From assembly GCF_000802235.1 (NCBI RefSeq), contig NZ_JTDL01000118.1:1-43171 (forward strand): 43,171 nt of DNA, read 5' to 3'. Positions 1 to 43,171 of this stretch are shown in pieces. Position 1 is the stretch's first letter. Each line of letters begins with the position of its first letter. Below the pieces are notes generated by a model. That model did not search any database. It saw only the letters and a list, made by a program, of their open reading frames with translations, and was not told the DNA's origin. The stretch is from Sinomonas humi (GTDB lineage: Bacteria; Actinomycetota; Actinomycetes; Actinomycetales; Micrococcaceae). The position numbers and the translations under genes are program-made.

Positions 1-354
1 GAACCAGCCGGAGACGTAGGCTGCCTTCTCGCCGAAGAACTCGCGGGCGTAGGAGACGAAGGACCCGGAGGAGGGCCGGTGCAGGACGAGTTCGCCCAGG
101 GCGCGCAGGATCAGGAAGACGAAGAAGCCGCAGATCGCGTAGGAGAGGACCAGGGAGGGCCCGGCGGCGGCCAGGCGGCCGCCGGCGCCCAGGAACAGGC
201 CGGTGCCGATGGCCCCGCCGATCGCGATCATCTGGATCTGGCGGGCCTTGAGGCCCTTGTGGTAGCCGGCGTCCTCGGCATGGATCACATGATCCGTCGA
301 ATGCGCATGGCCGCCATCTTCAACGTGGTCGAACTCGGGCTTGGGGGACGACAT
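1..354 (-). CDS. Amino acid permease (APC superfamily), N-terminal part, cut by window edge
   Basis: The reverse strand encodes about 118 residues that run off the window at base 1. A hydrophilic, His-rich N-terminus of about 35 residues is followed by [20 protein letters not shown], the first membrane segment typical of the AAT group of amino acid/H+ symporters (AnsP, CycA, GabP, ProY type). A second hydrophobic segment and the usual [18 protein letters not shown] stretch follow. It should import an amino acid across the cytoplasmic membrane; the substrate cannot be told from this fragment. An in-frame ATG at 363 is an alternative start, and neither start has a clear Shine-Dalgarno. A large palindrome lies just upstream at 396-423. 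Confidence 0.85.
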
Positions 355-395
355 AAGACTCATTTCGGAAGGGACAGAGTTTCCGAGGCGACAGT

Positions 396-423
396 GTGCC
401 ACAGGCCACGTGGCTTGTGCCAC
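396..423. promoter_or_regulatory. 28-bp imperfect palindrome centred on CACGTG, candidate operator
   Basis: The segment matches its own reverse complement at 24 of 28 positions, with the perfect hexamer CACGTG in the middle. Two direct copies of TGTGCCACA (395-403 and 416-424) sit 21 bp apart, two helical turns. It lies 33-70 nt upstream of the permease starts, where a dimeric regulator would be expected to bind. I do not recognise the regulator. The rest of the 355-603 gap between the permease and dcd shows no gene I can support. Confidence 0.5.
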
Positions 424-591
424 ATGGACCCTGATTCAGACAAGAGGGGTCCGCATGTTGGATAGATGGCCAAAATGTGGACGAAATATTTGGACTCCAC
501 TCACTGGCGACGGGCCCGGAAGAGCTGGGCGCCGACGTCGTCCGTTGCCCGCCAAGCGGCTGTGAACGCTCGATGCCGCCCCGCCCTACGG

Positions 592-603
592 TATTTTGGG
601 GAG
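592..603 (+). promoter_or_regulatory. Extended -10 of dcd, placed for a leaderless transcript
   Basis: TATTTT at 592-597 is followed by exactly 6 nt and then the GTG start of dcd, so transcription would begin at or next to the start codon. A purine-rich GGGGAGG overlaps the start itself and is too close to serve as a normal Shine-Dalgarno. No convincing -35 is seen. Confidence 0.45.
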
Positions 604-1179
604 GTGCTCCTCTCCGACCGCGACATCCGAGCCGAGATCGACGCCCAGCGGATCGTCCTCACGCCCTACGAATCGGCGATGGTCCAGCCGTCCAGCGTCG
701 ACGTCCGGATCGACCGGTTCTTCCGGTTGTTCGACAACCACAAGTACGCGCACATCGACCCGGCGCTCGAGCAGCCCGAGCTGACGCGGCTCGTCGAGGT
801 GGGTGCCGACGAGCCGTTCATCCTCCACCCCGGCGAGTTCGTGCTCGGCTCAACCTTCGAGACGGTGAGCCTGCCTGACGATATCGCCGCGCGCCTCGAA
901 GGAAAGTCGTCCCTGGGGCGGCTCGGACTCCTCACGCATTCCACGGCTGGCTTCATCGACCCAGGGTTCTCAGGCCACGTGACCCTTGAGCTCTCCAACG
1001 TCGCGACCCTGCCGATCAAGCTCTGGCCGGGCATGAAGATCGGCCAGCTCTGCTTCTTCCGCCTCACCTCGGCCGCTGAGCATCCGTACGGCTCCGGGGC
1101 GTACGGCAACCGCTACCAGGGCCAGCGTGGCCCGACGGCCTCACGCAGCTACCTCAACTTCCACCGCACCCCGGTCTGA
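604..1179 (+). CDS. dcd: dCTP deaminase, probably bifunctional (dUMP-forming)
   Basis: A 191-residue protein beginning [12 protein letters not shown], the standard N-terminus of Dcd. The upstream in-frame ATG at 466 would add 46 residues of non-homologous sequence, so GTG at 604 is chosen. The core [21 protein letters not shown] and the C-terminal [13 protein letters not shown] are diagnostic of the dUTPase/dCTP deaminase trimer fold. The sequence is close to the actinobacterial type (as in Mycobacterium tuberculosis), which deaminates dCTP and also removes diphosphate to give dUMP for thymidylate synthesis. That second activity is inferred from similarity. The gene is convergent with lldR, with only 4 nt between the two stop codons. 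Confidence 0.95.
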
Positions 1180-1183
1180 CCGT

Positions 1184-1891
1184 TCAGAGAGTTCGGGCGT
1201 AGAACCACTCGATGTGCTCCTGCACGAGCCGGGCGGCGCGCTCGCCGTCGCGCGCCTCGACGGCCTCGAGGATCTCCCAGTGCTGCCGGCGCAGTTCGCC
1301 GACGATGTCGTGCCATTGGCCTCGCGTGCTGACCGCATCGTCGACGTATCCGCGGATCGACTCGCGCAGCGAATCCATCATCGTGCTGACAACGGAGTTG
1401 CCTGCGAGTGCGCTGAGCGCGACGTGAAACTGCGCGTCGAGGGCCGTGAATGCCGGCGAGGGGAGGCCCGGATCGTCCATGGCCTCGAGCAGGCGGCGAG
1501 CCTCCTCCGCTTGGCCCGGCTCCCACTCGGCGTCGGCGGCGTGGGCAAGAGACCACGTTTCCATCATGACCCGTGCCTCGACGATGTCCTTCACGGGCAG
1601 GCGCTGGCTTGCGACGTGCAGCCTCAGCGCCGAGCCAAGCGCTGAGGACGGGTCCGAGACCACGATGGTGCCGGCGTTGGGACCCGAACCCGTCGCCGAA
1701 CGAACGATGCCCATCACTTCGAGTGCGCGGATCGCATCCCGTACCGATGCTCGCGAGATGCCGAACTGCTCGGCAAGGGCCCGCTCGCCGGGCAGCCGAT
1801 CGCCCAGCTTGAGCCCCCCGGACCGCAGGCTGTCCTCGATGTGCCGCAGGACAGCGTCATGGGCGCGTTCGCTCGCACGTTCAACAGGCAT
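1184..1891 (-). CDS. lldR: FadR-type GntR regulator of lactate genes (LldR-like)
   Basis: A 235-residue GntR regulator with an N-terminal winged helix (about residues 5-75; LPGERALAEQFGISRASVRDAIRALE is the recognition region) and a C-terminal FCD effector domain of helical, metal-dependent type (about 95-225). It is divergent from lldEFG, and a perfect FadR/LldR-type palindrome lies between them, so it probably represses the lactate-oxidation operon until lactate binds. The ATG at 1891 fits the family N-terminus; longer readings of this frame run through the intergenic region. FadR homologues also sense other small carboxylates, so lactate is an inference from the neighbours. Confidence 0.88.
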   Translation of the reverse strand: MPVERASERAHDAVLRHIEDSLRSGGLKLGDRLPGERALAEQFGISRASVRDAIRALEVMGIVRSATGSGPNAGTIVVSDPSSALGSALRLHVASQRLPVKDIVEARVMMETWSLAHAADAEWEPGQAEEARRLLEAMDDPGLPSPAFTALDAQFHVALSALAGNSVVSTMMDSLRESIRGYVDDAVSTRGQWHDIVGELRRQHWEILEAVEARDGERAARLVQEHIEWFYARTL

Positions 1892-1927
1892 GTCTACATC
1901 TTGCCGTAGGCCGAGCAGCGCTCCGAG

Positions 1928-2038
1928 CCCTCGCCTTCTGGCCCACTTCTGCTGGCCGTACTGGCCGATCAGCGGCGTGTCGGGGTGCGACACGGTTTTG
2001 ATGGTCTCAGAAGTGGGCTGGAGCGCGAGGGCCAGAAG
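1928..2038. repeat. Nested, mutually exclusive inverted repeats in the lldR-lldE gap
   Basis: GCCCACTTCTG (1941-1951) is complemented by CAGAAGTGGGC (2008-2018). CTTCTGGCCC (1935-1944) is complemented by GGGCCAGAAG (2029-2038), and GCCCTCGC (1928-1935) by GCGAGGGC (2025-2032). The left arms overlap, so only one pairing could form at a time. It lies between lldR and its operator; the function is unknown. Confidence 0.4.
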
Positions 2039-2067
2039 ATTGCGGCGGCCCGGAATGCCTGACACTA

Positions 2068-2078
2068 TGGTCAGACCA
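2068..2078. promoter_or_regulatory. LldR/FadR-type operator TGGTCAGACCA
   Basis: A perfect 11-bp palindrome (TGGTC-A-GACCA) 39 nt upstream of lldE. The same core is known for E. coli LldR and is very close to PdhR and FadR sites. A possible -10, TATGGT (2066-2071), overlaps it, with a poor -35 TTGCGG (2040-2045) at a 20-bp spacing. The overlap would suit repression by the adjacent LldR. Confidence 0.75.
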
Positions 2079-2116
2079 CATGGTCCGGTCCTCCTGCCCG
2101 GGCCGGAGAGGACACC

Positions 2117-2965
2117 ATGAAGATTGCGCTCTTCGCGACGTGCATCGTCGACGCGATGTACCCGCGCGTCGCGCAGGCCACGGTCCAGATCCTGGAGCGG
2201 CTCGGGCACGAGGTCGTGTTTCCGGCGGGGCAGGCGTGCTGTGGGCAGATGCACCTGAATTCGGGTTACTTCCGAGAGGCCCTTCCCGTGGTCGAGAACC
2301 ATGTGCGAGCGTTCGAATCCGGGTTCAACTCTGGCGAGTACGACGTGGCCGTCGCACCTTCCGGATCGTGCGTCGCGTCGGTGAAGCATCAGCACGCGAT
2401 GGTGGCCCGGTGGGCGGTTGAGAGGGGAGACAAGCGCGCCGACGCAACCCTCGAGGCCCGCGCAGACGCCGTGGGCGAGCGGACCTACGAGCTCAGCCAG
2501 CTCCTCACCGACGTCCTCGGCGTCACGGATGCCGCTGCTCAGCTCGGCTCCTACCTCCCCGGCGCAATCACGTATCACCCCTCTTGCCACGGGATGAGGC
2601 TCCTGCGTCTCGGCGACCGACCGCTCAGCCTGCTGCGCACGGTAGAGGCGCTCAACGTCGTTGCCCTCCCCGAAGCCGACCAGTGCTGCGGCTTCGGCGG
2701 CACCTTCTCCATCAAGAACGCGGACGTCTCATCGGCGATGCTCGCGGACAAGGTCGAGAACATCTGCGGGACCGGCGCCGGGGCGTGCGCGGGTGGGGAT
2801 GTCTCGTGCCTCATGCACATCGGCGGGGGCCTTTCCCGCGAGGGGCGCACGACGGAGTCCGGAGCTCCAGTGCGGACCGTCCACCTCGCGGAGGTGCTTG
2901 CCTCGACCCGCGAGAATCCCCTGAGCTTCGACGGGGCCCTCGCGCTGGCGGGAGGTGCGCGATGA
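2117..2965 (+). CDS. lldE: L-lactate oxidation subunit LldE/LutA, cysteine-rich Fe-S protein
   Basis: A 282-residue protein of the LutA/LldE (YkgE) family, one of three subunits that oxidise L-lactate to pyruvate in the cytoplasm or at the membrane. It has two cysteine-rich (CCG) domains: CCGQMHLNSG at residues 41-50 and QCCGFGGTFSIKN at 189-201, with the partner cysteines in PSGSC (85) and PSCH (157). These typically ligate an Fe-S cluster and pass electrons to quinone. A GAGAGGA Shine-Dalgarno precedes the ATG. It overlaps lldF by 4 nt (ATGA), so the three lld genes are translationally coupled. Confidence 0.93.
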   Translation: MKIALFATCIVDAMYPRVAQATVQILERLGHEVVFPAGQACCGQMHLNSGYFREALPVVENHVRAFESGFNSGEYDVAVAPSGSCVASVKHQHAMVARWAVERGDKRADATLEARADAVGERTYELSQLLTDVLGVTDAAAQLGSYLPGAITYHPSCHGMRLLRLGDRPLSLLRTVEALNVVALPEADQCCGFGGTFSIKNADVSSAMLADKVENICGTGAGACAGGDVSCLMHIGGGLSREGRTTESGAPVRTVHLAEVLASTRENPLSFDGALALAGGAR

Positions 2966-4521
2966 CGGCAGTGAGTCTCGGAATGCCCGCCCTTCCCCCT
3001 CGCGGCTTCGGCAACATCTCCGCCACCGAACCCTTTCCCAAAGCGGCGCACCGCGAACTCGGCAATGGGCAGCTCCGCGCGAATCTGGGCCACGCAACGC
3101 ACACCATTCGCGACAAGCGCCTCCGCGTCGTCTCCGAGCTCCCCGACTGGGAGGCGTTGCGGGACGCGGGGTCCGCGATCAAGACCGAGGCCATGTCGCG
3201 GCTGCCCGAGCTCCTGACCCAGTTCGAGGAGCAGTTCACTGCCCGTGGGGGCACGGTGCACTGGGCGCGCGACGCCGCCGAGGCAAACCGGATCGTCGAG
3301 GGCCTGATCCGCGAAACGGGCTCGAGCGAGGTCGTCAAGGTCAAGTCGATGGCGACCCAGGAGATCGGCCTCAACGAGTACCTCGAGGAGCGCGGCATCT
3401 CGGCGATCGAGACAGACTTGGCCGAGCTCATCGTCCAGCTCGGGCACGACAAGCCAAGCCACATCCTCGTCCCCGCGATCCACAAGAACCGGACCGAGAT
3501 CCGCGACATCTTCCTCAAGGAGATGCCCGGCGTCGACCGCTCACTCACGGATGAGCCGCGCCGCCTCGCCATGGCAGCCCGGGCGCATCTGCGCAGGAAG
3601 TTCCTCTCGGCCAAGGTCGCGATCTCGGGCGCGAACTTCGGCATCGCCGAGACGGGGACCTTGGGCGTCGTCGAGTCCGAGGGCAACGGGCGCATGTGCT
3701 TGACGCTGCCGGAGACGCTCATAACGGTCATGGGGATCGAGAAGGTGCTCCCGCGGGCTCAAGACCTCGAGGTGTTCATGCAGCTCCTCCCGCGCTCTTC
3801 CACGGGGGAGCGAATGAATCCGTACACGTCGCTCTGGACGGGGGCGACACCTGGCGACGGGCCGCAGAACGTTCACGTGGTTCTGCTCGACAACGGCCGC
3901 ACCCGTGCGCTTGCAGACCGTCACGGCCGCGGCGCTCTTCATTGCATTCGCTGCTCTGCCTGCATGAACGTGTGCCCCGTCTACGAGCGGACGGGTGGCC
4001 ACGCCTACGGCTCGACGTATCCGGGCCCGATCGGCGCAATTCTTTCGCCCCTGCTCACTGGCGTCGAGGCTGAGGAGAACTCGTCGCTCCCGTACGCGTC
4101 GTCGCTGTGCGGGGCCTGCTTCGATGCGTGCCCCGTCAAGATCAACATCCCCGAGATCCTCGTGTACCTCCGCGGGGAGGATGTCGAGGCGAAGCATGGG
4201 CGCGGCCCGGCGTCGTCGGGCGCTGACGGAAAGTCAAACGGACGACGGCGGGCCCTGCCCACCCAGATGGACGTCGCCCTCGGCGCGGCTTCTTGGGCGC
4301 TTTCGTCGGGCGACCGGCTCGGTCTGCTCGAAAAGGGCCTCCCCGTGGCGCGGGCGCTCGCGGGACGTGACGGGAAGATCTCTCGGCTGCCCGGCCTCGC
4401 CGCTGGCTGGACCCAGAGCCGCGACGTGCCGGCCCCGCCGAGCGAGTCGTTCCGGAGCTGGTGGAAGAAGCGTGCCGCACCGGGCGAAGGCGACGGCGCA
4501 GCGAGGGGTGGTGCAGAATGA
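2962..4521 (+). CDS. lldF: L-lactate oxidation Fe-S protein LldF/LutB
   Basis: A 519-residue LutB/LldF family subunit. The N-terminal two thirds is a LUD domain (SGANFGIAETGTLGVVESEGN near residues 215-235). It is followed by two ferredoxin-type cluster motifs, CIRCSACMNVCPVY at about 328 and LCGACFDACPVKI at about 382, which would hold two 4Fe-4S clusters linking LldG and LldE. The start is the ATG overlapping the lldE stop; GGGAGG at 2950 is the ribosome site. After the second cluster there is a low-complexity linker carrying a 16-bp motif (4236-4251) also found in an intergenic region at 26607-26622. Confidence 0.93.
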   Translation: MTAVSLGMPALPPRGFGNISATEPFPKAAHRELGNGQLRANLGHATHTIRDKRLRVVSELPDWEALRDAGSAIKTEAMSRLPELLTQFEEQFTARGGTVHWARDAAEANRIVEGLIRETGSSEVVKVKSMATQEIGLNEYLEERGISAIETDLAELIVQLGHDKPSHILVPAIHKNRTEIRDIFLKEMPGVDRSLTDEPRRLAMAARAHLRRKFLSAKVAISGANFGIAETGTLGVVESEGNGRMCLTLPETLITVMGIEKVLPRAQDLEVFMQLLPRSSTGERMNPYTSLWTGATPGDGPQNVHVVLLDNGRTRALADRHGRGALHCIRCSACMNVCPVYERTGGHAYGSTYPGPIGAILSPLLTGVEAEENSSLPYASSLCGACFDACPVKINIPEILVYLRGEDVEAKHGRGPASSGADGKSNGRRRALPTQMDVALGAASWALSSGDRLGLLEKGLPVARALAGRDGKISRLPGLAAGWTQSRDVPAPPSESFRSWWKKRAAPGEGDGAARGGAE

Positions 4522-5189
4522 GCGCTCGCGAGGAAATTCTGGCCCGCGTCCGGGAGGCGCTCGGCGCCCCGGAGCCTGTCACCGACTCGCTTGCCCCTAC
4601 GGGTACCCGGGGTGCGGGATCACCGGACCTCGGCGACGGACGGCGGAGCTATCGCACAGCCTCGGGTCTCGACGAGGACGCCCTCGTCGAGCTCCTCATC
4701 GATCGGCTCGTTGACTACAAGGCACGCGTCGAGGTCGTGGGACCGGATGCACTCGCCGAAGCGATCCGAGCCCGGTTGGAGGGCAAGCGTTTCGTTGTCC
4801 CCGAGGGCCTTCCCTCCGAGTGGCTCGATCCGAGCCTGGCAGCTGCGGCGGTGAGAGACTCGCGCAAGGCTCCGATCGCCGTCGACCGTCTCGACGAGCT
4901 GGACGCCGTGGTGACTTCGTCGGCGGTGAGCATCGCCGAAACCGGCACGATCGTCCTGGACGGTTCGCCGGACCAAGGTCGGCGAGCGATCTCGCTCGTG
5001 CCGGATCATCACGTGTGCGTGGTCCCCGTGGAGACGATCGTGGGGATCGTGCCTGAGGGCTTCGCGAGGCTGGACCCGACTCGGCCGCTGACGCTTATCT
5101 CGGGCCCGTCGGCGACGAGCGATATCGAGCTCGAACGTGTCGAAGGCGTCCACGGTCCCCGAACGCTCGACGTCATCATCGTGCGGTAG
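4518..5189 (+). CDS. lldG: L-lactate oxidation LUD-domain subunit LldG/LutC
   Basis: A 223-residue LUD-domain protein (LutC/YkgG family), third subunit of the lactate-oxidising complex. It begins MSAREEILARVREAL, the normal LutC N-terminus, with ATG overlapping the lldF stop by 4 nt. The C-terminal half contains SIAETGTIVLDGSPDQGRRA and VPVETIVG, typical of the family. With LldE and LldF it completes the operon. No lactate permease is seen beside it in this window. Confidence 0.92.
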   Translation: MSAREEILARVREALGAPEPVTDSLAPTGTRGAGSPDLGDGRRSYRTASGLDEDALVELLIDRLVDYKARVEVVGPDALAEAIRARLEGKRFVVPEGLPSEWLDPSLAAAAVRDSRKAPIAVDRLDELDAVVTSSAVSIAETGTIVLDGSPDQGRRAISLVPDHHVCVVPVETIVGIVPEGFARLDPTRPLTLISGPSATSDIELERVEGVHGPRTLDVIIVR

Positions 5190-5253
5190 GTGACGGGAGC
5201 AGGCGGGACCAAGACCCCTATGAACGTCTGCCCAGAGAGGGCACAATTGCGCC

Positions 5254-5463
5254 ATGAGCGGCGCTGCGGTCGTGGCGATGATGCCGGTGCTTGTGCTGAC
5301 CGGCGGCCTCGCGTTCTGGGCGATTTCCATCCTCGACTTCGCGCGAAGCGACGCTCGAGGTGTGCGGACCCTCCCGCGCGACGCGTGGGTCGTGATCCTC
5401 GTGCTGGGCAGTGTGGTGGGAGCCGCGGCCTGGTGGACCTTCGGGCGTCCCCGTCAGGAGTAG
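5254..5463 (+). CDS. Small two-helix membrane protein, PLDc_N-like
   Basis: A 69-residue protein with two hydrophobic segments (about residues 6-28 and 44-62) separated by a short charged loop (DFARSDARGVRTLPRDAW), and a C-terminal RPRQE. The length and layout match the PLDc_N domain, which occurs alone in many actinobacteria; its role is not established. CACAAT lies 6 nt before the ATG, so a leaderless start is possible. The gene is convergent with khtU, with 13 nt between the stop codons. Confidence 0.65.
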   Translation: MSGAAVVAMMPVLVLTGGLAFWAISILDFARSDARGVRTLPRDAWVVILVLGSVVGAAAWWTFGRPRQE

Positions 5464-5476
5464 CCTCCGAATCGAC

Positions 5477-6682
5477 TCAGGGGATCGGGGCGGTCGCTTC
5501 CTTGCGCGCGCTGCGACTGCGGCGAAGGCTCTGGATCGATCGCATGGCGGGGTCAACGAACCGTGCCCCGAGCGGGCCGATGACGGCCATGAGCAGCACG
5601 TAGGTGGTTGCGAGCGCTGCGAGATCGCTCGAGACCGCGCCCGACGTCACCGCGAGGCCTGCGATGACGATCGAGAACTCGCCCCGCGGGATCAGCTGAA
5701 CGCCCGCTCGTGCCCGGCCCGGAATGCCGATCCCGGCCCGCGCTGCCGCCCACCACCCCGTGCCGATCTTGGTGAGCGACGTGACGACGGCGAGGAGAAG
5801 CGCCCAGCCGAGCACCGGCGGAATCGAGCGGGGATCGGTGTTGAGCCCGAACGCGACGAAGAAGATTGCGGCGAACAGGTCGCGGAGTGGCTCGAGCAGG
5901 CGGGAGGCGAGGTGCGCCGTCGTGCCTGAAATGGCGATGCCGAGCATGAAGGCGCCCACTGCCGCGGAGACCTGCATCGCGGAAGCCAACCCCGCCACGA
6001 GCAGCGCGAGCCCCATGACATTGAGGAGGAAGACCTCGGAATTCTCGCTGTGGACCGCGCGCGAGACCTGATTCCCGAAACGCAGCGCGACCACGAGCAC
6101 AACCGTGATGACGGCGAGCGAGATGGCGACCGTCTGGAGCCCGCCGAACCAGCTCACGCCGGCGAGCGTGGCCGTGAGGATGGGCAGGTAGATGGCCATG
6201 GCGAGGTCCTCGAAGACGAGGATCGAGAGGATGGTCGGGGTTTCCCGGTTGCCGAGCCGGCCGAGGTCGGTGATGACCTTGGCGACGATGCCGGAGGACG
6301 AAACGTAGGTCACGCCGCCGAGGACGATTGCGCCGATGGGTCCCCAACCGAGGAGCAGCGCGATCCCGACACCGGGCGCCAGGTTGAGGATTGCGTCCAC
6401 CACGCCGGCCTGCCAGGAGCGTCGCAGCCCAGTGAAGAGCTCCTTCGCCGTGTATTCGAGTCCAAGCAGCAGCAACAGCAGGATGACGCCGATCTCGCCG
6501 GCTAAGTGCGAGAACTCTCGCACCCCGCTGAGGTCGACGAGACCCCCGGCACCGAAGATGAGGCCCCCGAGCAGGTAGAGCGGTATCGGGGACATGCTGA
6601 TCCGCCCGGCGAGGCGCGCGAGTAGCCCGAGGGCGAACACGACTGCCCCGAGCTCGATGAGTGCGAGCGCGAGCGGGTCCAT
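5477..6682 (-). CDS. khtU: K+/H+ antiporter membrane subunit, CPA2 family (KhtU-like)
   Basis: A 401-residue membrane protein with about 12 hydrophobic segments and the CPA2 signature region (GGLIFGAGGLVDLSG, LLLGLEYTAKELF, FEDLAMAIYLP). It should exchange cytoplasmic K+ (or Na+) for protons across the membrane. It lacks the C-terminal RCK nucleotide-binding domain found in KefB/KefC; that role is taken by the adjacent TrkA-C protein encoded 3 nt upstream. This arrangement is the KhtT-KhtU pair known from Bacillus. Cation preference cannot be read from the sequence. Confidence 0.88.
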   Translation of the reverse strand: MDPLALALIELGAVVFALGLLARLAGRISMSPIPLYLLGGLIFGAGGLVDLSGVREFSHLAGEIGVILLLLLLGLEYTAKELFTGLRRSWQAGVVDAILNLAPGVGIALLLGWGPIGAIVLGGVTYVSSSGIVAKVITDLGRLGNRETPTILSILVFEDLAMAIYLPILTATLAGVSWFGGLQTVAISLAVITVVLVVALRFGNQVSRAVHSENSEVFLLNVMGLALLVAGLASAMQVSAAVGAFMLGIAISGTTAHLASRLLEPLRDLFAAIFFVAFGLNTDPRSIPPVLGWALLLAVVTSLTKIGTGWWAAARAGIGIPGRARAGVQLIPRGEFSIVIAGLAVTSGAVSSDLAALATTYVLLMAVIGPLGARFVDPAMRSIQSLRRSRSARKEATAPIP

Positions 6683-6685
6683 GGG

Positions 6686-7168
6686 TCAGCCGTTGCGCAG
6701 GATCGTTGCGGTTTGCTCTAGCCCTTCCTCGGTCCCCACGGCGACGACGAGGTCACCCCGGCGAAGGACGACGTCGGGTCCCGGCGAGGGCACGACCTCG
6801 CCTTCACGCATGATCGCCACGATCGAAACGCCTGTGCGAGTGCGGATGCTCGCTCGGCCCATCGGCTGGTCGCGGTACGGGGAGTCAGGGAGGATCGTGA
6901 ACTGGCGCGTGACGATCCCGGGAACTTCCTTGTGCTCCTCGGTGAGCTGCATGACGATCCGCTGGCTCCCCAGAAGGTTCCCGAGGGCGGTCGCTTCATC
7001 CCCTGTGAGGGGGATCGACGCCTGGCAGGAATCGGGATCGTCCCACGTCGAGATGATGAGCTCGGTTTCGCCGTCGCGGTGAGTGACGACGCCGATACGC
7101 CGCCCCGACTGCGTCATGAAGTCCTTGCGCACGCCGAATCCGGGAAGTTCGGTCTCTTCCACGTTCAT
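6686..7168 (-). CDS. khtT: TrkA-C domain regulatory subunit of the antiporter (KhtT-like)
   Basis: A 160-residue soluble protein. The N-terminal half (about 1-80) matches the YhaT/KhtT N-terminal domain, and residues about 85-157 form a TrkA-C (RCK_C) domain (MGRASIRTRTGVSIVAIMREGEVVPSP... LRRGDLVVAVGTEEGLEQ is the recognisable pattern). In Bacillus KhtT gates KhtU in response to pH and nucleotides. It is the first gene of a two-gene operon with khtU. There is no Shine-Dalgarno; TAGAGT ends exactly 6 nt before the ATG. Confidence 0.85.
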   Translation of the reverse strand: MNVEETELPGFGVRKDFMTQSGRRIGVVTHRDGETELIISTWDDPDSCQASIPLTGDEATALGNLLGSQRIVMQLTEEHKEVPGIVTRQFTILPDSPYRDQPMGRASIRTRTGVSIVAIMREGEVVPSPGPDVVLRRGDLVVAVGTEEGLEQTATILRNG

Positions 7169-7180
7169 GCCACAACTCTA
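7169..7180 (-). promoter_or_regulatory. -10 of khtT, leaderless arrangement
   Basis: On the minus strand TAGAGT (7175-7180) is followed by TGTGGC and then the ATG of khtT at 7168. The spacing puts the transcription start at the start codon, and no ribosome site is present. A -35 is not obvious. Confidence 0.4.
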
Positions 7181-7210
7181 ATCCGGGCCACCGACAATCC
7201 AGCGGGCCGC

Positions 7211-7291
7211 GGGACGTGACGGTTGGATGGGGCAGGACCGTCGGGACGTGACGGTTGGATGGGGCAGGACCGTCGGGACGTGACGGTTGGA
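7211..7291 (-). repeat. 32-bp tandem repeat, 2.5 copies, after the MFS stop codon
   Basis: Two identical 32-bp units (7211-7242, 7243-7274) and a 17-bp partial third (7275-7291). Read on the minus strand, each contains GTCACGTCCCGACGG, a one-base variant of the core shared with repeats at 22392, 23603 and 37209. The array starts 4 nt after the stop of the MFS gene and reads in that gene's sense. Confidence 0.9.
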
Positions 7292-7294
7292 CGG

Positions 7295-8680
7295 CTAGAG
7301 TTCGGGGACGACGGCGGTCGCGACCTTTGCCGGCGGCCGCACGGGGAGCAGCACGAGCAGGCCCGCGAGGAGCACGACCATGATGCCGAGGATGCCCCAG
7401 CGCTGGGCCTGCCCGCTGGCGACGAGGGGCGTTGCGACCGCGATGGACAGGCTGAAGAGGGTGGGGGAGAGGAAGCTCACGGCCCGGCCGGTCGTCGCAT
7501 AGAGGCCGAACAGCTCGCCGGACTCCCCGTCGGGCGCGAGCCGGGCCAGATAGGCGCGGGCTGAGGCCTGGGCAGGGCCGACGAAGAGGCACAGGAACAG
7601 GCCGAACACCCAGAAGGTCGCCGCTCCTGGCCACGTGAACCCGCCGAGATGGTAGGTCTCATTTCCGAGCGCCAGCACTGCGAAGCCCGCGATCAAGAGC
7701 CCAATGAGGGACCCGATGATGACACGTTTGGGACCGATGCGGTCATCCAGAACCCCGCCGAGAATCGCCCCCACGGCCGCCACAACGTTCCCGAAGACCG
7801 CGAAGAAGATGACCTGGCTCAGCGAGAAGCCGAACGTGCCGGCCGCGATCACCCCGCCGAACGTGAACACCGCAGCGAGCCCGTCGCGGAACACAGCGCT
7901 CGCGATGAGGAAGTACAGCGTGTGCGGGCTCGTCTGCCAGATCGCGCGGATCCTCCGGAACAGCAGTGCATACGAGGCGACAACGCCCAGCTTGGCTGCG
8001 CGCCGCCGTCGTACTTCCGGCACGGAGAACATGACCGGAAGGGAGAACACCACGATCCACAGCATCGAGAACACGGCGACGAGCCGGATGTTGAGGCTCT
8101 CCGCCGTCGAGGATCCGAACCAGTGGAAGACGGGCTGGACGAACAGGACGAGGACAAGCAGGAGTGCGACGATGCCGCCGAAGTACCCGGCCGACCAGCC
8201 GAGACCGGAGATTCGGCCGATGGTCTTCGGTGTCGCGATCTGCTGAAGCATCGCGTTGTAGTTGACGCCTGCGAGCTCGGAGAACACGTGGCCGGCAGCG
8301 ATGAGGCCGGCTCCGTACCAGAGGAATTCTGGCCGCGGATACGCGAAGAAGCACAGCCCGGTCAGGAGCGCCACGACGCCCGTGTGGATCCCGAGCCACA
8401 GCTTGCGGCGGCCGCCCGCGTCTGAACGCTGGCCGGAAACGGGGGCGAGCAGCGCGATGAGGAGGCCGCCGATGCCGAGCGCGAGGCCGAGCACTGAGGA
8501 AGCGTGATCGGAACCACCGAAGGCGGAGGACGTGAGATATACAGTGAACACGAATGTGGTCATGACGGCGTTGAAGGCCGCGGACCCCCAGTCCCACGAG
8601 GCCCAAGCGAGGACTTGGCCCTTACGGACGGGGGCGATCTGGAGCTCGAGCTCCGAGGGCTGCGGCGCGGCAGTCGACAT
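7295..8680 (-). CDS. MFS transporter, UMF1/Atg22-like
   Basis: About 461 residues with 12 hydrophobic segments. The motif ASWDWGSAAFNAVMTTFVF near residue 25 is the W/YDWGxSA signature of the UMF1 (Atg22-like) family, and GQRSDAGGRRKLWL is the cytoplasmic loop 2-3 motif of the major facilitator superfamily. The substrate is unknown; fungal Atg22 relatives export amino acids from the vacuole. ATG 8680 (MSTAAPQPSELE) is preferred over 8689 and over a much longer reading that would enter the mrp promoter. TAGCAT lies 7 nt before 8680. The gene is divergent from the mrp operon; 8690-8795 presumably holds both promoters. Confidence 0.82.
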   Translation of the reverse strand: MSTAAPQPSELELQIAPVRKGQVLAWASWDWGSAAFNAVMTTFVFTVYLTSSAFGGSDHASSVLGLALGIGGLLIALLAPVSGQRSDAGGRRKLWLGIHTGVVALLTGLCFFAYPRPEFLWYGAGLIAAGHVFSELAGVNYNAMLQQIATPKTIGRISGLGWSAGYFGGIVALLLVLVLFVQPVFHWFGSSTAESLNIRLVAVFSMLWIVVFSLPVMFSVPEVRRRRAAKLGVVASYALLFRRIRAIWQTSPHTLYFLIASAVFRDGLAAVFTFGGVIAAGTFGFSLSQVIFFAVFGNVVAAVGAILGGVLDDRIGPKRVIIGSLIGLLIAGFAVLALGNETYHLGGFTWPGAATFWVFGLFLCLFVGPAQASARAYLARLAPDGESGELFGLYATTGRAVSFLSPTLFSLSIAVATPLVASGQAQRWGILGIMVVLLAGLLVLLPVRPPAKVATAVVPEL

Positions 8681-8795
8681 AGCTCGCATGCTAGCGCTTG
8701 ATAGGGTGAAGTTCCCGGAGCACCGAACCCAACTGATGATCGCCCGACTCCAACTTCCTTTGACTCGATACCGACTGACGTAGCGGAGGCGCCCT

Positions 8796-11780
8796 GTGGT
8801 ACCAGTCATCGCCCTGCACTATGCAGTGGCGGCTGGTGCGCCCTGGATCTTCCGGCGTTGGGGCCGCGCGTCGTTCCTGATCCTCGCGGCGGTGCCCGCG
8901 CTCTCCCTCGTCTGGCTCGTCTTCCAACACGGCAGTGCCTACGGCACTGGACATGGTGGCGGCCTCGTCGAGACGTATCCGTTCGTCCCCGCGCTGCACT
9001 TCGACGTCGCGTTCCGCATCGATCCCCTTGCGTGGGTCATGGAGTTGCTCGTCCTGGGCGTGGGCGCGCTCGTCCTCGCCTACTGCTCGCGGTACTTCAA
9101 GGATGACGACGACGGCCTCGGCGGGTTCGGTGGGCAGCTCCTCGCGTTCGCAGGAACCATGTTCGGCCTCGTCGCCGCGGACGATCTCGTCTCCCTCTAC
9201 GTCTTCTGGGAGGTCACGAGCGTCCTCTCGTTCCTCCTCATAGGCTTCGCGCGCACCCGGCTCGCGGCGCGGCGCTCGGCGGTTCAGGCACTCATCGTGA
9301 CGACGGCGGGCGGCCTCGCCATGCTCGTCGGGATCGTCATGATCGGGACGGCGGCAGGCACCTACCGCATCTCGGAGATCCTCGCCAATGCAGGCCGATT
9401 GACGACGGCGCCCGGCACCTCAGGGGTTATCGCTGCGGGCGCGCTCTTGCTCCTCGTGGGCGCGCTGAGCAAGTCGGCGCTCGTACCGTTCCACTTCTGG
9501 CTGCCTGCGGCAATGGCCGCACCGGCGCCAGTCTCGGCCTACTTGCACGCCGCTGCGATGGTGAAGGCCGGGGTCTACCTCGTGGCGAGGCTCGCGCCAG
9601 GCTTCGCGGACACGCCCTTCTGGCGGCCCGTCGTCCTCGGCTTGGGGGCGGCCACCCTCCTCGTCGGCGGGTACCGGGCCCTTCGGCAGACCGACATCAA
9701 GCTGCTCCTCGCGTTCGGCACGGTGAGCCAGCTCGGATTCATGATCGCCGTCGTCGGCCTCGGCACCCCCGAGGCGGCGCTCGCGGGGCTCGCGCTCGTC
9801 GTCGCCCACGCCCTCTTCAAGGCCGCGCTCTTCCTGATCGTCGGGATCGTCGACCACCAGACGGGAACGCGCGACATCCGGCGGCTCTCGGGTCTGTTCC
9901 GCCGCGCGCCACGGCTCACAGTCCTCGCGGTGCTCGCCGCGGCGTCGATGGCCGGTCTCCCGCTCTTCGGGGGATTCGTCGCGAAGGAGAGCATCTTCGC
10001 GGCGTTCACCGAGGCGTTCGGCGCGCACGGACCGCTCTCCGCGCTCGCGGGAGTGGCCGTGCTCGCAGCGCTCGTGGTCGGTTCCGCACTTACGGTCGCG
10101 TACAGCGCGCGCTTCGTGTGGGGCACGTTCGCACCCAAACGCGGCCTCTCGGACACGCATTTCAAGCCAGTCACACCCCTGTTCGTCGCCGCGCCGCTGA
10201 TTCTCGCGGTGCTCGGGCTCGTGTATGGAGTGTGGCCGGCCCCCGTCGACGCTTGGGTGAGCCCGTATTCGCACGCCGCTAGCCATCTCTCGGCATGGCA
10301 CGGCTTCGAGCTGCCGCTCGCGTTCTCCGTGGCCGCTTGGGCCGGCGGGGCGCTGCTGTTCTGGGCCCGCGATCCCGTGTACCGCCTCCAGGTCGCGCTC
10401 TCGGGGCTGCCCGACGCCGAGCGCGCCTACCGCGGCCTCGTCGGTGCCGTCGACGACGCCGCGATCTGGGTGACGGGCCGCACCCAGCGCGGATCGCTCT
10501 TCTTCTACCTCGCGGTGATCCTCTCGATCGCGACGCTCCTGCCGCTCGTCGTCATGCTCTTCACGCGCCCGGCCATCCCCGGAGGCGCCTACTTCGTGGA
10601 CCCGAAATCGCCGCTGCAGGCGATCATCGGCGTTGGGATCGTGATCGGGGCGCTCGCAGCGGTCCGGGCCAACAAACGGTTCCTCGCGGTCCTCATGGTC
10701 TCCGTCACGGGGTACGGGATAGCTCTCATCTTCGCGCTGCAGGGCGCGCCCGACCTCGCGATGACCCAGCTCTTGGTCGAGACGATCGTGCTCGTCGCGT
10801 TCGTGCTCGGCATGCGTCGGCTGCCCGCACAGCTGCGCGGGCGAACCGGCGGAGGCTACCGCGTTACCCGGGTGATCATCGCCGTGCTGTTCGGCGCGGT
10901 GATCGTGTTCGCCGGCATGTTCGCGATGGGGGCGAGGACCGATGCGCCCATCTCGCTGCGGTTCCCCGAACTCGCCTACAACGAGGGCGGCGGGAACAAC
11001 ATCGTCAATGTCACCCTCGTAGACATCCGCGCGTGGGACACGTTTGGGGAGATCTCCGTCCTCGTCCTCGCCGCCACCGGGATCGCGAGCCTCATCTTCA
11101 TCAGCCACCGCGGGCGCCGTCCAGGCCCCACGCACGAGGTCGAGACGGGGAGCATCGGACGCGTCCGCGGCGTCGACCCCACTTCGCGCGGCGGAGCAGA
11201 GCTCGCGGTCGCCCGGACGTTCGCTTCTCTCGAGCGCGATGCTTGGCTCGTGGCCGGCCGGACCCTCGCGCCTGAGCGGCGCTCGATCATCTTCGAGGTC
11301 ATTACCCGGCTCGTGTTCCACGGGATGGTGCTCTTCTCGATCTATCTCCTCCTCGCAGGCCACAACAGTGCGGGCGGCGGGTTCGCGGGCGGACTCGTCG
11401 CGGGGATCGCCCTGACGATCCGCTACCTCGCCGGTGGCCGCTTCGAGCTGCACGAGGCCGCGCCGTTCAACCCGGGCATCCTCCTCGGCGCAGGGCTTGC
11501 GACGGCGGCGCTTTCCGCCGCGGTTCCGCTTCTCGTCGGCGGCCAGATCCTCCAGAGCGCGATCATCAGCATGTGGCTGCCCGTCTTCGGCGACGTGAAG
11601 TTCGTGACGTCGACGATCTTCGACGTCGGTGTGTACCTCATCGTCGTCGCCCTCGTGATCGACGTCCTGCGAAGCCTCGGCTCGCGGATCGACGAGCAGC
11701 TCGAGGATCAGGCGCACGCCGATGCAGCTCGCGAGCTGCGGAATCGGAGTGAGCGCGAGCAGGAGAGGGAGCGCGCATGA
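8796..11780 (+). CDS. mrpA: Mrp Na+/H+ antiporter subunit A with fused B domain
   Basis: A 994-residue membrane protein, first gene of a complete mrp operon. Residues about 60-450 form the NuoL-like proton-translocating core (YVFWEVTSVLSFLLIGF; HFWLPAAMAAPAPVSAYLHA). Residues about 590-760 contain the MbhD/MbhE-like region, and residues about 825-970 the MnhB domain (HGMVLFSIYLLLAGHNSAGG), so MrpB is fused at the C-terminus as usual in actinobacteria. The complex uses proton influx to expel Na+ and supports alkaline and salt tolerance. GTG at 8796 is supported by GGAGG at 8785-8789. The product ends in a charged tail and overlaps mrpC by 4 nt. Confidence 0.95.
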   Translation: MVPVIALHYAVAAGAPWIFRRWGRASFLILAAVPALSLVWLVFQHGSAYGTGHGGGLVETYPFVPALHFDVAFRIDPLAWVMELLVLGVGALVLAYCSRYFKDDDDGLGGFGGQLLAFAGTMFGLVAADDLVSLYVFWEVTSVLSFLLIGFARTRLAARRSAVQALIVTTAGGLAMLVGIVMIGTAAGTYRISEILANAGRLTTAPGTSGVIAAGALLLLVGALSKSALVPFHFWLPAAMAAPAPVSAYLHAAAMVKAGVYLVARLAPGFADTPFWRPVVLGLGAATLLVGGYRALRQTDIKLLLAFGTVSQLGFMIAVVGLGTPEAALAGLALVVAHALFKAALFLIVGIVDHQTGTRDIRRLSGLFRRAPRLTVLAVLAAASMAGLPLFGGFVAKESIFAAFTEAFGAHGPLSALAGVAVLAALVVGSALTVAYSARFVWGTFAPKRGLSDTHFKPVTPLFVAAPLILAVLGLVYGVWPAPVDAWVSPYSHAASHLSAWHGFELPLAFSVAAWAGGALLFWARDPVYRLQVALSGLPDAERAYRGLVGAVDDAAIWVTGRTQRGSLFFYLAVILSIATLLPLVVMLFTRPAIPGGAYFVDPKSPLQAIIGVGIVIGALAAVRANKRFLAVLMVSVTGYGIALIFALQGAPDLAMTQLLVETIVLVAFVLGMRRLPAQLRGRTGGGYRVTRVIIAVLFGAVIVFAGMFAMGARTDAPISLRFPELAYNEGGGNNIVNVTLVDIRAWDTFGEISVLVLAATGIASLIFISHRGRRPGPTHEVETGSIGRVRGVDPTSRGGAELAVARTFASLERDAWLVAGRTLAPERRSIIFEVITRLVFHGMVLFSIYLLLAGHNSAGGGFAGGLVAGIALTIRYLAGGRFELHEAAPFNPGILLGAGLATAALSAAVPLLVGGQILQSAIISMWLPVFGDVKFVTSTIFDVGVYLIVVALVIDVLRSLGSRIDEQLEDQAHADAARELRNRSEREQERERA

Positions 11781-12343
11781 ACCCCAATCTGACACTGCTC
11801 ATCATCTCCGGGGTGCTCTTCGCGTGCGGGATCTACCTCGTGCTCGAGCGGAGCCTCACGCGCGTCCTCCTCGGCCTCATGATGCTGACGAACGGCGCGA
11901 ACCTCCTGCTCCTGACGACCGGCGGCTATGCCGGCCTGGCGCCGTTCTTCGCCAAGGGCACCGATCCGCGGGCATACACCGATCCGCTCCCAGAGGCGTT
12001 CGTGCTGACCTCGATTGTCATCTCGTTCGCCGTGACAGGCTTCATGCTCGCCCTTGTCTACCGGACCTGGCAGCTCGGCCGAGGAGACGAGGTCGCGGAC
12101 GATCTCGAGGACCGGCGAGTCGCGGCCCAGACCGGCTCGCAGCCGGAGGAGGACGCGATCCTTCCCGAGGACGTCAGTGAGTTCATGGACCGCGAGGAGG
12201 CGGCAGCCGCCGATCGGGCGGCTGTGCACAGCGCACGCCAGAAGGTCATGGCGCGGGACGCGGCCGGCGCCCCGCTCGACGGCGATGCGGCGTACGGCCA
12301 GACTTCTGACCGCGTCTCCCGCGATGGAGAGGACCCCGAGTGA
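11777..12343 (+). CDS. mrpC: Mrp antiporter subunit C with long cytoplasmic tail
   Basis: A 188-residue protein. The first ~110 residues are a NuoK-like subunit with three membrane segments (GIYLVLERSLTRVLLGLMM; NLLLLTTGG; VISFAVTGFMLALVYR). The rest, about 75 residues, is a hydrophilic, acidic extension absent from the ~115-residue Bacillus MrpC. The tail is rich in Asp, Glu and Arg with no recognised motif. The ATG overlaps the mrpA stop (ATGA), and the stop overlaps the GTG of mrpD. Confidence 0.93.
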   Translation: MNPNLTLLIISGVLFACGIYLVLERSLTRVLLGLMMLTNGANLLLLTTGGYAGLAPFFAKGTDPRAYTDPLPEAFVLTSIVISFAVTGFMLALVYRTWQLGRGDEVADDLEDRRVAAQTGSQPEEDAILPEDVSEFMDREEAAAADRAAVHSARQKVMARDAAGAPLDGDAAYGQTSDRVSRDGEDPE

Positions 12344-13923
12344 ATCTCGCCAGCCTCGCGCCACTCGCCGTCGTCCTCCCGCTCTTCGGCGCGGCGGTGA
12401 CGTTCGTGCTCCTGCGGCAGGAGCGCGCGCAGCGGATCGTGAGCATCGGCGTCGTCGCACTCACCCTTGCACTCGAGGTGACGCTTCTGGCATCGGTCTG
12501 GGGCGGCGGGACGGTCGCTGTGCCGATCGGCGAGTGGGTCCCGCCGTGGGGCATCACGCTCGTCGTGGACCAGTTCTCCTCGCTCATGCTCGTGATTTCG
12601 AGTTCGGTGAGCCTCGCGGTCCTCATCTACGCGGTGTCGCAGGGCGTGGCCGATGGAGACCACCGCGACGGCCCGATCTCCGTCTTCCACCCGAGCTTCC
12701 TCATCCTGATAGCGGGGGTCTCGGACGCGTTCCTGGCCGGCGACCTCTTCAATCTGTACGTCGGCTTCGAGATGCTCCTCACCGCGAGCTACGTCCTCCT
12801 CACGCTCGGGGGCACGACGGCGAGGATCCGCGCCGGGGTGACCTACGTCGTCGTGAGCGTCGTCTCGTCACTCTTGTTCCTCATCGCCATCGCGATGGTC
12901 TACGCCGCGACCGGCACCGTGAACATGGCGGACCTCGCGGTGAAGCTCGGGCACCTGAGGCCGGGCATGCAACTGCTCCTGCACGTCATGCTGCTCCTCG
13001 GGTTCGGGATCAAGGCCGCGGTGTTCCCGCTCTCGTTCTGGCTCCCCGACTCGTATCCCACCGCTCCCGCCCCGGTCACGGCAGTGTTCGCCGGATTGCT
13101 CACCAAGGTCGGCGTGTATGCCATGGTGCGCACCGAGACGCTCCTGTTCCCCGGCGACCAGCTCAATGCGCCCCTCATGGTGGTCGCGCTCCTCACGATG
13201 GTTGTCGGCATCCTGGGCGCGCTGGCCCAGACGGACATCAAGCGCCTGCTGTCCTTCACACTTGTGAGCCACATCGGGTACATGGTGTTCGGGCTCGCGA
13301 TGAGTTCGGTGATCGGGCTCGCCTCCACCGTGTTCTACGTCATGCACCACATCACGGTGCAGACTTCCCTGTTCCTCGTCGCAGGGCTGATCGAGCGGCG
13401 TGCCGGGTCCGCCTCGATCGACCGGCTGGGCGGCCTCGCGAAGCTGTCCCCGCTGCTTGGCCTCCTCTATTTCCTCCCCGCGATGAACCTCGCCGGGATC
13501 CCCCCGCTTTCCGGCTTTCTCGGGAAACTTGGTCTCATCCAGGCGGGTGTGTCGCTAGGCACCCCGCTTGCGCTCGCCGTCGTCGTCGCCGGCGTGGCGG
13601 TGAGCCTTCTGACGCTCCTTGCGCTCGCGCGCGTGTGGGCGCGCGCCTTCTGGCGAACTCCGGACGACGCCGAGAATCCCGACCGCGCGCTCCTCGCCAA
13701 CCCGCACCCGGGTTCGATGCCGCGTGCCATGGTCGGCGCGACGGCGGGCCTAGTGGCCCTCGGCCTCGCGCTGACGGTGTTCGCCGGCCCGCTCTTCAGC
13801 GTGAGCCAGCAAGCGGCGAACGACATGCTCGACCGCACCCCGTACATCACGGCAGTGCTGGGACAGGACGCCGCCCACGAGGCCGCTCAACAGGCTGCGC
13901 AGGCAGGGGTGGCGCGCCCATGA
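12340..13923 (+). CDS. mrpD: Mrp antiporter subunit D
   Basis: A 527-residue NuoN/NuoM-like membrane subunit with about 14 hydrophobic segments. LFNLYVGFEMLLTASYVLL holds the conserved Glu of the antiporter-like subunits, and AVFPLSFWLPDSYPTAPAPV and LAQTDIKRLLSFTLVSHIG hold the conserved Lys/His residues of the proton path. With MrpA it forms the ion-translocating part of the complex. The GTG start overlaps the mrpC stop and the stop overlaps mrpE. Confidence 0.95.
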   Translation: MNLASLAPLAVVLPLFGAAVTFVLLRQERAQRIVSIGVVALTLALEVTLLASVWGGGTVAVPIGEWVPPWGITLVVDQFSSLMLVISSSVSLAVLIYAVSQGVADGDHRDGPISVFHPSFLILIAGVSDAFLAGDLFNLYVGFEMLLTASYVLLTLGGTTARIRAGVTYVVVSVVSSLLFLIAIAMVYAATGTVNMADLAVKLGHLRPGMQLLLHVMLLLGFGIKAAVFPLSFWLPDSYPTAPAPVTAVFAGLLTKVGVYAMVRTETLLFPGDQLNAPLMVVALLTMVVGILGALAQTDIKRLLSFTLVSHIGYMVFGLAMSSVIGLASTVFYVMHHITVQTSLFLVAGLIERRAGSASIDRLGGLAKLSPLLGLLYFLPAMNLAGIPPLSGFLGKLGLIQAGVSLGTPLALAVVVAGVAVSLLTLLALARVWARAFWRTPDDAENPDRALLANPHPGSMPRAMVGATAGLVALGLALTVFAGPLFSVSQQAANDMLDRTPYITAVLGQDAAHEAAQQAAQAGVARP

Positions 13924-14510
13924 GCCCCGTTCGTCGCATCTCGCTCCGCACCGAGCTGCCCCTGCTCGCGTGGCTCGTGATTGTCTGGGGCGCCCTCTGG
14001 CAGGACTTCAGCGTCGGGAACCTCGTGTTCGGGCTGGTGCTCGCGCTGCTCGTGACGCGGTTCCTGTACCTGCCGCCGGTTGAGCTCAACGGCCGGTTCA
14101 ACGTGCTCCATGCCTTGCGCTTCGCGTTCGTGTTCCTCTGGCACGTCATCGACGCCAGTGTGAGGCTCCTGTGGCTCGCCCTCGTGACGGGACCGAGAGC
14201 GAGCAGCGCAATCGTCGCCGTGCCGCTGCGGACCCACAGCGACCTCATGGTCACCGCGACTGGACACGCGACCTCACTCATCCCCGGTTCGCTCATCGTC
14301 GACGTGGACCGTGCCAATGCAACCCTCTACGTCCACGGCATCGACGTTCCTGACGTGGCGGCCGCCGAAAAGCTGCGGCGTTCCGTGCTCGCCGCCGAGG
14401 CGCAACTCATCCGGATCATGGGGTCTCGCGAGGACCTGAAGGTGCTGCGCGATGAGGAGGCGCTGCTGGGGCCGGATTCCTCCGCGGCAGGAAGGGAGGC
14501 GGGCCGGTGA
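13920..14510 (+). CDS. mrpE: Mrp antiporter subunit E
   Basis: A 196-residue member of the MnhE family with two to three N-terminal membrane segments (LLAWLVIVWGALW; NLVFGLVLALLVTRFLYLPP) followed by a cytoplasmic domain containing TATGHATSLIPGSLIVDVD and LYVHGID, the most conserved part of MrpE. It is required for assembly or activity of the complex in Bacillus. ATG at 13920 overlaps the mrpD stop; the stop overlaps the mrpF GTG. Confidence 0.93.
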   Translation: MSPVRRISLRTELPLLAWLVIVWGALWQDFSVGNLVFGLVLALLVTRFLYLPPVELNGRFNVLHALRFAFVFLWHVIDASVRLLWLALVTGPRASSAIVAVPLRTHSDLMVTATGHATSLIPGSLIVDVDRANATLYVHGIDVPDVAAAEKLRRSVLAAEAQLIRIMGSREDLKVLRDEEALLGPDSSAAGREAGR

Positions 14511-14779
14511 CGTTCCTCGACGGAAGCGTGCTCGTTTGCAGCGTGCTGCTCGCGCTCGCGGCGCTTGGCGCCGTCGTCCGGATGATCAAGGGGCCTGCGC
14601 TCCTCGACCGCGTGCTCGCAGCGGACGTGCTGCTCGTGGTCCTCGCGTCAGGGCTGATCGTCAACATGGCGGTCAGCCGTAACACCGACAATCTCGCCCT
14701 CGTCGTGGCGATCACGCTGATCGGTTTCGTCGGCTCGGTGACCGTGGCACGGTTTGTGCAGGACCGGAGGCGGCCGTGA
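14507..14779 (+). CDS. mrpF: Mrp antiporter subunit F
   Basis: A 90-residue small subunit with three membrane segments. The motif RMIKGPALLDRVLAADVL near residues 25-42 is characteristic of MrpF/MnhF. The GTG start overlaps the mrpE stop (GTGA) and the stop overlaps mrpG in the same way. Confidence 0.93.
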   Translation: MTFLDGSVLVCSVLLALAALGAVVRMIKGPALLDRVLAADVLLVVLASGLIVNMAVSRNTDNLALVVAITLIGFVGSVTVARFVQDRRRP

Positions 14780-15141
14780 ATGTGAGTTCGGTCGTGGACA
14801 TCGTAGCCGGGGTGCTGATGGTGCTCGGTGCCCTCATGTCGCTCGGCGCGGCGATCGGCCTCCTCCGCTTTCCCGACCTGCTCACCCGGATGCACGCCGC
14901 GACGAAGCCCCAGGTGCTCGGGTCACTGCTCCTGCTGACGGCGCTCGGACTCGAGCTGCGGTCATGGGCGCTCGTGCCGCTGCTCGTCGTCGCGTGGATC
15001 TTCCAGCTGCTGACCGTCCCGGTCTCGGCCCACATGGTCGGAAGGGCTGGGTACCGGACCAAGCACGTCGACAAGGCTCGGCTCACCGTCGACGAGCTCG
15101 ACGACGTCGTCGCCCGCGTGGAGCGGGCCGACGAGGGGTAG
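14776..15141 (+). CDS. mrpG: Mrp antiporter subunit G, last gene of the operon
   Basis: A 121-residue MnhG family subunit with three membrane segments; RFPDLLTRMHAATKPQVLG is the family signature. An acidic C-terminus (LTVDELDDVVARVERADEG) extends into the cytoplasm. The GTG start overlaps the mrpF stop. The operon ends here, convergent with abiEii. The 43-nt gap holds no obvious terminator. Confidence 0.93.
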   Translation: MNVSSVVDIVAGVLMVLGALMSLGAAIGLLRFPDLLTRMHAATKPQVLGSLLLLTALGLELRSWALVPLLVVAWIFQLLTVPVSAHMVGRAGYRTKHVDKARLTVDELDDVVARVERADEG

Positions 15142-15184
15142 CGTGGCGGGTCGCTGAAAGCTCCAGGCGCCGTCTACGGAGGAA

Positions 15185-16060
15185 TCAGGACCACGCCTGA
15201 GAGCCAGGGTCCCAAATGGAACCTGCCTTGAGGGTTCCGTCGAAGACCGGCCCGACGAACGCGAGGACCCTCTCGACCTGCTCGCCGAGGTCTCCGAGGC
15301 ACAGGTGCTCAACCTTTTGCCTCCTCCGCCACGCTGCCCACTTCACCTGACCGACCTCCTGATAACCCGAGAGCCGTGGAGCCAGCGGGACAACTTGGAC
15401 CGACCGGTGCGCTGCAACTCGCCCAACTGCTTCCTGCAGCTCCCCGGCCTCGAACTTGGAACGATCCGCCACTACGCCGATGTCCAAAAGGTCTCTCCAG
15501 CGAATGCTCGTCGTCCCGCGCTGGAGCATCGTGACTGTCTTCTCAGCGATCACAGTCACGAGGGGGTGACCCTGGATCTCGACGAAGCCGCCGAGCAGGG
15601 CTGGCAACTCAACCTGCTCGGGCTTCGGCCAGATGGGGTCGCCGGTACTGACGTCCAGCTTGATCTGGATCTTCGCCGTGTGGACGCGTGCACTAAGGCT
15701 GACACGCAGGCCTTCGTACTCGTCTTCTTCACGTATCGGCTCGACAGCCATCGAGCCGGGGTCCAACTCGAGCCCATCCTGGGCATCGATGTCGCACACC
15801 GCTCCCACAACCGTAGTGATGTGCTCGACGTCCAGTTCGAAGTCGAGGGCCTGCATGTCGATGTCGCGCGTCGGGCGCCGGAGCGCATGCGCGGACAGCA
15901 GGATTCCGCCCTTGAGGCAGAAGTCGCGGGCGTAGGGGCTGCGGCCCAAGCGGGCGAGGAATCGCTTCAGGCCGTAGAGGACGATCAGTTCGTCCAGTGG
16001 CCTCTTGCGGTCCCGGGCCAGATTCCTCAGCTGAAGGTAGATAGATCTGCCGTCGGTCAC
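15185..16060 (-). CDS. abiEii: AbiEii toxin, nucleotidyltransferase of the AbiE system
   Basis: A 291-residue nucleotidyltransferase-fold protein. FCLKGGILLSAHAL (about 47-60) is the GG(I/L) nucleotide-binding loop, and RPTRDIDMQALDFE (about 62-75) supplies the catalytic acidic residues (DID). EKTVTMLQRGTTSIRWRDLLDI (about 170-192) matches the conserved Lys/Arg-Asp region of AbiEii toxins. Related toxins (MenT, AbiEii) bind NTP and inactivate growth, in some cases by modifying tRNA; here the target is unknown. It follows abiEi with a 4-nt overlap. AbiE systems abort phage infection and stabilise DNA. Confidence 0.9.
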   Translation of the reverse strand: MTDGRSIYLQLRNLARDRKRPLDELIVLYGLKRFLARLGRSPYARDFCLKGGILLSAHALRRPTRDIDMQALDFELDVEHITTVVGAVCDIDAQDGLELDPGSMAVEPIREEDEYEGLRVSLSARVHTAKIQIKLDVSTGDPIWPKPEQVELPALLGGFVEIQGHPLVTVIAEKTVTMLQRGTTSIRWRDLLDIGVVADRSKFEAGELQEAVGRVAAHRSVQVVPLAPRLSGYQEVGQVKWAAWRRRQKVEHLCLGDLGEQVERVLAFVGPVFDGTLKAGSIWDPGSQAWS

Positions 16061-16656
16061 GAGAGGACCTCGAGGGCCTGTCGCAAAGGTCCCTTTGCGC
16101 GAGGCAAGGCGGATGCGATCTCCATCAGCTGGGAAGGTTGCGCGCCTCGGCGCCGCAGCCAGTTGCGCAGGGCTTCGACGCCCGTCTCGTAGCCGACGGT
16201 GCCACGCAGGCGGAACGCGTCAACGATGGATCGCTCTGCGGAATAGAGGCCGATCTCGGCGCCATGGCTGCCCTCGATCTTCACCATCGAGCGGCCGAGC
16301 GCGAAGGTTCCCCTGTCGAAGACGTGCCATCTCACGGGGGCGGTGAGTTCGGGAGGGGTCTTCCCCCGCGGGAGGGCAAGGTCGACCGCTGACGGGATTT
16401 CGTCGATGAGCTGATGTCTGGCCAGGGCGCTGGCGAGGCAGATGGTGGCCTGCGGGGCCTTGTGGGCGGCTTCGAGCAGGTCTGGGTCGCCTTCCAAGGC
16501 GCCTTCGGCTGCGAACAGTCCCGACCCGATCATCTCGACAGTGCCGGACGCGACCATCCGGTACAGACTCGACTTCGAGACCCCAGAGGCCACGGCGTCT
16601 CGGAGGGTGAACACCCCTGCTGGGAGACGATCAACAAGTCCCGTTCTTGGAGCCAT
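16057..16656 (-). CDS. abiEi: AbiEi antitoxin and transcriptional autorepressor
   Basis: A 199-residue protein with an N-terminal winged helix (FTLRDAVASGVSKSSLYRMVASGTVEMIGSG, about residues 17-47) and the C-terminal AbiEi domain (SAERSIVDAFRLRG near 138-151). In characterised type IV systems AbiEi represses its operon by binding inverted repeats and counters the toxin without direct binding. A strong inverted repeat covering the promoter begins directly at its start codon. There is no Shine-Dalgarno; the ATG at 16656 lies 6 nt after the -10. Confidence 0.9.
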   Translation of the reverse strand: MAPRTGLVDRLPAGVFTLRDAVASGVSKSSLYRMVASGTVEMIGSGLFAAEGALEGDPDLLEAAHKAPQATICLASALARHQLIDEIPSAVDLALPRGKTPPELTAPVRWHVFDRGTFALGRSMVKIEGSHGAEIGLYSAERSIVDAFRLRGTVGYETGVEALRNWLRRRGAQPSQLMEIASALPRAKGPLRQALEVLS

Positions 16657-16702
16657 GGGAAGATTTTATGACATCTGGGTGTAGCTGTCATGGAATCTTC
16701 CC
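16657..16702 (-). promoter_or_regulatory. abiE promoter embedded in a 17-bp inverted repeat (operator)
   Basis: Arms 16657-16673 (GGGAAGATTTTATGACA on plus) and 16686-16702 are inverted copies matching at 15 of 17 positions, 12 bp apart. On the minus strand a -35 ATGACA (16686-16691) and a -10 TAAAAT (16663-16668) are separated by exactly 17 bp, one in each arm. The -10 is 6 nt from the abiEi ATG, so the transcript should be leaderless. A dimer of AbiEi on the arms would cover both hexamers. Confidence 0.8.
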
Positions 16703-16787
16703 AGAACTTCACGACCGGTCGCTCATTGCCGCTGCTCGGCGGAGGAAACAAACCTCCGCGAAGAAGACGAGAATAGGGGTCTGGACC

Positions 16788-17048
16788 CTAGACCTTTTCA
16801 GGCGAGTTGTTGAAGCGCGCAATTGCCTTCTGGGTATAGCGCTGAGTGAAGACCTGCACCACGGCGCCGACGCCGGAAGCGACGAGGGCGAACACGAGCG
16901 TGTCGCGGAGGCTGGCCTCGAGATTCGTCGGGTCCTTCGGCGGCTTGTGCCCGGTGCCCTTCTCCCAAACCTTGTCAAGCACCTTCGTCGCCACGAAGCC
17001 GGATCCGATGCCGATTACCGTCCCGAGCATTTTGATGACCACCGTCAC
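16788..17048 (-). CDS. DUF4235 family small membrane protein
   Basis: An 86-residue protein beginning TVVIKMLGTVIGIGSGFVATKVLDKVWEK with KPPKDPTN in the middle and a second hydrophobic segment (DTLVFALVASGVGAVVQVF), the layout of the DUF4235 family common in actinobacteria. The function is unknown. It starts with GTG at 17048, preceded by GGAGAG about 9 nt away. It is divergent from the thiamine riboswitch. The 131-nt gap towards abiEi holds the abiE promoter. Confidence 0.75.
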   Translation of the reverse strand: MTVVIKMLGTVIGIGSGFVATKVLDKVWEKGTGHKPPKDPTNLEASLRDTLVFALVASGVGAVVQVFTQRYTQKAIARFNNSPEKV

Positions 17049-17137
17049 GTCCGTCTCTCCTTCGCATCCGGTACAGTCCTGCAGCCAGCCAGAGCTTTCC
17101 CGCTCAGCCTAGCGGTAGACTGGCTCCACTTCATACG

Positions 17138-17243
17138 ACAGGGGAGCGCCGTGCCGCCGGGCATACCGGAGGCAGAGGGCGCTGAGAGTGCGGACCACCG
17201 CAGACCCTCGAACCTGCTCCGGCTAATACCGGCGAAGGGAGTC
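17138..17243 (+). ncRNA. TPP riboswitch (THI element)
   Basis: All conserved blocks are present in order: AGGGGAGCGCC at 17140, GCTGAGAGTGCGG at 17181, CAGACCCTCGAACCTG at 17200, and CCGGCTAATACCGGCGAAGGG at 17219. It lies about 50 nt upstream of ykoE, a thiamine-precursor transporter, so thiamine diphosphate should turn the operon off. A possible -10 TAGACT (17116-17121) precedes it. Confidence 0.95.
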
Positions 17244-17252
17244 GAGTTCTCA

Positions 17253-17290
17253 GGCAGTCACACTGCCGCCCCTCCTGATCCCAGGGGGAG
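17253..17290 (+). promoter_or_regulatory. Putative expression platform of the TPP riboswitch
   Basis: A 6-bp hairpin GGCAGT-CAC-ACTGCC (17253-17267) is followed by CCCCT (17269-17273), which can pair with AGGGG (17283-17287). The latter is part of the ykoE Shine-Dalgarno GGGGGAG (17284-17290). No U-run follows, so control of translation by masking the ribosome site is more likely than termination. Confidence 0.5.
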
Positions 17291-17295
17291 AAACT

Positions 17296-17889
17296 ATGAG
17301 CACCACCATCAAGAAGCCCACGGCGTCCTGGCGCGTCGTCGATATCGTCGTCGCCGCCGTCGTCTCCGTTGCGTGCGGCGTCATCTTCTGGCTGTGGGAC
17401 CAGGCCTACGCCGGAGTCGAAGTCGCCACCGCCGCGTTCGCGCCGCTCAGCGGCCTCTACTCGGGCGGCTGGCTCCTCGCCGGCGTCCTCGGCGGCCTCA
17501 TCATCCGCAAACCGGGAGCGGCGTTGTTCTGCGAGATCCTCGCGGCAGTCGTCGAGGCGCTCCTCGGTTCGCAATTCGGCGTCACAGTGCTCCTTTCGGG
17601 CCTTGTCCAGGGCCTCGGGGCCGAGGTCGCGTTTGCGATCTTCGCGTACCGTCGCTGGAACCTCGGCGTCGCGCTCCTGGCCGGCGGATTGTCCGGCCTG
17701 GCCCTCGGCGTGAGCGAGGTCATCCAGTTCTTCCCGACGTGGGAGTTCGGCTGGCAGCTCGCGTACACGGTGTTCGCCGTGATCTCGGGCATCGTGATCG
17801 CCGGCCTCCTGAGCTGGCTCGCGGTCAAGGCACTTGCGAAGACCGGGGCCCTCTCCGCCTTCGCATCGGGGCGCGCCGCGGACGTCTGA
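17296..17889 (+). CDS. ykoE: YkoE, substrate-binding membrane component of thiamine-precursor ECF transporter
   Basis: A 197-residue protein with five to six hydrophobic segments, beginning WRVVDIVVAAVVSVACGVIF, with FAPLSGLYSGGWLLAGVLGG and GSQFGVTVLLSGLVQGLGAE as in YkoE. It acts as the S-component and binds hydroxymethylpyrimidine or a related thiamine precursor. The TPP riboswitch directly upstream supports this. It is followed 1 nt later by ykoD. Confidence 0.93.
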   Translation: MSTTIKKPTASWRVVDIVVAAVVSVACGVIFWLWDQAYAGVEVATAAFAPLSGLYSGGWLLAGVLGGLIIRKPGAALFCEILAAVVEALLGSQFGVTVLLSGLVQGLGAEVAFAIFAYRRWNLGVALLAGGLSGLALGVSEVIQFFPTWEFGWQLAYTVFAVISGIVIAGLLSWLAVKALAKTGALSAFASGRAADV

Positions 17890-17890
17890 G

Positions 17891-19417
17891 ATGCCCCACC
17901 TCCCTTCCGGTCCGGCCCGCGTCCACGCTCGCGGTTGGGGCTGGCGGCACGCGGGTCGCAAAGCCTTCGCCGTGAGCGGCGTCGACCTCGATATCGCCCC
18001 CGGTGAGCGGGTCCTCCTGCTCGGCGCGTCGGGTGCAGGCAAATCGACTCTCCTGCACGCGCTCGCTGGCGTCCTTGGGGCGGCGGAGGAGGGCGAGGAG
18101 CAGGGCGAGCTCACGGTCGACGGCGTCCCCGCACCTGCAGCGCGGGGGCGCGCCGGCCTGGTGCTCCAGGACCCGGACGGCCAGATCGCGATGGCCCGCG
18201 TTGGCGACGAGGTCGCCTTCGGCTGTGAGAACCTCGCTGTGCCACGCGACGAGATCTGGCCACGAGTCCATCGGGCGCTCGACGACGTCGGCCTCGACGT
18301 CCCGATCGACCGGTCGACAGCCGCCCTCTCGGGCGGCCAGAAGCAGAGGCTCGCCCTTGCTTGCATCCTCGCCATGGCCCCAGGCCTCGTGCTCCTTGAC
18401 GAGCCGACCGCAAACCTCGACCCCGAGGGCGTCGAGGAGGTCCGCGAGGCCGTGCGGCGCAGTGTGGACCGCACGGGTGCGACGCTCGTCGTCGTCGAAC
18501 ACCGGGTCTCGGTGTGGGCGGAGCTCGTGGACCGCGTTGTCGTCCTGAGCGGCGAAGGCGGGCTCCTTGCCGACGGCTCACCCGAGCGCGTGCTGGGCGA
18601 TGCAGACGTACGACGGCGGCTGGCCGCCGCGGGCGTGTGGGTGCCCGGCTGGCATCCCCTCACCGGCGAGCTCACACCGAGTGCCCTGAGGGATACGTCC
18701 TCCCAGGACGACGACCCCCAAGCCGAACTGCTCAGCGCCCAGGGCCTCGCCGTCGGGCGCTCGCCTAAGACGCCGCCGGTCGTCGGCGGGATCGACCTCG
18801 TGCTCCGAGCGGGTCGGGCCGCGAGCGTGACCGGGCCCAACGGGGCCGGGAAGTCGACGCTCGCGCTCACGCTCGCCGGCCTGCTTCCCGCCGTCGGCGG
18901 CCGTCTCGAGGCGCTCCCGGCGCTCGCCCGCGGGGCCGGGACGAGCCCACACCGCTGGCGCTCAAGCGAGCTTGTGAGCCGGATCGGCACCGTATTCCAG
19001 GAGCCCGAGCATCAGTTCCTTACCCCCCGAGTGTTGGACGAGCTCGAATTCGGCCCGCGAAGGGTCGCCCGAAGGCCCGAAAAGGAGGTGCGGGCGCTCG
19101 TCGACGGACTCTTGGAGCGGCTCCGCCTCGAGCGGCTGGCCGAGGCGAATCCCTTCACGCTCTCGGGCGGCGAGAAGCGCCGCCTCTCGGTTGCGACGAT
19201 GCTGGCGACTGATCCGAGCCTCCTGGTGCTCGACGAGCCCACCTTCGGGCAGGACGCGCTGACGTGGGCCGAACTCGTCCGGCTCCTCGCGGAACTGCTC
19301 GAGCAGGGCACGTCGCTGCTCGCCGTGACTCACGACGAGGACTTCACCAACGCCCTCTCCGACACCGTGTACCGGGTGGACGGCGGCCGGGCAGCACGAG
19401 TCGAGGCGGTTGCATGA
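17891..19417 (+). CDS. ykoD: YkoD, duplicated ATPase of the thiamine-precursor ECF transporter
   Basis: A 508-residue protein with two ABC ATPase domains in tandem. Domain one has Walker A GASGAGKST (45-53), signature LSGGQKQRLALA (147-158) and Walker B LVLLDEPTANLDP. Domain two has GPNGAGKST (315-323), LSGGEKRRLSVA and LLVLDEPTFGQD. It energises uptake through YkoE and YkoC. The ATG at 17891 is one base after the ykoE stop; the stop overlaps ykoC by 4 nt. Confidence 0.93.
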   Translation: MPHLPSGPARVHARGWGWRHAGRKAFAVSGVDLDIAPGERVLLLGASGAGKSTLLHALAGVLGAAEEGEEQGELTVDGVPAPAARGRAGLVLQDPDGQIAMARVGDEVAFGCENLAVPRDEIWPRVHRALDDVGLDVPIDRSTAALSGGQKQRLALACILAMAPGLVLLDEPTANLDPEGVEEVREAVRRSVDRTGATLVVVEHRVSVWAELVDRVVVLSGEGGLLADGSPERVLGDADVRRRLAAAGVWVPGWHPLTGELTPSALRDTSSQDDDPQAELLSAQGLAVGRSPKTPPVVGGIDLVLRAGRAASVTGPNGAGKSTLALTLAGLLPAVGGRLEALPALARGAGTSPHRWRSSELVSRIGTVFQEPEHQFLTPRVLDELEFGPRRVARRPEKEVRALVDGLLERLRLERLAEANPFTLSGGEKRRLSVATMLATDPSLLVLDEPTFGQDALTWAELVRLLAELLEQGTSLLAVTHDEDFTNALSDTVYRVDGGRAARVEAVA

Positions 19418-20229
19418 GCGTCGACATCCTCACGCCCGAGCTCGCCAATTCCGTCCTCACCCGTGCCAACCCCGTCGCGAAGCTGGCCGCGGCCCTCTGC
19501 ATCACGATCACGCTGCTGCTGAGTGTCGACTGGGTCTCGGCCTCGGTGGCACTTGCCTGCGAGCTGTTCATGCTGCCCCTTCTGGGTGTCCGGGCGGGGA
19601 CCTTCCTGCGCCGCACCTGGCCACTCGCCGCGGCGGCAGCGGTCGCGGCGTACTCGACAGCCCTGCTTGGGGCGAAGATCGGCCCGGTCTGGCTTCAGCT
19701 CGGCCCGGCGGTCTTCACAGAGCACTCGGTGCTCACGGGCGTTGCGATCGGGCTCCGGGGCCTCGCCGTCGCACTCCCGGGCGTCTTCCTCCTGTTCTCC
19801 ACCGATCCCACGGACCTCGCCGACGGCCTCGCCCAGAAGCTCCGCCTTCCGGCCCGGTTCGTGCTCGGCGCGCTTGCGGGGATGCGCCTCGTGGGCCTCC
19901 TCGTCGACGAGTGGCGGACCCTCGGCCTCGCGCGCCGCGCCAGGGGCGTCGGGAGCGGCCACAGCCCGATCGCGCGATTCAAGGCGTTCCTCGGCCAGGC
20001 GTTCGCGCTGCTCGTCCAAGCCATTCGGCGCGCGACCCGGCTCGCCATAGCGATGGAGGCGCGCGGTTTCGGTGGGATCGTGGACGGTCGGCCGGCCCCC
20101 CGCACGTGGGCCCGCGAATCGAGCTACTCGCGCCTCGACGCATGGGTGATCGTCACAGGGGCTGGCGTCGCCGCGCTCTCGGTGGGGGCCGCCGTCGTGC
20201 TCGGGACATGGAATGTGGTGTGGGGGTGA
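19414..20229 (+). CDS. ykoC: YkoC, ECF transporter transmembrane (T) component
   Basis: A 271-residue CbiQ/EcfT-type membrane protein with four to six hydrophobic segments and the coupling motif AMEARGFGG near residue 213 (the A-x-x-x-R-G type helix that docks on the ATPases). MRLVGLLVDEWRTLGLARRARG is the other coupling helix. The ATG overlaps the ykoD stop. It completes the ykoEDC operon under the TPP riboswitch. No terminator is evident in 20230-20340. Confidence 0.92.
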   Translation: MSVDILTPELANSVLTRANPVAKLAAALCITITLLLSVDWVSASVALACELFMLPLLGVRAGTFLRRTWPLAAAAAVAAYSTALLGAKIGPVWLQLGPAVFTEHSVLTGVAIGLRGLAVALPGVFLLFSTDPTDLADGLAQKLRLPARFVLGALAGMRLVGLLVDEWRTLGLARRARGVGSGHSPIARFKAFLGQAFALLVQAIRRATRLAIAMEARGFGGIVDGRPAPRTWARESSYSRLDAWVIVTGAGVAALSVGAAVVLGTWNVVWG

Positions 20230-20340
20230 GGGCGCGATCAGGGGTTGGAGGAAGCAAGCCTGGGCGTGTCGCCTATGGCGCGCCGACGGCGGGGAGTGAG
20301 ATCGTTGCGGCGGGAGGAACCTCGAACGAAGGAGTCAGCG

Positions 20341-20730
20341 ATGGTTGAGATCGTGGGTTCGTTCTCGAGCTTCAGCGTCGACGACGTTCCGAAGGCCCGC
20401 GAGTTCTACGCCGAGACCCTCGGTTTCAGCATCGAGGAAGTCATGGGCGGGCTCCGGATGACCCTCCCCGGCGGCGGCCAAGTGTTCGCCTACCCGAAAC
20501 CGGACCACGTGCCCGCGAGCCACACAGTTCTGAACCTCGTGGTCGCCAATGTGGACGACGCCGTCCGCTCGCTTCACGAAAAAGGCGTGCGTACCGACCA
20601 CTATCCGAGCAGCGAGCAGATGCCGCTGGACGAGAACGGAATCCTGCGCGACCGTGAAGGCGGAGAGGGCCGCGGAATCGCCTGGTTCAAGGATCCTGCC
20701 GGGAATGTTCTCTCAGTCGTGACCGATTAG
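20341..20730 (+). CDS. VOC (glyoxalase/bleomycin resistance) superfamily protein
   Basis: A 129-residue protein with two beta-alpha-beta-beta-beta units: FSSFSVDDVPKAREFYAETLGF at the start and HTVLNLVVANVDDAVRSL in the middle, ending WFKDPAGNVLSVV. This is the vicinal oxygen chelate fold, used by small dioxygenases, isomerases and antibiotic-binding proteins; the substrate is not predictable. AAGGAG at 20329-20334 sits 6 nt before ATG 20341, so longer in-frame readings are rejected. Confidence 0.85.
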   Translation: MVEIVGSFSSFSVDDVPKAREFYAETLGFSIEEVMGGLRMTLPGGGQVFAYPKPDHVPASHTVLNLVVANVDDAVRSLHEKGVRTDHYPSSEQMPLDENGILRDREGGEGRGIAWFKDPAGNVLSVVTD

Positions 20731-20764
20731 TGACAGGATCTTTATCTCATGATACGGCGTTTTT

Positions 20765-20778
20765 CCGGTCTAGACCGG
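20765..20778. promoter_or_regulatory. Perfect 14-bp palindrome CCGGTCTAGACCGG, candidate operator
   Basis: It lies 64-77 nt upstream of the XRE-MurA start. The T-run is on its 5' side on the plus strand and a G-rich sequence follows, so it is not a terminator in either direction. It could be the site of the XRE domain encoded next door. Confidence 0.4.
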
Positions 20779-20829
20779 TGGGACGTGTCCAATGGCGTGT
20801 CGATTTGCGGTCGGCTATCGCATAGGTGA

Positions 20830-20841
20830 TATTTTGGCGGT
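20830..20841 (+). promoter_or_regulatory. -10 of the XRE-MurA gene, leaderless arrangement
   Basis: TATTTT (20830-20835) is followed by GGCGGT and then the ATG at 20842. TTGCGG (20805-20810) is a possible -35 at 19-bp spacing, or 17 bp to an overlapping GATATT. There is no Shine-Dalgarno. Confidence 0.45.
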
Positions 20842-22383
20842 ATGGCACAACAGACTGCTGAGACCGTCGGCGCGATCCTGCGCGGAGTGCGCAGCGACAG
20901 GGGATGGACGCAAGGGCAGCTGGCTGCTGAGCTGGGGACGAGCCAGAGCGCCGTCGCCCGGATGGAGCAGGGCAAGCAGAACCTGAGCCTCAAGATGCTC
21001 CAGCGCATCGAGAACATCCTCGGGCAGAGGATCCTGAATATCGGGCCGTCCAAGATGACCCACCTGCGGGTCGAAGGCGGCCGCCGTCTCTCCGGCGCTG
21101 TCGAGGTCAACACGTCCAAGAACGCAGGGGTCGCGCTCCTCTGCGCAAGCCTCATCAACCGGGGCACCACAACTCTGCGCAACCTCGCCCGGATCGAGGA
21201 GGTCAACCGCATCGTCGAGGTGCTCACCTCGATCGGCGTCGAGTGCACCTGGCTCCCGGGTGCCCCCGGCGCGCAGCCCCGTGACCTCCAGATCCGCCGT
21301 CCTGCCAAGCTGAGCCTCGAGGCCATGGACGTCGAGGCCGCGCGCCGCACCCGGAGCGTCATCATGCTCCTCGGGCCTCTGCTCGACGAGCGCAGCGAGT
21401 ACAAGCTCCCGTACGCCGGCGGCTGCGATCTCGGCACCCGCACGGTCGAACCCCATATGCAGGCGCTCCGGACCTTCGGCCTCGACGTTGAAGCCTCGAA
21501 CGGCTTCTACTCCGTCAGGGCCCCCGAAGCGGACCGTCACGACCGTACGTTCGTGCTCACCGAGCGCGGCGACACGGTCACGGAAAACGCGATCATGGCC
21601 GCCGCGCATCGCGAGGGCCTCACCGTGATCCGTAACGCCTCGCCGAACTACATGGTCCAAGACCTCTGCTTCTACCTTCAGAGCCTGGGCGTCGAGATCG
21701 ATGGCATCGGGACGACGACCCTGCGGATCCGCGGCCGCTCGCGCATCGAGCAGAACATCGACTACTTCCCCTCGGAAGACCCCATCGAGGCGATGAGCCT
21801 CATCACGGCCGCGATCGTCACGAACTCCGAAGTGACGATTCGGCGAGTGCCGATCGAGTTCATGGAGATCGAGCTCGCGACTCTCATGCAGATGGGCCAG
21901 AAGCTCGAGATCTCGGGCGAGTACATGGCCCGCAACGGCCGCACGCGGCTCGTGGACGTCACCACACTGCCCTCCGAACTCGTCGCCCCCACCGACAAGA
22001 TCCACCCGATGCCGTTCCCCGGGCTCAACATCGACAACCTGCCATTCTTCGCCGTCATCGCGGCAAACGCGACCGGCCAGACCCTCATCCACGACTGGGT
22101 CTACGAGAACCGGGCCATCTACCTCACCGAGCTGAACCGCCTGGGCGGGCAGATCCAGCTCCTCGACCCGCACCGCATCTATGTCAACGGCCCCACGAAG
22201 TGGCGGGCCGCCGAGGTTGGATGCCCGCCCGCGCTCCGGCCGGCGGCGTGCATCCTTCTGGCCATGCTCGCCGCGCGCGGCACGAGCGAGCTGCGCAACA
22301 TCTACGTGATCGAGCGCGGCTACCAGGATCTCGCCGAGCGACTCAACTCGATCGGGGCGCGGATCGAGTACTTCCAGGACTGA
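20842..22383 (+). CDS. MurA-like enolpyruvyl transferase with N-terminal XRE DNA-binding domain
   Basis: A 513-residue fusion. Residues 7-65 are an XRE helix-turn-helix (RSDRGWTQGQLAAELGTSQSAVARMEQGK). Residues 74-513 align with UDP-N-acetylglucosamine 1-carboxyvinyltransferase, which adds enolpyruvate to UDP-GlcNAc in the first step of peptidoglycan synthesis. Key residues kept: K93-N94 (E. coli K22-N23), C195 and R200 in AGGCDLGTR (C115, R120), D398 (D305), R466 (R397) and ENR/IERGY. Changed: the FPTDMQ region reads LNIDNL and the RIETGT region reads DPIEAM. It is therefore a divergent paralogue that may keep PEP binding but alter the sugar-nucleotide site. It could be an enzyme, a sensor that binds DNA, or both. 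No cell-wall genes are adjacent. Confidence 0.88.
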   Translation: MAQQTAETVGAILRGVRSDRGWTQGQLAAELGTSQSAVARMEQGKQNLSLKMLQRIENILGQRILNIGPSKMTHLRVEGGRRLSGAVEVNTSKNAGVALLCASLINRGTTTLRNLARIEEVNRIVEVLTSIGVECTWLPGAPGAQPRDLQIRRPAKLSLEAMDVEAARRTRSVIMLLGPLLDERSEYKLPYAGGCDLGTRTVEPHMQALRTFGLDVEASNGFYSVRAPEADRHDRTFVLTERGDTVTENAIMAAAHREGLTVIRNASPNYMVQDLCFYLQSLGVEIDGIGTTTLRIRGRSRIEQNIDYFPSEDPIEAMSLITAAIVTNSEVTIRRVPIEFMEIELATLMQMGQKLEISGEYMARNGRTRLVDVTTLPSELVAPTDKIHPMPFPGLNIDNLPFFAVIAANATGQTLIHDWVYENRAIYLTELNRLGGQIQLLDPHRIYVNGPTKWRAAEVGCPPALRPAACILLAMLAARGTSELRNIYVIERGYQDLAERLNSIGARIEYFQD

Positions 22384-22391
22384 CGTCCAGG

Positions 22392-22474
22392 GGTCACCTC
22401 CCGACGGTGCGGGCCCGTTCGTTGGTCACCTCCCGACGGTGCGGGCCCGTTCGTTGGTCACCTCCCGACGGTGC
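22392..22474 (+). repeat. 32-bp tandem repeat, 2.5 copies, after the XRE-MurA stop
   Basis: Copies at 22392-22423 and 22424-22455 are identical; a partial third runs to about 22474. Each starts with GGTCACCTCCCGACGG (16 bp) followed by a 16-bp locus-specific segment. The array begins 8 nt after the stop codon, in the same sense as the gene. The gap 22384-22537 otherwise holds only the ribosome site of the next gene. Confidence 0.92.
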
Positions 22475-22537
22475 CGCGGCATTCAACTCTCACCTAGGGT
22501 GGGTTGAGGTGCCCGCATCAAGGGGAGGGAACGCTCC

Positions 22538-23587
22538 ATGAAGGCAATCATGTACAACCGCACGGGGAACTCCTCGGTCCTTGAGCTCCGGGAGCGTGAG
22601 ATCCCGGAGCCGGGCGACGGCGAGGTGCGCGTCCGAATCGCTGTTTCCGGCGTCAATCCCACAGACTGGAAGGCCCGGGCTGGCGGGACCTACGGCAAGC
22701 TCGAGGGCTGGCACGTCCCGAATCAGGACGGCGCCGGCGTGGTCGACGCCGTAGGCCCGGGGGCCGAGGGGTTCGAACCGGGCCAGCGGGTCTGGCTCTG
22801 GGACGTCGCTCACGGCAGCTCCGAGGGGACGGCCCAGGAGTACGTCGTTGTGCCCCGCCACAAGGCGGTCCCGCTTCCGGACGGCGAGACGTTCGACGCC
22901 GGAGCATCAGTCGGGATTCCGGCTCTCACCGCCCACCGTGCACTCACGGCGAGTGAGCACGGCCCCGACCAGCTCGCGCCGGGAGCGCTCGAGGGCCACA
23001 CCATTCTGGTCACGGGCGGTGCGGGAGCCGTGGGCCACGCCGCGATCCAGCTCGCGAAGTGGGCAGGGGCGAGGGTCATTGCGACAGTCAGCGGGGAAGC
23101 GAAGGCCGATCTCGCGCGCAAGGCGGGCGCCGCCGTCGTCCTCAATTACCACGAGCAGGACGTCGCCGAGGAAGTTCTCAAGGTTGCCGAGCAGGGCGTT
23201 GACCTGATCGTCGATGTTAACGCCGCTGCCAACCTCGAATCCGATCTGAAGGCGCTCAAGAACGGCGGGACGGTCTCGATCTACGCCTCATCGAAGAACG
23301 ACGAGGTACTCACCGTCCCGGTGCGGCCGAGCATGAGCAAGAACGTGCGCTTCCAGTTCATCCTCACCTACACCGTGACCGACGGGCAGAAGCGCGCAGC
23401 GGTCTCTGCCGTCTCCGCCGCGCTCGCCGATGGCGCGCTCGCTGTCGGTGCTGAGCACGGCCTTCCGCTGACCCGTTTCCCGCTCGACCAAACCGCTGCG
23501 GCGCACGACGCCGTTCAGGAGGGGACCGTGGGAAAGGTCCTCATCGATGTGGCTGGCGAGCGCGTCGGAGAGGCGCCTGTGGGCTGA
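22538..23587 (+). CDS. NADPH:quinone reductase-like zinc-independent MDR dehydrogenase
   Basis: A 349-residue member of the quinone oxidoreductase (QOR) branch of the medium-chain dehydrogenase superfamily. GVNPTDWKARAG and DGAGVVDAVGPG form the catalytic domain; ILVTGGAGAVGHAAIQLAKWAGARVIATV (about 152-180) is the NADP-binding Rossmann motif. Zinc-ligand cysteines are absent. It probably reduces quinones or enones in the cytoplasm. GGGGAGGG precedes the ATG by about 9 nt. Confidence 0.88.
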   Translation: MKAIMYNRTGNSSVLELREREIPEPGDGEVRVRIAVSGVNPTDWKARAGGTYGKLEGWHVPNQDGAGVVDAVGPGAEGFEPGQRVWLWDVAHGSSEGTAQEYVVVPRHKAVPLPDGETFDAGASVGIPALTAHRALTASEHGPDQLAPGALEGHTILVTGGAGAVGHAAIQLAKWAGARVIATVSGEAKADLARKAGAAVVLNYHEQDVAEEVLKVAEQGVDLIVDVNAAANLESDLKALKNGGTVSIYASSKNDEVLTVPVRPSMSKNVRFQFILTYTVTDGQKRAAVSAVSAALADGALAVGAEHGLPLTRFPLDQTAAAHDAVQEGTVGKVLIDVAGERVGEAPVG

Positions 23588-23602
23588 GGTTGTTTGCCTC
23601 CC

Positions 23603-23663
23603 ACCGTCGGGAGGTGACGATCAAACGGCGGTGCACCGTCGGGAGGTGACGATCAAACGGCGG
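23603..23663 (-). repeat. 32-bp tandem repeat, 2 copies, overlapping the DUF2891 stop
   Basis: Copies 23603-23634 and 23635-23663 (the last few bases diverge). On the minus strand the core reads GTCACCTCCCGACGG. The stop codon of the DUF2891 gene (23653-23655) lies inside the gene-proximal copy, and the second copy repeats the final codons and stop. Confidence 0.9.
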
Positions 23664-24738
23664 GGGTGAGCTCCGCCATCGACTCGAGGGCGTCCCACGC
23701 GAAGCTCGCGAGCCAGTGGGTCGACATGAAGTCCTCGCTGCTGAGGGCCGCGAGCCCGGCGCGCAGAAGCGGCTCGAGCGCGCCAGCCAGCACAGGCTCT
23801 GCGGACGAAGCCGCCGAGGCGCCCTTGAGCGCCCGCACCACCCGGGCGATCTGGCCAGCGCGGCTGAGGTTGAGGCCGTGGAGGTGCACCATGTAGCCAT
23901 CGGACTCGTCGGTCACTCCCACAACGGCAAGCATCCGCGAGTCGGCACGCAGAGCCGGGAGGAATCGCTCGAGCCACGCTGCGAATTCGTCGGCCGGAAG
24001 CACCCGCTGCATGAGGTCAGCCTCGCTGAGCCCGGCCGAGAGGAAGTCCTGCCCGCTGAGCTCCCACTCGCTGGCCCAACCGGCGTCGGACGCGAACCAG
24101 CCCCGGGCTGCGGCCTCGCACGCCTCCACGGCGTCCGCCCGGCCGAGCGCGCGGAACGCGTCGAGCAGGAGGGCGACGCCGAACGCGGAGTTCGTGTGCA
24201 GCCCGTGCCGAACGGGGTACTCGGCCTTGGCGAGCCACTCCTCGACAAGGCGGGCGACGACGTCGACGCACCCTTCGAGGTTGCGCCCCCAGCCGCGGAT
24301 CTCCTCGTCGGGCGAGCCCGCGCACGCCGCCGCGAGCCGGACGAGCCAGGCCCAGCCGTACGGCCGCTCCCACGAAGGGTTGTCCGCAAGATACGAAGCC
24401 TCGACGGCGAGCTTCTCGGCCGTGAGGTTCTCGCCCAGGGCGCCCCTCAGCTGGGCCGCGGTCGCCTCGTCGAGGCCACGGCCGCCGTCGTCCGCTGCGC
24501 CTGCCTCGCGCCCGGCTGCCACCACGGAGTTCAGGACGCTCACGCCCAGCCAATGCATGTGGACGCACGAGTGCCAGTCGAACGACGTGTAGAACGAGGG
24601 GTGCAACTCGGACGGCGTGGGGCGGTCCTCGGCTGAACGCTGGGTGTGGTGCGCCGAGTACGGGTAGGCGCGGCCCAGGTTGTCGAGGACGACGCCGGCG
24701 CAGTGCTCGGCGGCCGAGGGGAAGATGTCGAGTTCCAT
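23653..24738 (-). CDS. DUF2891 family protein, unknown function
   Basis: A 361-residue soluble protein of the DUF2891 family, which looks all-helical and rich in Trp/His; YSAHHTQRS, HPSFYTSFDWHSCVHMHWLG (about 45-64) and MSTHWLASFAW near the C-terminus hold the conserved His/Trp residues. No signal peptide. The enzymatic activity is not known; the conserved His/Asp pattern and toroid-like helical repeat suggest a hydrolase or isomerase acting on a small molecule. It is the last gene after DUF969-DUF979, 10 nt behind DUF979, so it should share their substrate. SD AGGAG lies 7 nt before the ATG. Its stop lies within a 32-bp repeat. Confidence 0.8.
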   Translation of the reverse strand: MELDIFPSAAEHCAGVVLDNLGRAYPYSAHHTQRSAEDRPTPSELHPSFYTSFDWHSCVHMHWLGVSVLNSVVAAGREAGAADDGGRGLDEATAAQLRGALGENLTAEKLAVEASYLADNPSWERPYGWAWLVRLAAACAGSPDEEIRGWGRNLEGCVDVVARLVEEWLAKAEYPVRHGLHTNSAFGVALLLDAFRALGRADAVEACEAAARGWFASDAGWASEWELSGQDFLSAGLSEADLMQRVLPADEFAAWLERFLPALRADSRMLAVVGVTDESDGYMVHLHGLNLSRAGQIARVVRALKGASAASSAEPVLAGALEPLLRAGLAALSSEDFMSTHWLASFAWDALESMAELTPAV

Positions 24739-24748
24739 TCAGACGCTC

Positions 24749-25717
24749 CTAGAAGGCGAGGAAGTACATGAGGGCGGTGTTGACGACGAGGAGCGGGAAG
24801 GCGGTGCCCAGCTGCGCCCCGATGACTCCGTACTTGTTCTTCATTTCGAGGAGCGCCGACGGCACGAGGTTGAAGTTCGCCGCCATCGGGGTGCAGAGCG
24901 TGCCGCAGAAGCCGGCGAGCATGCCGATAGCGAAGACGATCGGCGGGTTCCCGTGGAACTGCTGGACGAGCACGGGCCAGCCGATCGCCGCCGTCATGAT
25001 CGGGAAGGCCGCGAAACCGTTGCCCATGAGCACCGTGAACACGAACATCCCGACGCAGTAGACGATCACGGCCGCTAGGAGGGAGCCCTTCGGCATGACG
25101 CCCGTGGCGAGCGTGCTCACTGCAGTGCCCACGCCGGCCTTGGTGAAGAGGATCCCGAGAGTCGAAAGCATCTGCGGGAGAAGGGCTGCCCAGCCGATGG
25201 ACTCAAGGATCCGGCGGCTTTCGAACACCGGCGTGAGCGGGTGCTTCGGCCGGAGGATGAGGAGGGCGACGACGGCGGCCACGATTGCGCCGATGGCGAG
25301 GGCCACGAGGGTCGTGTTCTTGGGGTCCAGGATCGGGGTCTTGCCGATGTTGAGCACCGGCGCGAGCAGCACGAGGATGACCGTGACGACCGGCAGCGTG
25401 AGCGCCGGGATGAAGAGCTTGTTCCCGAAACGCGCAGCGAAGGCCTCGCGCTGTTCACCGGTCGAGGTCTTGGCCCTGCCGTCCGCGAGCTGACCGCTCG
25501 CGGCGAGCGCCACGAGCACGAGGACGGCGATGCCGAGGATCCAGCCGGGAGCGGTGCCGGCCTGGACCCACGTGCCGTAGAAGAAGCAGAGGCCGAGCAG
25601 GCCCCAGAAGGCGGAGCTTCCCCAGCGGCGTGGATGATTCGGGTCCCGCATGATGAGCGCGGCCCACGCGATGAACAGGATTCCGATGAACCAGTAGACG
25701 GCTTCGACGTTGATCAC
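24749..25717 (-). CDS. DUF979 membrane protein, putative transporter subunit (5-oxoproline?)
   Basis: A 322-residue integral membrane protein with about nine hydrophobic segments (VEAVYWFIGILFIAWAALIM at the start; FAIGMLAGFCGTLCTPMAANF near 275). It matches DUF979, which is almost always paired with DUF969. The pair resembles a split ion-transporter-type permease. In streptococci a DUF969-DUF979 pair neighbours pyrrolidone-carboxylate peptidase (from memory), which fits 5-oxoproline or a pyroglutamyl peptide as substrate. Here the operator shared with pxpA gives independent support. It overlaps DUF969 by 4 nt. Confidence 0.8.
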   Translation of the reverse strand: MINVEAVYWFIGILFIAWAALIMRDPNHPRRWGSSAFWGLLGLCFFYGTWVQAGTAPGWILGIAVLVLVALAASGQLADGRAKTSTGEQREAFAARFGNKLFIPALTLPVVTVILVLLAPVLNIGKTPILDPKNTTLVALAIGAIVAAVVALLILRPKHPLTPVFESRRILESIGWAALLPQMLSTLGILFTKAGVGTAVSTLATGVMPKGSLLAAVIVYCVGMFVFTVLMGNGFAAFPIMTAAIGWPVLVQQFHGNPPIVFAIGMLAGFCGTLCTPMAANFNLVPSALLEMKNKYGVIGAQLGTAFPLLVVNTALMYFLAF

Positions 25718-26424
25718 TTGGCTTCTCCTGCGACGGCGGGCTCCGTGGCCTCGAGCTTGCGGTATTCCTTGTCGAGCGACTTGTCCAGCCGCAGGAGCCG
25801 GAAGCCGTGGATGAGGAACGCCGCGAGCGCGGTGGGGATGGCCCAGAGGGCGAGCTGGAGCGGCTCAAGGTGGAGGTGGTACGTGGTGTCCACGAAGGTC
25901 GTGATGAGCAGGATCGAGCCGACCGCCACGAAGACGTCCTCGCCGAAGAAGACGCCCACGTTGTCTGCGCCGGCCGAGTGGGCCTTGATGCGCTCCTTGA
26001 TGTGCTCCGGGACGTGGCCGTAGCGGCGCAGCGCCGCACCCTCGGCCATCGGGAAGACGAGCGGGCGGACGGTCTGCGCGTGGCCGCCGACGCTGTTGAG
26101 GCCGACGGCGGCCGTGATCTGCCGTACGGCGAGGTACCCGAGGAGCACGCGGCCGGCAGTGAGCTTTGCGAGCTTTCCGATGAGGGTCTTGGCCTGCTCC
26201 TGGAGGCCGAAGAACTCGATGATGCCGACGACGGGCAGCACCGCGACGAAGATCGTCACGGAGCGGCTGCTGGCGAAGCCGCTGCCGAACGCGTCGAGGA
26301 TCTGGACGGGATTGAGGCCACCGAGGAGAGCGGTGACGATGCCGGCGACAGTGACGACGACAAGTGGGTTCAGGCGGATGGCGAAGCCAACAATCACCAG
26401 AAGAACCCCGATAAGTACGAGCAT
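25714..26424 (-). CDS. DUF969 membrane protein, putative transporter subunit (5-oxoproline?)
   Basis: A 236-residue membrane protein with about five hydrophobic segments, starting LVLIGVLLVIVGFAIRLNP, with AVGLNSVGGHAQTVRPLVFPM (about 107-127) as the most conserved DUF969 region. It is the first gene of the operon DUF969-DUF979-DUF2891 and should form one permease with DUF979. Two TTGTTSAACAA operators lie 76-109 nt upstream, overlapping the likely promoter. Transport of 5-oxoproline is an inference, not shown. Confidence 0.8.
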   Translation of the reverse strand: MLVLIGVLLVIVGFAIRLNPLVVVTVAGIVTALLGGLNPVQILDAFGSGFASSRSVTIFVAVLPVVGIIEFFGLQEQAKTLIGKLAKLTAGRVLLGYLAVRQITAAVGLNSVGGHAQTVRPLVFPMAEGAALRRYGHVPEHIKERIKAHSAGADNVGVFFGEDVFVAVGSILLITTFVDTTYHLHLEPLQLALWAIPTALAAFLIHGFRLLRLDKSLDKEYRKLEATEPAVAGEAK

Positions 26425-26499
26425 GATGATCCGTTCCGGAGGGAGTGCTGTCCTGGGAAGGGGAGTGCCGAAATGGCGTGTGATCTAGAGCATAACCTT

Positions 26500-26533
26500 T
26501 TGTTCAACAATCAAGCAAGAGCTTGTTGAACAA
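26500..26533. promoter_or_regulatory. Paired operators TTGTTCAACAA and TTGTTGAACAA of the DUF969 operon
   Basis: Two 11-bp palindromes, 26500-26510 and 26523-26533, 23 bp centre to centre. On the minus strand a likely -10 TATGCT follows 8 nt after the first; that palindrome would sit in the spacer between -35 and -10, ideal for repression. The identical sequence occurs upstream of pxpA at 37183-37193. Confidence 0.8.
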
Positions 26534-26558
26534 TTCTGGTCAGCGGACTGGGCGACCC

Positions 26559-26598
26559 TTCCGACCTGCTTTGGCCGAAGACATTCCGACCTGCTTTG
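26559..26598. repeat. Two copies of TTCCGACCTGCTTTG, 25-bp period
   Basis: Exact 15-bp copies at 26559-26573 and 26584-26598, in the gap between the GntR gene stop (26682) and the DUF969 promoter. Directly after it, AAACGGACGACGGCGG (26607-26622) is a motif also found inside lldF. 26623-26681 shows nothing further. Confidence 0.75.
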
Positions 26599-26681
26599 AG
26601 CGCGCAAAACGGACGACGGCGGCGTGGCGAGCGGCGCGTCGCGGGAACCGGGGGTGAAAGAAGGTCGGGAACGTCCGTGAA

Positions 26682-27359
26682 TCAGCCGCGGACGGCCGCG
26701 AGGAGCTGCTCTTCGGCCCGGTCGAGGTAATCGGCCATGAGCTCCGCGGCCTCCGAGGCGTTGCCGGCCTCGAGGAGTTCGACGATGCGCGCGTTGTCCT
26801 CGACATACGGCGCGTGGAACCTCGGATCGGAGCCCATGCTCGCGAACACGAGGCGCATCTCCGCAAGGATCTGCTCCATGAGGCTGTCGAGGCGCTCGCT
26901 GCCGGCGCGCGCGACGAGGGCCCTGTGGAACTCCTGGTTCGCATTGGCCATGGCAGGCACGTCTCCGGCTTCGGCGGCCTTCCGCGCCTCTCGGACGATT
27001 TCGTCCAAGCGCTCGGTCGGGCCCGCAGGAGACCACAGGAGCGAGGCTGGCTCGACGAGCCTGCGGGCGCGGTAGATCTCGCGGATGTCGTCGGCCGTGG
27101 GGTGGGAGACGAAGACACCGCGATTGGGGATGCGGGTCACGACGCGCTCGGCGTGCAATGTGGCGAATGCCTCGCGGAGGGTGTTGCGAGATACGCCGAG
27201 CGCCTCGCGCAGGGCTTCTTCGGCGAGTTTCGCGCCCGGGGCAAGGTCGCCGTCGGCAATCCGCTGGCGGAGCTGCGCGGCGACCCACGTGCTCGTCTCG
27301 GCGTGCTTCGTGCTCCGGGCCTGCGCACGCAGGCTAGCCAGGACCCCCTCGGATGTCAT
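26682..27359 (-). CDS. GntR/FCD regulator, probable repressor of the 5-oxoproline genes
   Basis: A 225-residue GntR protein: winged helix at about 23-90 (KLAEEALREALGVSRNTLREAFATLHAERVV) and an FCD domain at about 93-220 (NQEFHRALVARAG, the His metal-ligand region). It is transcribed towards the DUF969 operon and lies immediately upstream of two TTGTTSAACAA palindromes, a plausible site for an FCD protein; the third copy is at pxpA. Probably a repressor released by 5-oxoproline or a related acid. No Shine-Dalgarno; TAGGGT lies 6 nt before the ATG. Confidence 0.88.
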   Translation of the reverse strand: MTSEGVLASLRAQARSTKHAETSTWVAAQLRQRIADGDLAPGAKLAEEALREALGVSRNTLREAFATLHAERVVTRIPNRGVFVSHPTADDIREIYRARRLVEPASLLWSPAGPTERLDEIVREARKAAEAGDVPAMANANQEFHRALVARAGSERLDSLMEQILAEMRLVFASMGSDPRFHAPYVEDNARIVELLEAGNASEAAELMADYLDRAEEQLLAAVRG

Positions 27360-27371
27360 GGCTCAACCCTA
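27360..27371 (-). promoter_or_regulatory. -10 of the GntR gene, leaderless arrangement
   Basis: On the minus strand TAGGGT (27366-27371) is followed by TGAGCC and the ATG at 27359. The 31-nt gap to the LysR stop leaves the -35 region inside or next to the LysR gene end; none is obvious. Confidence 0.4.
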
Positions 27372-27390
27372 ACGGCGCCTCGAAGGGTTC

Positions 27391-28317
27391 TTATTGCTCC
27401 AGCACAGCGGGCTTCCAAGCCCGCCCTGTCTCGATGAGGATCTTCCGCATGGCGGTCCCGGCAGGGGTGAGTCGTTCTCCCCTCCTGTGGGCGAGGACGA
27501 TACGCCGGGACGGTGGCCTCGGCGAGACGATCGTGAGCACCTTGGTGTCGTTGCGCAGGCTGTAGAGCGAGAGCCGGGGAACCAAGGCGATGCCCATGCC
27601 GACGGCGACCATCGCCTGCGCCTCCTGGTAGCTGCGCGCTTCGAACGTGACGATCGGATCGAAGCCTGCCGCTTCGCAGGCTGTCTGGAGCAGGGCAAGG
27701 ACGTTTGGCGAGGTGCGGATGATCCACGGCTCGTGACGGAGTTCGTCCATGCGGACCGATCGCCGGTCGGCGAGAGGATGGTTGGCGGGTATCAGGAGGA
27801 CGTTAGGGTCGCGGAAGATCAGCTCGCTGTTCAGCCCCGTCCCCGAGCTGCTGTCGGGTTGGTCCCGGTCCCAGGTAATGGCCAGTTCGATCTCCCTGGA
27901 TTCGAGGAGATGTTCGAGGCCCGAGAGCTGAGCGCTGTGGATCCGCAGGTCAACCCCCGGGTGATGTTCCCGGAAGGCGGAGATCGCCGTCGGAAGGAAG
28001 GACTCGGTCACCGTCGGGACCGTGCCGAGCCGCAGCGTGCCGGTGTTGAGCCCTGCGAGGTCGCGAAGCTCCTCGTGCGCAGCGGAGACGATCCGTTCGA
28101 TCTTCTCGGCATGGCGCACGACGGCGTGCCCCGCCTCTGTCAGGGTCACTCCCCGAGGGCGACGCTCGATGAGCGGTTGACCCGCCTCGTCCTCCAGTTG
28201 GCCAACTTGCTGCGAGACGGCCGAGACGGTGTAGTTCAGGCTCGCGGCCGCAGCAGTCAAAGACCCGGCCCGGGCTACTTCGACCAGAACGAGCATGCGC
28301 CTGATGTCCATTCCCAC
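27391..28317 (-). CDS. LysR-family regulator of the PrpF-MFS-TcuA cluster
   Basis: A 308-residue LysR protein: helix-turn-helix at about 4-63 (MLVLVEVARAGSLTAAAASLNYTVSAVSQQVGQLE region) and a substrate-binding domain at about 92-295. It is divergent from prpF with 99 nt between, so it probably activates that operon with a tricarboxylate as inducer, like TcuR. GTG at 28317 is preferred because TAGGAT lies exactly 6 nt upstream; ATG at 28311 is the alternative. Confidence 0.88.
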   Translation of the reverse strand: MGMDIRRMLVLVEVARAGSLTAAAASLNYTVSAVSQQVGQLEDEAGQPLIERRPRGVTLTEAGHAVVRHAEKIERIVSAAHEELRDLAGLNTGTLRLGTVPTVTESFLPTAISAFREHHPGVDLRIHSAQLSGLEHLLESREIELAITWDRDQPDSSSGTGLNSELIFRDPNVLLIPANHPLADRRSVRMDELRHEPWIIRTSPNVLALLQTACEAAGFDPIVTFEARSYQEAQAMVAVGMGIALVPRLSLYSLRNDTKVLTIVSPRPPSRRIVLAHRRGERLTPAGTAMRKILIETGRAWKPAVLEQ

Positions 28318-28329
28318 GCATCGATCCTA
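28318..28329 (-). promoter_or_regulatory. -10 of the LysR gene, leaderless arrangement
   Basis: Minus-strand TAGGAT (28324-28329), then CGATGC, then GTG at 28317. No ribosome site is present. The neighbouring inverted repeat at 28337-28363 would lie just upstream of this -10, where autoregulation is expected. Confidence 0.45.
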
Positions 28330-28336
28330 CAGCAGG

Positions 28337-28363
28337 GCTAAAGGAGGCTTCAGAAACTTTAGC
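28337..28363. promoter_or_regulatory. Inverted repeat GCTAAAG-N13-CTTTAGC, candidate LysR site
   Basis: Perfect 7-bp arms (28337-28343, 28357-28363) in the divergent LysR-prpF promoter region. The left arm is part of AGGGCTA, which also occurs in the palindrome AGGGCTAGCCCT upstream of the MFS gene (29692-29703). Confidence 0.5.
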
Positions 28364-28416
28364 TGGTTCAAATCCTCCTCCCGCTCCACGCTTGATGTTG
28401 AACGGAAGGAGTTCAG

Positions 28417-29607
28417 GTGAATCCGAGTCCAACAGAGGCCACGCTCGACATCGCGGGAGCATGGGTGCGAGGAGGCACGAGCAAGTGCTGGATCTTCGCT
28501 GCCGAGGCGGTGAAGGCCGCGCATCTCGAGCTCGACGTGCTGCTCGAAAACGCCCTCGGTTCGGGCGATCGCCGGCAGGTCGACGGCGTTGGCGGCGCGA
28601 CCTCAACCACGTCGAAGGTCGCGGTGGTCTCGCGGTCCACTGAGCCCGGTGCGGACGTGGACTACCTCTTCGGCCAGGTGGGAATCGAGGACCGCGTCGT
28701 CGAGTGGGGCAGCAACTGCGGAAACTGCGCCACCGCCGTCGGCCTCTATGCAGTCCAAGAGGGCCTCGTCGCCATCTATGGGGAGACGACGACGGTCCGG
28801 CTCCGCAACGTCAACACTGGCGCCGCCCTGCAGGTCGAGGTCGCGACGCCCGGCGGGCGCGCCCCTCGCGCGGGGGATGCCCTCGTGCCCGGCGTCGAAT
28901 CCGGCGGAGTGCCGGTCGAGCTGACCTTCCACGGGCCGTTCGACTTCGGCGACGCGTTCCCCACGGGCCAGGCGCGCGAAGTCGTCAGCGCCGGCGGGGT
29001 CGCCGCCCAAGCGACCATCGTCAGGGCCGGGGCGCCGGCGATCCTGGTCGACGCGGAGAGCATCGGGATGACCGGAATCGAGAACGCGGAGGACATCGCA
29101 GAGCGGCTGCCGATCCTCACGGCCTTCCGGGCCGCCGGTGCCGTGCTGCACGGTCTGGTCCAGCCCGGCGAGCCCGCCCCCAACGCGGTGCCCAAGACGG
29201 GAGTGATCGGACCCGCAAGCGACTACCGCGCCTCGGACGGGAGCCTCGTCCGGGCGCGGGACTACGACGTCGCCGTCCGCATGCTCTCCATGCACGCAGC
29301 CCACCCGGCGATCGGGCTGACCTCGGCGGTGGCGGTTGCCACGGCCGCGGCCACGCCGGGGTCCGTCGTCCACTCGTACGGAGGCGGTCACCGGAACAGC
29401 CTGCGGATCGGCACCCTGTCCGGAGTGGTCCAAGTGGAATGGAGGACCTCGCCGGACGGCAGCATCGAGGGTGTTTCCCTGCACCGCGCCGCACGCAGGC
29501 TGGCCACCGCAGTCCTGCATGTTCCGACGGCGGGAGACCCCCGCCTGATGAGAGCAGCGGCAGGGGATCCCAACGCATCCGCGGCCAGTCTCGCAGTCCC
29601 GGCCTGA
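28417..29607 (+). CDS. PrpF-family isomerase (aconitate/methylaconitate type)
   Basis: A 396-residue PrpF-family protein (two-lobed diaminopimelate-epimerase fold). WVRGGTSKCWIF near residue 16 and EWGSNCGNCATAVGLYAV near 91-108 are family signatures with the catalytic Lys/Cys region. PrpF relatives isomerise the double bond of aconitate, 2-methylaconitate, methylitaconate or 4-oxalomesaconate. Here, next to a TcuA-like dehydrogenase and a transporter, conversion between trans- and cis-aconitate is the best guess. GTG start, supported by GGAAGGAG at 28404. Confidence 0.85.
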   Translation: MNPSPTEATLDIAGAWVRGGTSKCWIFAAEAVKAAHLELDVLLENALGSGDRRQVDGVGGATSTTSKVAVVSRSTEPGADVDYLFGQVGIEDRVVEWGSNCGNCATAVGLYAVQEGLVAIYGETTTVRLRNVNTGAALQVEVATPGGRAPRAGDALVPGVESGGVPVELTFHGPFDFGDAFPTGQAREVVSAGGVAAQATIVRAGAPAILVDAESIGMTGIENAEDIAERLPILTAFRAAGAVLHGLVQPGEPAPNAVPKTGVIGPASDYRASDGSLVRARDYDVAVRMLSMHAAHPAIGLTSAVAVATAAATPGSVVHSYGGGHRNSLRIGTLSGVVQVEWRTSPDGSIEGVSLHRAARRLATAVLHVPTAGDPRLMRAAAGDPNASAASLAVPA

Positions 29608-29691
29608 AACGGCTTCGCCCCCCAGCCGACTGCGCAACCTTCAATCCATCACGCAGCCATCAACCCATCGGCGGGAACATCCCCTGCCGTA

Positions 29692-29703
29692 AGGGCTAGC
29701 CCT
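29692..29703. promoter_or_regulatory. Perfect 12-bp palindrome AGGGCTAGCCCT upstream of the MFS gene
   Basis: It lies 49-60 nt before the MFS start and shares AGGGCTA with the LysR-prpF region. It could be a second binding site of the cluster regulator. The rest of the 144-nt gap holds only the ribosome site AAGGAGG (29740-29746). Confidence 0.4.
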
Positions 29704-29751
29704 AGGCGGCAACGAAAATGTCGCCGACCATTATCTATCAAGGAGGATAGA

Positions 29752-31143
29752 TTGCTCACTCCATCAATGACGGCAGCACGGCTGGACCGTCTGCCGATCA
29801 CCAAGGCGCACAAGATCGCCCTGGTGACCCTTTCCTTCGTGTTCCTCTTCGAGTTCGGAGACCTGAACACCTTCGCGTACGTCGCCCCCGCGCTGGTCAA
29901 GCACCTAAGGTTCTCCGTGCAGGACATCGCCGTCGTCACCTCGGCCGCGTTCCTCGGCATGGCCGTCGGCGCCATCTTCGGCGGCCGGGTCTCGGACCTC
30001 ATCGGACGCAAACGGGCCCTCCTGTATTCGACCCTGATGTTCTCGGTCTTCTCCCTCGTCAACGCGGCTGGCGTCAACGTGCCGACCTTCCTCGTCTTCC
30101 GCTTCCTGACCGGGGTGGGCCTCTCGGCGATGGTCGTTGCCGCAACGACCTACATCTCAGAATTCATGCCGGCCTCGAAGCGTGGGCGCATGCAGTCGGC
30201 AGTCATGGCAGTGGGCCTGGCCGGGATCCCGTTCATGTCGTTTTCGGCTAGGGGAATCGTTCCTCTGGGCAACGAGGCGTGGCGCCTGGTCTTCGTCCTC
30301 GGCTCCGCTGCGCTGCTGGCCGTTCCGGCACTGTTGGTCCTGCCCGAGAGCCCCCGATGGCTCGTCCACAAGGGCCACCTGCAGGCGGCCGAGAAGATCA
30401 TCGCGCGGCTGGAGCTCATGGCCGGCCCGCTCGCACCCCTCAAGGAGACCGTTGGGACCGCTGAAACCCAGGCCAGCCTCGGGTACCGGCACCTCTTCCG
30501 CGGCCGGACGGGACGCACCACCCTCTTCCTCGCCGTCGTCTGGATCTTCCAGACTCTCGGCTTCTACGGCTTCGTGGCCTGGGTCCCCACCCTCCTCGCG
30601 CAGCACGGCTTCAGCGTCGCGGAGTCTCTGGGATTCTCCGCTCTGACCACCATCGGCGCCGTTCCCGGTGCCCTGCTCGCCTGGCCCGTCACCGATCGCC
30701 TCGGGCGGAAGGTTCCCCTCGTCGTCGTCTCCCTCGCCACTGCGGCGAGCGGTCTGGCCTACGGGCTGACCTTCAACCCGATCGCCATCGTCGCCTTCGG
30801 CTTCTGCGTGAACCTCCTGATCCAGACTTTCGCCACCCTGCTCTACGCCTACAGCCCCGAACTGTTCCCGACCGGGCTGCGGAACGCGGGCCACGGCCTC
30901 GTCTACGGAACAGGACGTCTGGCGAACATCTTCGGCCCCATGATCGTCGCAGCGATCTTCGCAGGCTTGGGCTATCAGGCCGTCTTCGTCTACATCGCAG
31001 CCTGCTGGCTCGTCGTCGCCCTCGCGATCGCCTTCTTCGGGCCCCGCACCGGCAAGCAGCCGCTCGAGGCCCTCTCACAGGAGGCCGTGGAGACGGTCGA
31101 AGCACCGAAGCCGGGCGCCCGCGCGGAATCCTCCCCGGCCTGA
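29752..31143 (+). CDS. MFS transporter, acid:H+ symporter type (tricarboxylate?)
   Basis: A 463-residue major facilitator protein with 12 hydrophobic segments. FGGRVSDLIGRKRALL and WPVTDRLGRKVPLVV are the duplicated loop motifs, and RFLTGVGLSAMVVAATTYISEFMP resembles the aromatic acid and sugar symporter groups. It should bring the cluster's substrate, probably tricarballylate or aconitate, into the cell. TTG at 29752 is chosen because AAGGAGG lies 5 nt upstream; ATG 29767 is the alternative. Confidence 0.85.
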   Translation: MLTPSMTAARLDRLPITKAHKIALVTLSFVFLFEFGDLNTFAYVAPALVKHLRFSVQDIAVVTSAAFLGMAVGAIFGGRVSDLIGRKRALLYSTLMFSVFSLVNAAGVNVPTFLVFRFLTGVGLSAMVVAATTYISEFMPASKRGRMQSAVMAVGLAGIPFMSFSARGIVPLGNEAWRLVFVLGSAALLAVPALLVLPESPRWLVHKGHLQAAEKIIARLELMAGPLAPLKETVGTAETQASLGYRHLFRGRTGRTTLFLAVVWIFQTLGFYGFVAWVPTLLAQHGFSVAESLGFSALTTIGAVPGALLAWPVTDRLGRKVPLVVVSLATAASGLAYGLTFNPIAIVAFGFCVNLLIQTFATLLYAYSPELFPTGLRNAGHGLVYGTGRLANIFGPMIVAAIFAGLGYQAVFVYIAACWLVVALAIAFFGPRTGKQPLEALSQEAVETVEAPKPGARAESSPA

Positions 31144-31181
31144 CGCCTCGACAGCACCAATCATCATCTGAAAGAACACCT

Positions 31182-31214
31182 ATCCGGCGCTGCCACAGCA
31201 CGGCAGCGCCGGAT
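31182..31214 (+). other. Perfect 13-bp stem-loop between the MFS and TcuA genes
   Basis: ATCCGGCGCTGCC (31182-31194) and its exact complement (31202-31214) flank a 7-nt loop. No U-run follows, so it is not a standard terminator. It ends 19 nt before the TTG start of the next gene and may act as an RNA-stability or partial-termination element, lowering expression of the third gene. Confidence 0.65.
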
Positions 31215-31233
31215 GCAATGAAAGGCATTCCCC

Positions 31234-32727
31234 TTGAGCGAGTCCAACGGAACCAAGAACCAGAACATGGTCGCGGACGTCATCGTGGTCGGCGGAGGCA
31301 ACGCCGCCTTCACGGCCGCGCACGCAGCGGCCGTGCGCGGCCGGAAGGTCCTGTTGCTGGAGAAGGCTCCGCGGGAGCTCTTCGGCGGCAACAGCTATTA
31401 CACGGCCGGCGCCACCCGCATTGCCCACGAGGGCCTGGATGACCTGACGGACTTCATCGAACCCGACGAACGGCACGCGCTCACAGAGGTCCCGCCCTAC
31501 ACGCCGGAGGACTACGCCCGGGACATGGAGAAGGTCACGGGCGGCCGCAACGACCCCGACTTGACTCAGGCGCTGGTCAACGAGGCCGGCCCCGGGCTGC
31601 GGTGGCTGAACTCGCTCGGCCTGAAGTACCGGCTGATGTACGAGCGCCAGGCCTACGAGCGCCACGATGGCACCTACCTCTTCTGGGGCGGTCTGCACGT
31701 CGGGAACGTCGGCGGCGGCGAAGGCCTCATGCATGATCACGTCAAGGTCGCCGAGCGGCTCGGCACAGAGGTCCGCTACGGCCAGGACGTCTTCGACCTC
31801 ATCGTCCAGGAGGGGACCGTCAGGGGAGTGAAGGCTCGGCAGCACGACGGCACCGTCCACGAGCTGCGCGCAGAATCCGTGGTCCTGGCCGCCGGCGGCT
31901 TCGAAGCGAACCGGGAACTGCGCCGTGAGCACCTTGGCCCCGGCTGGGAGAACGCCAAGGTCCGGGGCACGCCCTTCAACACTGGCCAGATGCTCATGGC
32001 CGCCCTCGAACTCGGAGCGGCCAAGGGCGGGGACTGGGCATCCTGCCATTCCACCCAGTGGGACGCCTTCACCCCGGGGAACGAATCGAACCGGGAGCTG
32101 ACCAACAGGCTCACGCGGCAGAGCTATCCGCTCGGCATCATCGTCAACAGCGGTGGGGAGCGGTTCGTGGACGAGGGAGAGGACTTCAGGAACTACACGT
32201 ACGCGAAGTTCGGCAGGAACATCCTTGAGCAGCCCGGCTCGATCGCCTACCAGATCTTCGACGCCGGCCTGCGCCCGATGCTGCGCGCCGAGGAATACGA
32301 GATGCCCGGAGTCTCCGTCGAGACCGCTGACAACGTCGAGGAGCTCGCCGAGCGGATCGGGGTGGACCCGGAGGCACTCGCGAAGACCGTCAACGACTAC
32401 AACAACTCCATCGACCCCTCGATCCCCTTCGACCCGAACGTCAAGGACGGGAGGAAAGCGAAGACGACGCCGGTGAAGAGCAACTGGGCGACGCCCTTGG
32501 CGGCTGGTCCCTTCTACGCGTACCCAGTCACCTGCGGCATCACGTTCACCTTCGGGGGCCTGAAGTCTGACGCCCACGGGCGCGTCCTCGACACCGCCGG
32601 CGAGCAAATCCCAGGCCTCTACGTGTGCGGGGAGATGCTCGGCGGCCTCTTCGCGGGCAACTACCCCGGAGGCTCGGGACTCGCGGCAGGAGTCGTCTTC
32701 GGCCGCAGGGCAGGCTCGATCGCCTGA
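31234..32727 (+). CDS. tcuA: FAD-dependent dehydrogenase, TcuA (tricarballylate dehydrogenase)-like
   Basis: A 497-residue flavoprotein of the fumarate reductase/succinate dehydrogenase flavoprotein family. VADVIVVGGGNAAFTAAHAA (about 12-31) is the FAD-binding Rossmann motif; GGNSYYTAGATRIA (about 50-63) and CGITFTFGGLKSDAHGRVLD (C-terminal) match TcuA. TcuA oxidises tricarballylate to cis-aconitate, feeding the citrate cycle. The electron-transfer partner TcuB is not encoded here. TTG start at 31234; a weak GAAAGG lies upstream. Other substrates, such as unsaturated acids for reduction, cannot be excluded. Confidence 0.8.
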   Translation: MSESNGTKNQNMVADVIVVGGGNAAFTAAHAAAVRGRKVLLLEKAPRELFGGNSYYTAGATRIAHEGLDDLTDFIEPDERHALTEVPPYTPEDYARDMEKVTGGRNDPDLTQALVNEAGPGLRWLNSLGLKYRLMYERQAYERHDGTYLFWGGLHVGNVGGGEGLMHDHVKVAERLGTEVRYGQDVFDLIVQEGTVRGVKARQHDGTVHELRAESVVLAAGGFEANRELRREHLGPGWENAKVRGTPFNTGQMLMAALELGAAKGGDWASCHSTQWDAFTPGNESNRELTNRLTRQSYPLGIIVNSGGERFVDEGEDFRNYTYAKFGRNILEQPGSIAYQIFDAGLRPMLRAEEYEMPGVSVETADNVEELAERIGVDPEALAKTVNDYNNSIDPSIPFDPNVKDGRKAKTTPVKSNWATPLAAGPFYAYPVTCGITFTFGGLKSDAHGRVLDTAGEQIPGLYVCGEMLGGLFAGNYPGGSGLAAGVVFGRRAGSIA

Positions 32728-32854
32728 ACAAGACTTCCGGCGTCGGCATGCATGGGAAAACTCGCAACAAGCACCTCGAAAGCCGAGGGCCGGCGCCGGA
32801 ACTCCCTTCTCAACGAGCACTGCTCCACACCGTTTCGGGTACAGATACTCCCGA

Positions 32855-34612
32855 CTACCCGATCGTGGTCAGGACGTCGCCCGCGGCCACCGTGTCGCCG
32901 GGGGCGGCGGCATGCTCGCCGAGCGTCCCGGCGCGGTGCGCTTGGACGGTCGTTTCCATCTTCATCGCTTCGACGACGACGACGCCGGCCCCCGCCTCGA
33001 CTGCCTCACCGGGGCTGACGAGCCATTTCACCACGGTGCCGCCCATGCCGGCCGTGAGCGCAGAGGGCGACGACGACGCCGAGCCGCCCGCCGTCGTCGT
33101 CCGCTGCCCATTTGAGGCGGAAGGGGACGCCGTAGCCCCCGCCGCCAAACCGGCGAACAGCGCTTCCGGGACGCCGAGCGTGACCCGCCGCCCGTCGATA
33201 TCGACGGCGAAGGTGCGCCGACCGCCGTCGGGTGCGGCCGCGCTGAACTCCGGGTTCGCGGCGAGCTCTGAGGCGAACTCGGACTCGATCCACGTCGTGT
33301 AGATGCCGAGTTCGTGCTCCGCGGCGAACGCGGGGCTGTCGACGACGGCGCGGTCGAACGGGAGGACCGTCGCGAGGCCGTGGATCTCGAACTCGCGCAG
33401 CGCCCGCCGGGCGCGTCGGAGCGCCTGCTGCCGGTCCGCGCCCCACACGACGAGCTTTGCGAGCAGCGAGTCGAACTGCCCCGGCACCACGGAACCGTCG
33501 CGGACCCCGGAGTCCACGCGCACGCCGGGCCCGCTGGGAGCTGCGAAGCGCGTCACCTTCCCGGGCGACGGCAGGAAGCCGCGTCCCGGATCCTCGGCAT
33601 TGATGCGGAACTCGATTGCGTGGCCGCGCGGTTCGGGGTCCTCGAGGACCGGGAGTTGACCGCCGTCGGCAATGACGAGTTGCGCCGCGACAAGATCCAC
33701 TCCGGAGGTCTCCTCCGTGATCGGGTGCTCGACTTGGAGGCGCGTGTTGACCTCGAGGAAGCTCAGGGTGCCGGTGCGGTCGAGGAGGTACTCGACCGTC
33801 CCCGCGCCGAAGTACCCCGCCTCGCGGCAGATCGCCTTAGCCGATTCGTGGATCCGGGCCCGCTGCTCCAGGGTGAGGAATGGCGCGGGGGCCTCCTCGA
33901 CGAGCTTCTGGTGCCGGCGCTGCAGAGAGCAGTCCCTGGTGCCGACGACGATGACGTTCCCGTGAGTGTCCGCGAGGACCTGGGCCTCGACGTGGCGCGG
34001 CCGGTCGAGGAACTTCTCGACGAAGCACTCCTCACGTCCGAACGCTGCCCGGGACTCGCGCACCGCGGAATCGAAGCTCTCCTCGATCTCGGCCATCGTC
34101 CGGGCGACCTTGAGCCCCCGGCCGCCGCCGCCGAACGCGGCCTTGATCGCGACCGGAAGGCCGTGTTCGCGGGCGAACTCACGCACTTCCTCGGCGCTAG
34201 CCACCGGCCCGTCGCTGCCCGGCGCGAGCGGCGCCCCGGCGCGGACGGCGACTGCGCGGGCGCTGACCTTGTCGCCGAGGAGCCGGATGGTCTCGGGGGA
34301 GGGGCCGATCCACGTGAGGCCCGCGTCGAGGACGGCCTGGGCGAAGGCTGCGTTCTCGGAGAGGAACCCATAGCCGGGGTGCACCGAGTCGGCGCCTGAG
34401 CGCGCGGCGACTGCGAGGATCTTCTCCGCGTCGAGATACGTATCGGCTGGGGACGTCCCGCCGAGCGCGTACGCCTCGCTGCAGGCCGTGACGTGGAGGG
34501 CGTCGGCGTCTTGGTCGGCGTATACAGCGACGCTCTCGAGGCCCGCATCATCGCAGGCTCGGGCCACGCGGACGGCGATCTCGCCGCGGTTGGCGATGAG
34601 GACTTTACGCAT
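32855..34612 (-). CDS. Biotin carboxylase fused to biotin carboxyl carrier protein
   Basis: A 585-residue protein: biotin carboxylase residues 1-445 ([30 protein letters not shown] near 163-176; [17 protein letters not shown] near 291-307), a linker of about 75 residues, then a biotinyl domain with [10 protein letters not shown] (K551 biotinylated). It carboxylates biotin with bicarbonate and ATP. No acyl-CoA carboxyltransferase is near; instead it is the third gene after pxpA-pxpBC. Because PxpB/PxpC are homologous to the carboxyltransferase part of urea carboxylase, it may serve a lactam-carboxylating complex. A propionyl- or acetyl-CoA carboxylase role cannot be ruled out. The 32728-32854 gap to tcuA shows only a CCGGCGCCGG palindrome. 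Confidence 0.88.
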
Positions 34613-34657
34613 CGGTGCTTCCTGTTGGCTGGGTGGAAGGGAGAAGGGCTGAAGCGG

Positions 34658-36343
34658 TCATAGGGGCGGCGCGACCATTTTGAACTGGACGCGCGCACCG
34701 GGCGGGAGCTGGGCGGCGAGGTCGAGGTCCGCGTTCACGACGACGCCGATCACCGGATAGCCCCCGGTCACGGGATGGTCCGCGAGGAAGAGGACGGGCT
34801 GCCCATTCGGCGGGACCTGCACAGACCCGAGCACGGTGCCCTCGCTCTGGAGCTCGCCGTCGCGGGTGCGTTCGAGTTCGGGGCCCGAGAGGCGTAGGCC
34901 CACCCGGCTCGATTGTGGGGTCACGGTCCATTCCTCGGAGAAGAAGACCTCGGCCGAGGCGTCCGTGAACCAATCCTGGCGCGGGCCCGGGACCACGCGC
35001 AGCACGGCCGCGCCTTCGGGCAGCGGCGGCGCCGTCTCGGGGGTTCCGACGACGCTCACGCCGCGCGCCGGAAGGACTCCGAGCTGCGTCCCGGGGCGGA
35101 TGGGCTCGGGGCCGATGCCCGAGAGTGTGTCGGTCGAGCGGCTGCCGAGGATCTCGGGGGCATCGAGCCCGCCGCGGACCGCGACGTAGCTGCGCAGCCC
35201 CGCGGAGGGCGCGCCGAGCGTGAGGGTCTCCCCCGCGAGTAGAGCGAAAGGGGCGTCGAGCGAGGGGCTGCGTTCGACGGCGGGTGGTGACGCGCCGTCG
35301 TCGTCCGCGCACCCAGGCCCGCCGCGGACGATGCTCAGCGGCACGCGCGCGCCGGTGACGGCGAGGACCTGGTCGCGCTCGGCGCGCAGGACGAGCGCGC
35401 CGAACAGCACCTCGAGCACCGCCGCGCCCTCCGGGTTGCCGGCGAGGCGGTTCGCCCGGCGAAGGGACGCGCGGTCCACGGCCCCGGCGGCGCTCACCCC
35501 GAGTGCGGCGAGCCCTGGCCGGCCGAGGTCCTGGAACGTGCTTTGCAGCCCGGGGGAGACGACCACGAGACCGGTATCGGCTGCGGGGGCCGCGGTGCCT
35601 GCGGTCGACGGCGTGGGCGTCGTCGTGCGCTGCTCGCTGGGCTCGGTGAGCCGGGCGCTCTCCCGCACCGGCTCGAAACGCACCCGATCACCCGGCCGGA
35701 TGAGCGCCGGGTTCGGGCGCTCGAGGTCCCACATGACGGCGGACGTGCGGCCGAGGAGCTGCCACCCGCCCGGCGACTCCCGTGGGTACACGGCTGAATA
35801 GGTGCCCGCGATCGCGACGGACCCGGCCGGGACCGCCGTGCGCGGGGACGATCTGCGTGGGACGTCGAGGGCGCCGTCGCCCGCGAGGTACGCGAAGCCC
35901 GGCGCGAAGCCGCCGAACGCCGCGTTCCAGACCTGCCCCGAATGCACAGCGACCACTGCCTCGCGGCTCAGCCCGGTGAGCTGGGCAACCTCGTCGAGGT
36001 CGGCGCCGTCGTACACGGTCTCGATTACTACGAGCTCGCCCTGGCGTTGCGCGCCCGACGTGAGGTCGAGGGTGCGGACGCGCTGAACGATCGCCTCGAG
36101 GGCCTCCGGGGAGTCGGCGGCCACGAGGACCGTGGTTGCGGCTGCGATGACATCGAGCTGGCCCGGGAGCGGCTCGGCATCCAGCTCGCGCGCCAGGCTG
36201 AGGACGGCGTCGAGGGAGGAGAGCTCGATGAGGACGGCGCGGTCGCCGGCGGGGCGGAGGCCGACGACGGCGGGCTCCCGGGGCGCCGATGCCGGGGCGG
36301 CTGGCGCGGCCGGGGGTGGTGCGTCGGTCTGCTTGAGGGCCAT
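34658..36343 (-). CDS. pxpBC: 5-oxoprolinase subunits PxpB and PxpC fused in one protein
   Basis: A 561-residue fusion. Residues about 25-235 are PxpB/KipI (RPAGDRAVLIEL; FGGFAPGFAYLAGD; PRRSSPRTAVPAGSVAIAG). A Thr/Pro/Ala linker leads to PxpC/KipA at about 255-558 (GLQSTFQDLGRPGLAALGVSAAGAVD; YVAVRGGLDAP; ADHPVTGGYPVIG). With PxpA these form the ATP-dependent 5-oxoprolinase that opens pyroglutamate to glutamate. The two halves are also homologous to the carboxyltransferase domain of urea carboxylase. Start ATG 36343 is 2 nt after the pxpA stop. The linker contains copies of the GACGACGACG motif. Confidence 0.9.
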   Translation of the reverse strand: MALKQTDAPPPAAPAAPASAPREPAVVGLRPAGDRAVLIELSSLDAVLSLARELDAEPLPGQLDVIAAATTVLVAADSPEALEAIVQRVRTLDLTSGAQRQGELVVIETVYDGADLDEVAQLTGLSREAVVAVHSGQVWNAAFGGFAPGFAYLAGDGALDVPRRSSPRTAVPAGSVAIAGTYSAVYPRESPGGWQLLGRTSAVMWDLERPNPALIRPGDRVRFEPVRESARLTEPSEQRTTTPTPSTAGTAAPAADTGLVVVSPGLQSTFQDLGRPGLAALGVSAAGAVDRASLRRANRLAGNPEGAAVLEVLFGALVLRAERDQVLAVTGARVPLSIVRGGPGCADDDGASPPAVERSPSLDAPFALLAGETLTLGAPSAGLRSYVAVRGGLDAPEILGSRSTDTLSGIGPEPIRPGTQLGVLPARGVSVVGTPETAPPLPEGAAVLRVVPGPRQDWFTDASAEVFFSEEWTVTPQSSRVGLRLSGPELERTRDGELQSEGTVLGSVQVPPNGQPVLFLADHPVTGGYPVIGVVVNADLDLAAQLPPGARVQFKMVAPPL

Positions 36344-36345
36344 GG

Positions 36346-37131
36346 TTACGCGAAGCTCCGGATCTCGACTCCGGCCTCGGTTATGGCTTCCCTGATGCGG
36401 GCCGCCATAGCGACCGCGCCCGGCGTATCGCCGTGCACACAGATGCTCTCGGCGCGGATCGGGACGATCGTGCCGTCGATCGCTCGGACCTTCCCGTCGA
36501 GGATGCGGAGCACATGCTCGACGATCGCATCCAGATCGTGGAGCACGGAGCCCGGCTCGCGCCGGGACACAAGGGTTCCGTCCGGGTTGTAGGCGCGGTC
36601 GGCGAAAGCCTCGATGACGGGGCGGAGGCCGATCCCCTCGGCGACGCGCTGGATCTCGGAGCCGGGGAGGACGAGGATCGGCAGGTTGGGGTCCACTGCG
36701 TGGACGGCGCGGGCGACGGCCTCAGCCTGGGCTGCGTGGTGGACGATCGTGTTGTAGAGGGCGCCGTGCGGCTTGACGTAGCGGACCTCCGTGCCCGCCG
36801 CGCGGGCAAGGCCCTGCAGGGCGCTGATCTGGTACACCACTTCGTCCGTCAGCTCCCGCGGGTCCATGTCGATGAACCGGCGGCCGAACCCGGCCAGGTC
36901 TCGGTACCCCGGATGCGCGCCCACGGCGATGCCGGCGGCGGCCGCGGCGTCGCACGTCTTGCGGATGTGGTGCGGGTCCCCCGCGTGGAAGCCGCACGCG
37001 ACGTTGGCGCTTGAGACACTCTTGAAGATCGCCGCGTCATCGCCGAACGTCCAGTTGCTGAAGGATTCGCCGACGTCGCTGTTGAGGTCTATTCCTTCGC
37101 GGGCGATTCCTTCGCCGTCGATGCTTGCCAA
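36346..37131 (-). CDS. pxpA: 5-oxoprolinase subunit A (LamB/YcsF family)
   Basis: A 261-residue LamB/YcsF protein. [20 protein letters not shown] (about 13-32) and [17 protein letters not shown] (about 42-59) hold the conserved acidic and histidine residues of the barrel active site; KPHGALYN (about 120) is a further signature. It is the catalytic partner of PxpB/PxpC and first gene of pxpA-pxpBC-carboxylase. The TTG at 37131 is supported by GGAGG 6 nt upstream. A GntR-type operator lies 52-62 nt upstream. Confidence 0.93.
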
Positions 37132-37182
37132 TGTGACCTCCGTCGCAGATGTGATGCTTCAAGCATGCACGATCGCGGAGGA

Positions 37183-37193
37183 TTGTTCAACAA
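37183..37193. promoter_or_regulatory. Operator TTGTTCAACAA upstream of pxpA
   Basis: The same 11-bp palindrome as at 26500-26510. On the minus strand TTGAAC within it can be a -35, with CATGCT 17 bp downstream as a weak -10, so a bound regulator would block the polymerase. Confidence 0.8.
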
Positions 37194-37208
37194 AATGACC
37201 CCTCTGAT

Positions 37209-37277
37209 GGTCACCTCCCGACGGTTGGCGCCTATCCATTGGTCACATCCCGCGGTGCGCACCGTCGTTAGGTGACC
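37209..37277. repeat. 32-bp-period repeat with one inverted copy, after ligD stop
   Basis: GGTCACCTCCCGACGG at 37209-37224 and a degenerate copy at 37241 are 32 bp apart on the plus strand. A third copy (37261-37277) is inverted and reads in the sense of ligD, whose stop is 14 nt away. The site thus lies between the ligD 3' end and the pxpA promoter. Confidence 0.8.
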
Positions 37278-37290
37278 CTTGGACGGCGGG

Positions 37291-39906
37291 TTACGCCTCC
37301 ACCCTCACGTCCTTCGGCTCCTTGTCCGGCCGCCAGCCCCGCCACACGGGGTGGCGGAGGCGGCCGGCGTCCGTCCATTCGCCGTAGCGGACCTCGCCGA
37401 CAAGCTTCGGCTGGACCCAGTGTGCGTCGAGGGTGTCCTCGCGGGGGATGTCGCCGAATGGCGTCGTCTTGCGCTCGATCCGGTGCAGCTTCTTCGCGAT
37501 CTCGACCAGGTCCCGCTCCGAGAAGCCGGTGCCGACCTTGCCCGCGTAGCGCAGCGCGCCGTCGTCGTCCGGGATTCCCAGGAGCAGGGAGCCGACCGTG
37601 CTTTCCCGGCTGCCCTTCCCCTCGCGCCAGCCCCCGACCACAACTTCCTGCATCCGCTCGTGCTTGATCTTGAGCCACGCGCCCGAGCGCTTGCCCGCCT
37701 CGTAGCGCGCCGAGAGCCGCTTCGCGACGACGCCCTCGAGCCCGTGTTCTGCTGAGGCCTCGAGCACCGAGTCGATGTCGTCGTGGAAGATCGGCGAGAG
37801 CCGCACGTTCTCGGGGAGGCCGCCCTCGGCCACGAGTTCGAGGGCCTCGCGGCGCTCGCGGAACGGCAGGGGAGTGAGGTCGCGTCCCTCGAACTCGAGG
37901 AGGTCGAAGAGCACGATCTGAACGGGGTATTTATGCCGGGCAGCCGCGACATCGGTCGGGTCAGTGAGGCCCATGCGCTGCTGGAGCCGGGAAAACGAGG
38001 GGCGTCCGCGAGAGTCCATCGCGACGATCTCTCCGTCGAGGATGGCCGGCCCGAGCTCGGCGAGACCCCCGAGTTCGGGGTAGGTCCCTGTGGTGTCGAG
38101 GCCGCGCCGGCTGATGAGCTTGAGTTGGTCGCGCGCGTCAACGATCGCGCGGACGCCGTCCCACTTCATCTCGAGGGCCCAGTCGTCGCCGTGGACCAGA
38201 CCGGGTGCGCCGATCTGGGCGAGCATGGGCGACGGCGCCGGGCCGCCTTTCGTGGCCGCGCCTTTTGCAGCCGCGCCTTTTGCAGCCCCGCCTTTCGCAG
38301 CAGCGCCGTCCTGGCCGGGCCGGCGCGAAGTCGCGCCAGCGGCGGGCTTCGCGTCGTCGTGCTCCTCGCCGTCGTGCTCCTCATCGTGCCGCGCGCCCTG
38401 CCGCCAATGGCCCTTCGCCTGGTCCTTCATGAGGTGGATGAGCCAGTTCTTCTGGTCGCCGCCGCTTCCCGTCTGGATGAGCGCGATCCGAACCGGCCTC
38501 CCGTCGGCGATCGAGGCGAGCCCGCCGCCTTCGCGACCGTGCAGGATCACGATGATTTCCTTCTCACGCCACTTTTCGAGCTCATAGGTGCCTGTGTCCC
38601 AGATGAACATGTCCCCGGCGCCGTACTCGCCCTTCGGGATGCTGCCCGAGAACGTGAGGTATTCGATGGGGTGGTCCTCGGTGTGCACGGCGAGGTGGTT
38701 TCGCCCGGTGTCGGACGGGACTCCCTTCGGCAGCGCAAATGAGGCGAGCACGCCCTCGTGTTCGAGCCGCAGGTCCCAGTGGAGTCGGCGCGCGTGGTGC
38801 TCGTGGATCACGAAAGTGTTGCCCTCGCCCGGGGTCGGCGCCTCCATGGGCACGGGCTCCGGGGTCGCGGCAGCGTCGCGCTTCGCGCGGTAGGTGGCGA
38901 GGGAGTCGCTCCCGCCGGTCGCCTTGGTACCCCCCTTGGAAGGCGCGGACGACGGCGCCGCGGGAGCGCCGTCGTCGTCCGCGCCTTTCCTGTGGTCTTC
39001 GGAACTGCGGTCCGCGGTTACGGCGAGCAGCGGGGCGAACAGGTTCCCGTACTTCTCAATGCGCGCAGCCATCTGGTCGTAGCGCACGTGTGCTAGGTCG
39101 GGCGCATCGATCTCGGCCCACGTCCTCGGCGCCGCAACCATCGGCTGGGCGCGTCCGCGCAGGGAATACGGTGCGATGGTCGTCTTCTGCCCGCTGTTCT
39201 GGCTCCAGTCCACGAGCACGCGGCCCTCGCGCAGCGTCTTCTTCTGGTCGCTCACTACGAGGTCGGGATGATCGGCGGCGAGGGAGCGCGCGAGCTCGTG
39301 GGCGACGGCCGAGACCTGTTCCCACGTCTGGCTCATGTCGAGCTTCGCGTAGAGGTGGATTCCCTTGCTCCCGCTCGTCACAGGCACGGTGACCATGCCG
39401 AGGTCGTCGAGGATGGGCTTGATGAGATGCGCGACCTCGACGCATTCCGGCAGACCGGCTCCTGGCCCGGGGTCGAGATCGAGCACGAGCCTGTCGGGGT
39501 TGAGCATCTTGTCGTCGCCTGCAACGCGCCATTGGGGCACGTGGATCTCGAGGGCGGCCATCTGGCCGAGCCAGATGAGGGTCGCGAGGTCGTTGATGAG
39601 GGGATAGGTGTTGGTCGAGTGGCGGTGGTGCAGCGTGACGCGCTTGACCCAGGCCGGAGTGGACTTGTCGAGGTTCTTCTGGAAGAAGACCTCGCCGGGC
39701 TCGTTGCCGGTTCCGACGCCATGCACCCAGCGCTTGCGGGTCGCGGGCCTATCCCGCACGATCGGGATCATGAGCGGCGCGACCAACCGCAGGTAATCCA
39801 GGATCTCCGCCTTGGTGACGCCGGCCTCGGGGTAGAGCACCTTGTCCAGATTGGAGAGGCGGACCTCACGGCCTTCGACCTCGACGATCTCGCGATTCCG
39901 TGCCAT
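37291..39906 (-). CDS. ligD: Multifunctional DNA ligase D (polymerase, 3'-phosphoesterase, ligase)
   Basis: An 871-residue protein in the mycobacterial domain order. Polymerase/primase domain, about 1-300 (LVLDLDPGPGAGLPE with metal-binding Asp; SGSKGIHLY). 3'-phosphoesterase, about 355-510 (FVIHEHHARRLHWDLRL). Ligase, about 575-871 (LEMKWDGVRAIV with the adenylated Lys; KRSGAWLKIKH). It processes and seals double-strand breaks in non-homologous end joining, normally with Ku, which is not in this window. The PE-Lig linker contains acidic-His runs and Ala-Lys-Gly repeats. GGAAAGGTGG precedes the ATG. It is divergent from ligC. Confidence 0.95.
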   Translation of the reverse strand: MARNREIVEVEGREVRLSNLDKVLYPEAGVTKAEILDYLRLVAPLMIPIVRDRPATRKRWVHGVGTGNEPGEVFFQKNLDKSTPAWVKRVTLHHRHSTNTYPLINDLATLIWLGQMAALEIHVPQWRVAGDDKMLNPDRLVLDLDPGPGAGLPECVEVAHLIKPILDDLGMVTVPVTSGSKGIHLYAKLDMSQTWEQVSAVAHELARSLAADHPDLVVSDQKKTLREGRVLVDWSQNSGQKTTIAPYSLRGRAQPMVAAPRTWAEIDAPDLAHVRYDQMAARIEKYGNLFAPLLAVTADRSSEDHRKGADDDGAPAAPSSAPSKGGTKATGGSDSLATYRAKRDAAATPEPVPMEAPTPGEGNTFVIHEHHARRLHWDLRLEHEGVLASFALPKGVPSDTGRNHLAVHTEDHPIEYLTFSGSIPKGEYGAGDMFIWDTGTYELEKWREKEIIVILHGREGGGLASIADGRPVRIALIQTGSGGDQKNWLIHLMKDQAKGHWRQGARHDEEHDGEEHDDAKPAAGATSRRPGQDGAAAKGGAAKGAAAKGAATKGGPAPSPMLAQIGAPGLVHGDDWALEMKWDGVRAIVDARDQLKLISRRGLDTTGTYPELGGLAELGPAILDGEIVAMDSRGRPSFSRLQQRMGLTDPTDVAAARHKYPVQIVLFDLLEFEGRDLTPLPFRERREALELVAEGGLPENVRLSPIFHDDIDSVLEASAEHGLEGVVAKRLSARYEAGKRSGAWLKIKHERMQEVVVGGWREGKGSRESTVGSLLLGIPDDDGALRYAGKVGTGFSERDLVEIAKKLHRIERKTTPFGDIPREDTLDAHWVQPKLVGEVRYGEWTDAGRLRHPVWRGWRPDKEPKDVRVEA
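38243..38305 (-). repeat. 15-bp tandem repeats coding for Ala-Lys-Gly linker in LigD
   Basis: About four imperfect copies of a 15-bp unit (GCGCCTTTTGCAGCC type), giving AAKGG-AAKGA-AAKGA-ATKGG. The unit length is a multiple of three, so slippage keeps the frame. The basic, flexible segment joins the phosphoesterase and ligase domains and could contact DNA. Confidence 0.8.
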
Positions 39907-40001
39907 GCCGCCACCTTTCCACGCGGCGCGGCAGGAGTGAAGGGCTGCCTGAAAACGCCTCCGCCCTGTTTGAATACCCCGAATCGAAGCAGGATATCCG
40001 C

Positions 40002-41063
40002 ATGGAGCTTCCTGTCATGCCGCCCGTCGAACCGATGCTTGCCAAAGCCGTGCCGGAGATCCCCGACGTCGGCCACAGCGAGCCAAAATGGGATGGCTTC
40101 CGGACCATTGCTTTCAAGGACGGCGACGAGATCATTCTTGGCAGCCGCAATGACAAGCCGATGACGCGGTATTTCCCCGAGCTCGTCGAGGAGCTTAGGC
40201 GGGCTCTTCCCGAGAAATGCGTGGTCGACGGCGAAATTGTTCTAATCCGCGAAGGCCGTCTGGATTTCGACGCCCTTCAGCAGAGAATTCATCCGGCCGA
40301 GAGCAGGGTCAAGCTGCTCTCCCGCCAGACTCCGGTTTCCCTCGTCGCGTTCGACATTCTTGCCTTGGGCGATTCGAATCTCATGCGCAGCCCCTTCGAG
40401 CAACGGCGCGAGACGCTCCGGGAAGCTCTCCAAGGGGGAACGGAGTCGGTCTTCATCACGCCCTCTACAGACGATCTTGAGCAGGCCAAGAAATGGTTCC
40501 GCGAATTCGAGGGAGCGGGCCTCGATGGAATAGTCGCAAAGTGTCTCGACAAGCCCTATGAACCCGGCAAGCGGACAATGTTCAAGGTCAAGCACGAGCG
40601 GACGGCCGATTGCGTCGTCGCCGGATTTCGGTGGCACAAGACGGGAGGCGTGATCGGCTCGCTGCTGTTGGGACTGTACGACGGCGAGGGTCGGCTTCAC
40701 CACGTTGGCGTCGCCGCGTCGTTCCCCATGGCGAAGCGACGGAGCCTCGTTGCCGAGCTCGAACCGCTCATCGAGACAGACCTCGCCTCTCACCCGTGGG
40801 GCGATTGGGCGAACCAGGAGGCCCACCGAGGGACCAGGATGCCCGGCGCCGTGAGCCGCTGGAGCGCCGGGAAGGACCTTTCGTTCGTCCCCTTGCGGCC
40901 TGAGCTCGTCGTCGAAGTTGCCTACGACCACATGGAGGGCGACCGCTTCCGGCACACCGCTCAGTTCCGCCGATGGCGCACGGACCGCGACCCCGAGAGC
41001 TGCAACTACGCGCAGCTGGAGACCACCGCCGCATTCGACGTGGAGAAGATCCTTAGGCCGTAG
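40002..41063 (+). CDS. ligC: ATP-dependent DNA ligase, LigC type
   Basis: A 353-residue ligase. SEPKWDGFRTIAF near residue 26 is motif I with the adenylated Lys; VVDGEIVLI is motif III, GLDGIVAKCLD motif IV and TMFKVKHERTADCVV motif V. The C-terminal half is an OB-fold ligase domain (GSLLLGLYDGEGRLHHVG). LigC proteins are back-up ligases for end joining or single-strand break repair in actinobacteria. ATG 40002 gives the family N-terminus; a longer in-frame reading from 39900 is not homologous. Its base composition is slightly less GC-rich than ligD near the start. Confidence 0.92.
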   Translation: MELPVMPPVEPMLAKAVPEIPDVGHSEPKWDGFRTIAFKDGDEIILGSRNDKPMTRYFPELVEELRRALPEKCVVDGEIVLIREGRLDFDALQQRIHPAESRVKLLSRQTPVSLVAFDILALGDSNLMRSPFEQRRETLREALQGGTESVFITPSTDDLEQAKKWFREFEGAGLDGIVAKCLDKPYEPGKRTMFKVKHERTADCVVAGFRWHKTGGVIGSLLLGLYDGEGRLHHVGVAASFPMAKRRSLVAELEPLIETDLASHPWGDWANQEAHRGTRMPGAVSRWSAGKDLSFVPLRPELVVEVAYDHMEGDRFRHTAQFRRWRTDRDPESCNYAQLETTAAFDVEKILRP

Positions 41064-41190
41064 GCTGCGGACTGAACTCTCCGGACACCGCTCGGCATGA
41101 TGGGGTGAGCCAGTTGCTATCTCGGGTGGCCGCGACCAGAAGGGTTGCGAGGAAGGTGGCCGCACGGAGCGGTCTCGAAGGGGCGGCTCT

Positions 41191-41229
41191 TTCCGGATAG
41201 TCCTGTTCTAGGTATTGTTTGTCTGACAA
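41191..41229 (+). promoter_or_regulatory. Promoter and GntR operator TTGTCTGACAA upstream of the GntR-SDR operon
   Basis: TTCCGG (41191-41196) and TATTGT (41214-41219) are 17 bp apart. The perfect 11-bp palindrome TTGTC-T-GACAA (41219-41229) overlaps the end of the -10 and the expected transcription start. This arrangement suits autorepression by the GntR protein encoded 26 nt downstream. The preceding 41064-41190 stretch shows no gene. Confidence 0.65.
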
Positions 41230-41254
41230 TCTGCATGAGGAAGCGAGGTGCACA

Positions 41255-41953
41255 ATGGCAGACGCAATCTTGCGTGCCGCTGCGCGTCTGTCGCCGGTCG
41301 CCTCGGTGTCGAGGCGGGACGGAGTGATCAACGAGATCCGGCGCGCGGTCGTCGTCGGCTCGATCAAGCCCGGCGACAAGCTCACAGAGGCCCAGCTCTC
41401 GGAGTGGCTCAGCGTCAGTCGACCGACTGTTCGGGAGGCGCTCAACCAGCTGGCGCAGGAGGGCCTCCTGGTTCAGGAGCCGTATCGCGGACTCCGCGTC
41501 GCGACCCTCGATCCGGACATGATCATGGACCTCGCCCACACTAGAGTGGCCTTGGACATGCTCGCCGCCGAGGCGATCTGGGCGGATTCCTCGGGACGCC
41601 GAATGCAGCTCGTGGAGCAGGCGTGGGCAGAGTACAAGGGGCTCGAATTCGACCCCGATCCCATCGTGAAGCATGAAGCACACGTGGCCTTCCATCGCAA
41701 CATCTGGGCCGCCTCTGAGAACGCAATGCTGCTGCGCCTTTGGCCCGTCACGGAGGCCCATCTCACGATCGTCCTGGCCCAGGACCAGGCCACGCGGGAC
41801 GATCCCGTCCGCGCTCACGACGTGCACGAGCGTCTGGTCGAGGCCCTGAAGAGCGGGGACATGGGCGTCATCCGCGCCGGATTCGAGGAGCACACGGTTG
41901 CTAGCGCCGAAGAGCTGATCGCCATGTTGGAGAGAAAGGAACCGAAGATATGA
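41255..41953 (+). CDS. GntR/FCD-family regulator, autoregulated
   Basis: A 232-residue GntR protein: winged helix at about 19-85 (KLTEAQLSEWLSVSRPTVREALNQLAQEGLL) and an FCD domain (HEAHVAFHRNIWAASENAMLLRLW with the His ligand; HDVHERLVEALKSGD). It is co-transcribed with an SDR-like gene (4-nt overlap), which probably belongs to its regulated pathway. ATG 41255 with GAGGTG upstream is preferred to an in-frame TTG at 41219 that lies within the operator. Confidence 0.88.
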   Translation: MADAILRAAARLSPVASVSRRDGVINEIRRAVVVGSIKPGDKLTEAQLSEWLSVSRPTVREALNQLAQEGLLVQEPYRGLRVATLDPDMIMDLAHTRVALDMLAAEAIWADSSGRRMQLVEQAWAEYKGLEFDPDPIVKHEAHVAFHRNIWAASENAMLLRLWPVTEAHLTIVLAQDQATRDDPVRAHDVHERLVEALKSGDMGVIRAGFEEHTVASAEELIAMLERKEPKI

Positions 41954-42543
41954 GGATTCTCGTGATCGGGGCTGGAGGCCTTGTCGGAAAGGCCGCTGCA
42001 GCTGCCTTGGGCATGCGACACGAAGTGATCGAGGCTTCGCGCTCTGGGGCAGTCGCAGTCGATCTCGCTGATCCCGAGACCATCCCACCGATGTTCGAGA
42101 GCGTCGGCGCAGTAGACGCCATCGTCTCCTGCACGGGGACCGTCCCGTTCAAGCCTCTCGCGGAGCTCAGCCTCGGGGACTTCCGGTCTGGATTCGAGGA
42201 CAAGGTCCTCGGCCAAGTGGCTCTCGTCCAACTGGGCGTCGATTACGTCCGGGACGGCGGCTCGTTCACGCTCACGAGCGGGATCCTCGCCCGCGAGCCG
42301 ATCCTGACGGGGGCCGCAGCTTCCCTGACCAACGGCGCCTTGGAGTCGTTCGTCATGGCCGCGGCGGCCGAGCTTCCACGGGGCTTGCGAATCAACGCGG
42401 TCAGCCCGACGGTTTTGGAGGACGCGACCGGCTACCACGATTACTTCCCAGGGTTCTCGAGGGTCTCCTCCGAGTCCCTCGGCCAGGCGTACGTGAAGTC
42501 GGTCGAGGGCGTGCAGACCGGCCAGACCTACGCCGTAGATTGA
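41950..42543 (+). CDS. Short-chain dehydrogenase/reductase-like protein lacking the catalytic YxxxK
   Basis: A 197-residue Rossmann protein. LVIGAGGLVGKAAAAAL (4-20) is the nucleotide-binding loop and GLRINAVSPTVL the C-terminal SDR motif. In the active-site region, TSGILAREPILTGAAASLTN, the Ser is present, but the Tyr and Lys positions of S-x12-YxxxK are Ala and Thr. Proteins of this atypical SDR subgroup are annotated as short-chain dehydrogenases, but their activity is unclear. It overlaps the GntR gene (ATGA). Confidence 0.85.
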   Translation: MRILVIGAGGLVGKAAAAALGMRHEVIEASRSGAVAVDLADPETIPPMFESVGAVDAIVSCTGTVPFKPLAELSLGDFRSGFEDKVLGQVALVQLGVDYVRDGGSFTLTSGILAREPILTGAAASLTNGALESFVMAAAAELPRGLRINAVSPTVLEDATGYHDYFPGFSRVSSESLGQAYVKSVEGVQTGQTYAVD

Positions 42544-42578
42544 GCTTTTCTAGGTGGAAGGCTTTCTGCCGCACGATG

Positions 42579-42612
42579 CAGGGCCGTCAGCCTGAAAAGG
42601 CTGGCGGCCCTG
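42579..42612. terminator. Strong hairpin with GAAA loop, bidirectional terminator
   Basis: 15-bp stem (42579-42593 with 42598-42612, one G-U pair) and a GAAA tetraloop, between the SDR gene and the convergent aminotransferase gene. No U-run on the plus side. The position between convergent genes suits a shared terminator. Confidence 0.7.
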
Positions 42613-42642
42613 GCTGTCCCCGGCACCCTTTTGGGGCTGCTT

Positions 42643-43171
42643 TCAGCGGCCGACGGCGGTGAGTGCGGCGTCGTAGATTTCGACGGCGCGGCGCACCTCG
42701 TCGCCCGTGACGATCGCCGGCGGGACGACGTGGATCCGGTTGTCGGAGGTGAAGGGCAGGAGGCCGCGGGAGACGAGCTCGGTCTTGAGCTGTCCCATGA
42801 GGGCGGCCGAGACGGGTTCCTTCGTGGTCCGGTCTTCGACGAGCTCGAGGGCCCAGAAGACGCCGGTGCCGCGGACCTCGCCGATGATCGGGTGTTCGGC
42901 CGCGAGGCCGAGCAGGCCGGGCTCGAGGTGGTCTCGGCCGACCCGGGCGGCGTTGCCGATGATGCCCTCGTCCTCGAAGGCTTCGATGGAGGCCACGATC
43001 GAGGCTGCGGCGAGGGGGTGTCCGGAGTAGGTGAGGCCGCCCGGGAAGACGCGCTCGTCGAACGTTGCCGCGATCTCCTCTGAGATGATGACCCCGCCGA
43101 CCGGCACGTAGCCGGAGTTGACGCCCTTGGCGAAGGTGATGAGGTCGGGGCGGACGTCGAAGGCGTCCAGG
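42643..43171 (-). CDS. Class III PLP-dependent aminotransferase, C-terminal part, cut by window edge
   Basis: The reverse strand encodes about 175 residues up to the stop at 42643, with the N-terminus outside the window. ITFAKGVNSGYVPVGG contains the PLP-binding Lys region, and FPGGLTYSGHPLAAASIVASI is the conserved segment after it. This is the omega-aminotransferase/beta-alanine-pyruvate type, transferring amino groups of beta- or omega-amino acids or amines to an oxo acid. The precise substrate cannot be read from this part. Confidence 0.9.
   Translation of the reverse strand, partial: LDAFDVRPDLITFAKGVNSGYVPVGGVIISEEIAATFDERVFPGGLTYSGHPLAAASIVASIEAFEDEGIIGNAARVGRDHLEPGLLGLAAEHPIIGEVRGTGVFWALELVEDRTTKEPVSAALMGQLKTELVSRGLLPFTSDNRIHVVPPAIVTGDEVRRAVEIYDAALTAVGR

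Follow-up and report, generated by a model that had tools for sequence, protein, structure and literature searches.

An 11-bp operator probably joins the DUF969-DUF979 genes and the 5-oxoprolinase genes of Sinomonas humi in one PxpR-type regulon

Two gene groups of Sinomonas humi, about 10 kb apart, carry the same short palindrome at their promoters, which raises the question whether they form one regulon and what the membrane proteins of the first group transport. The earlier note on the window, the whole stretch of 43,171 nucleotides analysed here, had read them as one regulon under a GntR/FCD protein encoded in between, with DUF969-DUF979 as importer of 5-oxoproline (or of a lactam or pyroglutamyl compound) and DUF2891 as an enzyme of the same pathway. 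We consider it highly probable that the locus is indeed a PxpR regulon in which DUF969-DUF979 imports 5-oxoproline, PxpA-PxpBC breaks it down and DUF2891 is co-expressed.

A Pfam scan confirms the gene calls for DUF969, DUF979, DUF2891, GntR/FCD, PxpA and PxpBC. The transporter operon, on the reverse strand, contains DUF969 (25714-26424; PF06149, 280 bits) and adjacent to it DUF979 (24749-25717; PF06166, 386 bits), the two halves of the proposed split importer, whose genes overlap by four bases, followed by DUF2891 (23653-24738; PF11199, 304 bits against a cut-off of 25). DUF969 and DUF979 are of unknown function in Pfam and have no match in NCBIfam. The GntR/FCD gene (26682-27359, reverse strand) adjoins this operon. 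The pxp operon, also on the reverse strand, consists of pxpA (36346-37131, start codon uncertain; PF03746, with NF003814 and NF003816 of NCBIfam above cut-off), a pxpBC fusion (34658-36343; PF02682 and PF02626) and accC, a biotin carboxylase with a biotin carrier domain (32855-34612; Pfam). The set of PxpA (LamB/YcsF), PxpB and PxpC domains is complete in the window by Pfam; the NCBIfam equivalog scores for PxpB (130.5 bits, cut-off 145.55) and PxpC (199.3 bits, cut-off 500) are below their cut-offs. LysR, PrpF-like, MFS and TcuA-like genes without a palindrome lie between accC and the GntR gene (27391-32727). A counterpart of accC, more than 50% identical, is present among the calls at 25 of the 32 fetched loci where PxpA was called, and in four fetched congeners accC is directly followed by the GntR gene, without the intervening genes.

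The shared element is TTGTTSAACAA. It occurs three times in the window, each time as an exact match listed on the reverse strand: twice at the DUF969 promoter, as a proximal operator at 26500-26510 (TTGTTCAACAA) and a distal one at 26523-26533 (TTGTTGAACAA), and once at the pxpA promoter, at 37183-37193 (TTGTTCAACAA). When the window is shuffled 100 times with its dinucleotides preserved, the mean count is 0.00. The three sites are thus as the earlier note had described them, except that 10 of the 11 bases are palindromic, with C or G in the middle. The genome-wide search that it had proposed finds no exact match other than these three in 4,416,081 bases (156 contigs). When one mismatch is allowed there are 25 sites, including the three exact ones, versus 8 for a reversed control pattern, so the specificity is limited to the exact motif, and the one-mismatch sites were set aside as uninformative.

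This motif is the core of AGATTGTTCAACAATCT. In Corynebacterium glutamicum, that sequence is reported to serve as operator for PxpR, a repressor of the GntR type to which 5-oxoproline binds (PMC13274462); in the genome taken as this species, pxpR and pxpT flank the box. The window sites share the 11-bp core with this 17-bp inverted repeat but not all of its flanking bases, and the flanks also vary among relatives.

The palindrome and the regulator occur together in the family. In 120 genomes, using a threshold of E 1e-30 for a GntR orthologue, the 86 genomes with an orthologue contain 238 palindromes (at least one in 84 of them), while the 34 without contain 16 (at least one in 12); the reversed control gives 0.56 and 0.41 matches per genome, respectively. 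These genomes are related to each other and the significance of tests on the survey is therefore overstated. To locate the sites, 40 loci from 37 of the 120 genomes were fetched, not at random: they were picked for pxpA, GntR or DUF969 matches, and two genomes (G043 and G045) were picked because they are without a palindrome. These loci make up 0.45% of the sequence of the 37 genomes and hold 69 of their 95 palindromes. Of the 69, 65 are close to the start of a PxpA, PxpT, DUF969, GntR or DUF2891 gene, no more than 400 bp upstream of it or 60 bp into the gene; two of the other four precede a DUF979 remnant in one locus (L085) and two are found in L112 and L120. A palindrome precedes PxpA in 27 of the 34 fetched loci having PxpA, and DUF969 in 10 of the 14 DUF969 loci. 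In two other DUF969 loci it is placed before DUF2891 at the head of the operon (L092) or in the gap between GntR and DUF969 (L108), and in the remaining two (L117 and L118) no palindrome was found. Paired palindromes, 23-24 bp apart, occur in 5 of 10 DUF969 loci and 7 of 10 PxpT loci with sites. The comparative check in relatives suggested by the earlier note is therefore positive, with palindromes before both DUF969 and PxpA.

The earlier note had also placed the palindromes over likely promoter elements. With a strict sigma-70 scan, no promoter was detected at the DUF969 or the pxpA site, but comparison with relatives supports an overlap at both (all coordinates on the reverse strand). At DUF969, a putative -35 element TTGCTT (26513-26518) and -10 element TATGCT (26489-26494) would enclose the proximal operator in their spacer, with the distal operator immediately upstream of the -35. 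At pxpA, the operator would include the -35 element TTGAAC (37185-37190), with CATGCT (37162-37167) as the likely -10. In counts made without a shuffled control, TTGnnn-17/18-TAnnnT surrounds the operator in 18 of 21 transporter promoters and GCA(T/C)nCT with a spacer of 17-18 occurs in 23 of 28 pxpA promoters, the window included in both; the 21 are from 23 listed transporter promoters, omitting the L085 remnant and C. glutamicum.

The replacement of the transporter bears on what it carries. In fetched loci without DUF969, the same arrangement of palindromes stands before PxpT, an NRAMP-type 5-oxoproline transporter. PxpT is found in none of the 19 DUF969 genomes versus 60 of the 101 others, and genomes of both types occur within each of four genera (g9, g10, g13 and g26). 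That DUF969-DUF979 imports 5-oxoproline has already been proposed in print; its exchange with PxpT under one operator, the core of which has experimental backing elsewhere, is new and independent evidence for this role, and on these comparisons the assignment made in the earlier note appears strongly supported. DUF969 is not always under PxpR, since 3 of the 19 genomes (G043, G045 and G067) have neither a palindrome nor a GntR orthologue at the threshold used; the other 16, with a palindrome, all have the orthologue. No PxpA match accompanies DUF969 in G067, a genome 82% complete, or in the control genome of Caulobacter vibrioides, which also has a DUF2891 match. Related alphaproteobacteria have the three DUF clusters listed beside a hydantoinase B/oxoprolinase cluster, so another type of oxoprolinase may serve there. 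Neither DUF969 nor PxpT was detected, at the thresholds used, in 31 of 109 pxpA genomes.

Could the palindromes be chance or a non-regulatory repeat? In a genome this large, chance should yield roughly one occurrence of an 11-mer of this kind, and the reversed control has exactly one match; however, all three exact sites lie at the DUF969 and pxpA promoters, their promoter position is similar across genera and their sequence is the core of an experimentally tested operator, so that this explanation is hardly credible. A somewhat less remote idea, though still very improbable, is that the palindrome is bound by another GntR protein and that 26682-27359 is an incidental neighbour. With a cut-off of E 0.01, C. 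glutamicum PxpR has 26 matches in the S. humi genome, of which the runner-up, at C134, scores 77 bits, and a second GntR gene lies in the window itself (41219-41953). Against this, the protein at 26682-27359 is the best match (116 bits, 40% identity), and its putative recognition helix, LGVSRNTLREAF, is identical to that of C. glutamicum PxpR, while the helix of 41219-41953 differs. It is also this type of GntR that goes with the palindrome in the 120 genomes, and its gene is called in 28 of the 32 fetched PxpA loci, which were partly picked for it. By best match it would be the PxpR orthologue, and the known operator and the co-occurrence give strong support to the earlier note in naming this protein as the regulator.

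It is also possible, but unlikely, that the regulon is real while DUF969-DUF979 imports a related compound, such as a pyroglutamyl peptide, another lactam or D-5-oxoproline, from which 5-oxoproline is formed as the intracellular inducer. PxpR of C. glutamicum is reported to sense intracellular 5-oxoproline (PMC13274462), so that any source of it could be controlled in this way, and DUF2891 could process such a compound. However, deletion of pxpT in C. glutamicum is described as abolishing growth on 5-oxoproline (PMC13274462), and the mutual exclusion with this transporter argues for one substrate. The same is suggested by a preliminary result in which a Campylobacter jejuni mutant of the DUF969, DUF979 and DUF2891 genes lost growth on 5-oxoproline (PMC12795558).

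DUF2891 is a member of the PxpR regulon. As a pathway enzyme it is supported only by its position in the operon and by its presence in 16 of the 19 DUF969 genomes, although no activity can be deduced; it is probably a co-expressed, soluble accessory enzyme. It is homologous to the solved structures 8ieu and 8iev of the PDB, for which a literature search by PDB codes and cj0552-cj0554 found no paper. In viral contigs, 19 sequences matched the DUF2891 pattern, but no relative was among them. Of 19 scanned proteins encoded next to DUF2891 outside or beside pxp loci, none recurred across genera, recurrent neighbours being confined to genomes of one genus (g25, g28).

The known operator, the co-occurrence of regulator and palindrome in the 120 genomes and the exchange with PxpT strongly support the one regulon of the earlier note, in which a single 5-oxoproline-sensing repressor very probably turns on both breakdown and import. 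We suggest that the GntR protein would bind TTGTTSAACAA at both promoters and, without 5-oxoproline, bar RNA polymerase: at DUF969 by occupying the spacer and the position upstream of the -35, at pxpA by covering the -35. Binding of 5-oxoproline to the repressor would release both operons. DUF969 and DUF979, as two half-transporter chains, would then jointly import 5-oxoproline, which PxpA-PxpBC would convert to glutamate.

This connects two membrane proteins that had long lacked a name with an established pathway and, as far as the literature found shows, extends the PxpR regulon past Corynebacterium, in a form for S. humi that this literature does not describe. The DUF2891 and split-transporter ideas become testable through simple growth and binding assays. 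Among 84,980 species genomes, the 17-mer AGATTGTTCAACAATCT occurs in 94 stretches, 30 with and 64 without pxp-type genes; among the latter, some end near the site, others probably reflect chance where the genome is AT-rich, and four, in corynebacterial genomes, have the full box upstream of proA. It can be speculated, with considerable doubt, that PxpR serves Actinomycetota as a general sensor of 5-oxoproline, controlling exchangeable transporters (PxpT, DUF969-DUF979, MFS types), 5-oxoprolinase and, as a new enzyme of 5-oxoproline metabolism, DUF2891, and that it also controls proA in some corynebacteria. If so, leakage of gamma-glutamyl phosphate to 5-oxoproline would be sensed and countered during proline synthesis.

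Parts of this system are known from other bacteria. In Bacillus subtilis, 5-oxoprolinase goes with the NRAMP-family YcsG, a transporter required for 5-oxoproline use, as cited in PMC13274462. DUF969/DUF979 are said to be reported for B. subtilis (PMC6904757); however, Caulobacter is the only one of our control genomes, B. subtilis included, with a DUF969 match. In Clostridioides difficile, the DUF969-DUF979 pair is a confident predicted complex (PMC11467057). The C. jejuni genes cj0552-4 are DUF969, DUF979 and DUF2891 in the gene order of S. humi, and the parts of PMC12795558 available to us describe them with a glutamine response and make no mention of PxpR or a palindrome. The closest system is PxpR-pxpTABC of C. 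glutamicum (PMC13274462), which shares with S. humi a best-match orthologous GntR, the operator core TTGTTCAACAA, PxpABC and a transporter under common control. However, in C. glutamicum the pxpTABC genes form a single operon, with one box and with a PxpT of the NRAMP family, whereas S. humi has two promoters with three sites, a regulator gene adjoining the transporter operon, DUF969-DUF979 in place of PxpT, and DUF2891 and a biotin carboxylase gene in addition.

The palindrome TTGTTSAACAA is present in three exact copies in the window, two before DUF969 (26500-26510 and 26523-26533) and one before pxpA (37183-37193), at the positions described in the earlier note, with a mean of 0.00 copies in 100 shuffles. 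A genome-wide search reveals no other exact copy in the 4.42-Mb genome, and the reversed control pattern occurs once. Allowing at most one mismatch gives 25 genome sites vs 8 for the control, so the specificity is carried by the exact form. The gene calls are borne out by Pfam, i.e., DUF2891 (23653-24738), DUF979 (24749-25717), DUF969 (25714-26424), the GntR/FCD regulator (26682-27359), PxpBC (34658-36343) and PxpA (36346-37131); a biotin carboxylase with a carrier domain is also present. This gene (32855-34612), with an EAMKM motif in the carrier domain, is part of the pxp operon. A biotin carboxylase gene more than 50% identical to it is called in 25 of the 32 loci with a PxpA call.

At 18 of 21 promoters of DUF969 and of PxpT, the NRAMP-type 5-oxoproline transporter (window included; a count without shuffled control), the proximal operator falls between the two elements of TTGnnn-17/18-TAnnnT; the elements at DUF969 in the window are TTGCTT-18-TATGCT. 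At the pxpA promoters, TTGAAC lies inside the operator and is followed by 17-18 bases and CA(T/C)nCT or a close form (23/28, also without shuffled control). Neither the DUF969 nor the pxpA promoter of the window scored in a strict consensus promoter scan. Judged from sequence, the operator positions at both promoter types would suit repression by polymerase block.

A family of 120 genomes, inferred to be the Micrococcaceae, was surveyed using E-value thresholds of 1e-30 for the GntR orthologue and 1e-60 for PxpT. The palindrome is present in 96 genomes, DUF969 in 19, PxpA in 109, the GntR orthologue in 86, PxpT in 60 and DUF2891 in 28. The 86 GntR-positive genomes contain 238 palindromes, with at least one in 84 of them, and the 34 GntR-negative genomes contain 16, with at least one in 12 (Mann-Whitney p 5e-14, uncorrected for kinship of the genomes); the reversed control amounts to 0.56 and 0.41 per genome, respectively. 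For the 37 genomes with fetched loci (40 in total), 69 of 95 palindromes fall inside these loci, which cover 0.45% of the sequence (genome sizes rounded). Gene starts account for 65 of the 69: PxpA 29, PxpT 17, DUF969 15, GntR 3 and DUF2891 1. Of the 34 fetched loci that contain PxpA, 27 have a palindrome in front of it. The earlier note had asked whether other Micrococcaceae carry the palindrome upstream of both operons; the survey and the fetched loci show it at both DUF969 and PxpA starts. Among the DUF969 genomes, palindrome and GntR orthologue are both present in 16 of 19 and both absent in the remaining three (G043, G045 and G067).

In DUF969-free genomes, an NRAMP-family gene is found behind the palindrome (Pfam-confirmed for six), and the PxpT copy in locus L110 is 64% identical to that of C. 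glutamicum. PxpT is present in 11 of the fetched loci; in ten of these a palindrome is assigned to it, in seven as a pair 23-24 bp apart, while in the eleventh (L087) the site is assigned to the divergent GntR gene. Such operator pairs also occur in the window and in 5 of the 10 loci where DUF969 is preceded by a site. DUF969 and PxpT are never found together: PxpT is present in 0/19 DUF969 genomes vs 60/101 others, and in 0/18 vs 60/91 when only pxpA genomes are counted. As genera g9, g10, g13 and g26 each contain both types, the transporter swap occurred more than once. In the congener G037 (locus L085, 1447-3739 and 9128-10636), DUF969 was not found, and a short remainder of DUF979 follows an operator pair that is still intact; in the same locus, an MFS gene adjoins a D-glutamate-cyclase-family gene, divergent to pxpA, with an extra palindrome between. 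Such a pattern would be expected of uptake systems that are alternatives for a single substrate. DUF969-DUF979 was earlier proposed as a 5-oxoproline transporter from gene neighbourhood (Niehaus 2017, as cited in the available parts of PMC11467057 and PMC12795558) and assumed as such in a B. megaterium model (available part of PMC6904757). The available part of PMC12795558 also describes, as a preliminary result, a cj0552-4 mutant without growth on 5-oxoproline.

Sixteen of the 19 DUF969 genomes also contain DUF2891, and in one of the three exceptions the contig stops nearby; 12 further genomes of the survey have DUF2891 without DUF969. In the four g11 genomes, which are of the PxpT type, roughly 8-9 kb separate DUF2891 from pxpA, and in one genome (locus L092) it is first in the operon, behind the palindrome. 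Across the phylum, 12 of 396 sampled genomes contain DUF2891. Four of these belong to family f5 and have it after DUF969-DUF979, beside pxp genes; in seven others, from outside the surveyed family, the gene calls around DUF2891 include no pxp gene. In the f5 genomes (6-8 Mb) the pxp genes are divergent from DUF969-DUF979-DUF2891, and two of the four loci contain the exact palindrome (L315 10527, L316 4031), apparently between both groups, where the ORF starts are over-extended. In the DUF2891 alignment, numerous His, Asp, Glu and Trp positions are invariant, and the structure of a homologue is solved (8ieu). We suggest, with low confidence, that DUF2891 could be a soluble enzyme. A finding against strict coupling comes from the 14 control genomes: Caulobacter vibrioides, which is among them, has matches to DUF969 and DUF2891 and none to PxpA, suggesting that the DUF969-DUF979-DUF2891 trio can work with a different type of oxoprolinase. 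The available part of PMC10040529 lists alphaproteobacterial DUF969, DUF979 and DUF2891 clusters alongside one of the hydantoinase B/oxoprolinase type, so the role of PxpA may be taken by another oxoprolinase.

In congeners G084 and G104, pxpA, pxpBC, accC, gntR, DUF969 and DUF979 follow in succession, and gntR comes directly after accC in all four fetched congeners. In the window, LysR, PrpF-like, MFS and TcuA-like genes (27391-32727) separate accC from gntR; they interrupt a cluster that is contiguous in congeners and leave the regulator gene apart from the pxp operon. These genes, perhaps for a tricarboxylic acid, contain no palindrome within the group, and no tie between them and 5-oxoproline was found. 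The GntR gene of G104 (G104:C1:3737895-3738562) matches as two overlapping pieces, as if frameshifted.

The full 17-mer box of PxpR, the 5-oxoproline-binding GntR repressor of C. glutamicum, is found in 94 stretches in 84,980 species genomes, 30 of them with pxp-type genes within the fetched stretch. Among the matches listed (80 with titles), two Pseudomonas records, which count among these 30, contain the 17-mer plus gntR, pxpT and pxpA, and four corynebacterial records have the exact box 31-40 bp upstream of proA or a proA-like gene. It precedes proA (by NCBIfam) in L159 (6352-6368) and L218 (1501-1517), in the latter just downstream of a glutamate-kinase-like gene. In L124 (3273-3289) and L197 (7592-7608; identical to L217), the gene behind the box is of the aldehyde-dehydrogenase family and matches in length. 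Since gamma-glutamyl phosphate cyclises to 5-oxoproline, it can be speculated that PxpR may also tune proline synthesis in those corynebacteria. In Arthrobacter sp. B6 (L133), two palindromes (4396 and 4414), one inside a full 17-mer, lie between beta-lactamase-family and ice-binding-like genes, and no pxp gene is called in this stretch.

In literature collections with few subscription papers and without RegPrecise, no mention of PxpR or its operator was found for DUF969, DUF979 or DUF2891, and PxpR with 5-oxoproline matched only PMC13274462, where the term DUF is absent from the available part. According to that part, the site of action of PxpR is AGATTGTTCAACAATCT, which lies upstream of pxpTABC; reporter expression increases 6.5-fold when this motif is altered or removed, and the KD of PxpR for 5-oxoproline is 726 nM. 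We take genome G186 to be C. glutamicum, as its locus L249 matches the operator and two of five primer pieces from that paper; here the PxpR box lies between pxpR and pxpT. The window GntR is the best of 26 matches in its own genome to the G186 PxpR (116 bits, the next 77). The stretch LGVSRNTLREAF, which we take to be the recognition helix, is identical in both proteins; the window's other GntR protein has a different sequence there. Compared with the C. glutamicum PxpR site, as given in the available text, the window palindrome matches the 11-bp core and has different flanks.
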